Shown piece by piece: positions 1-64,000 of a stretch of 64,000 nucleotides of DNA. The DNA lies in contig NZ_CP016020.1 of assembly GCF_001889165.1 (NCBI RefSeq), forward strand, positions 1 through 64,000, given 5' to 3'. Within the stretch, counting starts at the first letter, position 1. The number at the start of each line of letters is the position of its first letter. Source of the DNA: Bacillus weihaiensis (lineage in GTDB: Bacteria; Bacillota; Bacilli; Bacillales; Bacillaceae). A model generated the notes under the pieces. The model made no database searches. It had not been told where the DNA came from and saw only the letters and a program-made list of their open reading frames with translations. The position numbers and the translations under genes are program-made.

Positions 1-538
1 TGTGATATGTAAGGTTTTTGAATGTTTTACCCCATTTTTGGAGTTTTTTTCTTATTTACAATGTAATAATAATTAGACAAACAACGAAAATACACCATAT
101 GTATACCATTCCTCGACCTTTTTTTAGTTTCCTCTACATAGCTTCAATCCTTATCCTGCTTGTGTTTAGAAATCCTATAATCGTATATTCCTATTGAGAT
201 TCTAGTCTTTTTTACCTGAAATGACCTAGTGGTAAATAATGGGTAATTATGTATATGAGAATTTTAACTGTAGACAAAAAAGAATCATAGGAAAAAAAAT
301 TCCTTTTTATTTACATTTTAGTTTATAACTGTATTAAATTGGGTATTTGTGTTATTGGTATATGTAGGAAAAACTGTTAGGAATAAAGAAAACATGTTTT
401 TCTGAAGAAGTAAGAGCATGGATAATTTGAGAGCTCGCTTTGAGGTCTGGAAATATCTAAGGAACGATTATTGATCCGGGTACTCATCTTTTACATAAAT
501 GAGGAACCAAAAAAAACCATTTGATAGGAGAGGAAAAC
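1..538. other. Non-coding region upstream of the type VII locus
   Basis: No credible gene is visible on either strand. The stretch is very AT-rich and must contain the promoter of the secretion operon, but I cannot assign one firmly. A weak pair (TTGATC near 470, CATAAA about 17 bases later) is the best sigma-A-like candidate. A strong ribosome binding site, AGGAGAGG, lies just before the esxA ATG at 539. Confidence 0.5.
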
Positions 539-831
539 ATGTCTGGAATTATCCGCGTTACCCCTGCAGAGCTAGTTAGTATGTCAATCGTTATTCAAGT
601 GAGAGTAGTCAAGTAGGAGATCAAATTTCACGTTTAGACACAATGATTAGAGAGCTTGAGGGTATGTGGGAAGGTGAATCAAGCCGTGCATTCAGTGAAC
701 AATACCAAACGTTAAGACCTTCATTTGTTCAAATGCAGCAGCTTTTAGATGAGATTTCTACTCAATTAAACAGTACATCGAAAGCTCTTGAGGATGCTGA
801 CCAACAAATCGCAAGCCAAATTCGTGGCTAA
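539..831 (+). pseudogene. esxA: WXG100 protein EsxA/YukE, frameshifted
   Basis: This is the small secreted substrate and structural partner of the type VIIb (ESX) system. The ATG at 539 follows AGGAGAGG and reads MSGIIRVTPAELVSMS, the typical YukE N-terminus. After that the frame is lost at about 586, where AA should probably be AAA, and resumes as a 62-residue frame containing the central turn motif (WEG, the WXG signature) and ending QIASQIRG, which matches the YukE C-terminus. With one base restored the protein would be about 97 residues, normal for the family. It is the first gene of the yuk/yue order. The single shift may be a sequencing error or real inactivation; the identification itself is secure. 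Confidence 0.85.
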
Positions 832-902
832 ACGTTAGATAAGAAAAGCAAGGGGCGTCGATTCTTACTAAGCGGCGCTCCTTCCTTATGAGGTGAAAGC
901 AT

Positions 903-1137
903 ATGTACATAGAAGTAACGATCGATTTAAAACATTATCATGGAGACACTTTTGACCTCCGCCTATCAAATTATCACTCTGTGAAAGAAATGGTTTCAAT
1001 TGTTTGGCAAGCGAAAAACCTTTCAAGCTCACCAAGGAAGGGTATTATTCGTGTGACAAACAAACAAAGTCGTACAAGGTAATGAAAGATTAATAGATGC
1101 AAGGATCTTTACGGGAGATCGAATTGAAATATTGTGA
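903..1137 (+). pseudogene. yukD: Ubiquitin-like YukD/EsaB, frameshifted
   Basis: YukD is a small ubiquitin-fold cytosolic component of Bacillus type VII secretion. The ATG at 903 opens MYIEVTIDLKHYHGDTF and runs to IIRVTNKQS, after which the frame shifts near 1070; the second part contains ERLIDARIF and ends GDRIEIL with a stop at 1135-1137, the conserved YukD end. Comparison with the family length suggests two missing bases rather than one extra. The reconstructed length, about 78-79 residues, is normal. It lies between esxA and essB as in Bacillus subtilis. Confidence 0.8.
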
Positions 1138-1148
1138 GGGAGTATAAG

Positions 1149-2486
1149 ATGTCTACACAAATACAAAGTCATTTTTCATATTTACAGGAACAAATTGAAG
1201 CAGACGTCACACAGAAGGATCAAACCATAACGTTTTTGTTCCAAAAAAAAAATTAAGCTTGATCATCCACATGAAGTCTCCTTTCTTTCTGAGGTCAATC
1301 AAACGATCCAGAAAAAATAGAGATGAAGGATGATGAATTATGTATTGAATACAAGCTGCCGCAAACTTACTCATATTTTCCTCGTCACGTTCAAAGATTA
1401 GATGAAAAAGAGCGCTATATTCTTGCTTATCATTTGGTTCAACTTGTTAAACAGCATTCACTCTCAAGGTTCATCTTCTTGTATGTCCTGAAAACATAGT
1501 TTTTGATCAAGGATTACAACCTTATTTGCTACATTTTGGAGTGATGGAAAGTCTTCCACCATATGAAAAAAATTCAGACCAATTATTCCAAGAAGTAAAA
1601 GCAACAGTTGCTACTTACTTGATCGTACATATACCTTTGAGCAATATGTTCGCTTTTTCCAAACATTAAAGCTCTCTTCCCTAACTAAAAGGATTCACGA
1701 AGCTAGTTCCCTACAAGATCTACTTATCATTATTGAAGAAAATATAGAAAGGCTAAAAAAAGATCAAGCAAATTATACTGTGGTGAAGAAACAATCTTGG
1801 AAGCTGACGCGTGGCATCATGTATGGTGTCATCATTTGCTTTATTCCAGCTCTTATTTATTCCTTGTATTCGTTCTTTTTTGTCCAACCAAAGCAAACGA
1901 GCTTTATTCAAAGCGCAGGAGTTCTTCCTACAAGATCAATACAGTGATGTGGTGACAGAGCTTCAGCCATATGAAATTGATGATATGCCTATAGTTACAC
2001 AGTATGAGCTAGCCTTTCTTACATCATAAATGAATCATTAACAGAGGATCAGAAGGAAACCGTTCGAAATACGGTTACTCTTCAAACAGATCCACAATAT
2101 TTTCATTATTGGATCTATATTGGACGCGGAGAAGCTGAGGAAGCATTAGATATTGCAAGGTTTAGAGGATCGCGACTTAGTTCAATTTGGACTATTAAAA
2201 TACAAAGAGCAAGTGAAGTCAGATGATGAATTGGACAGGGAAGAACGTCAGCAGACTCTAGCTGAAATTGAAGATGAAATAAATGAATACGAAAGACAAA
2301 AGGAAGAAGTTCAAGCAGCAGAGGAAAAAGAGGTAAATGAAGGAACAGAAGGAACTGTTGAAGCAGATGAAGCGGATAATGGTCAATTAACCGAACCAGC
2401 CGAACAGGCTGAACCAGCATCAGCCCCGGAAGCCTCAGACGCTAGCGATAAAAGAAACAGAATCTAAAGAAAAATCAGGTGAATGA
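1149..2486 (+). pseudogene. essB: Type VII secretion protein EssB/YukC, multiply frameshifted
   Basis: EssB/YukC is a single-pass membrane component of the ESX core, with a cytosolic pseudokinase-like domain, one transmembrane helix and an extracellular C-terminal part. The ATG at 1149 starts a readable frame that breaks in a ten-A run at 1243-1252. Pieces in all three frames then follow the YukC pattern: a segment with HLVQLVKQHSLSR near 1435-1470, a segment with PENIVFDQGLQPYLLHFG near 1490-1545, the membrane helix near 1800-1890, GRGEAEEALDIA near 2125-2160, and a charged Glu-rich tail. The last shift, near 2450, leads to a stop at 2484-2486. I count about six or seven shifts. No single frame covers more than a fraction, yet the amino-acid order of the family is intact. 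Confidence 0.8.
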
Positions 2487-2511
2487 TGGCATAGAACGTG
2501 GAGGTGGACCG

Positions 2512-5500
2512 ATGAATATTCTTTGGATTTTTCATCAAGAAGCATATCAGAAATTAGAATGGAAACAAATACAAAAACAACAAGTTACAATTGGCTCGGA
2601 ATTAGAACATACTGTTACCTTTCAAACCTATCCAAAAAAAGAAGAACCAATCACTATTCGTAAGGAGGAGGAGGGGTTTTCATTCCATGTGGGTTCCTCC
2701 CAAACTCGAAAGTTGGAGCCCCTCAAAGCATATAAGATCAACATTGAAAATGAGCAGTTCACCCTTTATTTAAGTCAACAAAAAGTAGAGAAGCAAATTT
2801 ACTATATAGGACATCTGCCTGAACTGTCCTTCTCGACAAGGAGGATGCACAATCCACTTTCTTTAAACAAGCAGATGAGGGGATGAAAGAACAAGGATCT
2901 TCGATCTTTTACGACAGGGAATGAATGGGTGCTAGAAGGATCTATGGATGAGACTGTGTTCGTAAATGGTCAGAGAGTACATGCAAAACAAAGGATTCAT
3001 ACCGGTGACGAAATTGTTTGGCCCTTTATGAGCATGACATTGATTGAGGATGATTTTATTCAAGTGGATAGCGTATCAACTGTTCACACCTCCCTACCTG
3101 TAACAAAACAGCCAGATTCTGAGATGAAAAAGTAGTATCTTTATCGTAGGGCGCCCAGAATGGTGTATGACTTACCGATGAAAAAGTACAGCTGTCATTT
3201 CCTGGCCAGGATACGGAGGGGTCCAATCGGAGTCTTTGGTTAATCATTATGCCGCCGCTTGTGATGCTTCTCGTCATGGGGTTAGTTGCCATTTTAGTTC
3301 CAAGAGGGATTTTTATTATTGTCTCATTAGTCATGTTTATGACGACCTTAGTGACATCAACTGTTCAGTATTTTAAAGACAGAGGAAATCAAAAGAAAGC
3401 TAAGGAGCGTCGAAAACGAATATATACAAATTATTTGCATACAAAAAGCCGAGCTACAACAAGTAGCAGACAAACAAAAGGATGTCCTTTTGTTTCATTT
3501 TCCTTCTTTTGAACGAATGAAGTACTTAACAAGCCAGCATTCAGACAGATTATGGGAGCGATCATTAGAGAGCCCGGATTTTCTCCAATTTCGACTTGGA
3601 ACAGGAACGGTTCCAGCAAGCTACAAGATTAGTGCTACATCCTCTGATATGTCTAATCGAGAGATGGATGAATTGCTAGAGGAATCACAAAAGCTTGAAA
3701 ACAGCTATCAATCTTAGAAAACTTACCGATTACTGCAGACCTCTCTAAAGGTGCAGTTGGGCTAATTGGAAAGAATGCAGTGTTGAAAAATGAGCTCCAT
3801 CAAATGATTGGACAGCTCGCATTTTTTCACAGCTACCATGATTTGCGTTTTGTCCTTTTATTTGATGAACTGGAGTATCTGGAATGGGAGTGGATGAAGT
3901 GGCTTCCGCATTTTCAGGTTCCAAATTCCTATGCGAAGGGATTTATTTATAACGAAAAAAAACACGGGATCAACTGCTCTATTCATTGTATGAAATGATT
4001 CGTGAACGAGATCTGGAAGAGGATAAAGAAAAGCTTCGCTTTGCTCCTCACTATGTGTTTGTTGTGACAAACCACCAGCTTATTTCAGATCACGTCATTC
4101 TAGAGTATTTAGAGGAGCATCGTTATTTAGGAATATCTGTTAATTTTGCAGCGGAAGCGAAGGAAAGCTTAACAGAGAATATTCATACTCTTATCCGCTA
4201 TATCAATGACGAGCAAGGAGATATTCTTATTCAGGATAAAAAGGCTGTAAAGATACCTTTTAGTTTAGATGCACATAAACGAGAAAATAACGAGGAGTTT
4301 GCGCGACTTTTAAAAACGCTAGATCATCAAATTGGAATGACAAACTCCATTCCAACTAGTGTGACTTTCCTGGAAATGATGAATGTTAAGCAAGTCGATC
4401 AGCTTCCTATTAAACAAAATTGGCTAACGCGTGAGTCGGCTAAATCGTTAGCTGTACTATTGGTTTAAAGGGGAGAGAGGATAAAGTTGAGCTGAATTTA
4501 CATGAGAAGGCACATGGACCTCATGGATTATTAGCGGGTACCACAGGTTCAGGGAAAAGTGAGCTTTTGCAAACGTACATCTTATCCCTAGCTGTTCATT
4601 TTCATCCACATGAAGTGGCCTTTTTGCTTATTGACTATAAAGGTGGAGGAATGCACAACCTTTCAAGAAAATGCCTCATTTATTAGGAACGATCACAAAT
4701 ATTGAAGGAAGTAAGAATTTTAGCCTGCGTGCATTAGCATCGATTAAAGCGAGCTGAAAAGCGTCAGCGTTTATTTGACGAGTATCATGTTTCACATATT
4801 AATGACTATACGAAGCTATATAAGGATAAAAAAGCGAATCAGCCGTTACCACATTTGTTTTTAATATCAGATGAATTTGCGGAGCTAAAAACGGAGGAGC
4901 CTGATTTTATCCGTGAGCTTGTAAGTGCTGCCCGGATTGGACGTAGTTTAGGTGTCCATCTTATTCTTGCAACACAAAAGCCTGGTGGTGTTATTGATAA
5001 CCAAATTTGGAGTAATGCACGCTTTCGTATTTCCTTAAAGGTGCAAAATGCAGAGGATAGCCGTGAAATCCTTAAAAATGGAGATGCGGCATCTATTACT
5101 CTGACAGGTAGAGGGTATTTACAGGTGGAAATAACGAGGTATATGAGCTTTTCCAATCAGCTTGGAGTGGTGCCCCTTATCGTGAAGAGGAGACGTACGA
5201 TTTAGAGGATGAAGTCCGCCATTGTGACGGATCTTGGCTTAGTGCCATTATCAGAGGTTTCGACCCAAAAACAGCAACAAAAAGAAAAAATAACGGAAAT
5301 CTCTTCTATTGTCCAAAGAATAGCAGAAACACAAAAAGAGATGAACGTTGAAAAGCTTCAAAGCCCGTGGCTTCCACCTCTTGAATCGAGATTGTATCTA
5401 ATAAAAGAGGAGGAGCAAAAGGAAAGGTCGACGATTGTATTCGCAATGATTGACGAGCCTGAAAAGCAAAGTCAAACGAATTATCCATACCAGATCATTG

Positions 5501-6976
5501 AAGATGGGAACATTGGGGTGTTTGGTTCATCAGGCTATGGTAAAACAACAACTTTACTTACTTTACTTTTAGGGATAGCTAGAAGGTATTCGCCAGAAGA
5601 GATTCATTATTATTTGATGGACTTTGGAAATGGTGGATTATTGCCTCTTAAGCAGCTCCCACATACAGCAGATTATTTCTTAATCGATCAAGAACGTAAG
5701 ATGGAGAAGTTCATGAATATCCTAAAAGAAGAGATTGCGAGAAGAAAGCAATTATTTCAAAAGCAAGAGGTAAGTTCGATCAAGATGTATAACGCATTAA
5801 GTGAAAAACAGCTACCTCTCCTCTATTTAGTTATTGATAATTTTGACATCGTGAAAGAAGAGATGCTAGACCTTGAACAACAGTTAAACCAGTTTGCAAG
5901 GGACGGCCAATCTCTCGGTATATACCTCATGCTCACAGCAACAAGAATTAATTCTGTACGTCAATCGTTAATGAATAATTTAAAAACGAAAATCGTCCAT
6001 TATCTAATGGATCAAACAGAGGCTTATACGATGTTAGGAAGACTTGAATTTGCTCCGGAAGCAATTCCTGGCCGAGCCATTATAAAGCAGGAATCAGCCT
6101 ACTTTTCACAGGTGTATCTACCTACTGAAGGGAACGATGACTTTGAGCAAATGGCGAATGTGAAGGCAGAGGTTCATGAGCTAAAAGATGTTTATGCACA
6201 TGTGGATAAACCACAAGCCGTACCTATGTTACCAACAGAGCTGAATATCGTTTCTTTTGCTGCCTATTATGAAAAGAAAAAGGGATTACTTCCTATCGGG
6301 CTGGATGAAGAACAAGTCACACCTGTTTATGTGAATTTTCTTAAAGTAAAGCATTGTATCGTTCTCGGTCAGGCACAAAAAGGAAAAAACGAACACACTA
6401 AAAGCATTTATCCATACGGCATTAGAGCAAGAAGTAGATCAACTCGGTGTGTTTGATTCCATCGATCGCGGTTTAGCTTCTTTCATAGGTGATAACCGCT
6501 TAGTTTATTTAGAAGGGAAAGAGCACATTGCTTCTTGGCTCGATAAGGTAGAAGAAATCATGACTGAGCGGGAAAGTATCTATCATCGTGAAATCAGTCT
6601 AGGAAACTCAGTACCTGTATTTACACCGGTGTTTCTAGTCATTGATGGATACACACGTTTTTTACAAAATCTTGATCATCTCCTTCAAGATCGCCTCGTC
6701 AAGTTTATGAAAGAGTATAGCCATCTTGGCTTTAATATGATTGTTTCAGGAAGTAACAATGAGCTAACGAAAGGATATGATCCTTTAACTCTTGAAATCA
6801 AACAAATTCGCCAGGCGGTTGTTCTTATGAAAAAATCGGAGCAAACGATCTTTACACTCACATATGATCGAAAAGAAAAAGAAATTCAACCAGGGTATGG
6901 ATACTATGTTGAAAACGGTAAAGAACAAAGTATTCAAATTCCATTAGTGAATGTGGAAAGGAAGGCACATGTATGA
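2512..6976 (+). pseudogene. essC: Type VII secretion ATPase EssC/YukB(A), multiply frameshifted
   Basis: EssC is the FtsK/SpoIIIE-type motor ATPase of the system. The start is the ATG at 2512 after GGAGGT, giving MNILWIFHQEAYQKL. The reconstructed product is close to 1,490 codons, the size of YukBA. In order: two forkhead-associated (FHA) regions (2512-3100), two membrane segments near 3249-3360 followed by a basic stretch, then three ATPase domains. D1 has Walker [10 protein letters not shown] near 4540 and DYKGGG near 4630. D2 has GSSGYGKTT near 5525. D3 has GQAQKGK near 6370, where an A6 run at 6384-6389 should be A5 to restore GKTNTLKAF. About ten shifts break the frame (near 2885, 2925, 3135, 3480, 3710, 3970, 4465, 4655, 4745, 5125-5210 and 6385). 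The last part is intact and overlaps the esaA start by four bases (ATGA). Confidence 0.85.
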
Positions 6977-9900
6977 ACCAGCTAGTAACGATACTCAAAC
7001 TTTTACTCGTTATTGCTCTTATTGTTGTTACCCCACTGGTTTTCTTTCAAACTATCGGAGATAATCCGTTTAAAGTTGAAAAAGCGAGTGCAGCACAAAG
7101 GATCGCCATTATTAACGAAGATATGGGAACTGAGGAGGAGGGCGAACAAATCCAATTTGGTCAGGATGTTGCAGCCATATTAAAGGAAAACTCTGCCTTT
7201 GAATACACAGTTGTCGGAAGAAGTGCAGGAGAAAACGGATTGAAAAATCAAAAGTACGATGCCGTCGTATATCTCCCGTCAAACTTTTCTGAAAATGTCA
7301 TGACTTATAATGAAGAGAATCCAGTCAAAACAAATTTTGAGTATAAAGTACAAAGTCAGTTAAATAGCATTAATAAAGAAAAAGTGGTATTAGAGCTTGA
7401 AAAAGCAACGAAAAAAGTAAATCAAAAAATTTCAACGCTCTACTGGAATTATATCTCTGTTGATATGGAAACAATCCGACAGGAATTTGATGAAATTCTT
7501 CAAAAAGAAATTGCCTTTCAAGAGGCGATGAAGGCCTTCTATCAACCAAGCTCTAAAGATCTCGCTGGACAAATTGAAGAACAAAGAATGATGCTAGCAA
7601 GCTTGCAATCTTCTATTCAGAATACGAGCGAAAGAACACCGGATCAGAAATCCCTGCTTGAAGGGTATGAAAAAAGCTTAGCTAGCTTCGTAGAATTTGT
7701 TGAGCAATATAAGGAATATCAAGATAATCAACAAAAGGTACTAGCCGACATGCAAACAGAGGCCATTTTAACGGTGAATCAAGCGACTCAGGATCAACAG
7801 CCTATGTTTATGCAATCAAAGCAGCTGTTTGATGACGAAGGGAATACGTTCATTGAAAATATGAAAAAGCTTGATACTCAAATGTTTAACCAAACGCAAA
7901 CCTTTGGGCAGCTACAAGAGCAAAGGTATAGCCTTGTGAGTAAACAATTAAGTGAATATGAAACCCATCAGAAAAAGGTGTTGGATTTTTACCAACAATT
8001 AAAGGATTCTACTGTATTAAACAACGTGGAAGCAAAGCTTGCTGAGTATAGTGAGTCATTAAGTGAAGCACCAGAAGAGCCAGAAGAAGAAGCTCCAAAA
8101 GAGGAGAAGGAAAAGAAAAACCAGACAAAAGCAACATTACTTGCAGCAGACACTGGTCAAGAAGGTTCTCCTGAAGAATCTCAAGAAGAGGAACAACCGG
8201 AGGATACGGATATACCTTCTGGAGATGACACCGAGGAAGAACAACCAAAAAATCCAGAAGAAGAGCCCTCAGAGCCACCAACGAATCCAGATACACCAGA
8301 GGATACAGGCTTTGTAAATTTAGAGGCCGAAAGAAACGAGCTTTCTGCGATTATTGAAGAGATTAATAAACTAAAGGAAACCCTATCAACCAATACAGAC
8401 CAAAATTCAGAGGAATACCTTTCCGCTTTAGAAGGGTTAGGGAGTGTGCAAGATCGAATTGCAGTTGTAGCAGAATCATTACGTGATAAGGAAAGCGGTG
8501 GTACTAATCCGCTTCAAGAAAAACTAGAAGAATTACAAGAGCTACTTACTACAACGAGTGAAAAAGTAGCAGGTTTAGAGCTTGATAAGCAAAATCTAGA
8601 AGACCTGCGTGATACTCTTATTGAAGAAAAAATGATTTAATCAAGGAAAAGAATCTACTAACCGAGGAAAAAGAAGCATTACAACAGCTCTATGATGACC
8701 TCTTTACTCAAGCTACTAAACTAGAGGAAGAGCTGAATCTATACAAGGATTATGAGGCAAATATAAAAGAAGAAATCGAGAGAAAAGAACAAAGTATCTT
8801 AGCGTCTAAAGCCTTATCTGAAACACGGAAAACAAGAGTGAACGAATTCTTTTCCAAGGAAATAAAGAGCAAAGATTTACTCGATATGATGTTCTATTAT
8901 TCCTACCTAGACCGATACGAGGCCACGTTAATAAGCATGGCTTCAATTGATCAGGCAAAAATAGATACCTTAACAAATGAAGCTTTACAGCAGGAAGCGA
9001 ATAAGATTGTTGAAATTAAGGATGATGAGGACGTTGTCTGGACAAAATTGAGTGAAGACTTACCGTCCACTAAGGATGCACTTAATACAATGGAGGATCA
9101 ATTCACCCTGTTTATGGCTGAATATGAAACGAGTGTAAACGAAAACCAGGATATTTTAGTGAAGAGCCTTGAGGGGATTCAAGAGGATGCTCAAAATATT
9201 CTTACTCAAATTCAACAGCCTGAATTAAAGCTTTCTCAAGCACCACCGACTTCAAGTGTTGAAGGGCAGCAAATGGTTTCAGGATCTGAGCAAATAACGG
9301 AACAAATGGACTCTATGCATACGTGGCTGGAATCTGTTCAAGAAAGTCAGAGTGGAATCATCGATTATACAAATGAGCTCCAAGGGAGAATAAGCGATGT
9401 TCAAGCGGATGCGGATAAACTCAACTCCAAATGGGCGTCAAACGTTGCCTCAACAGAACTCATTCGTGACGATGTATTTAGTGTGTTAGGAAATACATTT
9501 GTTGATGGGCAGTCAAATGGATATGTGTATGACTTCTTAACAAATCCATTAAAGGTAAGTGGAGACATACCGGAAGAAACGAAGAGCACAACCGTTCAAA
9601 ATATTCCGCCTGTTGTGGTGTTATTCATCGTATTAGTTTGTAGCCTTTTAGTTGGCTATACAAGCTATTATTTCCAACAACCACCAGCGTGGATTCAAGC
9701 AGTCCTATTCACCTTGTTAAATCTAATAGTAGGCTTTGTTATCAGCTTATTCGGTCTTGAGATTTATCCATTAAGAGAAGAAAGTGCAGTGGAATGGACA
9801 GTGTTTACGATCTTATTACTCACTGTGGGATCGGCTCTTGTAAGAGTCGCGCTTTCGGTCCATTTATTAGCGGGTGCATTTATTACAGTTGGCTTAGTGA

Positions 9901-10124
9901 TATTCTATGTCACACCTTTACTTGCCTTAACAACACCAAACTTCAGCTTCCAAGATCCAATGTCGAAGGTGTATATGAGTATCCAATATGGAACAGAATC
10001 CTTATTTACACAGGCGATAGTTGTTCTTGGCTTACTATTAGTAGGGTTGGGTGCATTACAGTATTTTATTGGTAGATCAAAAATGCTACAGGTTGAGAAA
10101 GGTCAAGAAGCATATGAAGCGTAG
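6973..10124 (+). pseudogene. esaA: Type VII secretion protein EsaA/YueB, one frameshift
   Basis: EsaA/YueB is a large polytopic protein that crosses the membrane and reaches beyond the cell wall; in Bacillus subtilis YueB is the phage SPP1 receptor. The start ATG overlaps the essC stop. There is an N-terminal membrane helix (residues about 5-27), a long extracellular coiled-coil-rich region, and a C-terminal cluster of about five or six hydrophobic helices (9595-10080). The frame breaks once at about 8632, where an A6 run would need seven bases to join the first 555 residues to the remaining part. The total, about 1,050 residues, matches YueB. Residues about 365-445 form an acidic, proline-rich, low-complexity insert, typical of a variable surface-exposed region. 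Confidence 0.85.
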
Positions 10125-10604
10125 GCATCTAGTGAAAGTTTTCTTGTGTCTGGTGATCCTGACACTTTATCACCTTGCCGAAACAACGCAGGTATATGGG
10201 GAAACGACAATAGATGAGCTTGAACCAAATGATTATCAAAAAAACAAAGGGAATAAAGAATATAAGCTAAATCAGCAACAAAGCAATCAACGATCTTCCA
10301 TTCCAGAGGAACAAAAAACACTAACCTTTGAGGGGAAAAGGTATCGAATGATGATCAGGTTCTACAGAGTCTTTTCTCAAGTGAAGTGAAAAATAGTAAC
10401 ACAATTAAAGCAAAAGCTGAAGGTTTAGGACTATTTTCTTCCGAAGAGAAGGTGGCACAAAGTAGTGTTGAAGACTCAGTCACATCTAAAGGATCACCTT
10501 TAACCCTGCTTATCATCGTGCTTGGTTCAATTTGTATGTTGTTACTAATTGTGATTTTAGTTGTTTGGGGAAAATCATTGAAGCAAGAGGTTCAAAAAAG
10601 ATAG
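10114..10604 (+). pseudogene. essA: Type VII secretion protein EssA/YueC, one frameshift
   Basis: EssA/YueC is a small membrane component of the secretion core. The ATG at 10114 overlaps the end of esaA. The N-terminal part begins MKRRHLVKVFLCLVILTLYH, a signal-like hydrophobic segment. The frame is lost near 10345, and the continuation (LFSSEVKNSNTIKAKAEGLGLF, start near 10360) ends with a membrane helix around 10495-10575 and a short basic tail. The layout of signal-like segment, polar loop and C-terminal helix, and the position last in the core set, are those of YueC. I do not see a yueD-like gene after it. Confidence 0.75.
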
Positions 10605-10623
10605 GTCGTGTGTTGATGGTTTA

Positions 10624-10659
10624 GGAGGGGATAATGGTAGATGTATTTCCTCCTTTTCT
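10624..10659 (+). terminator. Probable terminator of the type VII operon
   Basis: GGAGGGGATA at 10624-10633 pairs with TATTTCCTCC at 10644-10653 (eight of ten positions), followed by TTTTCT. It lies 20 bases after the essA stop. Confidence 0.5.
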
Positions 10660-10720
10660 CTATTTTAATAAAGGCAGTTTTCTCTTAGCTTGTTGCTTTC
10701 CTAAAATATCCGAAGTGTAA

Positions 10721-10750
10721 AGATCTTGCCCCTAGGAACAAGATTTTTCT
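10721..10750 (+). terminator. Hairpin with T-run
   Basis: ATCTTG at 10723-10728 pairs with CAAGAT at 10739-10744, followed by a run of T. It is a second candidate stop between essA and the ywqH-like gene, and suggests the latter has its own promoter in 10750-10870. Confidence 0.5.
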
Positions 10751-10881
10751 CTCTGTAAAGTAAGAGCAGCTTTTTTCTTACATACCTTGGTATTAGCTGG
10801 GAGTGCTGACGGTATTCTTTGAATGATTACTATACAGAAACAAAGACTAAGAAAAAGAGCCTACATAAATGAGGTGAGAAT

Positions 10882-11310
10882 ATGAGTTTGGCGGATTCCC
10901 TTTTTAGTATTCAAAAAACAATTTCGAATCGATCAAATCAAGTAGATGAAAAGATTGAAAGATTAACAAAAGCGAAAAATGATCTTCTAGATGAACAGCA
11001 GCTTTTTCTAAAAGAAATCAAAACGATTAAGGAACCTGATCTAGGCAATGAATGGCAAGGACAGCGAGCAACTGATTATGATGAGGAACGTGAGGACGCA
11101 TATATTATCTTAAAGGACATCGGACAAAATGACTTTGAAGATTATCAGCAAAAGATTGAAAATAAGATCAATAGTTTAGAAATGGATCGAGCTCTTCTTA
11201 ATGTGACGAGTGCCCTTGCATTTGAGGCTGGAAGACTAGTTGATCGTGGTGAGGATGCGGTGGAAGAGCTATCTGACCGAATTAGTGAATTAAGAAGGCG
11301 GTTATTCTAA
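10882..11310 (+). CDS. YwqH-like DUF5082 protein, type VII toxin partner
   Basis: The 142-residue product is almost entirely predicted helix and resembles Bacillus YwqH (DUF5082), which is normally encoded just before a YwqI-like protein and an LXG-type secreted toxin. A WQG at about residue 55 inside NEWQGQRATDYDEE is a WXG-like turn, consistent with a WXG100-type helical hairpin. Start ATG at 10882 after GAGGTGAG. Its stop overlaps the next start by one base, so the two are translationally coupled. By family precedent it helps recruit or stabilise an LXG substrate; no such toxin gene follows here. Unlike the secretion genes just upstream, it is intact. Confidence 0.8.
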   Translation: MSLADSLFSIQKTISNRSNQVDEKIERLTKAKNDLLDEQQLFLKEIKTIKEPDLGNEWQGQRATDYDEEREDAYIILKDIGQNDFEDYQQKIENKINSLEMDRALLNVTSALAFEAGRLVDRGEDAVEELSDRISELRRRLF

Positions 11311-11576
11311 TGGTGACGATTAAACTAAATTATGGAACGGTAGTGAAGGAGCTTAATGAGGCAAAATCAGCCCTGCAATCCATTAATCTACGATCGCCAA
11401 GTTTAAAGGAGATGGGGAAAAACAAACTAGACTACACAAGCTATTTTCTTGAAAGAGAAGCACAAATCCACCAACTACTTTCGGAATATGTCTCCATAGT
11501 AGAGAAAAACATTGATGACACAAAGGTAAATGTACGATCATTAAAAGAACAAGATGAAGCTATTACGAGATGGTAA
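11310..11576 (+). CDS. YwqI-like DUF5344 protein, type VII toxin partner
   Basis: An 88-residue helical protein starting MVTIKLNYGTVVKELNEAKS, the pattern of YwqI-like proteins (DUF5344), small helical partners of LXG toxins exported by Bacillus type VII systems. It is coupled to the upstream ywqH-like gene by a one-base overlap (TAATG). A conserved-looking LNYGTV near the N-terminus and a long C-terminal helix are visible. In related genomes a polymorphic toxin gene comes next; here there is a hairpin and then an unrelated-looking 172-residue gene. Confidence 0.75.
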   Translation: MVTIKLNYGTVVKELNEAKSALQSINLRSPSLKEMGKNKLDYTSYFLEREAQIHQLLSEYVSIVEKNIDDTKVNVRSLKEQDEAITRW

Positions 11577-11644
11577 GGCGAATCATCACTTTACTTATCA
11601 AAAGAGAAGAATCCTTATTGTATTAGATACTAGTCAGAACAACT

Positions 11645-11686
11645 GGGGGGCACAATTCATAGATGGATTGTTGTCCCCTTTTTCAT
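11645..11686 (+). terminator. Probable terminator after the ywqH-ywqI pair
   Basis: A G-rich arm ending in ACAAT (about 11645-11656) faces ATTGTTGTCCCC (about 11667-11678), an imperfect stem followed by TTTTTC. It would end the ywqHI transcript before any toxin gene. Confidence 0.5.
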
Positions 11687-11729
11687 CATCTAATAATGTG
11701 TAAGTAATGATAATGAATGGAGGAAAAGG

Positions 11730-12248
11730 ATGAAATTTTTAATGAACTTTGGAGATACAAACTTTATTGGAGTAGCAAACGCTAGTGAATACAAAGCATT
11801 CGTAGGAGAAGATTGGGAATTAGATAGTCTCTTACGACATTTCGGAGACGAGATGAAGTGTGGACATATTTTGGTTTTTCAAATGACTGAAGAAGGCATT
11901 GAACATTCCTGGAGAGTAGAAGTTAAAATAGGTACGGCAGAAATAGCTGATCCATGCTTTAGGAAAGCAGTAGGGTACTTGGAAGTAACGGAGAACCAAC
12001 TATATTTAGTGGATTATGATTGCCTTACAATGGCTGCTCAGTTTAAAAATCACAATGTACCTAATCGCAATTGCTCTATAAATAAAATCAAAATAGATAA
12101 CGGTACATATAAGGTTGAAGTAGTTCAATATTATAACGTAGATAAAGATGAGTATATTGGGAGATCTGATACAGACGTTTTACTACATTTCATAAAGGGA
12201 GCAGCCAGCTTACCGATAGCAGATCGTGTATTTTGGTGTACAAATTAA
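11730..12248 (+). CDS. Unknown 172-residue cytosolic protein, possible immunity protein
   Basis: I do not recognise the family. The product begins MKFLMNFGDTNFIGVANASE and looks soluble, with no signal peptide or membrane helix, mixed strand and helix, and two cysteine-containing stretches (CGHILVF near residue 45, DYDCLTM near 98). It has a good GGAGG site before the ATG at 11730. Its place directly after the ywqH/ywqI partners, where toxin and immunity genes usually sit, makes an orphan immunity role conceivable, but that rests on position only. A hairpin separates it from ywqI, so it may be transcribed separately. Confidence 0.6.
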   Translation: MKFLMNFGDTNFIGVANASEYKAFVGEDWELDSLLRHFGDEMKCGHILVFQMTEEGIEHSWRVEVKIGTAEIADPCFRKAVGYLEVTENQLYLVDYDCLTMAAQFKNHNVPNRNCSINKIKIDNGTYKVEVVQYYNVDKDEYIGRSDTDVLLHFIKGAASLPIADRVFWCTN

Positions 12249-12275
12249 GTGAATAGGCTGTTTTCACATAGATTG

Positions 12276-12470
12276 TTAGTTTCTATGCCTCTTACTATCT
12301 AGTTTGCTCACTTCAATAATTAAACAAATTAACAGACCTGAGAATACTCCGAAATAAGTAGAATAGACTAATGAACTATCCGGTGCGTTAACTGCACTCG
12401 CAATAAACAAACAACTTATAAAGCCCATCATTCCACCGGCAATAATCGCTACTACTATTCTAATAAGCAT
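12276..12470 (-). CDS. Small two-helix membrane protein
   Basis: A 64-residue protein starting at the ATG read at 12470-12468, chosen because GGGGAGG precedes it by nine bases; an upstream extension to 12524 lacks such a site. It contains two hydrophobic segments (residues about 3-27 and 35-52), the first glycine-rich (AIIAGGMMG), and a basic tail. Function unknown. It is convergent with the 172-residue gene upstream of it. Confidence 0.6.
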   Translation of the reverse strand: MLIRIVVAIIAGGMMGFISCLFIASAVNAPDSSLVYSTYFGVFSGLLICLIIEVSKLDSKRHRN

Positions 12471-12568
12471 AAAAAAAATCCTCCCCAAGTTTATCAATAT
12501 TTTTTGTTCTGTTAGTTTAAGCACTTTTCTTCACAGTTACAGTTTTGACATCTATTTTAACATAAAAT

Positions 12569-12598
12569 TACAATTGTTGCGTTGACACAGCAATTGTC
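12569..12598. promoter_or_regulatory. Inverted repeat CAATTGTTG/CAGCAATTG
   Basis: CAATTGTTG at 12571-12579 faces CAGCAATTG at 12588-12596, an eight-of-nine dyad with an eight-base centre. It lies about 100 bases upstream of the small membrane gene on the minus strand, next to a TTAAAAT-like -10, so it could be an operator. No regulator is assigned. Confidence 0.3.
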
Positions 12599-12675
12599 AC
12601 AATGTTACAAGGTGCAATTTCGAATGATATTTCGAGTGTTTAGATCCAATAAACATGAATATATAAAGAAAAAAC

Positions 12676-12710
12676 AACAGACTAAATCATATGCGATTTA
12701 GTCTGTTTAT
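12676..12710. terminator. Bidirectional hairpin terminator
   Basis: AACAGACTAAATC at 12676-12688 pairs with GATTTAGTCTGTT at 12695-12707. It has an A-run on the left and T-rich sequence on the right, so it can work in both directions. It lies between the small membrane gene and the chemoreceptor gene. Confidence 0.65.
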
Positions 12711-12898
12711 TAGTGTGCTATTTTAAATGGTTCTCCACTGAAATGGACCTACTTACATGATAAGGAAGGGCTTTTAGTGCCAAAAAGAGTTAATTAATAA
12801 GAGGAATAAGGATAAGCCAAAATGGAAAAGAAGGCAGAGAACACCTTCATTCCAATTTGCTTTATTTCCCCTAGAATTAATAAGGACCTGCGATGCTT

Positions 12899-14584
12899 TT
12901 AAAATTTAAAGCGGTTGACGATCTTCTGTAATTCTTCAGCTAAATGTGAGAGCGAGAAGGCTGCATCAGATATCTCTTCTAGAGAGCCTAATTGTTCTTG
13001 TGTAGCTATAGCGATAGCTTCAGAGCTAGAAGATGTTTCTTTCGTTCCTACTTCAAGAGTTGAAAGGGTATATTGAATACCTTCAACACCAGAAGTTAAT
13101 TGTTGTGTTGCAGAAGCCACCTCTTGAATTTGGGAGGCTACTTGTCCGATTAGACTTAATATCTCACTAAATTGATGGTTCGTATCAGTCACTAAGTTCA
13201 TACCTAAATGGACATTTTGCTGAACGTTTTTAATATTATTTTCCGTATCCTTCGAGTCAGTTTCAATTGTGGAAACTAATCGTTTAATATGACCGGCAGA
13301 TTTGTTTGTTTCGTCAGCCAGCTTTCGAACTTCTTCTGCTACTACGGCAAAGCCTTTTCCATATTCTCCTGCCCGAGCAGCTTCAATGGCTGCGTTCAAT
13401 GCAAGCAGATTTGTTTGTTCTGAAATAGTACTAATTAGAGAAGTGATATCACTAATCTCAGTTGTACTGTTTACTAATGATTCTAATCCAGTACCAGCTT
13501 CGTGAACAGATTGACTAATTAATGTCATTTGATTTGCCATCTTATTTAAAGTAGAGGCACCCATTTCTGCCTTATCTCTCATAAAAGAGGAATTCTCTGC
13601 AATATTGCTCGTATTAACCGTCACTTCGGATAGGTTGTCTAGTATCTCATTAATTGATTTTGAACTTTCTTCTGTCAGAGAACTTTGAGTTGTACTCGCT
13701 AAGGCAATGTCCTTCATTGAGTTAGATACATGATTAGATGTCATTTTAGATTGTTCAGCACTTGCCGATAATTCTTCGGAAGAAGCAGCGACTTGCTCCG
13801 ATGAGTCGCTTATTTGTCTGACGATACTTCCTAGTGAATGAATAAAAGTATTAAATGATCTAGCGAGCTGACTAAATTCATCTTTCCCCTTAATTGTAAT
13901 CGTTTGGGTCAGATCTGCTTCTCCTTGTGCAATATCTTCAAGTTGTCTATTTAAGCTTTTAAGAGACCCTAAGGTAGATCTTAGAAGGAGTGTGCTGAAC
14001 AAAATGCTTACTATAATTGTAGTTGTTGTTACGATTAGGATGAACCATTTACTGATGGTTGCAGATTTTTTAATATCTGCTTTTAAGCTCTCAACATCCT
14101 TATCTAATTGATCAACTACTTCATTTACGGACGGATCCAGTACATCCTTTCTTAGTGTTCTCTCTTCACCAAAGTGCATGGATTTAGCCAGGTCGGGACT
14201 TGTGGAAAATTGAGATACCACTTCCTGATTCAAGCTCCAATATTCTGTGAAGTTTTTTTGGATGTCCTCGACATTCGATCTATATTTTTGGTTATGGATG
14301 AGGGACTTCAATTGCTCTAAAGTAGTGAAAATATCTTCTGCTTTTTCTTTCATTCCCTCAGTAAACTCTTTTTCCCCAGTGATGATAAAAGCTCTTTCAT
14401 CATTTGATAATCCCGCTAACCTGTATTGGATATGTTTAATTTTATTTTGAACCTCCATTTTATCTGTTAAAAGCTCATCCTTTTTGACAGTAGAGGAGTT
14501 AATGAAAATAGATAAGCCTCCAATTAGCAATAATGAAAAAATTAAAATGGAGATAATACCTAAAAGTTTTGTTCTCATCTTCAC
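12899..14584 (-). CDS. Methyl-accepting chemotaxis protein
   Basis: A 561-residue transmembrane chemoreceptor that passes ligand signals to CheA/CheW. Membrane helices at residues about 7-29 and 180-201 flank an extracellular sensor of about 150 residues that is mostly helical (four-helix-bundle or CHASE3-like). A HAMP linker (about 203-255) and a long coiled-coil signalling domain follow, with the conserved tip [20 protein letters not shown] and [13 protein letters not shown]. The ligand cannot be told. It is transcribed alone; a sigma-D-like promoter lies upstream at 14685-14710. Size and layout are like the Bacillus YvaQ class. Confidence 0.92.
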
Positions 14585-14684
14585 GTGTGCATTTTCCTTT
14601 CATTGTTACATTTTTTAAGAAAATAAAGGCTAATGAACCTTTCATATAAAAATTTTTTAAGGTCGATTTATATGTCTGTACTAT

Positions 14685-14710
14685 ATATCGACAAATTTAG
14701 ACAAATTATA
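14685..14710 (-). promoter_or_regulatory. Candidate sigma-D promoter of the chemoreceptor gene
   Basis: Read on the minus strand, GTCGATAT (14692-14685) differs by one base from the sigma-D -10 GCCGATAT. A TATA-like -35 lies 14 bases upstream (14710-14707). Motility and chemotaxis genes of Bacillus are typically sigma-D controlled. The -35 match is poor. Confidence 0.4.
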
Positions 14711-14849
14711 AGGGGACTTTTATTAGTTTAGAAAACTGTTGATACATGAGGTGGATAAATCTTACCTAAGAGGCATACAGCCTACCATTAATCTATTAAA
14801 GCTAAAGCGTGGGTGAAAAGGTCTTACGTGATATGCTACTAGAAAAAGG

Positions 14850-14885
14850 CATGTAAAAACGCACAGACATGATAACCTGTGCGTT
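14850..14885 (-). terminator. Terminator downstream of iadA
   Basis: On the minus strand AACGCACAG (14885-14877) pairs with CTGTGCGTT (14866-14858) and is followed by a T-run. It lies about 110 bases after the iadA stop. The remainder of 14586-14995 shows no gene. Confidence 0.6.
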
Positions 14886-14995
14886 ACGTGATTTATTGAT
14901 TTCTATTTGTTGCTAAAGTTGAATTGCTACTAGCGTAATCCTTAGTTAATGAAAGGCTAGCTGGGACAAGTATGCTTTGTTTTTGACAATCTCTT

Positions 14996-16168
14996 CTATT
15001 CAAACGTTCCTTTCACAATCGCTTCACCATTTTCAACCATTTGTTTTCCTCTAGCCCATACGGATTGTATCGTTAGCTGCTCGTCTAATAAAACGAGATC
15101 TGCGTCTTTTCCTATCTTGATTTCACCCTTTTGCTGAAGCTTGAGAATCCTAGCAGGGTTACTTGTTATTACTTTAAGTGCGGTTGATAGGTCGATGTTT
15201 TCCTGTTGAACAGCTTGTTTTACTTCTTGGAAGAGAGTACTAACGTTCCCGATTTTGAGACCAATCATTTCACCGTGCTGATCAAAGTCTGGTAGGCTTG
15301 CTTGACCGTCTGAAGTGAAGGTGATTTGTTCGATTGGGACACTGGCTTCAAGCATGCGTTTTAATCCCGTACTACATTTTACTTCGCCTTCTTCTAGAAA
15401 TTTAGGAATCGTACTAGTCGTGAAATCAACCCAGCCACCTTGGAGAGCGTATTGAATGCCAGCTTCAAAGAGGTGTGGATTTCGATTAATATGTGTAGGA
15501 TAAAACTGACGAATAGGGAGATCAGTTGATGAGACAACATCTAATAGTAAATCCAAGTGTTGAAGACTGTCACCAACGTGAATATTTACAATTCCTGCTT
15601 TACCTGATAACATTCCACCAATTCGTGCAGCTGAGGCAAGCTTTGCAATTTCTTCAACAGTTGGTTGAGAAGATCGGTGGTCACTTATGGCGATCTCGCC
15701 AACTCCGATAATCTTATCAATAAGTATTAGATCGTCTTCAATTTTACCTGTAAGTGTTTTAACTGGTACTTGGTAGGAGCCCGTATGGACGTAGCAGGTG
15801 ATGCCTTCCTCCTCGAGCGCCCTTGCTTTTGCTAAGAGATTGGGCATTGTGCGCGTAGTGCCATCTGTACCTATAACGCCGACAAGTGTTGTTATACCTG
15901 CAGTTGTAGCCTGCGATAATTGTATTTCGGGGGTGCGCGTCTTGTAACTACCTTCGCCACCACCACCCGTGATATGAACATGTGAATCAATAAACCCAGG
16001 TACCACCTTTAAACCACTAGCATCAATGACCTTCATATTAACAAATGAAGATGGCAAAAGAGTAATTTCATCTTCAATAAAGCCGATTTTATCATGTGTG
16101 AGGAGAAGATCCTTCTTCCCTATATAATCCGGTGCATAAACCTCACCGTTTTTAATGAGAGTTAACAT
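14996..16168 (-). CDS. iadA: Isoaspartyl (beta-aspartyl) dipeptidase
   Basis: A 390-residue amidohydrolase-superfamily enzyme that cleaves beta-aspartyl dipeptides formed by protein ageing. The metal-binding strand is GFIDSHVHITGGGGEGSY (H-x-H at residues about 64-66); further ligand and substrate stretches are EIAISDHRSS, IVNIHVGDS, YPTHINRNP and TFTSDGQASLP (catalytic Asp). These are the diagnostic motifs of IadA. The start ATG at 16168 has an AAGGAG site immediately next to a 44-base inverted repeat. It lies 67 bases downstream of pepT on the same strand, so the two peptidase genes may be cotranscribed, both serving peptide recycling. Confidence 0.93.
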   Translation of the reverse strand: MLTLIKNGEVYAPDYIGKKDLLLTHDKIGFIEDEITLLPSSFVNMKVIDASGLKVVPGFIDSHVHITGGGGEGSYKTRTPEIQLSQATTAGITTLVGVIGTDGTTRTMPNLLAKARALEEEGITCYVHTGSYQVPVKTLTGKIEDDLILIDKIIGVGEIAISDHRSSQPTVEEIAKLASAARIGGMLSGKAGIVNIHVGDSLQHLDLLLDVVSSTDLPIRQFYPTHINRNPHLFEAGIQYALQGGWVDFTTSTIPKFLEEGEVKCSTGLKRMLEASVPIEQITFTSDGQASLPDFDQHGEMIGLKIGNVSTLFQEVKQAVQQENIDLSTALKVITSNPARILKLQQKGEIKIGKDADLVLLDEQLTIQSVWARGKQMVENGEAIVKGTFE

Positions 16169-16187
16169 ATTGAGATTCTCCTTTTAA

Positions 16188-16231
16188 GGTGCCAGTCCCC
16201 CAGTGCGTTAAAGCGCTGGGGGACTGGCACC
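16188..16231. repeat. 44-base inverted repeat between pepT and iadA
   Basis: GGTGCCAGTCCCCCAG at the left is mirrored exactly by CTGGGGGACTGGCACC at the right, around a short AT-rich loop. There is no T-run, so it is not a classical terminator. It ends about six bases before the iadA ribosome binding site. GGTGCCAG also appears inside the repeat element at 28230-28359. This looks like a small dispersed palindromic element, or an RNA processing or stability hairpin. Confidence 0.8.
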
Positions 16232-16235
16232 ACTA

Positions 16236-17465
16236 TTAGCTTTGTTCGAATAGCTTGCAGATTTCGACGATCGTTTGGGTGCTTTTTTCCATGTTTTCAA
16301 TTGAGATAAATTCAAATTTACCGTGGAAGTTTTCGCCACCCGTAAAGACATTCGGTGTTGGAAGTCCCATATAAGATAGCTGTGATCCGTCTGTACCGCC
16401 ACGAATAGGTTCTACGATTGGCTCAATTCCAAGGTTCTCCATCGCTTGATGTGCGACATCCACGATGTATTTAACGGGTTCAATTTTATCTCTCATATTG
16501 TAATATTGATCATTTAGTTCCAATATGATGGCTTCTTCGCCGTAAACACCTTTAAATTCGGCAACGAGTTCAGTTAGTTTCGCCTTTCTCTCCTCGAATG
16601 CATCTTTATCGTGATCACGAATGATATAGTGGACTTTTGTTTCTTCTACGTCACCCTCTATTGAAATGAGATGGAAGAAACCTTCGTAGCCCTCTGTAAA
16701 TTCAGGAGCCTCCATAGCAGGTAATTTACTTTGGAAAGCCATCGCAATTTTAGCGGAGTTCACCATTTTTGCTTTAGCTGTACCTGGGTGAACATTATTT
16801 CCTTTGAATGTAATTTTCGCGGCTGCTGCGTTAAAGCTTTCATATTGAAGCTCCCCTAAAGGACCACCATCAATTGTGTAAGCAAAGTTAGCGCCAAAAG
16901 CCTTTACATCAAATTTATGTGGACCACGGCCGATTTCTTCATCAGGTGTGAACGCAACACGGATCTTCCCATGCTTAATGTCAGGATTAGAGATCAGGTA
17001 TTGCATGGCTGTCATAATTTCGGCAATGCCGGCCTTATTGTCTGCACCCAATAATGTCGTACCATCCGTTGTCATTAATGTGTGACCTTCGTAATTTTTT
17101 AGGCTTGGGAATTGGGAAGGAGACATAATGACCTGTAAAGCTTCATTTAGGACAATGTCTTTCCCGTCATAATGTTGGACTAGCTGAGGACTGACATTTT
17201 TTCCTGTGAAATCCGTTGCCGTATCAACATGTGCTAAAAATCCAATTGTCGGGACTTCCTTATCTGTGTTTGAAGGAAGCGTTGCCATCACATAGCCATT
17301 TTCATCAATTGTGACCTCCGACATTCCGATTTCCTTCAGTTCCTCTACAAGCATATTGGCTAATGTTAATTGACCAGGTGTTGATGGGCACACCTCATTT
17401 TGTTCGTTTGATTGTGTATCAACCTTCACATAACGCGTTAATCTTGTTATTAAATCCTGTTTCAT
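16236..17465 (-). CDS. pepT: Peptidase T (tripeptide aminopeptidase)
   Basis: A 409-residue M20-family di-zinc aminopeptidase releasing the N-terminal residue of tripeptides in the cytosol. Ligand motifs are in place: [11 protein letters not shown] (H and D near residues 78-80), [13 protein letters not shown] (D near 140), [10 protein letters not shown] (catalytic and ligand Glu near 173-174), [10 protein letters not shown] (D near 196) and [11 protein letters not shown] (H near 378). Length is normal. The gene follows the rhodopsin gene on the same strand, but a terminator hairpin stands between them. Confidence 0.95.
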
Positions 17466-17512
17466 ATGTATTCCCCTTCCTTATAGTAGGATAGCTTTAT
17501 CATATCATTTTC

Positions 17513-17547
17513 AATAAAAAAATGCCCTGTGAACTAATCACAAGGCT
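17513..17547 (-). terminator. Terminator of the rhodopsin gene
   Basis: On the minus strand GCCTTGTGA and TTCACAGGGC form a stem followed by seven T. The stop codon TGA of the rhodopsin gene (17540-17538) lies inside the first arm. This makes the rhodopsin gene largely monocistronic and separates it from pepT. Confidence 0.75.
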
Positions 17548-18230
17548 CTTCCTTTTTCTAAATGTCGTAATCCATTTAAATCTAGAATGCTAAATCCAAC
17601 CTTTGAGAAAATAGGTAAGAAGATAAACGCGATTAACTCGGTTGTTGCTTGTGCTAATCCTAAACCAGATGGACCCAGTAGCCAAACGGTAGGATAGCTA
17701 ATCCAAAACACCGTTAAGTACGCAGCGGTACGCGTATAATGACTAGATAACTGCTTTCCACCTCGGACCGCTATTTTTCGTAGTGGATACCATATGATAT
17801 AAAGAATAATAAACAAAGCGACAACTCCAAGGAGATACCAAATATACTTGATGTTTTCACTTGAAAAGTCGGCTATAAGTCCCGTTAAAATCATAAATAC
17901 ATCAGCAAACACTAGAGATATAATTAACGTTTTATTTTTCTTCTCAAAAAACATAGCAGTAAATGCTAGAGCAATAAGCAGCATAGGCGTTGTCACGACC
18001 CAATCAATGTATCTTGCAAAATAAATGGTTTTCTCTGGTTTTTCTAATAAACCTTGTCCTAAAGCGATGGATAAATAGGCAGCTCCAGACCAGAGTGGTA
18101 TTAAGGTCGCTACTAAATATTCATATTTAGGCACACCTTCCGTTTTTTTACTAATCGTATAAAAATAAAAAGCACCCGAAAGCATAACGAAAACGTAAAA
18201 ATAGTGAAGAGTAACACTTAAATCATTCAA
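17538..18230 (-). CDS. Microbial (type 1) rhodopsin, Anabaena-sensory-rhodopsin-like
   Basis: A 230-residue seven-helix retinal protein. I place the start at the TTG read from 18230, six bases after AGAGGTGG; an in-frame TTG at 18248 lacks a site. Helix C reads ARYIDWVVTTPMLL, giving R73, D76 (counterion), T80 and A87 at the position of the bacteriorhodopsin donor Asp96. Helix F has WISYPTVWLLGPSG. Helix G has FLPIFSKVGFSILDL, with K210 for retinal and P206 where pumps have Asp212. Pro at that position and loss of the donor are features of Anabaena sensory rhodopsin, so a sensory or photochromic role is more likely than fast pumping. No transducer or retinal-synthesis gene is adjacent; the transcript ends at its own terminator. 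Bacillus coahuilensis is known to carry such a protein. Confidence 0.93.
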   Translation of the reverse strand: MNDLSVTLHYFYVFVMLSGAFYFYTISKKTEGVPKYEYLVATLIPLWSGAAYLSIALGQGLLEKPEKTIYFARYIDWVVTTPMLLIALAFTAMFFEKKNKTLIISLVFADVFMILTGLIADFSSENIKYIWYLLGVVALFIILYIIWYPLRKIAVRGGKQLSSHYTRTAAYLTVFWISYPTVWLLGPSGLGLAQATTELIAFIFLPIFSKVGFSILDLNGLRHLEKGRAL

Positions 18231-18332
18231 AAAACCCACCTCTAACAATGTTTTATACGTTAAGCTATGTCCAATTAGAGCCTATGTTAATCACTGTGGT
18301 GGTTATTAGATTCAATAATCCCTAAAAAATTC

Positions 18333-18375
18333 ATAAACAAAAAGCATGAAGGCTACCCTCCATACTTTTTGTTTA
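18333..18375. terminator. Terminator at the end of the tre operon
   Basis: ATAAACAAAAAGCATG with AAGG and its near-mirror around a four-base loop form a long hairpin with A- and T-runs at the ends. On the minus strand it begins at the treR stop codon. It probably ends the trePAR transcript. Confidence 0.7.
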
Positions 18376-19089
18376 TACACCCCGTCTCGCAAAATCGACA
18401 AATCGGAATTTATCTAAGCGATGGCGAGATTCTGTATATTGAAACAAACTAGCGTTTTCTAAGTAAACATAATTCTTAACGACGACAATATGGGAAAAAC
18501 CTTCTAAGTCAAGGTATTCGCGGTCCTCATTCGTGCAATCCTCGACAACGATTTCCTTCTTCGCAAAGCTAATGGAAAGCTTTAATTGCTTTTCAAGGTA
18601 TTCATAAATGGAGCTCTCACAGATTTGTGTGGTTAGCATAGGAACGTATTTTTTGAGGAAATAGTCTTTATCTAGAATGACATTCTCAACGCCAATTTTT
18701 CTTGATCGAACAACCTTCCAAACCTCGTCCTTGCTAGAAGCTTGAAGCTGTTGCTTAATAAAGGGCTCTGGTTTGATTAAGCCAAGATTATGAACTGTCG
18801 TTATCGGCTGCATATTCAAATTGTTTGAAACCTCTTTAAAGCTGACAAGTCCTGAAATAGGAAAACTCATCTTCTGTACATCAAGAACAATAGAGCCTTT
18901 GCCACGAATTTTTTGGATAAACCCGTTTTGACTCAATAGATTTAACGCTTTACGGATGGTCTCCCGACTTGTTTCGTATCGTTCTGCGAGTTCATTCTCT
19001 GAAGGAAGGACCTCGCCTGCTTTTATTTCCCCGTGCTTTATTTTATCTGACCACTCTTTATAAATATTCATATATTTATTCGTTCGCAT
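18373..19089 (-). CDS. treR: Trehalose operon repressor TreR (GntR family)
   Basis: A GntR/HutC-type repressor of trehalose uptake, with trehalose-6-phosphate as inducer in Bacillus subtilis. The N-terminal winged helix contains LPSENELAERYETSRETIRK and ALNLLSQNGFIQKIRGKGS. The C-terminal UTRA effector domain ends TESRHRLDKFRFVDFARRG, almost the same as TreR of Bacillus subtilis. The start is uncertain: I use the ATG at 19089 (MRTNKYMNIYKEW), matching the family N-terminus, but an in-frame ATG exists at 19134 and neither has a strong ribosome site. It is the last gene of the operon and its likely targets are the two palindromes before treP. Confidence 0.93.
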   Translation of the reverse strand: MRTNKYMNIYKEWSDKIKHGEIKAGEVLPSENELAERYETSRETIRKALNLLSQNGFIQKIRGKGSIVLDVQKMSFPISGLVSFKEVSNNLNMQPITTVHNLGLIKPEPFIKQQLQASSKDEVWKVVRSRKIGVENVILDKDYFLKKYVPMLTTQICESSIYEYLEKQLKLSISFAKKEIVVEDCTNEDREYLDLEGFSHIVVVKNYVYLENASLFQYTESRHRLDKFRFVDFARRGV

Positions 19090-19159
19090 CATCATCACCG
19101 ACTTAATTTTACCATGAACGATGTATCGGTGCATAAGGTGCTTTTACAAGTAGGTCTTG

Positions 19160-20827
19160 TTATTTTTTCATATAGTACACAATAGATTCGTACGGTCTAA
19201 GTTCTATTTTTTCACTAGTAGTTGAAGAGTCAGCATAATTTGATAATAAAATTTCACGAGATAACCCTGCCATAGTTATTTCTTTTGGTAGTTCAAACAT
19301 CGTTTTTTCTTCATAAAAATTATTGACAACGACTAGCATTTCGTGATCAGTTTCCCTTACATAGGCAAAGATTTGCTCATGATTAGGCAGTAGAAGCTGA
19401 TAGCTGCCATCTGTTATCACATCATATGTTTTTCTTAATGAAATCAATTTTTGGTAGTGATAGAAAATGGAGCTTTCGTCACTTAAAGCCTTCTTTGCAT
19501 TTATCTCTTTATAGTTGTTAGCGACTGAAATCCAAGGTGTCCCATTTGTAAATCCTGCATGATTCGTTTCATCCCATTGCACAGGTGTCCTTGAGTTGTC
19601 ACGAGATTTTCTTTTTAAAATGTCAAGAATGTCTTGTTCAGAGTATCCTTTTTCTTTCAAAATGGTATACATATTTAGGCTTTCAACATCTCTGTAATCA
19701 TGAATAGAATCGAATTTCGGGTCTGTCATTCCAAATTCTTCTCCTTGATAGATATAAGGAGTCCCCTGCATCATATGAATCGTGGTTGCAAGCATTTTTG
19801 CTGATTCGTTATGGTAGTTTCCGTCATTTCCGTATCGAGAAACAACTCTTGGTTGATCGTGATTACACCAAAATAATGCATTCCAACCATTGCCTTCGTT
19901 CATGCCAATTTGCCATGTTGAAAGAATCTTTTTAAGAGCCTTAAAGTCCATGTCACCAATCGCCCATTTTTCACCGTTTGGATAATCGACTTTTAAGTGG
20001 TGGAAATTGAATGTCATGCTTAACTCTTGACGCTCAGGATTAGAATACTGGATGCAATGATCAATCGTGGTAGAGGACATTTCACCTACCGTCATACTAT
20101 CGTATTTTGAAAAGACCTTCTGATTCATTTCGTGCATAAACTCATGTACACGAGGACCGTCTGTATAAAATTTACGTCCATCACCAGGTGCAACAGAACC
20201 GTCATCGTCAGGGAAGCTTTGGTCTTTAGAGATTAAGTTAATTACATCAAGTCGGAAGCCATCGACACCTTTTTGGAACCAAAAGTCCATCATGCTATAA
20301 ACCTCTTGACGTAATTCGTCATTTTCCCAATTCAAATCTGCTTGAGTTACATCAAATAGGTGAAGATAATATTGACCAGTCGTTTCATCGAGCTTCCATG
20401 CTGAACCGCCAAACTTAGATTGCCAGTTTGTTGCTTCATCTCTCCAAATGTAGTAATCACGATATTTATTATCCTTAGAGGAAGACGCCTGCTTAAACCA
20501 TTCATGCTCTGTTGAAGTATGATTTACAACAATATCCATAATGATCTTAATATGGCGCTTATGAGCTTCCTCTACTAGCTGATCAAAATCCTCAATAGAT
20601 CCGTATTCTTCATGAATAGAGAAATAATCGCTAATATCATAGCCGTTATCACGCTGAGGAGATTGATAGATAGGCGTTAACCAAATAACATCTACACCCA
20701 GCTTCTCTAAGTAATCAAGCTTTTCGATGATTCCTTGAAGATCGCCAACACCATTTCCTTGTGTATCATTAAAGCTCTTTGGATATATTTGATAGACGAC
20801 TGATTTTTTCCACCAAGGTTGTTCCAT
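19160..20827 (-). CDS. treA: Trehalose-6-phosphate hydrolase (phospho-alpha-1,1-glucosidase)
   Basis: A GH13 enzyme of 555 residues splitting trehalose 6-phosphate into glucose and glucose 6-phosphate. Motifs: QIYPKSFNDTQGNGVGDL at the N-terminus, MDIVVNHTS, DGFRLDVINLIS (nucleophile Asp), VGEMSS (acid/base Glu), and WCNHDQPRVVSRYG (transition-state Asp). The start ATG at 20827 follows TGGTGG at a normal distance; the five-codon upstream extension is not needed. It lies 70 bases before treR and 460 bases after treP. That long gap contains a perfect 15-base inverted repeat and a 21-bp repeat array. Confidence 0.95.
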   Translation of the reverse strand: MEQPWWKKSVVYQIYPKSFNDTQGNGVGDLQGIIEKLDYLEKLGVDVIWLTPIYQSPQRDNGYDISDYFSIHEEYGSIEDFDQLVEEAHKRHIKIIMDIVVNHTSTEHEWFKQASSSKDNKYRDYYIWRDEATNWQSKFGGSAWKLDETTGQYYLHLFDVTQADLNWENDELRQEVYSMMDFWFQKGVDGFRLDVINLISKDQSFPDDDGSVAPGDGRKFYTDGPRVHEFMHEMNQKVFSKYDSMTVGEMSSTTIDHCIQYSNPERQELSMTFNFHHLKVDYPNGEKWAIGDMDFKALKKILSTWQIGMNEGNGWNALFWCNHDQPRVVSRYGNDGNYHNESAKMLATTIHMMQGTPYIYQGEEFGMTDPKFDSIHDYRDVESLNMYTILKEKGYSEQDILDILKRKSRDNSRTPVQWDETNHAGFTNGTPWISVANNYKEINAKKALSDESSIFYHYQKLISLRKTYDVITDGSYQLLLPNHEQIFAYVRETDHEMLVVVNNFYEEKTMFELPKEITMAGLSREILLSNYADSSTTSEKIELRPYESIVYYMKK

Positions 20828-20875
20828 ATCTAGCACCACCATGTAAGTATTTTTTTTCCGAGGTAAAAGGAAGAG

Positions 20876-20921
20876 ACGATACCATCAGGAAACTTGTACT
20901 TGTTACTCCTGATGGTATCGT
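20876..20921. repeat. Perfect 15-bp inverted repeat in the treP-treA gap
   Basis: ACGATACCATCAGGA at 20876-20890 is mirrored exactly at 20907-20921 around a 16-base loop. In the minus-strand tre transcript it would fold about 50 bases before treA. No T-run follows, so it may act as a processing or stabilising hairpin or partial attenuator rather than a full terminator. Confidence 0.8.
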
Positions 20922-21007
20922 GATTGGTTTATATCATTTGTTTTGTGTTCTTTCGCTATGCCGCGTCGCTTTTGCTGGGTCGCGCGAAGTTTGTCAGGTT
21001 TTCCCGA

Positions 21008-21206
21008 ATCGCGGATAGAGCTCGGAAAATCGCGGATAGGGCCCGGGAAACCGCGGATAGAACTCGGAAAATCGCGGATAGAGCCCGGAAAATAGCGGAT
21101 AGGGCCCGGGAAATCGCGGATAGAGCCCGGAAAATCGCGGATAGGCCCGAGAAAATCGCGGATAGGGCCGGAAAATCGCGGATAGCCCCCCAAAAAGATC
21201 ACGGAT
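21008..21206 (+). repeat. Array A of 21-bp tandem repeats (core ATCGCGGATAG)
   Basis: Nine units, eight of 21 bases and one of 20. Each starts ATCGCGGATAG (one has ACC and one ATAG at the start), followed by a more variable GC-rich half such as AGCCCGGAAA. A degenerate partial unit (ATCACGGAT) ends the array. It lies inside the trePA intergenic gap, antisense to the tre transcript as written. Frames stay open on both strands because the period is seven codons, but no start with a ribosome site or known protein is present. The 40 bases upstream resemble those upstream of array B. Confidence 0.9.
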
Positions 21207-21287
21207 CCTCCCCGAAAACGATAGAGACACCACATCGAACCCCGAATTAGCCGCAAAAATCATGAAACATTGAACTACCTTCTATGA

Positions 21288-22694
21288 TTAGTTCAAGTTC
21301 TTACGCATTTTCCCTAAAATCATCGTTAAAACGAATGGTACGATTAGTACAATGCCCATTCCGATGAAGAAGGATACCCAGTTTTCAGGGAAGATTGATA
21401 AGAATCCTGGTAAACCACCAACACCGATGGATGGTGCTTTAACGGCTTGCATTGAAATAAAGGCACCTGCAAGGGCTGACCCGATAACTGCTGAAATAAA
21501 GGCAAAACGGTAGCGTAGGTTTACGCCAAACATCGCTGGCTCTGTAATCCCTAAGTAGGCCGAAACAGCAGATGTGAAGGACAAGCTTTTAAGCTTTTCA
21601 TCCTTTAATAAGAACATCATAGCAAGTGCTGCAGTACCTTGTGCAATGTTAGAAAGGGCAACCATTGGCCATAGAAATGTACCTCCTGTGCTACCAATTA
21701 ACTGTAAATCGACTGCTAAGAACGTATGATGCATTCCTGTGATAACAAGTGGTGCATACAAACCACCATAGATTAGTCCGCCTAAAATTGGAGCTACTTC
21801 AAAAATACCAACTACCGCAGCAGTAATCATGTTACCGATGGCGAACGTGATCGGTCCGATTGCGATAAAAGAAACAAAGCCTGTTACTAATAATGTAATC
21901 GGTGCGACAAGTAATAGCTGAAACGCATCCGGAATACGTTTGCGTAAGAATATTTCAATTTTTGCTAACACGAAAGAAGCAAGTAGTACTGGTAGAACCT
22001 GACCTTGATAGCCAACCTTTTGAACATCTAATCCAAAGAGATTCCATGTCGGAACTTCTTCTGCTGCTCCATAACCCCAAGCGTTTAGTAAATCAGGGTG
22101 CACAAGCATTAAGCCAAGTACAATTCCAAGCAGTGGGCTTCCACCAAAACGATTAACGGCCGACCAACCAATTAAACCAGGTAAGAATACAAAGGATGTA
22201 TTGGCAATTAAGTTAATGATGCTAGCAAAGTCAGCCCATTGTGGATACACCTGAACAAGTGATTGTTCGTCATAGAAGATGCCTGAGCCAGTTAGGATAT
22301 TGTTAATTCCCATTAATAAACCTGCAGTCACAATTGCTGGCAGAATCGGAATGAAGATATCCGCTAACGTTTTAATTGCACGCTGTAATGGATTTAAGTT
22401 CTTTTCAGATGCTTTTTTTACATCATCCTTTGATGCTTCTCCTACACCTGTTTGTTGGACGATTTCTTTATAGACTTTATCAACTGTACCTTGTCCGATA
22501 ACGACTTGGAATTGTCCGTTCGTGGAAAACGAACCCTTTACTAAATCAATCATTTCTAAAGCCTCTTTGTTTACGCTTTCTTCATCTACTAACGCAAAAC
22601 GTAAACGAGTGACACAGTGTGTTGCCGCGGCGATATTTTCTTTGCCACCAATTGCATCTATAATTGCTGATACTTGTTTTTTATCAATACTCAT
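21288..22694 (-). CDS. treP: Trehalose-specific PTS transporter, EIIBC component
   Basis: A 468-residue membrane permease that imports trehalose and phosphorylates it to trehalose 6-phosphate. The start is the ATG at 22694 after GGGAGGG; a 30-codon upstream extension lies in the operator region and is not real. The EIIB domain (residues about 1-85) has the phosphorylated cysteine in ATHCVTRLRFAL. The EIIC domain follows with about ten membrane segments and GITEPAMFGVNLRYRF near the C-terminus. No EIIA domain is fused, as usual for TreP, which borrows the glucose EIIA. First gene of the operon. Confidence 0.95.
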   Translation of the reverse strand: MSIDKKQVSAIIDAIGGKENIAAATHCVTRLRFALVDEESVNKEALEMIDLVKGSFSTNGQFQVVIGQGTVDKVYKEIVQQTGVGEASKDDVKKASEKNLNPLQRAIKTLADIFIPILPAIVTAGLLMGINNILTGSGIFYDEQSLVQVYPQWADFASIINLIANTSFVFLPGLIGWSAVNRFGGSPLLGIVLGLMLVHPDLLNAWGYGAAEEVPTWNLFGLDVQKVGYQGQVLPVLLASFVLAKIEIFLRKRIPDAFQLLLVAPITLLVTGFVSFIAIGPITFAIGNMITAAVVGIFEVAPILGGLIYGGLYAPLVITGMHHTFLAVDLQLIGSTGGTFLWPMVALSNIAQGTAALAMMFLLKDEKLKSLSFTSAVSAYLGITEPAMFGVNLRYRFAFISAVIGSALAGAFISMQAVKAPSIGVGGLPGFLSIFPENWVSFFIGMGIVLIVPFVLTMILGKMRKNLN

Positions 22695-22734
22695 GGTTTT
22701 CCCTCCCATACTATATTTCACCTCTAAGTCATAT

Positions 22735-22751
22735 AAAGAAGCGTTTTCATT
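22735..22751 (-). promoter_or_regulatory. Candidate CcpA site (cre) in the treP leader
   Basis: Read on the minus strand, AATGAAAACGCTTCTTT matches the degenerate cre consensus WWTGNAANCGNWNNCWW at all but one fixed position. It lies in the treP leader downstream of the promoter, where cre sites often act as roadblocks. Catabolite repression of tre is established in Bacillus subtilis. Confidence 0.45.
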
Positions 22752-22772
22752 CATATGAGCTAAAAATGAAAT

Positions 22773-22785
22773 TTGTATATACATG
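22773..22785. promoter_or_regulatory. TreR operator, promoter-distal
   Basis: TTGTATATACATG resembles the TTGTATATACAA-type palindrome bound by TreR in Bacillus subtilis. It sits just downstream of the -10 of the treP promoter. Confidence 0.7.
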
Positions 22786-22795
22786 TTGTCTCTAT

Positions 22796-22824
22796 ATCTT
22801 AATCATGTATATACAAGTTGTCAA
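22796..22824 (-). promoter_or_regulatory. Sigma-A promoter of trePAR with embedded TreR operator
   Basis: On the minus strand TTGACA (22824-22819) and TAAGAT (22801-22796) are 17 bases apart. The spacer holds the second operator CATGTATATACAAG (22804-22817), an inverted copy of the other. Repressor on both sites would block polymerase directly. Confidence 0.8.
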
Positions 22825-22942
22825 CAAAAATAAATCGTTTACATAATCCTTTAACAATTAGTCGTTTATTCTAACGAGTAATTTCTTAAGAAAAAAGGTA
22901 AAATGACAGGTAGACAACTAGTACGTAAGAAAGGAAGATAGG

Positions 22943-23959
22943 ATGAACTACAAAGAAAGGTTGATGCCTTTTTTAGCATCGAATGATTACTTTATACATG
23001 AGTTTATTTCACAGTCCTTACATGATTTTCCAGACATTCATTTTACAAAAGCACTTTTAAAGGAAATAAAAAAAGACCCTATTAAAGAATCCATTCATCT
23101 TATGTATCTTAATGTTGAGAATGCAGATGAAGAGGTTGTTTTTTATTTAGCTGAAGGGGCAAATCATTCTAATCCTTCCATTGCGGAGTTATATCAGCAG
23201 CTTATTCCACGCCTATCTCCTGATGTGGCAATGGCTCATATGCCTTTGATAAAGCCGTTTCTTTCAGAGGACACATGGATGTTTTATGAAAGGTTAATGC
23301 AGGGAAATGAAGACGAATTATGGCCCTTGTTTTTTGATTTGCTAGCGAGTGTTCATGAAAATGAAGACTTATATGTGACTGTGAAACAACTTGCGGCGAC
23401 TCTTGTACGAAATGGGTGGGTTTCTGAAGAAATTATTGAGCTTATTTTTCACGAAAATGAAAAGCAAGAGTGGTTTGATTACAATGGAATGATTGCGATT
23501 TACATGATGAAATTAATGGGGTTAAACCATTATAGTGAAAGACTTGCTACATTGCTTACACATGAGGGGGAGGATATGTTGCTAGATGAAGTGAGTGCGA
23601 CGCTCATTTCCTTTCAATCTTCTAATGTCGTAGAAGCAGTTGCCCCTTATTTAATAGAGGATATACCGAATATTTATGCCATTTCTATCTTGGAAAATCT
23701 TAAGCAAAAAGAAAGTGTAGAGGTTCTTAGTGAAGCTTATAAAAAGGTTCAATCCCCTCAAGCAATGGAGCTCCTTATAGAAGCACTCGCGCATCAGCTT
23801 GATCCAGATGCTGAACCGGTCATTCATGATTATTTAAAGAGTGATCCTACATACAGTTTGGTGGATGTCCCGCTTATTGCATATGCTTATTATCAAATAA
23901 TAGGAGTCAGACACCCGATGCTTGGAGAGTGGAGAGAGGATTTACATTCGAGAGGGTGA
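22943..23959 (+). CDS. HEAT-like helical repeat protein
   Basis: A 338-residue soluble protein of unknown function, predicted to be nearly all helical, with recurring units of about 30-35 residues that resemble HEAT-type repeats (for example the stretches around VAPYLIEDIPNIYAISILEN and VEVLSEAYKKVQSPQAMELL). There are no catalytic motifs and no membrane segments. It has a GGAAGATAGG-type ribosome site before the ATG at 22943 and is divergent from treP. It is transcribed alone, with a terminator at 24118. Such proteins usually act as binding scaffolds; nothing here shows the partner. Confidence 0.7.
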   Translation: MNYKERLMPFLASNDYFIHEFISQSLHDFPDIHFTKALLKEIKKDPIKESIHLMYLNVENADEEVVFYLAEGANHSNPSIAELYQQLIPRLSPDVAMAHMPLIKPFLSEDTWMFYERLMQGNEDELWPLFFDLLASVHENEDLYVTVKQLAATLVRNGWVSEEIIELIFHENEKQEWFDYNGMIAIYMMKLMGLNHYSERLATLLTHEGEDMLLDEVSATLISFQSSNVVEAVAPYLIEDIPNIYAISILENLKQKESVEVLSEAYKKVQSPQAMELLIEALAHQLDPDAEPVIHDYLKSDPTYSLVDVPLIAYAYYQIIGVRHPMLGEWREDLHSRG

Positions 23960-24117
23960 AATTTTAAAAATTTAATAAAATCGAGCATATAAAAGATGAT
24001 TTAGGTAACCGTATAAACTAGGGGCTTTGCTACGCTCGATTGTCTGAGGAGTCTTTACTACTAATTTTGATACAAGCGCTCTGGTTTTATCTATTCCAAG
24101 TAGTAGGTGGAAAAAAG

Positions 24118-24152
24118 AAGTTCCTTAGGGTTCGCTCTAAGAAACTTTTTAC
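24118..24152 (+). terminator. Terminator between two convergent genes
   Basis: AAGTTCCTTAG (24118-24128) pairs with CTAAGAAACTT (24137-24147) with one mismatch, then TTTTT. It is followed by about three imperfect copies of a 12-base unit TTTTTACCTTCC up to the end of the EamA gene. Confidence 0.7.
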
Positions 24153-24172
24153 CTTCCTTTTTACCTTCCTTT

Positions 24173-25111
24173 TTACCGAGAGAGAATCACTCTCTGGCGT
24201 TGCTTTTTTCTATACCGCAATAATTCTTCAAGCCCTCCAGAACCTAGAACTACACCGAATATGATGAAGATGAATCCTATGACTTGTATAAGTGTAATCT
24301 GTTCATGTAAAAATAAAGAGGCGCCTACTAATGCAAAAAATGGATTTAAATTGATAAATATAGACGTTTCAGATGGTCCAACTTTTCCAATTGCGTAATT
24401 GTATATCATATGACCAACAGAGGTGGCTAAAAAAGCTGAGGCAAAGAAAATGATCCAAATGCCCATATTGCCTTTTGTCATACTTTGGAGTCCATTTGGT
24501 TCCATTACCAGACTGAAACCAAATAAAATACCGGACCCTATAAGGAGCATATAGCCGGTCATCAATCTAGGATCTAAGGTTGCAGAAACTTTTTTAATCA
24601 TGATAAAGCTAAAGGCCTGTAGGAGGATGGATAAAAAGATCTGAACATCTCCAATTGATATACCTTGAAGTGCTTTTCCATTGTGTAAAATAATAAAAGA
24701 AATTCCTACAAACCCGAAAATGATTCCCAAAAAACGTATGAAGGTCACTTTATTTTTAAGAAATACAATGGCCATGATAGTTGTTAAGATTGGCCCCATA
24801 CCTAGTATGAGCCCTGCATTGGAAGCCGAGGTTTCTTGTAAACCGACGGATAAAAAGTAGTGGTGTCCTACCACATTGAAAAGAGAACAAATAAGGATCG
24901 CAAACCATTCTGATTTAGTTGGCTTTCGTAATAATCGCAGGAAGCCTAATAGGATAAACACACCTCCTGCAGCAGTAAAGATTCTCAGCGCTGTCATTGT
25001 TATAGGTGAAAAGCTGGTAACTAAAAGCTTAGTCGCTGTCACATTTAATCCCCAGGTCAGCATCACAAAGACTAAAGTGATATAGATAGGAAGCTTGCTA
25101 TTTTTCTTCAT
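24173..25111 (-). CDS. EamA/DMT-family transporter
   Basis: A 312-residue integral membrane protein with about ten hydrophobic helices in two EamA halves; each half ends with the typical E-type motif (FLKNKVTFIRFLGIIFGFVG and FLHEQITLIQVIGFIFIIFG). Family members export amino acids or other metabolites across the cytoplasmic membrane; the substrate is not evident. The C-terminal tail is basic. The gene is monocistronic, convergent with the HEAT-like gene and divergent from the ThrE pair, with array B in between. Confidence 0.88.
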   Translation of the reverse strand: MKKNSKLPIYITLVFVMLTWGLNVTATKLLVTSFSPITMTALRIFTAAGGVFILLGFLRLLRKPTKSEWFAILICSLFNVVGHHYFLSVGLQETSASNAGLILGMGPILTTIMAIVFLKNKVTFIRFLGIIFGFVGISFIILHNGKALQGISIGDVQIFLSILLQAFSFIMIKKVSATLDPRLMTGYMLLIGSGILFGFSLVMEPNGLQSMTKGNMGIWIIFFASAFLATSVGHMIYNYAIGKVGPSETSIFINLNPFFALVGASLFLHEQITLIQVIGFIFIIFGVVLGSGGLEELLRYRKKQRQRVILSR

Positions 25112-25508
25112 ATATTTCTCCCTTTTATAAACTCAATGGTACATTATATTTTCTTTTCTCAAAACGATACACGTTCATTTAACCAATTTGTTTAATTGTT
25201 TAATTGCATAGATTAGTATAGCAATCATTTTATAGATATGTAGAATTTTATAACTGAATTTGGAATGAATACCGAAAAATGAAAGGGATTTATAGATTAT
25301 TCAGAAAAAAGTTATAATGTAAGGGATACCAATTTAGAAATTGAATTGATTATCTATTCTTTCTTCTTTACACTCTATATATGTCTTTTTTCTTACCTGT
25401 TTTATCCCGGTAACTAAAGGTGAAGTTCTTAATTAATTAGCTACTTAGTTCCAAGGACGACGAGATGACACAATGCTGGGTAGCGCGGTATTTGTCGGTA
25501 TTGCCCGA
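25112..25508. other. Divergent intergenic region before array B
   Basis: No gene. AT-rich promoter DNA for the EamA gene, then, from about 25468, a GC-richer leader (TGCTGGGTAGCGCGGTATTT and TGTCGG...CCCGAATCGCGG) that closely matches the sequence before array A. Confidence 0.5.
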
Positions 25509-25757
25509 ATCGCGGATAGAGCACTAAGAATCGCGGATAGAGCACTAAGAATCGCGGATAGAGCCCTGAAAATCGCGGATAGAGCACTGAAAATCGCGGA
25601 TAGAGCACTGAAAATCGCGGATAGAGCCCTGAAAATCGCGGATAGAGCACCGAAAATCGCGGATAGAGCCCTGAAAATCGCGGATAGAGCACCGAGAATC
25701 ACGGATAGAGCCCTGAAAATCACAGAAAGAGCTCTAAAAATCACAGATAACCCGACG
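25509..25757 (+). repeat. Array B of 21-bp tandem repeats (core ATCGCGGATAG)
   Basis: Eleven consecutive 21-base units plus a partial one. Units 1-9 keep ATCGCGGATAGAGC; the second half alternates among ACTAAGA, CCTGAAA, ACTGAAA and ACCGAAA types. The last three become ATCACGGAT, ATCACAGAA and ATCACAGAT, so the array decays at its right end. It sits between the divergent EamA and ThrE genes. The open frames across it (IADRALK repeated, or YPRFSGL on the other strand) are a by-product of the seven-codon period. Confidence 0.92.
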
Positions 25758-25887
25758 ATTACGCTTGTAAACAGACTATGTGAGATAGAGTTGGGTTTTG
25801 GCTCGCCTTCTGGATGAGCAGAATAGTCAATTTTGGCTAAAGAACGAGTAAGAAATTAGCTTTAAAACACTGATTTGGGGTGAAGCG

Positions 25888-26646
25888 ATGGGAAAGCCGA
25901 CTGAAAATCAGGCATATGACATTATAGATGTGTGTTTGCTTGCTGGAAAAATTATGCTTAGAAGTGGTGCTGAGACGTATCGGGTGGAAGATACGATGAT
26001 GCGAATTGCCTCTGCCTATGGTATTGAGGACTCTCATAGCTATGTGACACCCACGGGGATTATATTTTCAATTGGAAGTAAAACACCGACTCAGTTAGTT
26101 CGAATTGTTGATCGTTCAACGGATTTGCAAAAGGTAGCAAAGGTAAATGCAATCTCGAGACAAATCAGTAACGGTGATTTGAGCGTTGCCGAGGCATTTG
26201 CTGAGCTTAGAATTATTGAAAGAGATCCGCATGCGTATCCGATTTGGGTGCAAATTGCTGCAGCTTCTATTGCAAGTGGATGCTTTTTAATTATGTTTAA
26301 AGGTGGTTGGTCTGATTTTCTCCCTGCACTTGTGTGCGGAGGAATTGGATTAGCGACGTTAATCTATATTCATCAGCTTGTTGAGATTAAATTTTTTGCA
26401 GAATTTATTGCTGCCTTAGTGATTGGGCTGTTAGCTGTTTTAATGGTTTCGATAGAGGTAGGGACGGAGCTTGATAAGATTATTATCGGATCTGTCATGC
26501 CGCTCGTACCTGGTCTGTTAATTACAAATGCTGTGCGGGATTTAATGGCTGGACACCTAGTATCAGGAATTTCCAAAGGAGCTGAAGCTTTTCTGACAGC
26601 ATTTGCGATTGGGGCTGGTGTCGCTGTTGTATTCTCGTTTTATTAA
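25888..26646 (+). CDS. ThrE-family threonine/serine exporter, large subunit (DUF1212)
   Basis: A 252-residue protein with an N-terminal soluble region carrying the family signature YRVEDTMMRIASAYG and SYVTPTGIIFSI, then about five membrane helices (residues about 118-250). Members export threonine and serine; many Firmicutes split the transporter into two genes, and the small half follows at 26826. The start ATG at 25888 follows GGGGTG. Confidence 0.85.
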   Translation: MGKPTENQAYDIIDVCLLAGKIMLRSGAETYRVEDTMMRIASAYGIEDSHSYVTPTGIIFSIGSKTPTQLVRIVDRSTDLQKVAKVNAISRQISNGDLSVAEAFAELRIIERDPHAYPIWVQIAAASIASGCFLIMFKGGWSDFLPALVCGGIGLATLIYIHQLVEIKFFAEFIAALVIGLLAVLMVSIEVGTELDKIIIGSVMPLVPGLLITNAVRDLMAGHLVSGISKGAEAFLTAFAIGAGVAVVFSFY

Positions 26647-26825
26647 GGGATATATTTACGATGAAGAGAGAAATTAACAGAGGGCTTATTTTTGTTTCCT
26701 ACGTAAAACGCTAGGTATCAATTTTTCTCTCATATTGGAAATGATGGTATTCATACGAAGTAGCAACAAAGCTTAAGAATAGAGCCTTTATGTATAAATG
26801 AAAAAACTATGTATTGGAGGCTAGA

Positions 26826-27275
26826 ATGGTGATCGAACAAATCGTTACTAGCTTTATCGCATCTGCAGCATTTGGCATTATTTTCAATGCGCCTGTTCAA
26901 AGCATCATAAAATGTGGATTTGCGGGAATGGTAGGCTGGATCATTTATCTTGCCCTATTTGATTACACATCAGACAGTGTGTTTGCTTCTCTCCTTGCTT
27001 CCTTTTGCATTGCGATTATTAGTCAGTTTTTTGCAAAAAAGTATAAAACACCTGTTATCATATTTAATGTATCTGGCATTATTCCTTTAGTACCTGGTGG
27101 CTTAGCATATGATGCGATGAGAAGTGTTGTTGAAAATAATTATAACCTTGGAATATCCTTAGCTGCAAAAGCCTTCATGATCTCAGGAGCAATCGCTATT
27201 GGGCTCGTCTTATCAGAGGTGATCAATCAAATTATTCGTAAAAAAAAGCTGAAAAAGCTTTCAATAGAGTCTTAA
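26826..27275 (+). CDS. ThrE-family threonine/serine exporter, small subunit (DUF3815)
   Basis: A 149-residue integral membrane protein with four or five helices, matching the C-terminal half of ThrE; SGIIPLVPGGLAYDAM near residue 80 is a family motif also seen in its partner as VMPLVPGLLITNAVRD. The start is the ATG at 26826, five bases after GGAGG. It is probably cotranscribed with the large subunit despite a 179-base gap, in which I see no clear terminator. Confidence 0.82.
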   Translation: MVIEQIVTSFIASAAFGIIFNAPVQSIIKCGFAGMVGWIIYLALFDYTSDSVFASLLASFCIAIISQFFAKKYKTPVIIFNVSGIIPLVPGGLAYDAMRSVVENNYNLGISLAAKAFMISGAIAIGLVLSEVINQIIRKKKLKKLSIES

Positions 27276-27316
27276 TAGATAGCTAATGAAATTTAAAGTT
27301 GAAAGAGGGAAGACGC

Positions 27317-28216
27317 ATGAAATCCTATATAAAAAATCAGATTAATGAATTTAAAGAAAAAAATCAAAATAGAGGGCGACTACTTGTTAGCTGTCCTGAC
27401 CAGCCTGGTATTGTCTCGACTATTTCAAAATTTTTGTATTCTCATCAAGCAAACATCATTGAGTCAAGTCAGTACTCAACAAATCCAGAGGGTGGAACAT
27501 TCTTTATTCGTATTGAATTTGAATGTCCGAATTTAAAAGAAAAAGCAGCTGAAATGGAGCTGCAATTTGCAGAATTAGCGAAAGAATTTAACATGGAATG
27601 GAACTTAACGCATGTTTATAATGTGAAAAAAGTGGCCATTTTTGTTTCAAAAGAACTTCACTGCCTACTTGAACTACTATGGGAATGGCAAAGTGGAGAT
27701 TTAATGGCAGATATCGCACTTGTCATTAGTAACCATGTAGAGGCTAAAGAAGCGGTTGAAGCGTTAAATATTCCGTTCTATCACATTCCAGCTAACAAAG
27801 ATATTCGTGAACAAGTGGAAAAAGAACAGCTTCAACTAGTAGAAACATATAAGATTGACTTAATTATCCTAGCTCGTTACATGCAAATTTTAACACCGAC
27901 GTTTGTTAGTGCAAATCCTAACAAAATTATTAATATCCACCACTCCTTCTTACCAGCCTTTATTGGAGCACGTCCATATGAAAGAGCCTATGACCGAGGA
28001 GTGAAATTAATTGGAGCAACATCACATTATGTAACAAATGATCTTGATGAAGGTCCAATTATTGAACAGGACATCAGCCGTGTGGACCATCGTGCTAATG
28101 TAGATAGTCTAAAGAAAATTGGTCGATCAGTGGAAAGAAGTGTTCTAGCGCGTGCAGTGAAATGGCACCTAGAAGATCGTATTTTAGTTCATGATAATAA
28201 AACCATTGTTTTTTAA
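27317..28216 (+). CDS. purU: Formyltetrahydrofolate deformylase
   Basis: PurU hydrolyses 10-formyltetrahydrofolate to tetrahydrofolate and formate, balancing one-carbon pools. The 299-residue product has an N-terminal ACT domain (residues about 10-90, LLVSCPDQPGIVSTISKFLY) and a formyltransferase-like hydrolase domain with INIHHSFLPAFIGARPYERA (catalytic His) and GATSHYVTNDLDEGPIIEQ (catalytic Asp). The start is the ATG at 27317 after GAGGG; the six-codon upstream frame has no separate site. A large hairpin element follows. Confidence 0.95.
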   Translation: MKSYIKNQINEFKEKNQNRGRLLVSCPDQPGIVSTISKFLYSHQANIIESSQYSTNPEGGTFFIRIEFECPNLKEKAAEMELQFAELAKEFNMEWNLTHVYNVKKVAIFVSKELHCLLELLWEWQSGDLMADIALVISNHVEAKEAVEALNIPFYHIPANKDIREQVEKEQLQLVETYKIDLIILARYMQILTPTFVSANPNKIINIHHSFLPAFIGARPYERAYDRGVKLIGATSHYVTNDLDEGPIIEQDISRVDHRANVDSLKKIGRSVERSVLARAVKWHLEDRILVHDNKTIVF

Positions 28217-28229
28217 ATAGTTTCATAAG

Positions 28230-28359
28230 AAGAGGCTGAGACAAAACAAAAGAGCCAGGAACCCTCCGAGACAATCTATTGTGGACACTTACCAAATCAG
28301 TGTATACATCTAGATGTCCCGATAAGGTGCCAGGCACTTTCTGTCCCAGCCTCTTTTTC
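28230..28359 (+). repeat. 130-base hairpin element after purU, terminator-like
   Basis: AAGAGGCTGAGACA at 28230-28243 is mirrored by TGTCCCAGCCTCTT at 28342-28355 with one mismatch, followed by T. The interior contains GGTGCCAGGCACTT, related to the palindrome at 16188. Elements with GAGGCTGGGACA ends are common dispersed repeats in Bacillaceae; here it also supplies a terminator for purU. Confidence 0.75.
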
Positions 28360-28477
28360 ACTTGGAAGCTAGTTATATGAGTAAGAATGTATTAATAAAT
28401 GACAGTTTTATCCCAAAATATAGGATTTTTGTCTTATAATAGAATGGTAATTAAATCCTAAAAGGGGAGGAATTGTC

Positions 28478-29839
28478 ATGTTTCAAGCGTTGGAAAAAAG
28501 TTTAGAAAACCGTGTAATACTTCCAGGAACAGATCTTTATGAGGAGAAAAGAAAGGTTTGGAATGGTGCTTTTGACAAACATCCTGGTGCTATTATTAGC
28601 TGTGAAACCGAGGATGATGTAGTGAAAGCAGTGAATTTTGCACAAGAAAAGGATTTACATATTGCTGTACGTGGCGGAGGTCACCATATTGGGGGATTTG
28701 CTACATGTGATGGCGGTGTGCTAATTGATTTATCTAATATGAAGAGTGTTGTTGTAGATGAAGAACGAATGGTAGCGGTTGTTGAGGGTGGGGCGACATT
28801 AGCTGATATAGATGCTGAAACGCAGAAATATGGTTTAGCGACACCTACGGGCACTGTATCGGAAACGGGTATTGCTGGTTTAGCCTTAAGTGGTGGTCTT
28901 GGCTACCTACGGGGAAAATATGGGTTAACCTGCGATAATCTTGTTGGTGCACATGTCGTTACGACAGATGGTCAGCTTTTATCTGTTTCCCAAACGGAGC
29001 ATGAGGACTTGTTCTGGGCAATCCGTGGTGGCGGCGGTAACTTCGGAATTGTGACAAAGTTTGAATTTCAGTTGTATCAAGTCGGACCAGAAGTGTTGGC
29101 TTTGGATGTGATCTATGATCAAAAGGATGCAAAGCAAATCCTTCAAAAAGCTCAAAGCTATATAGCAACAGCACCAGATGAAGTTTCTTTTAATATCACT
29201 ATGGCAGAGCTTCCCCCAGCGCCATTCTTGCCTGAATTCTTACATCATAAAAAAGTCGTGATGGTCGGTGGGATGTATGCAGGTGATCCAGAAGTGGGGA
29301 AAGCATGTATTAAGCCATTGCAAGAGTTGGCGGCACCGATAGTAGATCAAACAGGTGTAATTCCCTATGTCGCTCTTCAAAAGAAACTAGATGCGATGGT
29401 TCCAACACAGATTCCTGTTTATGGCACATCTCTTTACTTTGCCTCTTTAGAGGAAGAAATGATTAATACTTTATTAGAAAAACTTGAGTCAGCACCTGCT
29501 CCGACTTCATTAGTACAGCTTTGGGGGCTAAGTGGACAGATGAATCAAGTACCAGTCCAGGATACGGCTTTCTCAAATAGAGATTCCTCATTTGTTCTAT
29601 TACTAGATTTAATGGACATGGGATTCGGTCAAGAAGTATGTGAGCAGTGGGTAAACTCCGTCTATGATGTGCTTTTCCCATTTTCAAATAAAGGAGCTTC
29701 TTACTTAAATGGTATTGGTGAAAATGAGCAAGCAGTAAAGAAAACGCTAGCTGAAAATTACGAGAGATTACTTATTTGTAAGAAAAAATACGATCCAAAT
29801 AATCGCTTGAGACATAATCATAATATCTCTCCTAAATAG
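28478..29839 (+). CDS. FAD-binding oxidoreductase, berberine-bridge-enzyme type
   Basis: A 453-residue flavoenzyme of the PCMH/BBE group, which oxidises sugars or secondary metabolites with oxygen. The FAD domain has AVRGGGHHIGGFATCDGG, where the histidine after GGG is the usual covalent FAD site, then GTVSETGIAGLALSGGLGYL and YGLTCDNLVGAHVVTTDG. The C-terminal BBE element is YDPNNRLRHNHNISP; the common N-Q-N is H-N-H-N here. No signal peptide, so probably cytosolic. The start ATG at 28478 follows GGGGAGG, and a TATAAT -10 lies at 28435-28440. The substrate cannot be inferred from neighbours. Confidence 0.9.
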   Translation: MFQALEKSLENRVILPGTDLYEEKRKVWNGAFDKHPGAIISCETEDDVVKAVNFAQEKDLHIAVRGGGHHIGGFATCDGGVLIDLSNMKSVVVDEERMVAVVEGGATLADIDAETQKYGLATPTGTVSETGIAGLALSGGLGYLRGKYGLTCDNLVGAHVVTTDGQLLSVSQTEHEDLFWAIRGGGGNFGIVTKFEFQLYQVGPEVLALDVIYDQKDAKQILQKAQSYIATAPDEVSFNITMAELPPAPFLPEFLHHKKVVMVGGMYAGDPEVGKACIKPLQELAAPIVDQTGVIPYVALQKKLDAMVPTQIPVYGTSLYFASLEEEMINTLLEKLESAPAPTSLVQLWGLSGQMNQVPVQDTAFSNRDSSFVLLLDLMDMGFGQEVCEQWVNSVYDVLFPFSNKGASYLNGIGENEQAVKKTLAENYERLLICKKKYDPNNRLRHNHNISPK

Positions 29840-29960
29840 TGGGAGTCTGGGGCTAGTATCTCATTTAGTAGAGATGCTAGTCCTATTTGGTTTGGCTTAA
29901 TAAAGGGAGGAGCTTCTGAAAAGGGGAATGAGAGTGTCGGAAATTGTTGAAGTTTACCGA
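29840..29960. other. Gap before array C
   Basis: No gene. The sequence before the array ends GTCGGAAATTG...TTTACCGAATAGCGG, a weaker version of the leader found before arrays A and B. Confidence 0.4.
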
Positions 29961-30127
29961 ATAGCGGATAGAAGGCCAATAATCGCGGATAGACGTACCG
30001 GAATCGCGGATAGGAGGCCAATAATCGCGGATAGACGTACCGGAATCGCGGATAGGAGGCCAATAATCGCGGATAGACGCACCAGAATCGCGGATAGACA
30101 CCAAAATCACAGATAAGCGCACCAGAA
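29961..30127 (+). repeat. Array C of 21-bp repeats with a 42-bp higher-order unit
   Basis: Eight units with the core ATCGCGGATAG (the first is ATAGCGGATAG). The variable halves alternate between GAGGCCAATA and ACGTACCGGA types, so the true repeat is 42 bases. The seventh unit is 19 bases and the eighth has decayed to ATCACAGATAA. It lies between the flavoenzyme gene and the HemD-like gene, in the same orientation as both. Confidence 0.9.
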
Positions 30128-30269
30128 TCAGTCAAAATTAGCCCCAATACTCGCAGTAAAGCCTCCAGTTTCCCAATAAATTACTACTAAACTACGTTTC
30201 TCACCCCAGTATCAAGGTGAGAAGCTACGATTCTATTCAAACTCATGTAGTGGAACGGCAATGGAAAAA

Positions 30270-30308
30270 TGGTACAATAGACAAAAATGGCGGAAGAGGG
30301 GGATTTCC
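30270..30308 (+). promoter_or_regulatory. Promoter and start region of the HemD-like gene
   Basis: TACAAT at about 30273-30278 is a good -10. A GAGGGGG ribosome site at 30296-30302 precedes a TTG at 30309. Together they exclude the longer upstream start at 30261 used by a simple ORF reading. Confidence 0.55.
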
Positions 30309-31139
30309 TTGAGACGTTTAACAGGTAAAACAATTGCGCTTGCAGGTCAAAGAAAATCGGAGGAACTAGCCAAGCTAGTTGAAAATTTGGGTGGAAAAGC
30401 ACTGATTCGGCCAGCACAGGGAACCGTTTTTTTAGACGATTCGAATGTGGAAAAAGAGATAAAAGCACTTGTTACAGGTGATTTTGATTGGTTAATCTTC
30501 ACAACAGGAATTGGTACAGATAAGCTCTATCAAACAGCTACTAACATGGGACTCGAAAAAGAGTTTGTTGCTGCACTACATAAAGCAAAGATTGCGGCGC
30601 GAGGCTACAAAACGGTAAATGTGTTAAAAAAGCTTGGTATTAAGCCTGATGTTCGTGATGACGACGGAAGTACAGCGGGGTTAGTGAGAGAGTTGAAAGC
30701 ACATTCTTTAAATGGGTGTCGTGTTGCTCTGCAGCTTCATGGAGATCCTGCTCCTTTCCTTATTGAACACTTAGAAGAAGAGCAAGCGGAGTATCGTGAA
30801 ATCCTTCCTTACAAGCATATCCCACCTAAGCAAGAGGTCATGAAGCAGCTTGTTGAAGAAATTTTAGAAGGGCAACTAGATGCTGTGAATTTCACTAGTA
30901 CTCCTCAAGCTCGATTCCTAATGGCTTATGCTAAAGAACAGGGATTGGAGAAAGAAGTGTTACAAGCCTTTGACAATGATGTTATAGCTGTTTCAGTCGG
31001 AAAGGTCACAGCACAAGCCCTCCGTGAGGTTGGAATCACGAGAATGGTTGTGCCAGAAGAAGAGAGGATGGGAAGTGCCATTATTGCATTAGTTCATTAC
31101 TTTCAAGAAAAAGAAACAGAGACCGAAAACCATGGATAA
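30309..31139 (+). CDS. Uroporphyrinogen-III synthase-like protein (HemD family)
   Basis: A 276-residue protein with the two-lobe HemD fold: KTIALAGQRKSEELAKLVE at the start, FDWLIFTTGIGTDKLYQ, AARGYKTVNVLKKLGI, and in the second half LDAVNFTSTPQARFLM and VIAVSVGKVTAQALREVG. HemD cyclises hydroxymethylbilane; however, this gene stands outside any hem operon and is probably a paralogue, as several Bacilli have a second HemD-like protein of unproved role. The start is the TTG at 30309. Its end overlaps the next gene by eight bases, so the two are coupled. Confidence 0.82.
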   Translation: MRRLTGKTIALAGQRKSEELAKLVENLGGKALIRPAQGTVFLDDSNVEKEIKALVTGDFDWLIFTTGIGTDKLYQTATNMGLEKEFVAALHKAKIAARGYKTVNVLKKLGIKPDVRDDDGSTAGLVRELKAHSLNGCRVALQLHGDPAPFLIEHLEEEQAEYREILPYKHIPPKQEVMKQLVEEILEGQLDAVNFTSTPQARFLMAYAKEQGLEKEVLQAFDNDVIAVSVGKVTAQALREVGITRMVVPEEERMGSAIIALVHYFQEKETETENHG

Positions 31140-31740
31140 AACTCCCTTTCTTTTTCACTACCATTTCTGGACACCTTATCTAGAGGAAACAGAGGAATTT
31201 TACAGGCAGCAAGGTTTTGAAGTTACTCAGCGTATAGGAAAGCTAGATGGGACCTTTCAATCCTTTAACCCACCATTAACGTGGGATGATTTTCGCCATC
31301 AGAATATTCTTTTTCGAATCATTGAATGCCAAAAGGGTAAGGTGAATGTCACATTAGGATACGGAAAAAAAGTGGTGTTCGACCATCTGGGTTTTTATGT
31401 ATCGGAGGATGAAAAAGTGGGGATCTGTCAGAGAGCGGAAATGTTTAAGTGGAAGGTTGAGTCAAATGACAGAAGAACCTTCATCTCAACCCCGTATCAA
31501 TTTCGTATTGAGCTTCAAACACATGAGGATGCCATCTACGATATGGAAAGTGACTTTCACCTATTACGTGTTGGGCTTTCTTCAAATAAGGAAGATATGA
31601 TAACGAAGCTGAAGGAGCTTCTTGGAGTGGATGCATTACCGATTGACATGACTGTGAAAGAGAAAATGAGACTTGAATCTGTGGAGTTTTGTGGTACCTC
31701 ATTAGGTAAAACTGATCCAAACGGGTTATTTCTGAAGTAG
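31132..31740 (+). CDS. Glyoxalase/VOC-like protein
   Basis: A 202-residue soluble protein. The N-terminal HYHFWTPYLEETEEFYRQQG and the later VVFDHLGFYVSEDE look like the two beta-alpha-beta modules of the vicinal-oxygen-chelate fold, each beginning with a histidine strand. A divergent second half (residues about 130-200) has no clear motif. The enzyme activity, if any, is unknown. It overlaps the HemD-like gene by eight bases, suggesting a shared function. Confidence 0.65.
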   Translation: MDKTPFLFHYHFWTPYLEETEEFYRQQGFEVTQRIGKLDGTFQSFNPPLTWDDFRHQNILFRIIECQKGKVNVTLGYGKKVVFDHLGFYVSEDEKVGICQRAEMFKWKVESNDRRTFISTPYQFRIELQTHEDAIYDMESDFHLLRVGLSSNKEDMITKLKELLGVDALPIDMTVKEKMRLESVEFCGTSLGKTDPNGLFLK

Positions 31741-31829
31741 ATAGATATAATGGAGAGTGGGTGATTTGTATGCTTCAATGCATGTATCTATCGCCCATTT
31801 TTTATGTAAATTAAAAAAGTTATACATAG

Positions 31830-31915
31830 TACCTTGCATTATTCACTAGTGGGGTGGTAAGATAAAATGGAAATTGGAAAAAATTTTTCGGCCTACTAGT
31901 AAACAATGCATAGTA
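31830..31915. promoter_or_regulatory. Long inverted repeat upstream of padR, probable operators
   Basis: TACCTTGCATTATTCACTAG (31830-31849) and the reverse complement of ACTAGTAAACAATGCATAGT (31895-31914) agree at about 17 of 21 positions when extended by one base. The 44 bases between contain promoter-like DNA. PadR regulators usually repress their own operon from such dyads. Confidence 0.55.
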
Positions 31916-31946
31916 GTAATTAACATATAATAGGAGATGACCGTAA

Positions 31947-32270
31947 TTGAATGTTCAGTTTAAAAAAGGAGTTCTTGAGCTATGCGTCTTGGTGCTTATT
32001 TCTAAAAAGGATCAATATGGATATGAGCTGGCTCAGAATATCTCAAAACGAATTGATGTGGCAGAGGGAACCTTATATCCACTTTTACGACGGTTGACTA
32101 AAGAAGATTATTTTACAACGTACTTAGTGGAATCAACGGAGGGTCCATCAAGGAAGTATTACAGGCTTACAGAAAAAGGAAGGGAGTATATGGAGGGTCT
32201 TGTTAGTGAATGGAGAGCATTTAGTGTAAGTGTTACGGATTTAATTGAGGAGGGCTTGAGAGATGAATAG
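31947..32270 (+). CDS. PadR-family transcriptional regulator
   Basis: A 107-residue winged-helix regulator: [39 protein letters not shown] with YPLLRRL, and [14 protein letters not shown] are the PadR hallmarks. The short form belongs to PadR subfamily s2. The start is the TTG at 31947 with GGAGAT ahead. It overlaps the following DUF1700 gene by eight bases. PadR/DUF1700/DUF4097 trios are a widespread Firmicute arrangement linked to envelope stress; the regulator probably represses the trio. Confidence 0.93.
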
Positions 32271-32820
32271 GCAGACATTTTTACATGAATTGTCCAGTCA
32301 GTTGAAGCATATTCCAAACCATGAACGTAACGATATTTTATCTGATTTTAAAGAGCATTATAAATCGGGTTTAGAAAATGGGAAATCAGAAGAACAAATT
32401 TCGAATGATTTGGGGAACCCCAAGGTCATAGCTAGGGAACTTCTGGCAGAATATAGAATATCACAGGCAGAATCAGATCAATCTGTGAGGAGCATATTTC
32501 AGGCAGTTGTTGCTACAATTAGTTTAAGCTTTTTCAACATGATATTTTTATTGGGACCGATAGTCGCTGTTATTGCTGTTTATATTGCGCTATCAGGGAT
32601 GGCGTTAGCTTTCACTTTATCTCCAATTGCATGGATTGTTTCACTATTTTTCAATGGGCTGAGTCATTTTTTAGCAGAATTTTTTGCCATTCTGTCACTC
32701 AGTAGCTTAGGTGTATTAATGAGTATTGGGATGATGTATGTTGGGGAATTTCTGTATCATGCCATATTAAAATATGTAAAGTTTAATATACGAATTGTAA
32801 AAGGGAGAGAAGCAAAATGA
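32263..32820 (+). CDS. DUF1700 (HAAS-type) membrane protein
   Basis: A 185-residue protein with an N-terminal soluble HAAS-like domain ([20 protein letters not shown] and [15 protein letters not shown]) and three or four membrane helices from residue about 85. It overlaps padR by eight bases and the next gene by four (ATGA), so all three are translationally coupled. The role is unproved; such proteins are thought to be membrane partners or sensors of the DUF4097 protein. Confidence 0.88.
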
Positions 32821-33662
32821 AGAAGGTTGCCCTAACTGCACTTGTTACCTTCGTTATTGGGATAATCGGTATGTTTATACTAAGTGGAACTAATGTATCA
32901 CTGGGAAAAAATATAAAGATTGATGAGCGTAAAACGGTCTTAACTAAATCGGTGGAAGACATGGTAATAAAGGTAGATATCGGGGAAGTTATAATCAAAG
33001 AAAGCGAATCAGATGAAATAGATATTCGCTTTCATGGGAGCATTCCAAAGAATATGAAGGATAATATTTCATTTACTGTGGAAGAAAAGGATTCTCTAGT
33101 TGAAGTGAAAATCGATGAAAGAGAAGACTTTTTTTCCCTACACATTCCTTTTATTCATTCGGATTTGGACACAGAGAGAATTTTAGAAATAGGAATTCCG
33201 AAAAACACGCTAAAAACATTAGATGTTAAAACAGATATTGGAAAAATTTCAATTAAGGATCTGGATGTTGAAAAGATGAAGGCGCATAGCGATGTCGGAG
33301 AAGTATATGTTCTAGGGCACAATGGGGTAGGTTCATTTCAATCGAATGTTGGGGAAGTGAAGCTAGAAAAAATGAGTGGGAAAATAGTAGCTCACACTGA
33401 TACAGGAGAGATTCTATTAAGCATCCTAGATATGACGGAAGACATTGAGCTTTCTTCCAATTTGGGGGCTGTAAACGTCAAATTTGAAAAAGAGCCTGCA
33501 AATATTGGGTTTGATTTAACAACAGATATTGGGGAAGTATCAATATCTGGATTTGAGGGACTTGGGGATCGCTCATCTGGCAGCATGATTACACAAATAG
33601 GAAGTGGTGGTCCGCAGCTAAAGGTAACAACAGATATCGGAGAGATTACTATTAATAAGTAA
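32817..33662 (+). CDS. DUF4097-family beta-helix surface protein
   Basis: A 281-residue protein with one N-terminal membrane helix (residues about 4-24) and a repetitive extracellular beta region in which short units recur: VDIGEVII, TDIGKISI, SDVGEVYV, SNVGEVKL, TDTGEILL, SNLGAVNV, TDIGEVSI and TDIGEITI. This is the pattern of the DUF4097 putative adhesin domain, a right-handed beta-helix. Its last gene position in the PadR trio fits the usual arrangement. Confidence 0.88.
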   Translation: MKKVALTALVTFVIGIIGMFILSGTNVSLGKNIKIDERKTVLTKSVEDMVIKVDIGEVIIKESESDEIDIRFHGSIPKNMKDNISFTVEEKDSLVEVKIDEREDFFSLHIPFIHSDLDTERILEIGIPKNTLKTLDVKTDIGKISIKDLDVEKMKAHSDVGEVYVLGHNGVGSFQSNVGEVKLEKMSGKIVAHTDTGEILLSILDMTEDIELSSNLGAVNVKFEKEPANIGFDLTTDIGEVSISGFEGLGDRSSGSMITQIGSGGPQLKVTTDIGEITINK

Positions 33663-33844
33663 ATTTCTTGGAGGTAGCTACCTTGCCTTGCTATCTCCTA
33701 TATAGGTCCGCGTTAGGGGTACAGGAATGGAAAAGGTTTTTAGAATATAAAGTGAATGTTTCTACAAAGATAGAGCAAGAAAGAGCTCTCTTCAATATGA
33801 ATAAAGAGCAATTCCTTACCCTTCACATGATTAGTTTAATGTGA

Positions 33845-33994
33845 TCAATACTCAATCTCCTCATACTCTTTTGGCTGCGGGAGTGGCTGTTCAGGTAGGG
33901 AGATGTTGTATTCTCGAAGAGCCTCAGCTTTAGGTCTGTATACTTTTCCTTTTATTTGTGGGGAAGAGGATGGTGAAGCATTTTTTTCTTTCAT
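33845..33994 (-). CDS. Small charged protein of unknown function
   Basis: A 49-residue proline- and charge-rich peptide, MKEKNASPSSSPQIKGKVYR through QPLPQPKEYEEIEY. The start at 33994 follows AAAGGAG by nine bases; the longer frame to 34072 lacks a site. No membrane helix or signal. I do not recognise it, and the main support is the ribosome site. The gap 33663-33844 shows no other gene. Confidence 0.45.
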   Translation of the reverse strand: MKEKNASPSSSPQIKGKVYRPKAEALREYNISLPEQPLPQPKEYEEIEY

Positions 33995-34097
33995 GAAGGT
34001 CACTCCTTTATATTTTAGTTCGTCTATCTTTAGCTTAACCAAATAAAGGAGTAACATGTTGAGAGCTTTCATATTGTTAAAAAATGCTTCTACTTCA

Positions 34098-35636
34098 TTA
34101 CATATCCACTTTTTTCAATGGTTTTTTTGCTGGACCTTCAATTACCTCGCCTGTCACACTAAAGCGAGAACCGTGGCATGGGCAATCCCACGAACGATCT
34201 CCGCTATTCCACTCTACTTCACAGCCTAAGTGAGTACAGGTTGTATCAACAAGATTCATGTTTCCTTCCTTATCCTTGTAACAGCCTGCGCGTTTTCCAT
34301 TTACTATGACAACGGAGCCTTCATCGTTCCCGATATCTTCAACACGCTTATCGGCAATATCAAGCTTCCCTTCAATAAGATGTCCAGCAACATCAAGATT
34401 TTGTGAGAGGAATTTCTTAATGCTTGGATCCGCATAAAAACGAGATGGACTATAAAGGTTTTCGATTGGGTTTTCTTTATTAGAAATGATGTCAGAGAGT
34501 AAGATGGCAGCTGCTGTTCCATTGGTCATACCCCATTTACGATAACCTGTCGCAACAAGAATATTGGACTTACTAGACGTAATGGGTCCAACATATGGAA
34601 CCTTATCTAATGTATAAAGATCCTGTGCCGACCAACGATATTTTACTTCTTCAATACCAAGCACCTTTTCTCCAAATTCTTCAAGTGCTTTATAATGTTT
34701 ATGGGTAGATGTTCCCTGACCAGTTTTATGTCCATCTCCGCTTACTAAAACTAGTTTCTCCCCGCCCATTGGTGTATATCGCAAAGATCTAGTAGGTGAA
34801 TCGGCACTATAAAACATCCCACCAGGGAACTCCAGTTTAGTGCGAACAGCAAGGATATAAGACCTTTCCGCATGCAAACGTGAAAAATAAAAGCCTTTGC
34901 CATCAAAAAATGGGAAGTGGGAACAAGCAATAGTATATTGACTTGCCACGCGATGTCCATCTCTAGTTATGACTGTAGGCTTCTTTGTTGTTTCATCGAT
35001 ATCAATCGCAGTGGTATTCTCATAAATTTTTCCGCCACCTTTTACAATTTCATCAACTAAAGCCTTTAAATAGTGTAACGGGTGAAATTGACCTTGATTT
35101 TTCATAATAATAGCACCTTTTATGTCTATAGGAAGGGCTATATTTTCTGTAAACTCACTATGTATACCAAGTCTTTCATACGCCTCAAACTCTTTATGAA
35201 TCTTTTTCTCGTATTCATCACTCACAGCATACATAATGGCATCCTCTGTAGAAAAATCACACTTGATAGTTAATTCGTTTGCTGTTTGCTTGATAAATGT
35301 AAGCGCATCGTTATTCGCTTCATAATATAGCTTTGCTTTTTGTTCCCCCATATGCTGAATGAGTTCATCATAAATTAAACCGTGTTGTGCTGTTACTTTT
35401 GCAGTTGTATGACCAGTTGTACCGTTTACTAATTTGTCTGCCTCAAGGATGGCAACTTTAAACCCCTGTTTTGTAAGCAAATAGGCAGTCGTTATCCCTG
35501 TTATTCCTCCTCCTACAATGGCTACATCAACTTCTGTATCAATTTTTAAAGGTGGAAAGCTTGGGATTTGAGAGGTTTCTCGCCAGAATGGTTCAGGTTC
35601 GTAAGGCATCTTTCCTTGTGGGAAATCTTCAGTCAT
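34098..35636 (-). CDS. yhfW: FAD-dependent oxidoreductase with Rieske domain (YhfW-like)
   Basis: A 512-residue fusion. The N-terminal DAO-type flavin domain begins DVAIVGGGITGITTAYLLTK (dinucleotide-binding GxGxxG). The C-terminal Rieske [2Fe-2S] domain has CTHLGC and CPCHGSRF, giving the two Cys and two His ligands. Size and order match Bacillus YhfW. The electron donor and substrate are unknown. The gene is monocistronic, with a GGAGAT site before the ATG at 35636. Confidence 0.9.
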   Translation of the reverse strand: MTEDFPQGKMPYEPEPFWRETSQIPSFPPLKIDTEVDVAIVGGGITGITTAYLLTKQGFKVAILEADKLVNGTTGHTTAKVTAQHGLIYDELIQHMGEQKAKLYYEANNDALTFIKQTANELTIKCDFSTEDAIMYAVSDEYEKKIHKEFEAYERLGIHSEFTENIALPIDIKGAIIMKNQGQFHPLHYLKALVDEIVKGGGKIYENTTAIDIDETTKKPTVITRDGHRVASQYTIACSHFPFFDGKGFYFSRLHAERSYILAVRTKLEFPGGMFYSADSPTRSLRYTPMGGEKLVLVSGDGHKTGQGTSTHKHYKALEEFGEKVLGIEEVKYRWSAQDLYTLDKVPYVGPITSSKSNILVATGYRKWGMTNGTAAAILLSDIISNKENPIENLYSPSRFYADPSIKKFLSQNLDVAGHLIEGKLDIADKRVEDIGNDEGSVVIVNGKRAGCYKDKEGNMNLVDTTCTHLGCEVEWNSGDRSWDCPCHGSRFSVTGEVIEGPAKKPLKKVDM

Positions 35637-36023
35637 TTCAATATCTCCTTTACAAATAAATTCGTTAGTTTTATTTGAATCATTGCCAAATCTGGTTTCT
35701 GTTAGACGTAGGCTCTATATTGCTATTTACTATGAAGTTGAAATTTTTACGAAATAATCTGTTCTAAAAGAAAAGAGCTGCACTCCTTGTTCATAGGAAT
35801 TCACATTTTCCGTGTTCAACAAACCTATATGAAGCCTAGACATACAGGAAGGAACGTAAGTAGTATTCCTATAGTTAGGGAAAATATGTATATTTTGTTG
35901 AGGCTTATCACGACTACGTCTTAAGTCTTATATGAAATTAAAGCTAAGGCTCGTTTTGAGGAGCTTAAACTGTAGGTAAGATAAAGACATAGAAATAAAC
36001 ACAAGTGAAAGGAGGAAAAAAAG
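35637..36023. other. Intergenic region upstream of the Lia-type operon
   Basis: No gene. It carries divergent promoters for yhfW and the liaI-like gene. GACT and AAGTC flank ACGTCTT near 35911-35926, a possible short operator dyad in the place where LiaR would bind, but I cannot match it to a defined LiaR box. Confidence 0.35.
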
Positions 36024-36359
36024 GTGAGGAAATTTGGTTACATTTTAGTAGGTGGGGTGGCTGTCATGGTGCTTCTTTCAAACCTTGCACCTATGCTTGC
36101 GTTAGGTATTTCATTATTAATCCTATACTTCGCTTATAAAGGATTTATGAACACAGATTCTTCGTTTAATAAGGTTCTTCTTGCGGTAATAGGTGTCATT
36201 GCTTTGTTTGCCTCTGTATCGAATATCCCAGCCATCTTTGGATTTGTGGCAGTATATGTCCTGTTCGTTGTATGGAAAAATTGGAATAAAAAAGTAGAGA
36301 AAGAAGAGGATCCTTTTACAAATTTTGAAAAAGAATGGAATGAACTAAAAGGGAATTAA
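36024..36359 (+). CDS. LiaI/Lmo0954-like small membrane protein
   Basis: A 111-residue protein with three or four hydrophobic helices (residues about 4-22, 24-42, 50-85) and a charged C-terminal tail. It resembles the Lmo0954-type proteins that are paired with PspA/LiaH homologues and act as their membrane anchor. The GTG start at 36024 follows AAAGGAGG. It lies 39 bases before the PspA-like gene and the two form an operon ended by the hairpin at 37064. Confidence 0.75.
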   Translation: MRKFGYILVGGVAVMVLLSNLAPMLALGISLLILYFAYKGFMNTDSSFNKVLLAVIGVIALFASVSNIPAIFGFVAVYVLFVVWKNWNKKVEKEEDPFTNFEKEWNELKGN

Positions 36360-36398
36360 GGATTTCCGAGAAGTGAAAAAAGTAAAGGAGAGATAAAC

Positions 36399-37046
36399 AT
36401 GGCAACTATTTTTTCAAGAATTAAGGATACGGTTGTAGCGGACTTACATGAAGCGATTGATCAGAAGGAGCAAAAGAACCCAATAGCTGTTTTAAATCAC
36501 TATTTAAGAAAATGTGAGAGTGAAACAGAAAGAGTTAGGAAGCTAGTAGAACGTCAATTTCTATTAAAAGAAGAATTTGGTCGAGAATATCGAGAAGCTG
36601 AGCACTATGCAAATAAACGCAAATATCAAGTGGAAATTGCCACTAAGGCTGGTGAGAAGGAGTTAGTTGAGTTCGCCTTAAAGGAACAGTGTTATTATGA
36701 AGAGAGAATGGCAAGACTCAAAGAATCATTACAACAAACTAGTCAACAGCTTACAGAGCTTGAACAAAAATATGAGGAAATGAAGCATAAGCTTAAAGAC
36801 ATGAAGCTAAAGCGAATGGAGCTAATGGGCAGAGAAAACGTAGCGCATGCCCATCATCGAATGAATAAGGTTGTGGATCATACCGGCTATACGTCAAAAG
36901 CCTTTGATACATTTGAAGAAATGGAAAGCTATCTTGACAGGTTAGAGCACCAAATCACTTCTTCCTATCACCGTCATACTATTGATGCACAAATAGCTCA
37001 ATTAGAAAAACAATTGAAATCAGAAGAAAGTCATACTGTTTCATAG
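36399..37046 (+). CDS. liaH: PspA/IM30-family protein (LiaH-like)
   Basis: A 215-residue, nearly all-helical coiled-coil protein with the PspA start ATIFSRIKDTVVADLHEAI and the typical KNPIAVLNHYLRKCE and NKRKYQVEIATKAGE segments. Such ESCRT-III-like proteins assemble on the membrane under cell-envelope stress. Length is close to LiaH. Its partner is the upstream LiaI-like protein; expression probably depends on the LiaSR system encoded just downstream. Confidence 0.88.
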   Translation: MATIFSRIKDTVVADLHEAIDQKEQKNPIAVLNHYLRKCESETERVRKLVERQFLLKEEFGREYREAEHYANKRKYQVEIATKAGEKELVEFALKEQCYYEERMARLKESLQQTSQQLTELEQKYEEMKHKLKDMKLKRMELMGRENVAHAHHRMNKVVDHTGYTSKAFDTFEEMESYLDRLEHQITSSYHRHTIDAQIAQLEKQLKSEESHTVS

Positions 37047-37063
37047 GCAAAACATGATATTCT

Positions 37064-37092
37064 AAAAAAGGCGTAGCTTTTCTACGCCTTTT
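37064..37092 (+). terminator. Terminator separating liaIH from liaFSR
   Basis: AAAAGGCGTAG (37066-37076) pairs with CTACGCCTTTT (37082-37092) around a short loop. This splits the locus into two transcription units, or lets only part of the liaI transcript read through. Confidence 0.8.
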
Positions 37093-37280
37093 GAACCTGT
37101 CTAGAGCAAGCATATATGATTGGCTATGGTTAAAGTTTCATGTTAGTGGAAGGCATAATACTCCAAGACCGCTTGGGGTGAAGTATATGTTCATAATGGA
37201 AATTAACAATACGTTTAACAAAAGCCAAAAGAATAAATCGTATCGAAAGTAAGAATGGTAGAAAAAAGGGGGAGGTAAAT

Positions 37281-38018
37281 ATGCTTCGACATATAAAATC
37301 AGATTATGTAAATTGGTTTATCTTAATAGGCTTACTCCTCCTTTTGTTAGAGGTATTATTTTTTAACGGGGGCTTAATCATTACCTTTATTATATCAATT
37401 GGAGCTATCTATTTAGGGAGTAAATGGAAACCTAAGGTGATTGGTAAAATTAGCTATGGTGTAGGTTGGTTTTGGCTAGTCATTACGATTTTAAATATGA
37501 TTACCTTCCGCTATTTCTTATTTGTCATTTTAATTTATCTTATAGTACAGTATTACCAGACGCAAAAGAAGCCTCGTGAAATCAAGATTAAGGAATTATT
37601 GAAACAGGAGGAAAGCCTTCAAGAAAACGCCGTTTTTCAACGAAAAAAAATTTTGGACAATCGCTTTTTTTCTAGTCAGGAGACACCCCATCAGGCATAT
37701 GAATGGAACGATGTTAATATTCAGGTAGGTATCGGAAATACCGAAATTGATTTAAGTGAAACGGTCTTGCCTAAAGGCGAGTCAGTTATCTTTATTCGAA
37801 GCCTTGTAGGCAATGTGACAATTTTTGTACCGTACGAAATAGAGATTCACATTAATCACTCTGTAATGGCAGGGACGGTGTCCATTTTTCGAGAACATGA
37901 TGAACGTGTAGTAAATGAAAATGTTGTGTACCAATCTGAAAATTATCCTACCGCTGATGAAAAAATCAGGCTATTCACATCCATGATCTCTGGAAGATTA
38001 GAGGTGAAGCGTATATGA
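37281..38018 (+). CDS. liaF: LiaF, envelope-stress response modulator
   Basis: A 245-residue protein with about four N-terminal membrane helices (residues about 10-90) and a C-terminal LiaF-like domain (DUF2154) containing NIQVGIGNTEIDLSETVLPK and MAGTVSIFREHDERVV. LiaF inhibits the LiaS kinase in the absence of stress. It overlaps liaS by four bases (ATGA). A GGGGGAGG site precedes the ATG at 37281. Confidence 0.9.
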   Translation: MLRHIKSDYVNWFILIGLLLLLLEVLFFNGGLIITFIISIGAIYLGSKWKPKVIGKISYGVGWFWLVITILNMITFRYFLFVILIYLIVQYYQTQKKPREIKIKELLKQEESLQENAVFQRKKILDNRFFSSQETPHQAYEWNDVNIQVGIGNTEIDLSETVLPKGESVIFIRSLVGNVTIFVPYEIEIHINHSVMAGTVSIFREHDERVVNENVVYQSENYPTADEKIRLFTSMISGRLEVKRI

Positions 38019-39058
38019 GCATACTTCAGAAGCAAATTGTAAATGGAGTTATTCTTTCGCTTCTACTCTTTCTCTTTACAGCCATGATTATTTTTATGGT
38101 ATATCCACTCGGGAACTGGGGGCTACTTTTTGAGAGGCGCATACTGGATTTACCGTTTATTTATATTGGTCCCAGTCTCTCCATCCTACTAGGTGTTTTG
38201 TATGGTGTTGTGTCAGGGCTCTATTGGAAAAAACAGTTTACAGCGATTGATGTAGCAATGCGTGAGCTCGAAAATGGTCGTAATCTACCTACTGAATCTT
38301 TTACTCTATCGGAAACGCAAAGTATATGGTCCAAGATTGAAAGAGTATATAAGCAACAGCTAGAACAAACAAAAATTTCGCAAAGGCTTGCTAATGAAAA
38401 GGCAGAAGACCAAGAGAAAAGGGTACAGGAAATGGTATCTCAGGAACGAAATCGACTTGCGCGAGAACTCCATGATTCTGTTAGTCAGCAGCTGTTCGCT
38501 GCGTCTATGATGATGTCGGCCCTTACTGAACCTAAACTACATAGTGAGGATCGTGAGGCGAAGCAGTTACGCTTAATTGAACAAACTATTCAGCAATCAC
38601 AGCTTGAAATGAGAGCGCTACTTCTTCATCTTCGACCAGCAGCATTGAAGGGAAAATCCTTGCAAGAAGGAATTCAGGAGTTATTAGTAGAACTAAAACA
38701 AAAGGTGACAATGGACATTAAGTGGAAGATTGAACCTATTTCTTTAGATAAAGGTGTGGAAGATCATCTTTTTCGTATCGTACAAGAATCAGTCTCTAAT
38801 ACACTTCGCCATGCGAAAGCAACGAGCTTACATATTCTCCTAATTCCTAGAGACCAATTTGTCATTATGAGAATAACAGATGATGGGGTTGGTTTTGATC
38901 TGGAAGAAGGAAGAACGGGGTCATACGGTTTACATAATATGCATGAACGTGCTGTTGAAATAGGAGGGACATTAAAGATCGTAAGCTTGAAAAATCAAGG
39001 AACAAAGCTAGAAGTAAAGGTTCCTATTTTAGATGGGGAGGAGGATACCATTGATTAG
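38015..39058 (+). CDS. liaS: LiaS sensor histidine kinase
   Basis: A 347-residue kinase with two membrane helices (residues about 12-30 and 47-70) and only a short extracellular loop, typical of intramembrane-sensing kinases. The HisKA_3 region has [17 protein letters not shown] with His153 as phosphorylation site, and the ATPase domain has [22 protein letters not shown] and [12 protein letters not shown]. Gene order FSR and the overlaps on both sides match the Bacillus Lia system, which detects cell-wall antibiotics. Confidence 0.93.
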
Positions 39059-39683
39059 AGTTGTGTTCGTAGATGATCATGAAATGGTAAGGATAGGCGT
39101 TTCATCCTATTTATCTGCTCAGGCTGATATTGAGGTAATTGGAGAAGCCGATAATGGGAGAAAGGGAGTGGAGCTTTGCTTAGAATTACGTCCTGATGTC
39201 ATCTTAATGGATTTAGTGATGAAGGAAATGGATGGAATTGAAGCAACGAAGCAAATAATTGATGCGTGGCCCGATGCGAAAATCATTATTGTAACAAGCT
39301 TCTTAGATGATGAAAAGGTATATCCAGCACTAGAAGCTGGTGCAACAAGTTATCTGCTTAAAACCTCAAAAGCAAATGAGATCGCAGCTGCGGTACGCTC
39401 TACCTTTCAAGGCCAATCCATACTCGAGCCTGAGGTAACGGGTAAGATGATGATGAAGATGAGACAAAAACATGTAACCGAACTTCATGACAACTTAACT
39501 TCAAGAGAAATGGAAATCCTGCTTCTCATGGCACAGGGGAAATCTAATCAGGAAATTGCAGATGATCTTTTTATTGCTTTAAAAACCGCTAAAACGCATG
39601 TTAGCAATATATTAAGTAAGCTAGAGGTCCAAGATCGAACACAAGCGGTCATTTATGCATTTAAACATGAGCTTGTCAAATAA
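39051..39683 (+). CDS. liaR: LiaR response regulator
   Basis: A 210-residue NarL/FixJ-type regulator. I start it at the TTG at 39051, a few bases after GGGGAGGAGG, so that it begins [16 protein letters not shown] as LiaR does. The receiver domain has D54 in DVILMDLVM, with TSFLDDEKV and SYLLKTSKA. The LuxR-type helix-turn-helix is [20 protein letters not shown] and [16 protein letters not shown]. It overlaps liaS by eight bases. Its probable targets are its own locus and liaIH upstream. Confidence 0.94.
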
Positions 39684-39714
39684 TAGAGCAAAAGGTTAGG
39701 GGAGAGAAAATATT

Positions 39715-40551
39715 ATGCACAGAAATCATGAGCTTTATGAGTATTTAATGAAGAATTCATGGCAGATGACAGAAGATTGGTATAAACAGGTTGATGACCC
39801 AGATCCAAATTCACTTTACTCGACAACAGATGAGCATATTATTAATACACTAAAAGAACAAAATCAGGATTACTTTAAGAGGTTGCATAAGATTTTTATT
39901 GAACAAGAGGAAGTTTTTTTAAAAGAGTTTGAGGAATGGACAATTGAACTTGCAAAAGATCAAAAGCATCTTGATACGGCTGTTCATTATGTTGTAAGAG
40001 AGTTTAATAAAACGCAGGAAGTCTACATATCTTACCTACAAAAATTTTATAAAGAGAACCAGGATAAAGTAAAGTTAGAGCAATTCTTTTTGTGGTTAGA
40101 AATTGTACGTAAGACGTTCCAACTTTCAATATATATTTATATGGAAGAGGCACAGAAGAATACGTCGAAGCAGATAGCGGCACAGAAGGAAATGATTAAT
40201 GAGTTAAGCTCACCAGTTATCATGCTACAAAATAATGTAGGACTCTTACCTTTAATTGGGGACATAGATACGGCTCGAGCAAAGCTTATTCTGGAAAATA
40301 CGTTAACACAATGTGCTAGTTTAGATGTTCAATATTTATGTATAGATCTTTCTGGTGTTGCCATCATTGATACTATGGTAGCACATGAAATCTTCCAATT
40401 AATTAATGCGTTAAAGCTATTAGGGATTACAAGTACACTATCAGGTATTCGACCAGAAATCGCTCAAACAGCCATTCAATTAGGTCTTGATTTTAATAGT
40501 GTTCGCACAACCGCTTCACTTGCCAATTCTTTAGCTGCATTTAACCAATAA
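39715..40551 (+). CDS. RsbR-like STAS-domain stressosome protein
   Basis: A 278-residue cytosolic protein with an N-terminal all-helical non-haem-globin-like sensor region (residues about 1-150) and a C-terminal STAS domain (MINELSSPVIMLQNNVGLLP, then LCIDLSGVAIIDTMVAHEIF and LGITSTLSGIRPEIAQT). In RsbR proteins threonines in these STAS loops are phosphorylated by RsbT; Thr is present after DxxGVAIID here. It lies 32 bases after liaR, so it may be read from the lia transcript, an unusual pairing of the two stress circuits. The closest relatives are probably YqhA/RsbRD-type paralogues. Confidence 0.85.
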   Translation: MHRNHELYEYLMKNSWQMTEDWYKQVDDPDPNSLYSTTDEHIINTLKEQNQDYFKRLHKIFIEQEEVFLKEFEEWTIELAKDQKHLDTAVHYVVREFNKTQEVYISYLQKFYKENQDKVKLEQFFLWLEIVRKTFQLSIYIYMEEAQKNTSKQIAAQKEMINELSSPVIMLQNNVGLLPLIGDIDTARAKLILENTLTQCASLDVQYLCIDLSGVAIIDTMVAHEIFQLINALKLLGITSTLSGIRPEIAQTAIQLGLDFNSVRTTASLANSLAAFNQ

Positions 40552-40559
40552 AAATACAT

Positions 40560-40656
40560 AAAAAAGCAGCTGGGACATAAGTGCTGTTAGTTAATGAGAA
40601 ACCCGAACTATCAGGTGATTTTTAAATGAAAATCTCCCATATCGTTCGGGTTTTAT
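40560..40656 (+). terminator. Large hairpin after the RsbR-like gene
   Basis: AAACCCGAAC (40599-40608) pairs with GTTCGGGTTT (40644-40653), with an inner GGTGATTTT/AAAATCTCC stem and a following T-run. It is preceded by AGCAGCTGGGACATAAGTGC, a sequence type seen as a dispersed Bacillus repeat end. Confidence 0.75.
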
Positions 40657-40704
40657 TCTTTGTCACTACATGTATTGTTTATGAATACGATTGTTAATCG
40701 CTAG

Positions 40705-40835
40705 TGTAATGGAGCGAAAAGGATGAGACCCCTCGGGCGTAGCGAGGAGGCTAAAGCTTCCTCCCTAGGAAAAAGCAGTTCATTTTTCCCTGCGGAAAGC
40801 AAGTGGATGTAGCGGAATGGAACGTACTTGTTCTT
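40705..40835. repeat. Dispersed Bacillaceae intergenic palindrome
   Basis: The stretch contains GAGACCCCTCGGGCGTAGCG, GAGGAGGCTAAAGCTTCCTC and GCGGAAAGCAAGTGGATGTA, followed by GCGGAATGGAAC. GGAGCG...GCGGAAAGC-type elements occur many times between genes in Bacillus genomes. Internal dyads are present, and no protein is encoded. Confidence 0.6.
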
Positions 40836-40904
40836 CCACCACAACATATTAATAAGGAACAATGTGTCAAACGAAAATCGTTCGTCTTTTAAAAAAATGA
40901 TTGA

Positions 40905-41237
40905 GTATTGATCCAAGCTCTTTCAGTAAAAACATATCTCTATTTTTCCTCCAGTTCTCAATAACCCAAGCCTTCGTAACCTGTTCTCCACAAAAGTCAG
41001 GTTTGTGATAAACGATAACGACGGTTCCTTTATATACTTGAATGGCACGCTTTCATTCAGCTTTCCCTGTTGTATATAAGTGATTTGTAGGCTCATCAAC
41101 TAATAGCCAGTTACTTTCCATTTCTTTGCCCCAACTAAATCAACACGTTAACCTGCCAAAAGGTGTCATGATACGTCTTTGAATAAGATTCAATCACCGA
41201 AGCTGTGGCTTAGATTAACTATTGATAATAGATCCAC
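40905..41237 (-). pseudogene. Remnant of an ABC-F family ATPase gene
   Basis: Translating the minus strand from the GTG at 41237, just after GGAGG, gives VDLLSIVNLSHSFGD, stop, ILFKDVS, stop, HLLAG, stop, RVDLVGA, which is the N-terminus of an ABC-F protein. After a deletion of the Walker A and most of the body it continues in another frame as SNWLLVDEPTNHLY (Walker B), then RAIQVYKGTVVIVYHKPDF and EQVTKAWVIENW, the end of an ABC domain. About 330 bases remain of a gene that should exceed 1.5 kb. There are multiple stops and frameshifts. This is old decay, unlike the conserved secretion genes at the window start. Confidence 0.75.
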
Positions 41238-41352
41238 TTTCTTATAACCTCCTACTATATAATGCTACTGGAAGGTAGATAAAGTCATTAGTTTACAGGA
41301 TTTCTTCTGATCAGCGTATGACAATGAAAGCAGAAGCTTTAATAAGCAATAC

Positions 41353-41700
41353 TCAAGAAAGTTTCCAAGCTGGAATTAAGGAATGGTAATGAAAAAAATA
41401 ACTCATTGGTATATGTATGACTGTGTATATGGTAAGAGTTAGCATATAGTTTAAGAACCATTGAGGAACGGAAACATTTAGAAACAAATATAGTAAAATC
41501 ATTCCTATTGGAAAGGGAATGAAGATGATTAACCACATGGGACTTCCTAGCTTTTCTGTTAAAGCTCCCAATGAAACAACAGAAAAACCAATAACAAAGG
41601 CCTGCCAAAGAAGTAATTCATTCTCAAGGATGAAGGAGGCAATATAGTAAGAAAAGGCAGTTAACGATATTGCTAAAGCAAAATCAAACAGATATTTCAA
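41353..41700 (-). CDS. Four-helix membrane protein of unknown function
   Basis: A 115-residue integral membrane protein with four hydrophobic helices, starting MKYLFDFALAISLTAFSYYI at the TTG read from 41700, which has AGAGGAG eight bases upstream. There are no catalytic motifs. The helix pattern resembles small uncharacterised Bacillus membrane proteins. It is divergent from topB and convergent with the ABC-F remnant region. Confidence 0.6.
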   Translation of the reverse strand: MKYLFDFALAISLTAFSYYIASFILENELLLWQAFVIGFSVVSLGALTEKLGSPMWLIIFIPFPIGMILLYLFLNVSVPQWFLNYMLTLTIYTVIHIPMSYFFHYHSLIPAWKLS

Positions 41701-41868
41701 TCTAACCACTCCTCTAATCATCTCATTCTCTATTAAATAATACCATAAAAAGTAAATGACTTACCGCCAATGTCCTATGGAAAACAACTTCCAATAAAAC
41801 AAATTAGATTTACACTCTTATTACACTTATAATAGAAGCAGGAATTTGAGTTTCGAAAGGATGTTTAG

Positions 41869-44046
41869 ATGAGTAAAACGGTTGTTCTAGCGGAAAAACC
41901 CTCTGTTGGGAGAGACTTAGCTAGAGTATTGAATTGTCATAAAAAAGGAAATGGATATTTAGAAGGGGAAAAATACATCGTGACATGGGCTCTTGGGCAT
42001 CTTGTCACATTAGCAGATCCTGAAGGGTACGGAGAACAGTACAAATCCTGGCGCTTAGAAGATCTGCCGATGCTTCCTGAGCTTCTTAAGCTAGTTGTCA
42101 TTAAAAAAACAGGTAAGCAATTTCAGTCAGTGAAATCACAGCTACTACGAAAAGATGTTAGTGATATTATTATCGCAACGGATGCTGGGCGTGAGGGCGA
42201 GCTAGTTGCGCGCTGGATTCTTGAAAAAGCGCATGTCAAAAAGCCGATACAACGTCTATGGATTTCATCTGTTACAGATAAAGCCATTAAAGAAGGATTT
42301 CGTAAATTAAAGAGTGGAAAAGAATACGAGAATTTATATGCATCAGCAGTTGCTCGTGCAGAGGCCGACTGGATTGTCGGACTTAATGCTACACGCGCAC
42401 TGACAACTAAATTTAATGCTCAACTATCCTCTGGTCGTGTTCAAACGCCTACGTTAACAATGATTGCTAAACGTGAAGAAGAAATACGAAGCTTTAAACC
42501 GAAGAAGTATTTCGGAATGAAGGCTGTTGTTGAAAAAGGGATAACATTCACGTGGCACAATGATCAAAAGAATGACACAAAAACATTTGATGAGCAGGAA
42601 CTTGAGCAAAAGCTAGCAAAAGGTAAAGGGAAGCCTGCTACTATAATAGATAGGAAGGTTACACCGAAAAAAACCTATTCACCTGCACTTTATGATTTAA
42701 CAGAATTGCAGCGTGATGCGAATAAGCGCTTCGGATTTTCAGCAAAAGAAACGCTATCCACTATGCAGAAGTTATATGAACAGCATAAAGTGCTCACATA
42801 TCCAAGAACAGATTCTAGATATATAACAAGCGATATCGTCCCAACATTAAAGGATCGTCTTGAAGCATGTAGAATGAAAGAGTATGCGCCAGCCATTGCC
42901 AAAATAATGAAGCAGCCAATTAAGCCAACAAAAGCATTCGTCGATGATCAAAAGGTCTCTGATCACCATGCTATTATTCCAACTGAAGAGTCTGTACCAT
43001 TAAGTGCACTTTCAGATAAAGAACGAAAAATTTACGATATGGTCGTGAAGCGGTTCATTGCTGTGTTAATGCCTGCCTATCAATATGAGCAAACAATTGT
43101 TATAGCCACTATTGGAGATGAACAGTTTTCGGCTAAAGGAAAACGAGTGACTTCTTTAGGGTGGAAAGAGGTATTTCAGGATGCTCCTGATGAAGATGGA
43201 GAGGATAATCAATCCCTTCCAGTTCTAGCAAAGGGAGACACCTTTACCGTCACGTCTCTACAGAAAACAGTGGGTGAAACAAAGCCACCATCACGCTTTA
43301 ACGAAGCTACATTGTTATCCGCAATGGAAAACCCTTCGAAATTTATGGCGGGAGAAAGTAAGGATCTTATTAAAACAATAGGTGAAACGGGTGGTCTTGG
43401 CACAGTTGCGACACGTGCAGATATTATTGAAAAATTATATAGTAGCTTCTTAATTGAGAAAAAAGGTAAAGAGATTTTCATTACATCTAAAGGAAAGCAG
43501 CTTTTGACGCTTGTACCTGAGGAGTTAAAATCACCAGTGTTAACAGCTGAGTGGGAACAAAAGCTAACGAAAATAGCAAAGGGCTCACTTCCAAAGCAGG
43601 TCTTCTTGAATGAAATGAAGCAATATGCGAAAGAAGTTGTTACAGAGATTAAAAACAGCAAGCAAACCTTCAAGCACGATAACGTGACAGGGAAGAAATG
43701 TCCGGAGTGCAGTAAGCTTATGCTTGAGGTGAACGGGAAAAAAGGAAAAATGCTCGTTTGTCAGGACAGAGAATGTGGCTATAAAAAAGGTGTTTCTAGG
43801 GTAACGAACGCACGTTGTCCACAATGTAAAAAGAAGCTTGAGCTTAGAGGTGAGGGCGAAGGGCAAATGTTCGCATGTAAGTGTGGACATCGTGAAAAGA
43901 TGTCAACGTTCCAGGAGCGCCGTAAAAAGAATCAAAACAGCAAGGTGTCTAAACGTGAAGTCGCACAATATATGAAGAAACAAGACGATGATTTCGCAAA
44001 CAATGCTCTTGCAGATGCGTTAGCGAAGTTGAAGCTTGATCAATAG
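41869..44046 (+). CDS. topB: DNA topoisomerase III
   Basis: A 725-residue type IA topoisomerase that relaxes negative supercoils and decatenates DNA. The Toprim domain has VLAEKPSVGRDLARVL and IIIATDAGREGELVARW. The active-site tyrosine is in LTYPRTDSRYI near residue 310. The C-terminus adds zinc-ribbon-like motifs, KKCPECSKL...CQDRECGY and ARCPQCKKK...CKCGHRE, not present in all TopB proteins. The start ATG at 41869 follows AAAGGATG. The length is normal for Bacillus TopB. Confidence 0.95.
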   Translation: MSKTVVLAEKPSVGRDLARVLNCHKKGNGYLEGEKYIVTWALGHLVTLADPEGYGEQYKSWRLEDLPMLPELLKLVVIKKTGKQFQSVKSQLLRKDVSDIIIATDAGREGELVARWILEKAHVKKPIQRLWISSVTDKAIKEGFRKLKSGKEYENLYASAVARAEADWIVGLNATRALTTKFNAQLSSGRVQTPTLTMIAKREEEIRSFKPKKYFGMKAVVEKGITFTWHNDQKNDTKTFDEQELEQKLAKGKGKPATIIDRKVTPKKTYSPALYDLTELQRDANKRFGFSAKETLSTMQKLYEQHKVLTYPRTDSRYITSDIVPTLKDRLEACRMKEYAPAIAKIMKQPIKPTKAFVDDQKVSDHHAIIPTEESVPLSALSDKERKIYDMVVKRFIAVLMPAYQYEQTIVIATIGDEQFSAKGKRVTSLGWKEVFQDAPDEDGEDNQSLPVLAKGDTFTVTSLQKTVGETKPPSRFNEATLLSAMENPSKFMAGESKDLIKTIGETGGLGTVATRADIIEKLYSSFLIEKKGKEIFITSKGKQLLTLVPEELKSPVLTAEWEQKLTKIAKGSLPKQVFLNEMKQYAKEVVTEIKNSKQTFKHDNVTGKKCPECSKLMLEVNGKKGKMLVCQDRECGYKKGVSRVTNARCPQCKKKLELRGEGEGQMFACKCGHREKMSTFQERRKKNQNSKVSKREVAQYMKKQDDDFANNALADALAKLKLDQ

Positions 44047-44145
44047 GTCTGTTACCAAGATAAGCTAACAGGTATCTTGGGAAATGAAGATCAGGGTGCA
44101 AAATGGTATTCACCAAGTAAAGATATGAAGATAGGAAGAGAAAGC

Positions 44146-44607
44146 GTGCCAATCATTAAGACAGATATGTTTATCTATGCTCCAAGAGAGATTTGTTTTG
44201 ACGTTGCTCGAGATATTGACATCCATACCGAATCAACAAGTCAAACGAGTGAACGGGCAGTAGCCGGTATTACAAGTGGGCTTATTGAATTGAACGAGAC
44301 CGTGACGTGGGAAGCGATTCATTTTGGAATAAAGCAAAATCTTACCGTACGAATTACGGAGCTAGAGTTTCCTGTTCGATTTGTAGATGAAATGGAAAAA
44401 GGTGCATTCAAACGGTTTTATCATGTTCATGAATTTATTGAAAAAGAGCAAGGAACCTTAATGATTGATATATTTGATTACACCTCTCCATTCGGAGGAA
44501 TCGGAAAGCTAGCAGATCGTCTCTTTTTAGAGCGATATATGAAAGAGTTCCTAATAAAAAGAAATCGGTATATTAAGAAGGTAGCAGAAGAACGAGTAAG
44601 AAGATAA
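44146..44607 (+). CDS. SRPBCC-family ligand-binding protein
   Basis: A 153-residue protein of the START/SRPBCC fold, with MPIIKTDMFIYAPREICFDV at the N-terminus, a central VTWEAIHFGIKQNLTVRITE strand pair, and a C-terminal helix FLERYMKEFLIKRNRYIKK. I use the GTG at 44146 because GGAAGAG precedes it by five bases and the protein then begins like its relatives; an in-frame TTG at 44077 has no site. The function is unknown; the fold binds hydrophobic ligands. It follows topB by 99 bases and ends at a terminator. Confidence 0.8.
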   Translation: MPIIKTDMFIYAPREICFDVARDIDIHTESTSQTSERAVAGITSGLIELNETVTWEAIHFGIKQNLTVRITELEFPVRFVDEMEKGAFKRFYHVHEFIEKEQGTLMIDIFDYTSPFGGIGKLADRLFLERYMKEFLIKRNRYIKKVAEERVRR

Positions 44608-44618
44608 ATATTAGTAGG

Positions 44619-44640
44619 GCCGCCTAGTGCGGCTTTTTTC
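44619..44640 (+). terminator. Terminator after the SRPBCC gene
   Basis: GCCGC (44619-44623) and GCGGC (44629-44633) around CTAGT, followed by six T. Confidence 0.85.
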
Positions 44641-44824
44641 TATTGAATTTAGCATGACCTCCCACCTTATGCACACCCACCCATGTAAGCAAAATCATTT
44701 CCATAAAAGTGAACAAATTATGATCAAAAAGTTACATATTCGTGAAGAACCGTTGAACGTTACATGACAGTTCCTGTAATTGATTATCTTTGACTCGATC
44801 CTCTGATATGATGTGATTAAGCGG

Positions 44825-44844
44825 CTGTGTGATGTTTTACACAG
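44825..44844. promoter_or_regulatory. Dyad CTGTGT/ACACAG upstream of qoxA
   Basis: CTGTGT (44825-44830) is mirrored by ACACAG (44839-44844) across eight bases. It lies about 140 bases before the qoxA start in a 340-base gap with no gene. The half-sites are vaguely Rex-like (TGTG...CACA) but do not match the consensus closely; no regulator is assigned. Confidence 0.3.
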
Positions 44845-44980
44845 ACTGTTTTTGAGGTATATAAGTATGTGAGGTATAGAAAGTTCACTTTTTCACAATC
44901 AATTTTTAAAGGTGTATCTCTTTTTAAGTTGCAGCTAGTATAAATGAAGATTTTATGTGTTTTTAGAAAGGAGTACTAGT

Positions 44981-45940
44981 ATGAAATTAAAGTTGGCATT
45001 GTTCACAGTTCTTTTGACGATTTCGTCTCTTTTAGCTGGTTGTGAGCCTTTATTAGTGTTAGATCCAAAAGGTCCACAGGCGGAACGATTAGCTAGTGAT
45101 ATCATGCTGTCCATTCTCGTGATGTCAGGAATCGTTATTGTTGTTTTTGCACTATTAGTTTATATGTTAGTAAAATATCGAGCTTCTAATTCAAGTGATG
45201 ATTATGAGCCACCTCACATTGAAGGTAATATCTGGGTAGAGGCAGTTATGATTGGTATTCCGATTATTATTGTTGCATTTTTATCAGTTGTATCTGTTCA
45301 AAGTAACTATATTGTTGAGTCAGCTCCAGAAGGATATGAAGATAAAGAGCCATTAATTGTTTATGCCTCATCTTCTAACTGGAAATGGCATTTTAGTTAT
45401 CCTGAAGAAGGCGTCGAAACAGTAAACTATTTATATGTTCCTACAGATCGTGCTTTAGAAATTAAACTATATTCACATGGTCCAATTACAAGCTTCTGGG
45501 TTCCACAGCTTGGAGGACAAAAATATGCGATGAATGATCACGTAACAACTCTTCATTTAGCAGCTGATGTTCCAGGTGAATACATGGGACGAAATGCAAA
45601 CTTTAGTGGAGAAGGTTTTGCCGAAAACATCTTTGAAGTAACGGCAATGTCTCAAACAGAATTTGACGAGTGGGTTGATGAAGTAAAAGAAACGGCTGAT
45701 CCACTTACAGAGGGAACATTTGAAGAATTATTAGAGCCTGGCCATCTTGGTAGAATGACGTTCACAGGAACCCATTTAGATTTCACTTCTCCTCCTGAAC
45801 ATCACCATGGTGATGCTGAGCATGATGAGATGGATATGGAAAACCATGAAGATCATGAGAACCATGAAGATCATGAGAACCATGAAGATCATGAGAACCA
45901 CGAAGAAGAGGCTTCTGAAGAAGATCACAGTCATCATTAA
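44981..45940 (+). CDS. qoxA: Quinol oxidase aa3 subunit II, with His-rich tail
   Basis: A 319-residue lipoprotein subunit of the proton-pumping menaquinol oxidase. The signal peptide ends at a lipobox, SSLLAGC (Cys near residue 22), and two membrane helices follow (about 40-65 and 85-108). The cupredoxin domain has SSNWKWHFSYPEEGVETVNY and WVPQLGGQKYAMNDH; the CuA cysteines of cytochrome c oxidases are absent, which marks a quinol oxidase. The start is the ATG at 44981 after AAAGGAG. The last 40 residues are an unusual His/Glu/Asp tail with repeated NHEDHE. First gene of qoxABCD. Confidence 0.94.
   Translation: MKLKLALFTVLLTISSLLAGCEPLLVLDPKGPQAERLASDIMLSILVMSGIVIVVFALLVYMLVKYRASNSSDDYEPPHIEGNIWVEAVMIGIPIIIVAFLSVVSVQSNYIVESAPEGYEDKEPLIVYASSSNWKWHFSYPEEGVETVNYLYVPTDRALEIKLYSHGPITSFWVPQLGGQKYAMNDHVTTLHLAADVPGEYMGRNANFSGEGFAENIFEVTAMSQTEFDEWVDEVKETADPLTEGTFEELLEPGHLGRMTFTGTHLDFTSPPEHHHGDAEHDEMDMENHEDHENHEDHENHEDHENHEEEASEEDHSHH
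45835..45906 (+). repeat. 18-bp tandem repeat encoding the QoxA tail
   Basis: AACCATGAAGATCATGAG is repeated three times from 45841, then a partial copy, giving NHEDHE units. Adjacent Asp/His-rich codons extend the tract. The region sits outside the membrane at the C-terminus and could bind metal ions; copy number is likely to vary between strains. Confidence 0.85.
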
Positions 45941-45993
45941 TGGTTTGAATGAAAAGATATACACATTATCGTTCCGAAAGGAGTTAAAATAGG

Positions 45994-47937
45994 ATGGAAT
46001 TTTTCGAGCGTTTTGCCATACCTCATCCAAGTCTTCCGATCTATATTGCAATGGTTTCAATCGTTTTAACAATGGTTGGTCTTGTAGTGGGATTAACGTA
46101 CTTTAAAAAATGGGGTTACTTATGGCGTGAATGGTTAACAACGGTTGACCATAAGAAAATCGGGATTATGTACCTGCTATCTGCACTACTTATGCTGTTC
46201 CGTGGTGGTGTTGATGCCATCATGCTACGTGCGCAGCTGGCAGTTCCAGATAATACGTTATTAACATCACAACATTACAATGAAATCTTTACAACACACG
46301 GAATTGTTATGATCTTGTTCATGGCGATGCCATTTATTATGTTCTTTATGAACTTCGTTGTTCCATTACAAATTGGAGCACGTGACGTTGCATTCCCTCG
46401 TTTGAATGCACTGAGCTTCTGGTTGTTCTTTATGGGTGCGATGCTATTTAACATCTCATTCGTAGTCGGTGGTTCACCTGACGCAGGTTGGACTTCTTAT
46501 TTTCCACTTGCAGGTAATGAATTTAGTAAATCTGTTGGTACGAACTATTACATGATTGCCATACAGATTGCTGGTATCGGTACGTTAATGACTGGTATTA
46601 ACTTCATTACAACGATTTTAAAAATGAGAGCACCTGGTATGACATTAATGAAAATGCCAATGTTCACTTGGTCAGCACTTATTGCAAGTGCGATCATCGT
46701 TTTCGCTTTCCCTGTATTAACTGTAGCTTTAGCGATGGGAACAATGGACCGATTATTTGGTACTCATTTCTTCACACTTGATAATGGTGGAATGGATATG
46801 CTTTGGGCCAACATCTTCTGGGTTTGGGGACATCCTGAGGTATATATCTTAATTCTTCCTGCTTTCGGTATTTTTAGTGAAATTATTTCAACATTTGCAA
46901 AGCGTAACCTATATGGATATAAATCTATGGTTGGCTCAATGGTGCTTATTTCACTTCTATCATTCGTTGTATGGGTTCACCATTTCTTCACAATGGGTCA
47001 AGGTGCATTCACAAACAGTATCTTCTCTGTAACAACGATGGCGATTGCTGTACCAACTGGTGTGAAAATTTTCAACTGGTTGTTAACACTTCGTAAAGGG
47101 AAGATCAGTATCACAACACCAATGCTTTACTCTTTACTGTTTATTCCGTTGTTTACACTTGGTGGGGTAACAGGAGTTATGCTTGCCATGTCAGCAGCTG
47201 ATTATCAGTACCATAATACGATGTTCCTAGTAGCTCACTTCCACAACGTTATTATTCCTGGTGTTGTGTATGCGATGCTAGCTGGTTTCACTTATTACTG
47301 GCCAAAGATTTTTGGATTCCTGTTAAACGAACGTATTGGAAAGTGGACAGCGTGGTTATTATCCATTGGATTCGTACTTGCATTCATTCCAATGTATATC
47401 ACTGGTTTAGACGGTCAAGCTCGTCGTATGTACACATACTCTGAATCTACTGGATTTGGACCGTTAAACATGATTTCATTTGGTGGAGCAGCAATCATGG
47501 GTATCGCGTTTGTGTTAATCGTTTATAACATTTACTACAGCTTCCGTTATGCTTCAAGAGATATTAGTAGCGATCCATGGGATGCTCGTACACTTGAATG
47601 GGCTACTCATACACCAGTACCTGAGTATAACTTCGCAATTGTACCAGAAGTTAAGTCTGAAGAAGCGTTTTGGGATGCGAAGAAAAAAGGTCATGTTCTA
47701 TTCAAAGGGGAATATGAAAAAATTCATATGCCGAATAGCAGTGGCTTACCGTTTATCCTTAGCTGTATCTTCTTTGCATGGGGCTTCTCATTAGTATTCA
47801 GCCTTTGGATTCCGGCTATTATTACAACTATTGGTATCTTTGTTTGTATGGGAGTACGTTCATTTGAAAAAGATCACGGATATTATATCCCTGTTAAAGA
47901 AATCGAAGAAACAGAATCAGAATTGCGAGGTGCTTAA
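45994..47937 (+). CDS. qoxB: Quinol oxidase aa3 subunit I
   Basis: The 647-residue catalytic subunit with about 14 membrane helices, carrying haem a and the haem a3-CuB centre. CuB ligands are visible in WVWGHPEVYILILP and WVHHFFTMG, and the haem histidines in FLVAHFHNVIIPG. The low-spin haem region is ILFMAMPFIMFFMNF near an upstream FTTHG. It lies 53 bases after qoxA with a GAAAGGAG site. Size and motifs match QoxB. Confidence 0.96.
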   Translation: MEFFERFAIPHPSLPIYIAMVSIVLTMVGLVVGLTYFKKWGYLWREWLTTVDHKKIGIMYLLSALLMLFRGGVDAIMLRAQLAVPDNTLLTSQHYNEIFTTHGIVMILFMAMPFIMFFMNFVVPLQIGARDVAFPRLNALSFWLFFMGAMLFNISFVVGGSPDAGWTSYFPLAGNEFSKSVGTNYYMIAIQIAGIGTLMTGINFITTILKMRAPGMTLMKMPMFTWSALIASAIIVFAFPVLTVALAMGTMDRLFGTHFFTLDNGGMDMLWANIFWVWGHPEVYILILPAFGIFSEIISTFAKRNLYGYKSMVGSMVLISLLSFVVWVHHFFTMGQGAFTNSIFSVTTMAIAVPTGVKIFNWLLTLRKGKISITTPMLYSLLFIPLFTLGGVTGVMLAMSAADYQYHNTMFLVAHFHNVIIPGVVYAMLAGFTYYWPKIFGFLLNERIGKWTAWLLSIGFVLAFIPMYITGLDGQARRMYTYSESTGFGPLNMISFGGAAIMGIAFVLIVYNIYYSFRYASRDISSDPWDARTLEWATHTPVPEYNFAIVPEVKSEEAFWDAKKKGHVLFKGEYEKIHMPNSSGLPFILSCIFFAWGFSLVFSLWIPAIITTIGIFVCMGVRSFEKDHGYYIPVKEIEETESELRGA

Positions 47938-47940
47938 TAG

Positions 47941-48537
47941 ATGAAAATAGATAACTCGCTTCCTCTTGAATATAGTACAGAAGAAAATCGTTTGAAAATA
48001 TTAGGCTTCTGGATTTTCCTTGGTGCTGAAATTATGCTGTTTGCTACACTTTTTGCAGCTTATTTTACCCTTGAAGGTCGTACTGGAAATGGTCCAACCG
48101 GAGGAGAGATCTTTGTTATCACTCCGGTGATCCTTGAAACATTTATCCTTTTAACAAGTAGTTTCACCATCGGACTTGCCATTCATGCAATGCGCCTAGG
48201 TAAACAAAAAGCGATGTTAACCTTTTTTGGAATTACTCTAGTATTAGGGCTTTCCTTCTTAGGAATCGAGATCTTTGAATTTTACACGTATGCTCATGAA
48301 GGAGCAGGAATTCAAACAAGTGCTTTCACAGCAGCACTATTGACAACATTAGGAACACACGGAGCTCACGTATCACTTGGTCTTTTCTGGGGATTATTCA
48401 TTATGATTCAGATCAAAAAGCGTGGCTTAACACCTGAAACAGCAAATAAATCGTTCATCTTCTCACTTTACTGGCACTTCCTAGATGTTGTTTGGATTTT
48501 CATCTTCAGCTTCATCTATTTGAAAGGAATGATGTAA
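47941..48537 (+). CDS. qoxC: Quinol oxidase aa3 subunit III
   Basis: A 198-residue membrane subunit with five helices. ILGFWIFLGAEIMLFATLFA and FLGIEIFEFYTYAHEG are typical of haem-copper oxidase subunit III, as is SLYWHFLDVVWIFIF at the end. It begins three bases after qoxB and is followed at once by qoxD. Confidence 0.95.
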   Translation: MKIDNSLPLEYSTEENRLKILGFWIFLGAEIMLFATLFAAYFTLEGRTGNGPTGGEIFVITPVILETFILLTSSFTIGLAIHAMRLGKQKAMLTFFGITLVLGLSFLGIEIFEFYTYAHEGAGIQTSAFTAALLTTLGTHGAHVSLGLFWGLFIMIQIKKRGLTPETANKSFIFSLYWHFLDVVWIFIFSFIYLKGMM

Positions 48538-48538
48538 A

Positions 48539-48829
48539 ATGAGAGAATTATTTCCGATGAACCAGGTAATGGGATTTGTGTTTTCCCTTTTGTTAACTGT
48601 TGTTGCTCTTGGAGTTTATTTCATGGATATGTCATTTAAAGTAGGAATGATCATTCTATTTGTTACAGCATTTATCCAAGCAGGCTTACAGCTAATTGTC
48701 TTCATGCATGCAGGTGAATCTGAAGATAAAGCAGCTATCTATACGAACGTTCTTTACGGTATCATCATTGCAGTTGTGACAGTGCTCGGTACACTATTAG
48801 TAATGCTTTGGGATATGGGCGGAATGTAA
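48539..48829 (+). CDS. qoxD: Quinol oxidase aa3 subunit IV
   Basis: A 96-residue protein with three membrane helices; LQLIVFMHAGESEDK is the conserved loop of the CyoD/QoxD family. It starts one base after the qoxC stop and is the last gene of the operon, which a strong terminator closes two bases later. Confidence 0.94.
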   Translation: MRELFPMNQVMGFVFSLLLTVVALGVYFMDMSFKVGMIILFVTAFIQAGLQLIVFMHAGESEDKAAIYTNVLYGIIIAVVTVLGTLLVMLWDMGGM

Positions 48830-48830
48830 G

Positions 48831-48867
48831 AAAAAAAGTATGACTCAAAATGAGTCATACTTTTTTT
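48831..48867 (+). terminator. Terminator of qoxABCD
   Basis: AAAAAAAGTATGACTC and its exact mirror GAGTCATACTTTTTTT around an AAAAT loop. It can act in both directions. Confidence 0.9.
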
Positions 48868-49018
48868 ACGTCGTTTTAGTGATTACCACTTTCTTTTGTT
48901 TAAGTCAATTTGGCATTGAAGACAAAGAATGTCTTTTACTCCATATTGGTGGCTATTTGCCCTACGCTAACTAAAGCGTCTTGTGCTTTTGTTTTTTGAA
49001 TAAGCACTGTGTACTTTA

Positions 49019-49288
49019 TTAGTAGTGAATATAAGCATATACTTTCTTGAAGAAGTGTGAGATAAACACATAGTAACCAGTTGCAAGTGCTGCAATTACA
49101 TTAACAGCAAAGATAATCCCGAATAGTATATACTCAAGTGTGCCAAAGGTTGTTGTTATATATAGTGTAAACATAACCCACATCAGGGCAATGAAAGGAA
49201 TTTGAAGAATGGCAAGCTTTTTATTTTCCTTCCATAAGAACAGTGGTGTAGCACTTGAGAATAATAAATAAGCAAAAAACACATCCAT
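49019..49288 (-). CDS. Small three-helix membrane protein
   Basis: An 89-residue protein with three hydrophobic segments (about residues 3-20, 27-46 and 50-75) and a short basic end. The ATG at 49288 has GGAGATG upstream. I do not recognise a family. It is convergent with qoxD and divergent from niaP; a link to the oxidase is possible by position only. Confidence 0.6.
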   Translation of the reverse strand: MDVFFAYLLFSSATPLFLWKENKKLAILQIPFIALMWVMFTLYITTTFGTLEYILFGIIFAVNVIAALATGYYVFISHFFKKVYAYIHY

Positions 49289-49448
49289 TTCTAATCATCT
49301 CCTTTAATGATAACGCTTTCAGTATTGTGTCCATATTTAGAACGTTTTGTGAACTTTTTGTTACAATTAATATAACATAGGACAAGCTAAGAAATAAAGC
49401 AAAAAAATGTATGTTGTTAAAAACTTTTTGGTATGTTAACGATAGACA

Positions 49449-49477
49449 TTGACTACTAAGTGCTTATTCAGTATAAG
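49449..49477 (+). promoter_or_regulatory. Sigma-A promoter of niaP
   Basis: TTGACT (49449-49454) and TATAAG (49472-49477) are 17 bases apart, about 100 bases before the niaP start. I see no certain NiaR operator in the leader. Confidence 0.65.
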
Positions 49478-49577
49478 TGAATAGGGAGATCTAGTCATTT
49501 GCTTTAAAACTAGCATCCATGTGCCTTTATATTTTATATACCACATGACAACTACATATAAACGAAAGGTGGTTCAT

Positions 49578-50786
49578 ATGAACACAACACAGGAAATTTC
49601 TAAACGAAAATTACTTGGAATTGCCGGGCTTGGTTGGATGTTTGATGCAATGGATGTCGGTATCTTATCGTTCATTATTGCAGCGCTTCAGAAAGACTGG
49701 AATTTAACGACCCAACAAATGGGCTGGATTGGTAGTGTGAATTCTATCGGAATGGCTGTCGGAGCATTAGTTTTTGGCTTGATGGCAGATAAGGTGGGGA
49801 GAAAACAAGTCTTTATCATAACCTTATTATTATTCTCTATTGGTAGTGGAGTATCAGCTTTTGTTACTTCCTTGACACTTTTTTTAGTTTTAAGATTTTT
49901 TATAGGGGCAGGCTTAGGTGGAGAGCTACCAGTAGCCTCTACATTAGTTTCGGAAAGTGTACCAGCCAATGAACGTGGTAGAGTTGTCGTTCTACTTGAA
50001 AGCTTTTGGGCAGGAGGATGGTTAATTGCTGCACTTATTTCGTATTTCGTCATCCCAAACTTTGGCTGGCAGGCAGCCTTACTATTAAGTGCTCTACCAG
50101 CGTTTTATGCTTTATACTTACGCTTGAAACTACCTGATTCACCTAGGTTTCAAGCCGTCAACATTTCTAAGCAAAAAGAATCGTCTCTCACAAAAATGGC
50201 AAAAGTTTGGGCTAAACCATACAGAAAACAAACAACGATGCTATGGATTTTATGGTTTTGTATCGTGTTCTCCTATTACGGGATGTTTTTATGGCTCCCA
50301 AGCGTTATGGTGCTGAAAGGATTTAGTTTAATTAAAAGCTTCCAATATGTACTCATCATGACACTTGCACAATTACCTGGATATTTTATCGCTGCATTCC
50401 TAATTGAAAGAGTAGGTCGGAAGTTTGTTCTGATTACTTTTTTAGTTGGAACCGCAGTAAGTGCTTATTTTTTCGGAAATGCAGATACATTGGCCTTACT
50501 ATTAACCTCAGGGATTTTTCTTTCGTTTTTCAATTTAGGAGCATGGGGAGCTCTATACGCCTACACTCCTGAGCACTATCCTACAGAAATACGTGGAACA
50601 GGAGCAGGCTTAGCTGCTTCGTTTGGTAGAATTGGTGGTATACTAGGACCATTATTAATTGGATATTTAGTTGCAGCAGAAGTTTCCATTCAATTCATCT
50701 TCTTTATCTTTGCCATTGCCATAATAATTGGAGCGCTTGCTGTCTTATTTCTTGGAGAAGAAACGAGACAAAAGGAACTTATATAA
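49578..50786 (+). CDS. niaP: Niacin permease NiaP (MFS)
   Basis: A 402-residue major-facilitator transporter with 12 membrane helices. The start is the ATG at 49578 after AAAGGTGG. The sequence KRKLLGIAGLGWMFDAMDVG with ILSFIIAALQ, WIGSVNSIGMAVGALVFGLM and FLVLRFFIGAGLGGELPVAS is nearly the same as Bacillus subtilis NiaP (YceI), which takes up nicotinate for NAD synthesis. MFS loop motifs DKVGRKQ and ERVGRKF are present. Monocistronic; the substrate assignment rests on similarity. Confidence 0.85.
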   Translation: MNTTQEISKRKLLGIAGLGWMFDAMDVGILSFIIAALQKDWNLTTQQMGWIGSVNSIGMAVGALVFGLMADKVGRKQVFIITLLLFSIGSGVSAFVTSLTLFLVLRFFIGAGLGGELPVASTLVSESVPANERGRVVVLLESFWAGGWLIAALISYFVIPNFGWQAALLLSALPAFYALYLRLKLPDSPRFQAVNISKQKESSLTKMAKVWAKPYRKQTTMLWILWFCIVFSYYGMFLWLPSVMVLKGFSLIKSFQYVLIMTLAQLPGYFIAAFLIERVGRKFVLITFLVGTAVSAYFFGNADTLALLLTSGIFLSFFNLGAWGALYAYTPEHYPTEIRGTGAGLAASFGRIGGILGPLLIGYLVAAEVSIQFIFFIFAIAIIIGALAVLFLGEETRQKELI

Positions 50787-50794
50787 ATAGGTTT

Positions 50795-50826
50795 GAGAGA
50801 TTAGCTTTCTGCTTTTCTCTTTTTTA
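50795..50826 (+). terminator. Terminator after niaP
   Basis: AGAGATTAGC and GCTTTTCTCT form an imperfect stem followed by a T-run. The rest of the 330-base gap to nfrA shows no gene. Confidence 0.55.
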
Positions 50827-51115
50827 AATTGGCTCTTTTCATCGTAGTTTAATGAGATCCGTTACTGGAATTCGTATTTTACGTGGGAAAACTATCCTAT
50901 GTTCCAAAAAGCAATGTCTTCCTAGGGTGGTCCAGTGCCTTCTGCCGACTCCAATCAACAAAATGCTAAAAACATGATTAAATATGAACAAAGCCTGTCA
51001 TTTTGGTGAAGTGTAAAGAAATTGATCTCCTCTAGTATGCACAACCTTCTTAGCTAAGCAATTCATGGGTAAAATAAAGAAAGAAACGGTATGCTTACTA
51101 TAAGGAGGTAGAATA

Positions 51116-51865
51116 ATGAACTCAGTTATTGAAACAATCTTAAATCATCGATCTATTCGTAAATTTGAAGAAAAATTACTCGCAGATGAACAAATTAAGG
51201 TACTTGTAGAAAGTGCTCAAGCCGCTTCTACTTCTAGCTATATTCAAGCTTATTCCATCATAGGAGTAAAGGATAAAGTAAAGAAGAAACAGCTGGCAGA
51301 GTTAGCTGGAAATCAATCCTATGTTGCAGAAAATGGTCACTTTTTTGTCTTTTGCGCAGATTTATACAGACATCAACTCATTTCAGAACTTCACGACAAG
51401 CCGTCTCAACCTGTTTTAGAGAGTACGGAAAAATATATGGTTGCTGTTATCGATGCCACACTTGCAGCTCAAAATGCCGTACTTGCAGCAGAATCAATGG
51501 GGCTAGGAGCTGTCTACATAGGAGGACTTAGAAATCAGCTTCAAGAGGTAAGTAACATACTCAAAACTCCAAAATATGTTCTTCCGTTATTTGGAGTGGC
51601 TGTAGGGTACCCAGCTCAGAAGCCTGATAAAAAACAAAGGCTCCCTTTAGAGCATGTGTACCATGAAGATGAATACGAGCAAGATAAGAATGTATACATA
51701 GATCAGCTTAAAGACTACGATGACTTCATTTCGGCTTACTACCATAAGAGAACAGGCGGGCAGCGTTCTGATACATGGACTGGCCAAATGGCAGATTTGT
51801 TATCGCGCCCTGCTAGAATGTATATGAAGGAATTTATTGAGGATAAGGGCTTTAATAAGAAGTAA
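51116..51865 (+). CDS. nfrA: NADPH-dependent FMN oxidoreductase NfrA
   Basis: A 249-residue nitroreductase-fold flavoenzyme that uses NADPH and FMN to reduce nitro compounds, flavins or hydrogen peroxide. ETILNHRSIRKFEEKLL at the N-terminus (Arg contacts FMN phosphate), SAQAASTSSYIQAYSIIG, AGNQSYVAENGHFFVFCADL and AAESMGLGAVYIGGLRN are the NfrA1 motifs, and the length is the same as Bacillus subtilis NfrA. A GGAGG site precedes the ATG. In Bacillus subtilis nfrA also lies near qox. Monocistronic with a clear terminator. Confidence 0.93.
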   Translation: MNSVIETILNHRSIRKFEEKLLADEQIKVLVESAQAASTSSYIQAYSIIGVKDKVKKKQLAELAGNQSYVAENGHFFVFCADLYRHQLISELHDKPSQPVLESTEKYMVAVIDATLAAQNAVLAAESMGLGAVYIGGLRNQLQEVSNILKTPKYVLPLFGVAVGYPAQKPDKKQRLPLEHVYHEDEYEQDKNVYIDQLKDYDDFISAYYHKRTGGQRSDTWTGQMADLLSRPARMYMKEFIEDKGFNKK

Positions 51866-51873
51866 GGAAAGAT

Positions 51874-51918
51874 AAATGCTAAGTGCTAGAAATTTATTTC
51901 GCACTTAGCATTTTATTT
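51874..51918 (+). terminator. Terminator of nfrA
   Basis: AAATGCTAAGTGC (51874-51886) is mirrored by GCACTTAGCATTT (51901-51913), followed by T. The following 280 bases to the permease gene hold no gene. Confidence 0.85.
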
Positions 51919-52198
51919 TTCACGTAACAAATCAAATGGTGTGGTGCCATATTTGAAGAAAATCATGAATGTTTCTATTAAGGTTAAAGTAGTTGTTTTG
52001 AAGGGTAATTTCTACGATCGTTTAATCCCTGCTTCCTACATTCATTCCCTCTACCTAAGTACTCCGTTTCCCTCATCTCCACTTGTCTCTATTTAAATGT
52101 AATAGTCTCATCGGCATTTGTTATTTTACAAAAATTACAAATTAGTTTACTATAAAAGTATCTGAATAATCTTAAATTTATGTAAAAGGAGTGGGATA

Positions 52199-53071
52199 GT
52201 GAAAAAAATGAGAGCCATACTTTTTCAGTTTGTGGCAGCTTTACTAGGTATTATCGTATTCGGAGCACTTCCTTCGATGTTTATTCCAAATGGTGCAGGT
52301 GATGGACCATTTTCATTATTCTTTGATACTATTAAAAAAATTGTGTACCATTTATTTCATTTCAAAGAGATGACTTTTCAAATTAAAGGGGTAGAATATA
52401 AGGTTTATCCATATATATTGGATGGTGTCGTCTATTCTTTAATCCTTCTCTTAAGCGCATTAGTGGTAGCATACATAGCAAGTATTCTCTTAACATTACT
52501 TACAATGCAGTTTTCTAGAAGGGTGCGAGAAAAAATTAAGCTGATGATTTTATTTCTAGAATCATTGCCTGACATTTTAGTTGTTTTGCTGCTTCAGCTG
52601 GTGATCATCCTCATCTACAAACAAACAGATGTGCTGCTTATGAAGGTTGTGACAGTCGGGGATTCACAGGCACTTTTATTACCTATTCTATGCTTGGCAC
52701 TATTGCCTACTATACAATTATATCGCTATACGATTCATTTGTATGAAGAAGAATTAAAAAAGGACTATATCCTTTTAGGAAGAGCAAAAGGAATGAGACA
52801 TACTTTTTTATTAGTAAAGCATATTTTAAGGAATACTGTCGTATCACTCTTTTTTAATTTGAAGAAAACGATATGGTTTATGCTTTCTACACTAGTCGTT
52901 GTCGAGCTTTTATTTGGTGTTATTGGAATTACCTATTTTCTAACATATTATATGGCTCCAGAAATATTTGTATTTGTTTTATTATTCTTGTTTGTGCCGA
53001 TTTTTCTTTTCTATCATGTCATAAGGGAGATCATTGAAAGGTCTGTGAAAGGCGGGGAAACATTAACATGA
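52199..53071 (+). CDS. ABC transporter permease, OppB/DppB-like
   Basis: A 290-residue membrane protein with about six helices and the permease-ATPase contact motif (EAA loop) in the stretch around ILLGRAKGMRHTFLLVKHIL with RN. It matches the first permease of peptide/nickel-type importers but is rather divergent. The GTG start at 52199 follows AAAAGGAGTGGG. It overlaps the next permease gene by four bases. No ATPase or substrate-binding protein gene lies on either side, so the pair must borrow an ATPase or be vestigial. Confidence 0.8.
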   Translation: MKKMRAILFQFVAALLGIIVFGALPSMFIPNGAGDGPFSLFFDTIKKIVYHLFHFKEMTFQIKGVEYKVYPYILDGVVYSLILLLSALVVAYIASILLTLLTMQFSRRVREKIKLMILFLESLPDILVVLLLQLVIILIYKQTDVLLMKVVTVGDSQALLLPILCLALLPTIQLYRYTIHLYEEELKKDYILLGRAKGMRHTFLLVKHILRNTVVSLFFNLKKTIWFMLSTLVVVELLFGVIGITYFLTYYMAPEIFVFVLLFLFVPIFLFYHVIREIIERSVKGGETLT

Positions 53072-54084
53072 TAAAATTACTAAAAAATCCTCTCTTTTCA
53101 ATTGGTTTTTTCTTTTTACTGGGTTTATTAATTACTAGTTTCGTATATTCAGAGGTGGTCAATCATGAGGTCCGCCAACTATATCATATTTATGATGAAG
53201 ATAAGGAGCTTGTTGATTCAGCACCGATTGCTCCAAGGAAAGAAGCGTGGTTAGGAACAGATAAGCTAGGCTATGACATGCTAAGTAAAGTGTTGATAGG
53301 GGCAAAATATACGATCCTTGCTGCTCTAACAATTGCTTTATTACGGATGTTATTATCTATACCTTTAGGTCTTGTGCTTGGAATTTATTCTCCCAAACTT
53401 AAAAAGTATGTAAATAGTTTAGTAGATGCTTTTCATTTTATCCCCCTAACGATTATTGCCCTGTATTTATTAAGGCCGTTTCTGTTTATGGGACCTGAAG
53501 GCTTTGCTTATTCATTGACGGAAAGAATGCTGATTGAAGTAATTGTTTTAACTGTTTTAACAGTACCTATATTAGTTGTCCTAGTTGGAAATGAGACGGG
53601 AGAGCTAATGAAATCAGAGTTTGTCGCAAGTGCCAAAACATTAGGTGCGTCAAAGCTACATATTATGACAAAACATATGATTCCAACTTTAAAGGATCGC
53701 TTCTTTATTCTATTTGGTCAACAGTTTGTCCAAACACTGATTGTGATGACTCACTTAGGGTTATTTAATTTATATTTTGGAGGTACTGTCTTTTCTTTTG
53801 ACTCCATGGGAACTGATCCTCCACAATCTGTTACGAACGAGTGGTCAGGCTTAATTGGAGGGACAAAGATCTTTCTTCAATGGGCGCCTTGGATTCCACT
53901 AACACCTATTCTCTGTTTTGCCTTAACGATCTTAGCCGTAACATTTATGGTAGAAGGATTTTCGCAAGTGACGACGGGGAATAAAGTCTATTTTAAAGGA
54001 TATAGAAAAAAGAAGACAAAGATAGAAGAATCACATATAGAAGTAGAAAAGAGTCACTTCAAGCTTATGAAAAACTCATCCTAA
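53068..54084 (+). CDS. ABC transporter permease, OppC/DppC-like
   Basis: A 338-residue membrane protein with an N-terminal helix, a soluble stretch containing WLGTDKLGYDMLSKVLIGAK (the HxLGTDxxGRD-like OppC motif, here GTDKLGYD), and five more helices. The EAA loop is FVASAKTLGASKLHIMTKHM. It is translationally coupled to the upstream permease and forms its natural partner. The basic C-terminal tail is longer than usual. The substrate is unknown. Confidence 0.82.
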   Translation: MIKLLKNPLFSIGFFFLLGLLITSFVYSEVVNHEVRQLYHIYDEDKELVDSAPIAPRKEAWLGTDKLGYDMLSKVLIGAKYTILAALTIALLRMLLSIPLGLVLGIYSPKLKKYVNSLVDAFHFIPLTIIALYLLRPFLFMGPEGFAYSLTERMLIEVIVLTVLTVPILVVLVGNETGELMKSEFVASAKTLGASKLHIMTKHMIPTLKDRFFILFGQQFVQTLIVMTHLGLFNLYFGGTVFSFDSMGTDPPQSVTNEWSGLIGGTKIFLQWAPWIPLTPILCFALTILAVTFMVEGFSQVTTGNKVYFKGYRKKKTKIEESHIEVEKSHFKLMKNSS

Positions 54085-54098
54085 TAGAGGAGTAGCTC

Positions 54099-54275
54099 TT
54101 ACTTTAAAGATTTAACTTTATCGTATTTATTTAATAATCTATCCAGTTTCTGACTTCGGTTGACAGTTTCAGGATGAATGAGACCTTTCTTTTTTGCCAT
54201 TACCATCATATTTGCACGTAGAGTGTTAATTTCAATTTCAAGGGTAACTAGATCAGCATCTCTTACTTTCAACAT
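54099..54275 (-). CDS. Spo0E-family aspartyl-phosphate phosphatase
   Basis: A 58-residue protein starting at the ATG read from 54275 after AAGGAGG. It reads LEIEINTLRANMMVMAKKKG, then HPETVNRSQKLDRLLNKYDK: two helices with the SQxLD signature of Spo0E-like phosphatases, which dephosphorylate Spo0A-P and hold back sporulation. Length is typical. It is convergent with the permease pair, with only 14 bases between the stops. Its presence supports a spore-forming host. Confidence 0.88.
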   Translation of the reverse strand: MLKVRDADLVTLEIEINTLRANMMVMAKKKGLIHPETVNRSQKLDRLLNKYDKVKSLK

Positions 54276-54684
54276 AAACCCTCCTTCTTGAATAATTTTC
54301 CTTTAATGTAGGCAATTAGATTTATTTTAAAGGATTTTATTTAAAAAAGTAAGATATTCGACAATTCTTCCTAAAAAAACACAAAATTTGTCATTGTCTA
54401 AGGCGGGGAATAACTGCTCTCTCTTTCACATAGGAATGAATAGTATATATTTGAACCCTTAGAGCCTCACCTGCCCGACGCGCGAAAAAAGCGAGCAGCT
54501 GGAGCGGAATTTAACCAGACCGAACACTTGATAAATAGCCACAAGTTTACGATAATAGCCAAAATGTAAAAGGTATCTAAAATTTGTAGATTTTCTTTTT
54601 TTTAAACTAAATATGTATGAAATTGATTTATATAGATATAAATACAAGACAAGTACAGAGAGACATGAGAGTCTCTCTGGTCCT
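54276..54684. other. Intergenic region, no gene seen
   Basis: AT-rich except for GAGCCTCACCTGCCCGACGC with GCGAAAAAAGCGAGCAGCTG near 54462-54505, a GC-rich patch reminiscent of dispersed Bacillus elements. AGAGAGAC and GTCTCTCT near 54656-54678 form a short hairpin at the end of the acetyltransferase gene. Confidence 0.4.
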
Positions 54685-55218
54685 TTACTTCGCATCATTC
54701 CTCCGCAAGGAATAGATATAGGTGTCATATGCATTTCCGCCTTGCATCATATAATCATGGAGAATCCCTTCCTGAACAAATCCAAGCTTCCTTAAAAGAG
54801 AGTTAGAGGCATCATTATTTAAGAAAACGATCGCACCGATTCGATTTAGCTGTAACTCATGAAAGCCGTACTTATTAACCGTTTTTACTGCTTCCGTTGC
54901 ATATCCTCTTCGCCAGTAGGCTGGATGAATTTCATAGCCTATTTCAGCCCGCATATGTCGTGAATTCCAGTTGTGAAATCCAATTGTTCCAATAACCTCA
55001 TTGAATTCTTTACTTACGATTGCCCATCGCATTCCACGCTTTTCGGTTTCAAGAGTGGAAAAGCTTTCAATTAGCTGCTTGGCTTGAGCCATACTTGTTA
55101 GCGGGTCTTGCCCATAATAACGAGTTAGTTCTTCATTTGAAAAAAGATCATAAATTCTTTGATGGTCCTCCACTTTTATTTCCCTTAAAAGTAATCGCTC
55201 CGTTTCAAGCTCTTTCAT
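54685..55218 (-). CDS. GNAT acetyltransferase, RimJ/RimL type
   Basis: A 177-residue acetyl-CoA-dependent N-acetyltransferase: ETERLLLREIKVEDHQRIYD at the start, AEIGYEIHPAYWRRGYATEA with the acetyl-CoA loop RRGYAT, and NDASNSLLRKLGFVQEG near the end. It may acetylate a ribosomal protein or other amine; the substrate is not evident. Monocistronic. Confidence 0.9.
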   Translation of the reverse strand: MKELETERLLLREIKVEDHQRIYDLFSNEELTRYYGQDPLTSMAQAKQLIESFSTLETEKRGMRWAIVSKEFNEVIGTIGFHNWNSRHMRAEIGYEIHPAYWRRGYATEAVKTVNKYGFHELQLNRIGAIVFLNNDASNSLLRKLGFVQEGILHDYMMQGGNAYDTYIYSLRRNDAK

Positions 55219-55353
55219 TTACTTCATCCCCTTTTATTGACAATTGTACATTGAGAGTGGGGAATTTATCCACTTAAATATTGGTTCATTAGCCAAGCAC
55301 AAACAGAATATGCTTAAGCGTGTAAGCTTTAACATGATTAGGGAGGGAAAGAT

Positions 55354-56259
55354 ATGTATCCATATCCTATTTATCCATATTACAGTAGTCAGAAGAAAGT
55401 AAAACAAATGCCGGTTGTATTTCCTCCACAGCATCAAGAACGTCATCCAGGCTTAGAATATAAGATGGATCCAAGACCAATATCTGAATGGGATGGCTAT
55501 AAAGCTAGTGGGAAGTTAAAAAATAAAGTGGCCATTATTTCTGGTGGAGATAGTGGGATTGGTCGAGCAGTCGCCTACGCATTTGTTAAAGAAGGGGCTT
55601 CTGTTGTTATCCCGTATTTGAATGAGCATCGCGATGCGGAAGAAACAAAGCGAAGAATAGAAGAGTTAGGAGGAAAATGTCTCTTAATACCAGGAGATTT
55701 GGGTCAAGAGCATATGTCATATCAAGTTGTTAATCAGACTATTCAAACCTTTGGTAGGCTGGATATCCTAGTCAATAATCATGCTATTCAAATTATCCAA
55801 GACAGTATATTAGATATTTCTGCAGCACAGCTTGAAGCAACGTTTCGCACAAATATCTTCTCTTTCTTCTATATGGTCAAGGCATGCTTACCTTATTTAA
55901 AAGAAGGTAGCTCTATTATAAATACCACATCAATCACGGCTTATGATGGTCAGGAGAAGCTTATTGATTACTCTGCAACAAAGGGAGCTATCACAACCTT
56001 TACGAGATCTTTAGCAATTTCATTAGTGAACAAAGGGATAAGAGTAAATGGAGTCGCACCAGGTCCAATATGGACACCACTCATCCCTTCAAGTTTTTCA
56101 GCAAAAGGTGTTACAAGCTTCGGTACTGATACGGAAATGAAACGACCTGGTCAGCCTTTTGAATTAGCACCAACGTATGTTTATCTTGCAGGAGATGATT
56201 CGAGGTTTGTTACAGGGCAAGTCTTACATGTAAATGGTGGCAGATATCGAACATCATAA
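55354..56259 (+). CDS. Short-chain dehydrogenase (general-stress SDR type)
   Basis: A 301-residue SDR with a proline-rich N-terminal extension (MYPYPIYPYYSSQKKVKQMP), as in YdaD/YhxD/YhdF-like stress dehydrogenases. The cofactor motif is IISGGDSGIGRAVA, the NNH loop is DILVNNHAIQ, and the catalytic site is NTTSITAYDG with YSATKGAITT (Tyr and Lys). It probably reduces aldehydes with NAD(P)H. Monocistronic. A GGGAGG site precedes the ATG. Confidence 0.9.
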   Translation: MYPYPIYPYYSSQKKVKQMPVVFPPQHQERHPGLEYKMDPRPISEWDGYKASGKLKNKVAIISGGDSGIGRAVAYAFVKEGASVVIPYLNEHRDAEETKRRIEELGGKCLLIPGDLGQEHMSYQVVNQTIQTFGRLDILVNNHAIQIIQDSILDISAAQLEATFRTNIFSFFYMVKACLPYLKEGSSIINTTSITAYDGQEKLIDYSATKGAITTFTRSLAISLVNKGIRVNGVAPGPIWTPLIPSSFSAKGVTSFGTDTEMKRPGQPFELAPTYVYLAGDDSRFVTGQVLHVNGGRYRTS

Positions 56260-56405
56260 ATACCTTTTTTAGGTGCAAGAGGATTGTGTTATAAACAAAC
56301 GCATTAAAATGAAGGTAAAAACGGGAGTTTAGTCCTGTGTATAACCTGTTAATAGTGTGAAAAAGTCCTATATATATTGTAGCGAACGCATGTACCCACA
56401 CAAAA

Positions 56406-56558
56406 TGTGGATAGTGTCTGTGGATATGTTGATAACTATTGTGGATAAGTTGTTGTTAACTGTTAAAAACTATGTTAATAACTGAATTTTTAAAGCGTTA
56501 AATAAGATTATGTAAATGAATACTTTATTTTTGACTATATTTAGATAACTTATCCACA
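56406..56558. promoter_or_regulatory. Cluster of four DnaA boxes
   Basis: TGTGGATAG at 56406, TGTGGATAT at 56419, TGTGGATAA at 56440 and, in the other direction, TTATCCACA at 56550. The third and fourth are perfect consensus boxes and the first two differ by one base. They lie in a very AT-rich 380-base gap without a gene. No dnaA or dnaN is near, so this is unlikely to be the origin itself; clusters outside oriC that titrate DnaA or control neighbouring genes are known in Bacillus. Confidence 0.75.
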
Positions 56559-56682
56559 TAAAGGATCCATTTTTACTGGGTGAGTGAAAATAGGTAGTAA
56601 CTCACCCTAAATGAAATGAGGAATGATTTCCTGATAAATGATGCATTCTAATGGATACGAAAATCTAAAAAGGCGGTATATG

Positions 56683-57600
56683 ATGGGAGAAAATTCATAT
56701 CAATGCATAATTGTAGGTGGAGGAATTGCTGGTCTCCAAGCAGCCATACAACTAGGTCGTTATATGCATCATGTGGTCGTCATTGATTCGGATGATGGGC
56801 GATCAAATGCATGTAGAGGGTATCATAATCTATTAGGATGGCCAAACGGTGTAAGTGGAGAAACACTTCGAAGTTTGGGGAAATCTCAAGCCATGAATGC
56901 AGGAATTGAATTTAAGAAAGATTATGTCATTCGTTTACAAAGACAAGAAGTAGGATTTGAGGTGAAGACAAAAAAAGGAGAGGAGTTAAAAACGAAAACG
57001 ATTCTTCTTTCAACCGGAATAAAAGACCACATTCCCCCTATTGAAGGAATCGCTCCTTGTTTAGGGATTTCTGTGTATGTTTGTCCAGACTGTGATGGGT
57101 ATGAGGTTCGTAACAGGAAAACAATAATATTGGGTTCAGGTAATACGGGTGCAAAAATGGCTTTGACGTTAACCTATTGGACAAACCAAATTGTTTTCGT
57201 AAACCACGAGAGAAAAAAGATTGATCATTCAATTCTCACTTCCTTAAAAGCAAAGGGAATTGAAACAATTGAAGGGGATATAGATGAAGTAATAGCTGAA
57301 GATAAAACCGAATTTAGGGGAGTTTCTTTAAAAGATGGACGAGTTATTTCAGGTGAAAAAGGCTTCATTGCATTTGGGGGAAATACTGTTCATTCAGAAT
57401 TAGCTCATGATGTTGGTGTTGAACGACTTGAGAATAAGCATGTACTTGTGGATCCGAGGACGAAGGAAACAAATATAACAAATATTTGGGCAGCAGGAGA
57501 TGTGGTTGCTCATTCAGAACAAGTGTCGATCGCAATGGCTGATGGATGTCAGGCTGCTATTTGGATTCATAAAAGACTACTTGAAATGGACAAAGGTTAA
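56683..57600 (+). CDS. Thioredoxin-reductase-like NAD(P)/FAD oxidoreductase
   Basis: A 305-residue flavoprotein. The start is the ATG at 56683, six bases after AGGCGG; an upstream frame to 56638 is not needed. FAD binding is CIIVGGGIAGLQAAIQLGR, the redox centre is YVCPDCDGYEV (two cysteines, C-P-D-C in place of the usual C-A-T-C), NADPH binding is IILGSGNTGAKMA, and the FAD closure is IWAAGDVVAHSEQ. The CPxCxGYE form belongs to TrxR-like enzymes not always acting on thioredoxin. Monocistronic; the DnaA-box cluster lies directly upstream. Confidence 0.88.
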   Translation: MGENSYQCIIVGGGIAGLQAAIQLGRYMHHVVVIDSDDGRSNACRGYHNLLGWPNGVSGETLRSLGKSQAMNAGIEFKKDYVIRLQRQEVGFEVKTKKGEELKTKTILLSTGIKDHIPPIEGIAPCLGISVYVCPDCDGYEVRNRKTIILGSGNTGAKMALTLTYWTNQIVFVNHERKKIDHSILTSLKAKGIETIEGDIDEVIAEDKTEFRGVSLKDGRVISGEKGFIAFGGNTVHSELAHDVGVERLENKHVLVDPRTKETNITNIWAAGDVVAHSEQVSIAMADGCQAAIWIHKRLLEMDKG

Positions 57601-57705
57601 AAAAAGGTGAACCTTACTTTTAATTAACTATAATGTATAGGTTTTACTTTATTTGGCGATAATGCTAGTAAATCCCCCCCTAATCTTTATATAGTTGTAT
57701 GTGAT

Positions 57706-57762
57706 GAGGAGAAGATGGCAATCGTATTTTGTATACAATTGTCCACTTCTCCTCGTTTTTTT
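57706..57762 (+). terminator. Terminator between convergent genes
   Basis: GAGGAGAAG (57706-57714) and CTTCTCCTC (57746-57754) with inner pairing, followed by GTTTTTTT. Confidence 0.8.
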
Positions 57763-57784
57763 ATAAGGAAATCGTTTGATTTAT

Positions 57785-58879
57785 CTATAGTTGAAAAACA
57801 CGTTCAATTACCCAATAACCTCCAATAATAATAATAAGCGCAGAACCATATTTCATTGAAGACGAGTAATATTTCAATTGTTGGATGCGAGCCAAAATTG
57901 GAATAAGAAGTGCAACTAAAATAATCTGAACTACTTCAATTCCTAAGTTGAAACTTAATAAAGATAAAACCAAATGACTGCTTGGAATCGTCATCTCTGA
58001 AAGAAGTCCTGCAAATCCCAACCCATGTATAAGACCAAAAGCAAATGTTAAAAGCCATCGTTTTTTAATGTTTTTTCTAAACAGATTCTCTATTGCAACG
58101 TAAACAATACTTAGTGCAATGATAGATTCTACTAAAAGAGAGGGTAGGTTAATGATATCAAGGTAGCCTAATGTAAGTGTGATACTATGTGCTACTGTAA
58201 AGGCAGTAACGACCTTTACATAATCCTTGAACGTTTGCTTAGCTAGTAGTAAGGCAAATAAAAAGAGCAGATGGTCGTAGCCAGTCAAGATATGTTCCAT
58301 GCCTAATAGGAAAAAAGCATACCAAGCGGGTGATGATTGACTATTTGCTTCATTTTCTCCAACCTGTAGACCAAAATCTACATGGCGATTTTCACCTTTT
58401 AAAATATGCTCTGAAAACTTTCCATTTTGATTAATGGTTAATAGATGGGTATAACTTGTTTTATCATCCGTATTGTAGTACATCGTATCCATCACGCTAT
58501 ATGTTGCGTTATCTACATAAGGATATTCTTGTGTGAGAGTGACAACCTCTTTGCCGTTCTTTGTTTCAGTACGAATGATAGCTTCTGAAAGTGGTCGTTG
58601 ACTTACATCGTTTGCTTGAATTTGTACATGTTGATTAATCCATTCAGTGATACTTTCGCGGTTTTGAGTGATTTCTTCCTCTGTTAAACGCCCATCTGCA
58701 TTCTTATCAGCTGAGACATTTTCGATAACGGACATGTGATCAATTGAAAAAGAGAATTCTACTTTCTCCTCCTCTATTTTAATCGTCCCATAGCTAGCGC
58801 TTAGTGGATGAGCCCAACTAGTAGTAGGTATAAGAACGATAAAAGCTACTATGATTAAAGTTTTTAAGAATACGCGCAT
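57785..58879 (-). CDS. HupE/UreJ-family membrane protein
   Basis: A 364-residue protein with a signal peptide ending SWAHP, an extracellular domain of about 170 residues containing an EF-hand-like loop DKNADGRLTEEE (residues 58-69), and a C-terminal membrane domain of six or seven helices with GMEHILTGYDHLLFLFALLL and FGLIHGLGFAGLLSE. Histidines in these helices are typical of HupE/UreJ proteins, linked to nickel or cobalt import. No hydrogenase or urease genes are in the window. Monocistronic; the start ATG at 58879 has GGAGG upstream. Confidence 0.88.
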   Translation of the reverse strand: MRVFLKTLIIVAFIVLIPTTSWAHPLSASYGTIKIEEEKVEFSFSIDHMSVIENVSADKNADGRLTEEEITQNRESITEWINQHVQIQANDVSQRPLSEAIIRTETKNGKEVVTLTQEYPYVDNATYSVMDTMYYNTDDKTSYTHLLTINQNGKFSEHILKGENRHVDFGLQVGENEANSQSSPAWYAFFLLGMEHILTGYDHLLFLFALLLAKQTFKDYVKVVTAFTVAHSITLTLGYLDIINLPSLLVESIIALSIVYVAIENLFRKNIKKRWLLTFAFGLIHGLGFAGLLSEMTIPSSHLVLSLLSFNLGIEVVQIILVALLIPILARIQQLKYYSSSMKYGSALIIIIGGYWVIERVFQL

Positions 58880-59096
58880 TTTTTCCTCCTGATATCCGTT
58901 ATTTAGACATTTGTTTCTATTCTAAAAGAAAAATTGTGAAGAAATAAGAGGTAAATTGTAAAGAATTGTTAAGTTTTGTAAAGAAAAAACAAAAGAATCT
59001 TAACAATAAGAAAATATTTCCTTAAGAATGAGGTGATAGATTTATATATGGGTTTTTCTATTAATCTAGTTTTACCACCTAAAGGAGGAAGATGAG

Positions 59097-62000
59097 TTGA
59101 GTAAGCGTTTACGTGATAGTCGTAAAGTGTTTTCGCTAGCTATGGTTTTTGTTTTACTCGTAGGGATGCTACCCTCGGGTCTTGCAAAAAATACAGCTAG
59201 TGCAGTTGCAACGGATTTATTTATATCTGAGCATGTTGAAGGGACTAGTAATAACAAAGCAATTGAAATTTTTAATGGTACAGGTAATGAGGTAGATTTA
59301 TCAACGTATAGTTTAGAGCTTTATTCGAATGGATCTACTAGTGCAAATAACAAGATACCATTGAATGAAATGAAAGAAACACTCAGTCATAATGACGTTT
59401 TAGTTATAGCACATCCAAGTTCTTCAAAGGCTATATTGGATGTTGCTAATCAAACATCTTCTGGCATTAACTTTAATGGTGATGATGCGCTTGTTTTAAA
59501 GCATAATGAGACCATTATTGATATAGTTGGAAAAATTGGTGATAGAACAATTGACACAAAGGACAAAACGTTAGTTCGAAAAAGTAATATACAAAAAGGT
59601 AACCTAACGTACACAACAGAAGAATGGGAAGAACTTGCTACAGACACATTTAATAATTTAGGAGCTCATAAAATGGACGGCATCGCAGAGCCGACAGAAC
59701 CTGAGTTTCCAGAAGGTATCACACCGATTGCAGATGTACGAAGTGGTGGTGTGGATAAGGAAGTAGTTGTTCAAGGGATCGTGACAACGACGCCTGGTGC
59801 AAATGGTACTAAGTCTTTCTATATGCAAGATTCAACTGGCGGGTTATTAATCTATACAAATAACGTATACGATGGAGTGAAAATTGGTACAAAAGTGAAG
59901 GTAACAGGGAAAACATCTGTGTATCAAGGTAAATTCCAAATTGTACCCTCATCACCAGCTGAAGTAATTGATGCTGAAGGGAAATCCCCTACAGCAAAAA
60001 CGCTTGCAATTAATGAAGTAAATGAGTCAGTTGAGGGACAGGTTGTTAAACTGGAAAATGTAACGTTAAAAGAATTGACTTCAGATACATTCAAAAATGC
60101 AAATATGGTTGTTTCACAAGGAGAAATGGATTTAACAGTAAGACTCGATAGTCGTACAGGCTTCGATTCTACAACTATTGCAGCTGCTGAAAATGATACG
60201 GTAGATGTAGTCGGTGTTGTTGAAGATCGAAATAATAATGTCTATCAAATTCTATTGCGTAACCCAGATGATTTAGTGAAGAAAGAAGAAACACCAGAGA
60301 ATTCCGACCAACTTTCCATTCAAGAAGCTAGAGGGAAAGCGGAAGCAACAGAAGTAGCAATTAAAGGTGTTGTCACATTTGTAGAATCATCAACAGTTAT
60401 GTATATTCAAGATTCTACAGGTGCGGTTAAGATTGATACATTTGGTAAGAATGTTGATTTAACTAAATACACAACTGGTGACATGGTTTCACTAACTGGA
60501 AATGTGAGTACGTTCAGAAGTGAGAAACAGGTAACAGTTGAAGCGAATGAAAATATTACGTTAAATGGGCAGAACCAAGCTTTACCAGCTCCTAAAGTGA
60601 TCACATTTGATCAGTTAAATGATGTTCAAGGTCAGCTAGTGAAAATTGAAAAGGCTGAAATTGTAAATACCGATAATCAATATAATATTGTTATAAAAGA
60701 TAAAAATGGCACTTCAACTAATTTATATATTTCAAAAGCTAAGAATTTTAACAAAGCTACGGATGTTACAAAGGGGCAATTTTTAGATATTATCGGAGTA
60801 GCAGCAATCTTTGATACGGTACAAATTAAATTGAGAGATGGTTCAGATTTAGCACAGGTAGAAGCTCCTGTTGATGCTAAATTGCCTTTAATTTATAATG
60901 TTAAACCATCTAAAATGGAATCAATTCTAGATAAGAAGCCTATTATCTCAGGTAAGCTAGAAGCAGCAGACAGTGACTTAAATATGAACACATTTAAGTT
61001 GGTAGTTGACGGTGAAGATGTAACATCTAAAACAACCTTCGATAAAAATGGTTTTACGTTCACTCCTGAAACAGAAATAGCAATTGGCGAGCATTCAATT
61101 GTCGTCGAAATTAGTGATGTAATCGGTGCGAAAAATGTATACACTTCTTACTTCTTTGTTCAAAAAGATGTACAAGATGAGGATTATAATTATTACTTTG
61201 GTGTACCACATGCTCATACTAGCTTCTCGGATGGAAAGGGAACACCATCAGATGCTTTCCAAATGGCCTATGAAAATGATTTAGATTACTTAATCGTAAC
61301 GGATCACAGTAACTCACTTACTGGTGGAGAGTATAACAAGGACTCAAAGGAATACTCTGAAAAAGAAGGTTCTGAATGGGAACAAACAAGAAAGATGGCA
61401 GAGGAATTTAACGCTAAATACGATGATTTCTTGGCTGTACGTGGATTTGAAATGACATTTTCAGATATTGGACATTCAAATGTCATCAATTCTGAAAAGT
61501 ATGTAAGCAGAACAGAAATGAAGCTCCTTGATGAATATTATGATTGGCTAACAACTGAGGAAAATGCAGTTGCTGCATTTAACCATCCAACTTGGCCAGA
61601 TAATTCATTCAATGATCTTGCATATGATCCACGTGTAGATCACATGATGGCGATGCTTGAGGTTGGAAATGGTGCACCTCCATACAGCTATGCAAGAGCT
61701 GAAGAACATTTCTTTAAAGCGATGGACAATGGCTGGCATGTTGGGGCAATTAATGGACAAGATAATCACTCAGCAAACTGGGGCGTTCCTGATAACCTAA
61801 CAGCTGTTGTGGCAGAAGATTTAACAAATGAAGCATTTATTGAAGCGTTAAAAAACAGAAGAGTGTATTCGACAGAAGCTCGTGACACAGAATTAAAGGT
61901 GAAAGCAAACGGGCAATGGATGGGTAGTACACTAGCGATTAAAGATGGTTCAGAGTTAAATTTCGATATCAATGTAAAAGATCAAAACGATCCAATTCAA

Positions 62001-64000
62001 GAGATTCAAATTATCACGAACGGTGGAGAAATACTAGAGTCAAAAAAGGTGGCGGATTTAACTGAAGTCACTTGGAGTCCAACTATTCAAGATGGTAATG
62101 GAGCGAATTGGTACGTTGTAAAGGTTATCCATAAAGGGGATAAGTGGACAACAGCAAGTGCTATTTACACAACTGGTGGAGAGATGGATGTTAAGCTTAC
62201 GAACTTAAAAATCAATCCTGATCCAAGTGTTCCAGGAACAACTACAGAGCTTTCAGCAACTGTAAGTAACATGGGAGTACGCTCTGTTGAAGACTTAGAA
62301 GTGAAATTCTATCATTCTAGTGTTTCAGAGGAAAATCTTATTTCAGCTGCAACTATTTCATATATTGGACCGGGTAAAACAGGCCAGGCGAATGCTAACT
62401 GGATTCCAACTGCTTCAGGACAAGAAAAAATTATTGCAGTACTGACAGAAATTCCAGACGTCACAACAGTAACAAAGATAGAAAAAAATACGAAAGTGGT
62501 TGAAGCAATCAATAAGAAAGTCCTTATTGATCAGGCTCATGGAAATGCAGATGTACCTGGTTCAATGGGCAACTTCATGGAACTCCTTCGTCGTAACGGA
62601 TACGAAGCTGTTCTCAATACAAAAACACTTTCACAGGAAGTATTAGCAAACTATGATGTACTTGTTGTTAATGCACCTACTGAAAGTAGTGCTTTTACAA
62701 AGGAAGAGAATAAAGCGGTTAGTGATTGGGTAAAAGCTGGAGGCTCATTAATGCTTTCTGGTAAATCTAATTATAGCTATAATTCTGCAGTAGTGAATCC
62801 AGTACTTGCAGAAATGAATTCTGGAATTCGTATGAACAATGACAATGTGTATGAACCAAACACATCTGATAAATTTAGTGGTGGTATGAAATGGTCAGTT
62901 TATGCCTACACAATGCCTGAAACGAAGTCTGGATTAAATGATAATTTACAAGCAATTCGTTATTTTTCAGGTGCATCTTTAGTGGATGAGAACCTAAAGG
63001 CATTAACAAACGAAGACGAAACCGGCTTAGAAATTCTAGTTGCAGGTAATGAATCTTCTTATAACTTTAATGTATCTGAAGGATATCATACTTATAATCC
63101 TGCAATTGGTGGCGAAAATGATCCAAATCAAACATCAGGTAAAGATGGGGAAAATATTCCTTTAATCGCTAAAGAGTATATTGGTGAAGGTCGAATTCTT
63201 GTATCTGGTAGACATTTTTATTCTGATTTCGAAATTACAAACGATGTAAGTAATACAGCATTTACATTACGTGTTATGGATTGGTTAGCAAATTATGACC
63301 GTATAAAAGACATAAAAGAGGTTAGAGAGACAGCAGAAGAAGGTGATATTGTAACTGTTCAAGGTACTGTTACTGCACCAACTGATGAGTTCTTTGACAC
63401 GATTTATATTCAAGATGAGACAGGTGGTATTTCTCTATTTGGAACACAAGGAATGAGTTTACCTGAAGGAACAGTCGTGATCGCAACAGGTGGATTTACT
63501 ACGTTCGAAGGCGAAAAAGAGTTAATGTATGAGAACTTTGGTTATGAGATCTTAAAAGTGGGACCTGGTGAAAAGGTTAAAGCTAAGCAAGTGATTTCAA
63601 CTGAGGTTCAAGAAGGAACGTTTAACGGACAATTAGTCAACCTTACCGGTAGGATTAAAGAAATGAATAATGAAGGTAGCTACATGATTGTTTCAGACTG
63701 CCATGGAGATGCTTATATTCATACAGATGGATATTTGCCACTTGGTGTAGATCGTTTTAAAGAAGGCGATCAAATTGATGTAAAAGGTATCGCATCCTCA
63801 GGTGCTTCCGGAAATCGTATTAGAGTTCGCTTTACAACAGACTTAGCACTAAATACAGATACGTTAGAATGTGAAACCCCAGGCGAGGGCGATGGTAATG
63901 ACCCAGGAGAGGATACTGAAACCCCAGGCGAAGGCGATGGTAATGACCCAGGAGAAGATACCGAAACCCCAGGCGAGGGCGATGGTAATGATCCAGGAGA
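59097..64000 (+). CDS. Giant secreted protein with lamin-tail, OB-fold and PHP metallohydrolase regions (partial)
   Basis: One frame stays open from the TTG at 59097 (after AAAGGAGG) to the window end, over 1,630 residues. A signal peptide (residues about 10-38) is followed by a lamin-tail-like domain (LFISEHVEGTSNNKAIEIFN), two OB-fold-like modules (VVVQGIVTTTPGANGTKSFY; VAIKGVVTFVESSTVMYIQD), and a PHP domain near residues 700-925 with VPHAHTSFSDGKG, YLIVTDHSNS, AFNHPTWPDN and GQDNHSANW as metal-ligand motifs of the CehA/McbA type. A CARDB-like region, a DUF4350-like region (KVLIDQAHGN near 62515), a third OB module (VTVQGTVTAPTDEFFDTIYI) and a 15-residue repeat follow. It is probably an extracellular phosphoesterase or nuclease-associated protein; a wall anchor is expected beyond the edge. 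No frameshift seen. Confidence 0.88.
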   Translation, partial: MSKRLRDSRKVFSLAMVFVLLVGMLPSGLAKNTASAVATDLFISEHVEGTSNNKAIEIFNGTGNEVDLSTYSLELYSNGSTSANNKIPLNEMKETLSHNDVLVIAHPSSSKAILDVANQTSSGINFNGDDALVLKHNETIIDIVGKIGDRTIDTKDKTLVRKSNIQKGNLTYTTEEWEELATDTFNNLGAHKMDGIAEPTEPEFPEGITPIADVRSGGVDKEVVVQGIVTTTPGANGTKSFYMQDSTGGLLIYTNNVYDGVKIGTKVKVTGKTSVYQGKFQIVPSSPAEVIDAEGKSPTAKTLAINEVNESVEGQVVKLENVTLKELTSDTFKNANMVVSQGEMDLTVRLDSRTGFDSTTIAAAENDTVDVVGVVEDRNNNVYQILLRNPDDLVKKEETPENSDQLSIQEARGKAEATEVAIKGVVTFVESSTVMYIQDSTGAVKIDTFGKNVDLTKYTTGDMVSLTGNVSTFRSEKQVTVEANENITLNGQNQALPAPKVITFDQLNDVQGQLVKIEKAEIVNTDNQYNIVIKDKNGTSTNLYISKAKNFNKATDVTKGQFLDIIGVAAIFDTVQIKLRDGSDLAQVEAPVDAKLPLIYNVKPSKMESILDKKPIISGKLEAADSDLNMNTFKLVVDGEDVTSKTTFDKNGFTFTPETEIAIGEHSIVVEISDVIGAKNVYTSYFFVQKDVQDEDYNYYFGVPHAHTSFSDGKGTPSDAFQMAYENDLDYLIVTDHSNSLTGGEYNKDSKEYSEKEGSEWEQTRKMAEEFNAKYDDFLAVRGFEMTFSDIGHSNVINSEKYVSRTEMKLLDEYYDWLTTEENAVAAFNHPTWPDNSFNDLAYDPRVDHMMAMLEVGNGAPPYSYARAEEHFFKAMDNGWHVGAINGQDNHSANWGVPDNLTAVVAEDLTNEAFIEALKNRRVYSTEARDTELKVKANGQWMGSTLAIKDGSELNFDINVKDQNDPIQEIQIITNGGEILESKKVADLTEVTWSPTIQDGNGANWYVVKVIHKGDKWTTASAIYTTGGEMDVKLTNLKINPDPSVPGTTTELSATVSNMGVRSVEDLEVKFYHSSVSEENLISAATISYIGPGKTGQANANWIPTASGQEKIIAVLTEIPDVTTVTKIEKNTKVVEAINKKVLIDQAHGNADVPGSMGNFMELLRRNGYEAVLNTKTLSQEVLANYDVLVVNAPTESSAFTKEENKAVSDWVKAGGSLMLSGKSNYSYNSAVVNPVLAEMNSGIRMNNDNVYEPNTSDKFSGGMKWSVYAYTMPETKSGLNDNLQAIRYFSGASLVDENLKALTNEDETGLEILVAGNESSYNFNVSEGYHTYNPAIGGENDPNQTSGKDGENIPLIAKEYIGEGRILVSGRHFYSDFEITNDVSNTAFTLRVMDWLANYDRIKDIKEVRETAEEGDIVTVQGTVTAPTDEFFDTIYIQDETGGISLFGTQGMSLPEGTVVIATGGFTTFEGEKELMYENFGYEILKVGPGEKVKAKQVISTEVQEGTFNGQLVNLTGRIKEMNNEGSYMIVSDCHGDAYIHTDGYLPLGVDRFKEGDQIDVKGIASSGASGNRIRVRFTTDLALNTDTLECETPGEGDGNDPGEDTETPGEGDGNDPGEDTETPGEGDGNDPG
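63871..64000 (+). repeat. 45-bp tandem repeat in the tail of the giant protein
   Basis: Nearly three copies of a 45-base unit encoding ETPGEGDGNDPGEDT run to the window edge. The low-complexity acidic tail is of the type that spans the cell wall. Copies differ only at one or two bases, so recent expansion is likely. Confidence 0.9.

Follow-up and report, generated by a model that had tools for sequence, protein, structure and literature searches.

A Bacillus xenorhodopsin gene predicted to encode a BcXeR-like, light-driven inward proton pump

The 64,000-nucleotide stretch of Bacillus weihaiensis DNA that we analysed (contig NZ_CP016020.1, positions 1 to 64,000; hereafter the window) carries a gene that, judged by its profile match and key residues, is an ordinary xenorhodopsin and adds one member to a known class. 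We give a probability of about 0.8 to the reading that the encoded protein (the window protein) uses light to pump protons into the cell, like BcXeR from Bacillus coahuilensis, rather than acting as a light sensor. The first-pass annotation had proposed a photosensor or photochromic switch. Its reading of the residues holds, but the chain that led from a proline at the second counterion site to a protein that does not pump, and hence to a sensor, breaks: the nearest characterised relative, BcXeR, pumps inward, the proline does not separate sensors from pumps, and the protein falls outside the clade of Anabaena sensory rhodopsin (ASR). The gene and its surroundings are made up as follows.

16236..17465, minus strand: pepT (peptidase T), the downstream neighbour (TIGR01882, 2.4e-203; synteny)
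17524..17546, minus strand: intrinsic terminator with a 9-pair stem and a T run (-18.4 kcal/mol, z -5.19), starting in the last rhodopsin codons and separating the gene from pepT
17538..18230, minus strand: xenorhodopsin gene (PF01036, 5.9e-52; 65% identity to BcXeR and 48% to ASR; residue tables)
18236..18243, minus strand: ribosome-binding-site-like AGAGGTGG, just upstream of the rhodopsin TTG, read by eye from the upstream sequence
18333..18376, minus strand: terminator of the tre transcript, with a 20-pair stem and a T run, upstream of the rhodopsin gene
18373..19134, minus strand: treR (trehalose operon repressor), the upstream neighbour (TIGR02404, 9.8e-96)

The rhodopsin frame is intact, opens with TTG and encodes 230 amino acids; a second in-frame TTG upstream offers an alternative start at 18248. 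The PF01036 match is full-length and lies far beyond chance, and with its retinal lysine the protein belongs to the heptahelical Bac_rhodopsin family. Counted from the TTG at 18230, the residues D76, T80, A87, P206 and K210 are exactly those that had been read before: D76 is the counterion, A87 marks the lost donor site and K210 binds retinal. The Pro that replaces the second-counterion Asp of helix G (P206) and the helix C donor position without Asp (A87) are the two hallmarks of xenorhodopsins. P206 and K210 also carry the same numbers as in ASR, as had been pointed out, and by alignment the number of D217 coincides as well; the kinship with ASR that had been proposed is thus correct, both proteins being xenorhodopsins.

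Within that class, the window protein stands closer to BcXeR than to ASR. In a search of solved structures, BcXeR (7ZMY) was the best match, with an E value of 2.1e-89 and 302 bits compared with 227 bits for ASR. A nearer relative, the Metabacillus litoralis rhodopsin (75% identity), was found in a collection holding one genome per species, and the scan of this collection added further relatives from Bacillus, Pseudalkalibacillus, Jeotgalibacillus, M. iocasae and M. lacus. A maximum-likelihood tree placed the window protein in a 44-row clade of Pro-type (xenorhodopsin) sequences with support of 100/100, and outside the separate cyanobacterial ASR clade (100/98). The first-pass annotation had held that a firm place among pumps would count against a sensor, and for inward pumps this is where the protein falls, in a 7-row clade with BcXeR supported at 100/98 and apart from ASR; with wider Bacillales sampling, the two proteins share a 12-row clade (100/99).

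Across the order Bacillales, 46 of the 397 genomes hold a rhodopsin above the Pfam cut-off. Among the 19 loci that we inspected, 13 are of the Pro type and six have a D-T-K motif; the latter, which we take to be Exiguobacterium-type outward pumps, are 23–30% identical to the window protein, have Lys at the donor site and occupy a separate branch of the tree. All six (L141-L145 and L147) have Asp at the second site. One genome (G125) carries two rhodopsin genes, one of which (L148) encodes a xenorhodopsin. A Tissierellales metagenome-assembled genome (L048, 6001-6699) encodes a Pro-type xenorhodopsin on a long branch that has lost the cytoplasmic acceptor, with Val at 217 and also Val at 91 and Gly at 214.

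The second-site Pro has been proposed as diagnostic of the whole xenorhodopsin class (Ugalde 2011, PMC3198991). It occurs in PoXeR, a natural light-driven inward proton pump (PMC5118547), and, as a later paper reports, in the inward pumps NsXeR and BcXeR (PMC13093656). The generalization that pumps retain a second-site Asp therefore fails, and the missing Asp is no argument against pumping. E34, T88, S211 and D214 have been named as the proton-release residues of BcXeR, and all four of these cytoplasmic residues are kept in the window protein as E37, T91, S214 and D217. About a third of the residues differ between the two proteins (position 80, for example, is Thr here and Ser in BcXeR), although they share the clade, the Pro/Lys arrangement and the release residues; function was measured for BcXeR only, of which three structures are available (PDB 7ZMY, 7ZN3 and 7ZN0). 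By alignment, A41 of the window protein corresponds to BcXeR A38; NsXeR has His48 against an Ala in both. PoXeR and NsXeR, which are more distant from the window protein going by the literature rather than by alignment, resemble it in the second-site Pro, the cytoplasmic Asp (D216 and D220, respectively) and the acid at position 108 or 111, and PoXeR has Glu35, like the cytoplasmic Glu of the window protein.

These residues also make up the case for a non-pumping photochromic sensor that, like wild-type ASR, would signal through some partner. ASR has equivalents of P206, K210, D217 and D76, and it shares the missing donor and the Glu at 37 with the window protein; moreover, the class as a whole was proposed to be sensory by Ugalde et al. 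(PMC3198991). Wild-type ASR does not pump even though its Glu, Pro206 and D217 are identical (PMC5118547), so the release residues on their own are not proof of pumping. Other features set the two proteins apart. Besides having Ser at 87, ASR has Gln at position 110, as do 30 of the 31 cyanobacterial loci in the alignment, whereas the window protein has D110 and all sampled Bacillota have Asp. By numbering offset only, D110 matches PoXeR D108 and NsXeR E111. In PoXeR, replacing D108 with E or N lowers pumping, so that D108 is needed for full pumping; carried over through the numbering, a similar role may apply to D110, although the difference between Asp and Gln may track phylogeny rather than function. 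The long Arg-rich C terminus of ASR is absent from PoXeR (PMC5118547), and the window protein likewise has no Arg-rich tail, with 20 residues after K210 compared with mostly 48–60 in the cyanobacterial clade. By D110 and the short tail, the window protein groups with the pumps, even though either feature could simply follow phylogeny. As BcXeR, a pump, is also nearer than ASR in identity and tree position, we regard a sensor as improbable. Among the cyanobacterial sequences, two rhodopsins of Cyanobacteria bacterium FACHB-63 (L026 and L030) carry a natural Glu at the site of ASR D217; in ASR itself, inward proton transport was obtained by engineering this change.

For the preferred reading, inward pumping, we propose that a member of the Bacillota (BcXeR) branch of xenorhodopsins, once loaded with retinal, would work as follows. 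Light would isomerise the retinal bound to K210. Because the second site is P206, D76 would be the only counterion, and the Schiff base proton would turn toward the cytoplasmic side and reach the cytoplasm by way of S214 and the pocket of E37, T91 and D217. Reprotonation of the Schiff base from outside would follow. Both the pumping and its direction are carried over to the window protein from its characterised relatives.

The genomic setting speaks to a signalling partner. The immediate neighbours of the rhodopsin gene are pepT and treR, which bears out the earlier remark that no transducer lies beside it. A gene for a methyl-accepting chemotaxis protein is found three genes downstream (12899-14584); we ruled it out as a transducer because synteny shows no such gene near the rhodopsin in relatives. 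A profile search for ASRT (PF07100), the partner of ASR, found none in the window's genome, with the positive control matching. This result and the lack of a conserved adjacent transducer both count against a sensor. ASRT is present in two M. litoralis genomes, away from the rhodopsin gene. A search of five cyanobacterial genomes that carry ASR-clade rhodopsins did not find it, in agreement with Ugalde et al., who do not see ASRT as a general partner (PMC3198991).

With its own terminator, and situated between the tre terminator and pepT, the rhodopsin gene is probably transcribed alone. No sigma-70-type match was found between 18231 and 18333, and a search for a conserved upstream promoter or operator motif was dropped as the upstream alignment of the relatives was too gappy. 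A possible refinement of the pump reading, not exclusive of it, is that the pump serves signalling, with light-driven proton entry informing the cell through a change in membrane potential or in the pH of the cytoplasm. The proton-motive force falls when protons are pumped inward, and a role in intracellular signalling is suggested by Inoue et al. (PMC5118547); a single, patchily held gene would also fit an accessory role. However, no gene for a regulator or effector accompanies the rhodopsin consistently, and we hold this refinement only tentatively.

Within one genus, the rhodopsin is present in some genomes and absent from others at the same site. Full-length rhodopsins occur in 3 of 21 same-genus genomes, namely that of the window and two M. 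litoralis-like genomes (75% identity). The rhodopsin–pepT pair is also kept in M. litoralis, and the pepT neighbourhood is not part of the BcXeR locus (synteny). In many of the other same-genus genomes, treR directly adjoins pepT with no rhodopsin between them; in one (L117), about 110 bases separate the treR and pepT matches and the rhodopsin site is empty. Weak rhodopsin matches in three same-genus genomes (L009-L011) were rejected as gene remnants, because tblastn with the window protein found nothing there.

The window's genome encodes one carotenoid synthase and two CrtI-family desaturases, but no match to Blh (PF15461), an RPE65-type oxygenase (PF03055) or a CrtYcd cyclase (PF18916). A weak PF05834 match (144 of 380 positions, 30.9 bits) was rejected as a lycopene cyclase and judged to be a general FAD-binding domain. 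Eight other xenorhodopsin-bearing Bacillota genomes (L013-L018, L053 and L064) likewise gave no match for Blh, RPE65-type or CrtYcd proteins, a few of them showing weak partial PF05834 matches. The same searches returned strong Blh matches in three Hymenobacter and a Methylobacterium, and strong RPE65-family matches in cyanobacteria. Among the immediate neighbours scanned, no retinal or carotenoid gene accompanied the relatives' rhodopsins. Rhodopsin-bearing Firmicutes without blh or diox1 have been noted before by Nakajima et al., who also describe one actinobacterium that lacks both and makes retinal by an unknown route (PMC7734400).

Because the searches of the host turned up no gene for making retinal, the protein may for part of the time lack its pigment in nature. 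Taken further, this would make it a relic, a retinal-free apoprotein heading for loss, to which the lack of Blh, RPE65-type, CrtYcd and full-length CrtY lycopene cyclase matches and the few same-genus genomes with a full rhodopsin could point. The intact frame and the retention of all functional residues argue against this, as does selection: dN/dS is 0.08–0.11 in two close pairs of rhodopsin relatives, and is also about 0.1 against M. litoralis, where dS is near-saturated. We consider a relic highly improbable. The low dN/dS indicates that these rhodopsins are maintained, and presumably they do receive retinal. Purifying selection together with the absence of the cleavage and cyclisation genes searched for could mean that Bacillota xenorhodopsins are loaded by a novel route, either a new retinal synthase or dedicated scavenging, feeding an inward pump; as it stands, we find this idea doubtful.

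The class already has a Bacillus member with crystal structures of intermediates, BcXeR, and the wider Bacillales set, with its filled and empty sites within one genus and its lack of known genes for retinal synthesis, is more useful than the single gene. It allows the purpose of inward proton pumping and the source of the retinal to be tested in Gram-positive bacteria.

An apparent second rhodopsin gene in the same genome (C1:4341381-4342021) was rejected, as the contig tail repeats window positions 14182-21073 in an untrimmed circular overlap. The repeated segment (C1:4338000-4344873, L004) is 99.7% identical to the window, with frameshifting indels that create a false, broken second copy of the rhodopsin and pepT. 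Elsewhere in the window, two intergenic arrays (20903-21256 and 25441-25817) are built from a repeat unit of about 21 bases and translate as RADRARKIADRA-like runs, and the region from about 5000 to 12250, judged by eye from its open reading frames, looks like a type VII secretion (Yuk/Ess-like) cluster.
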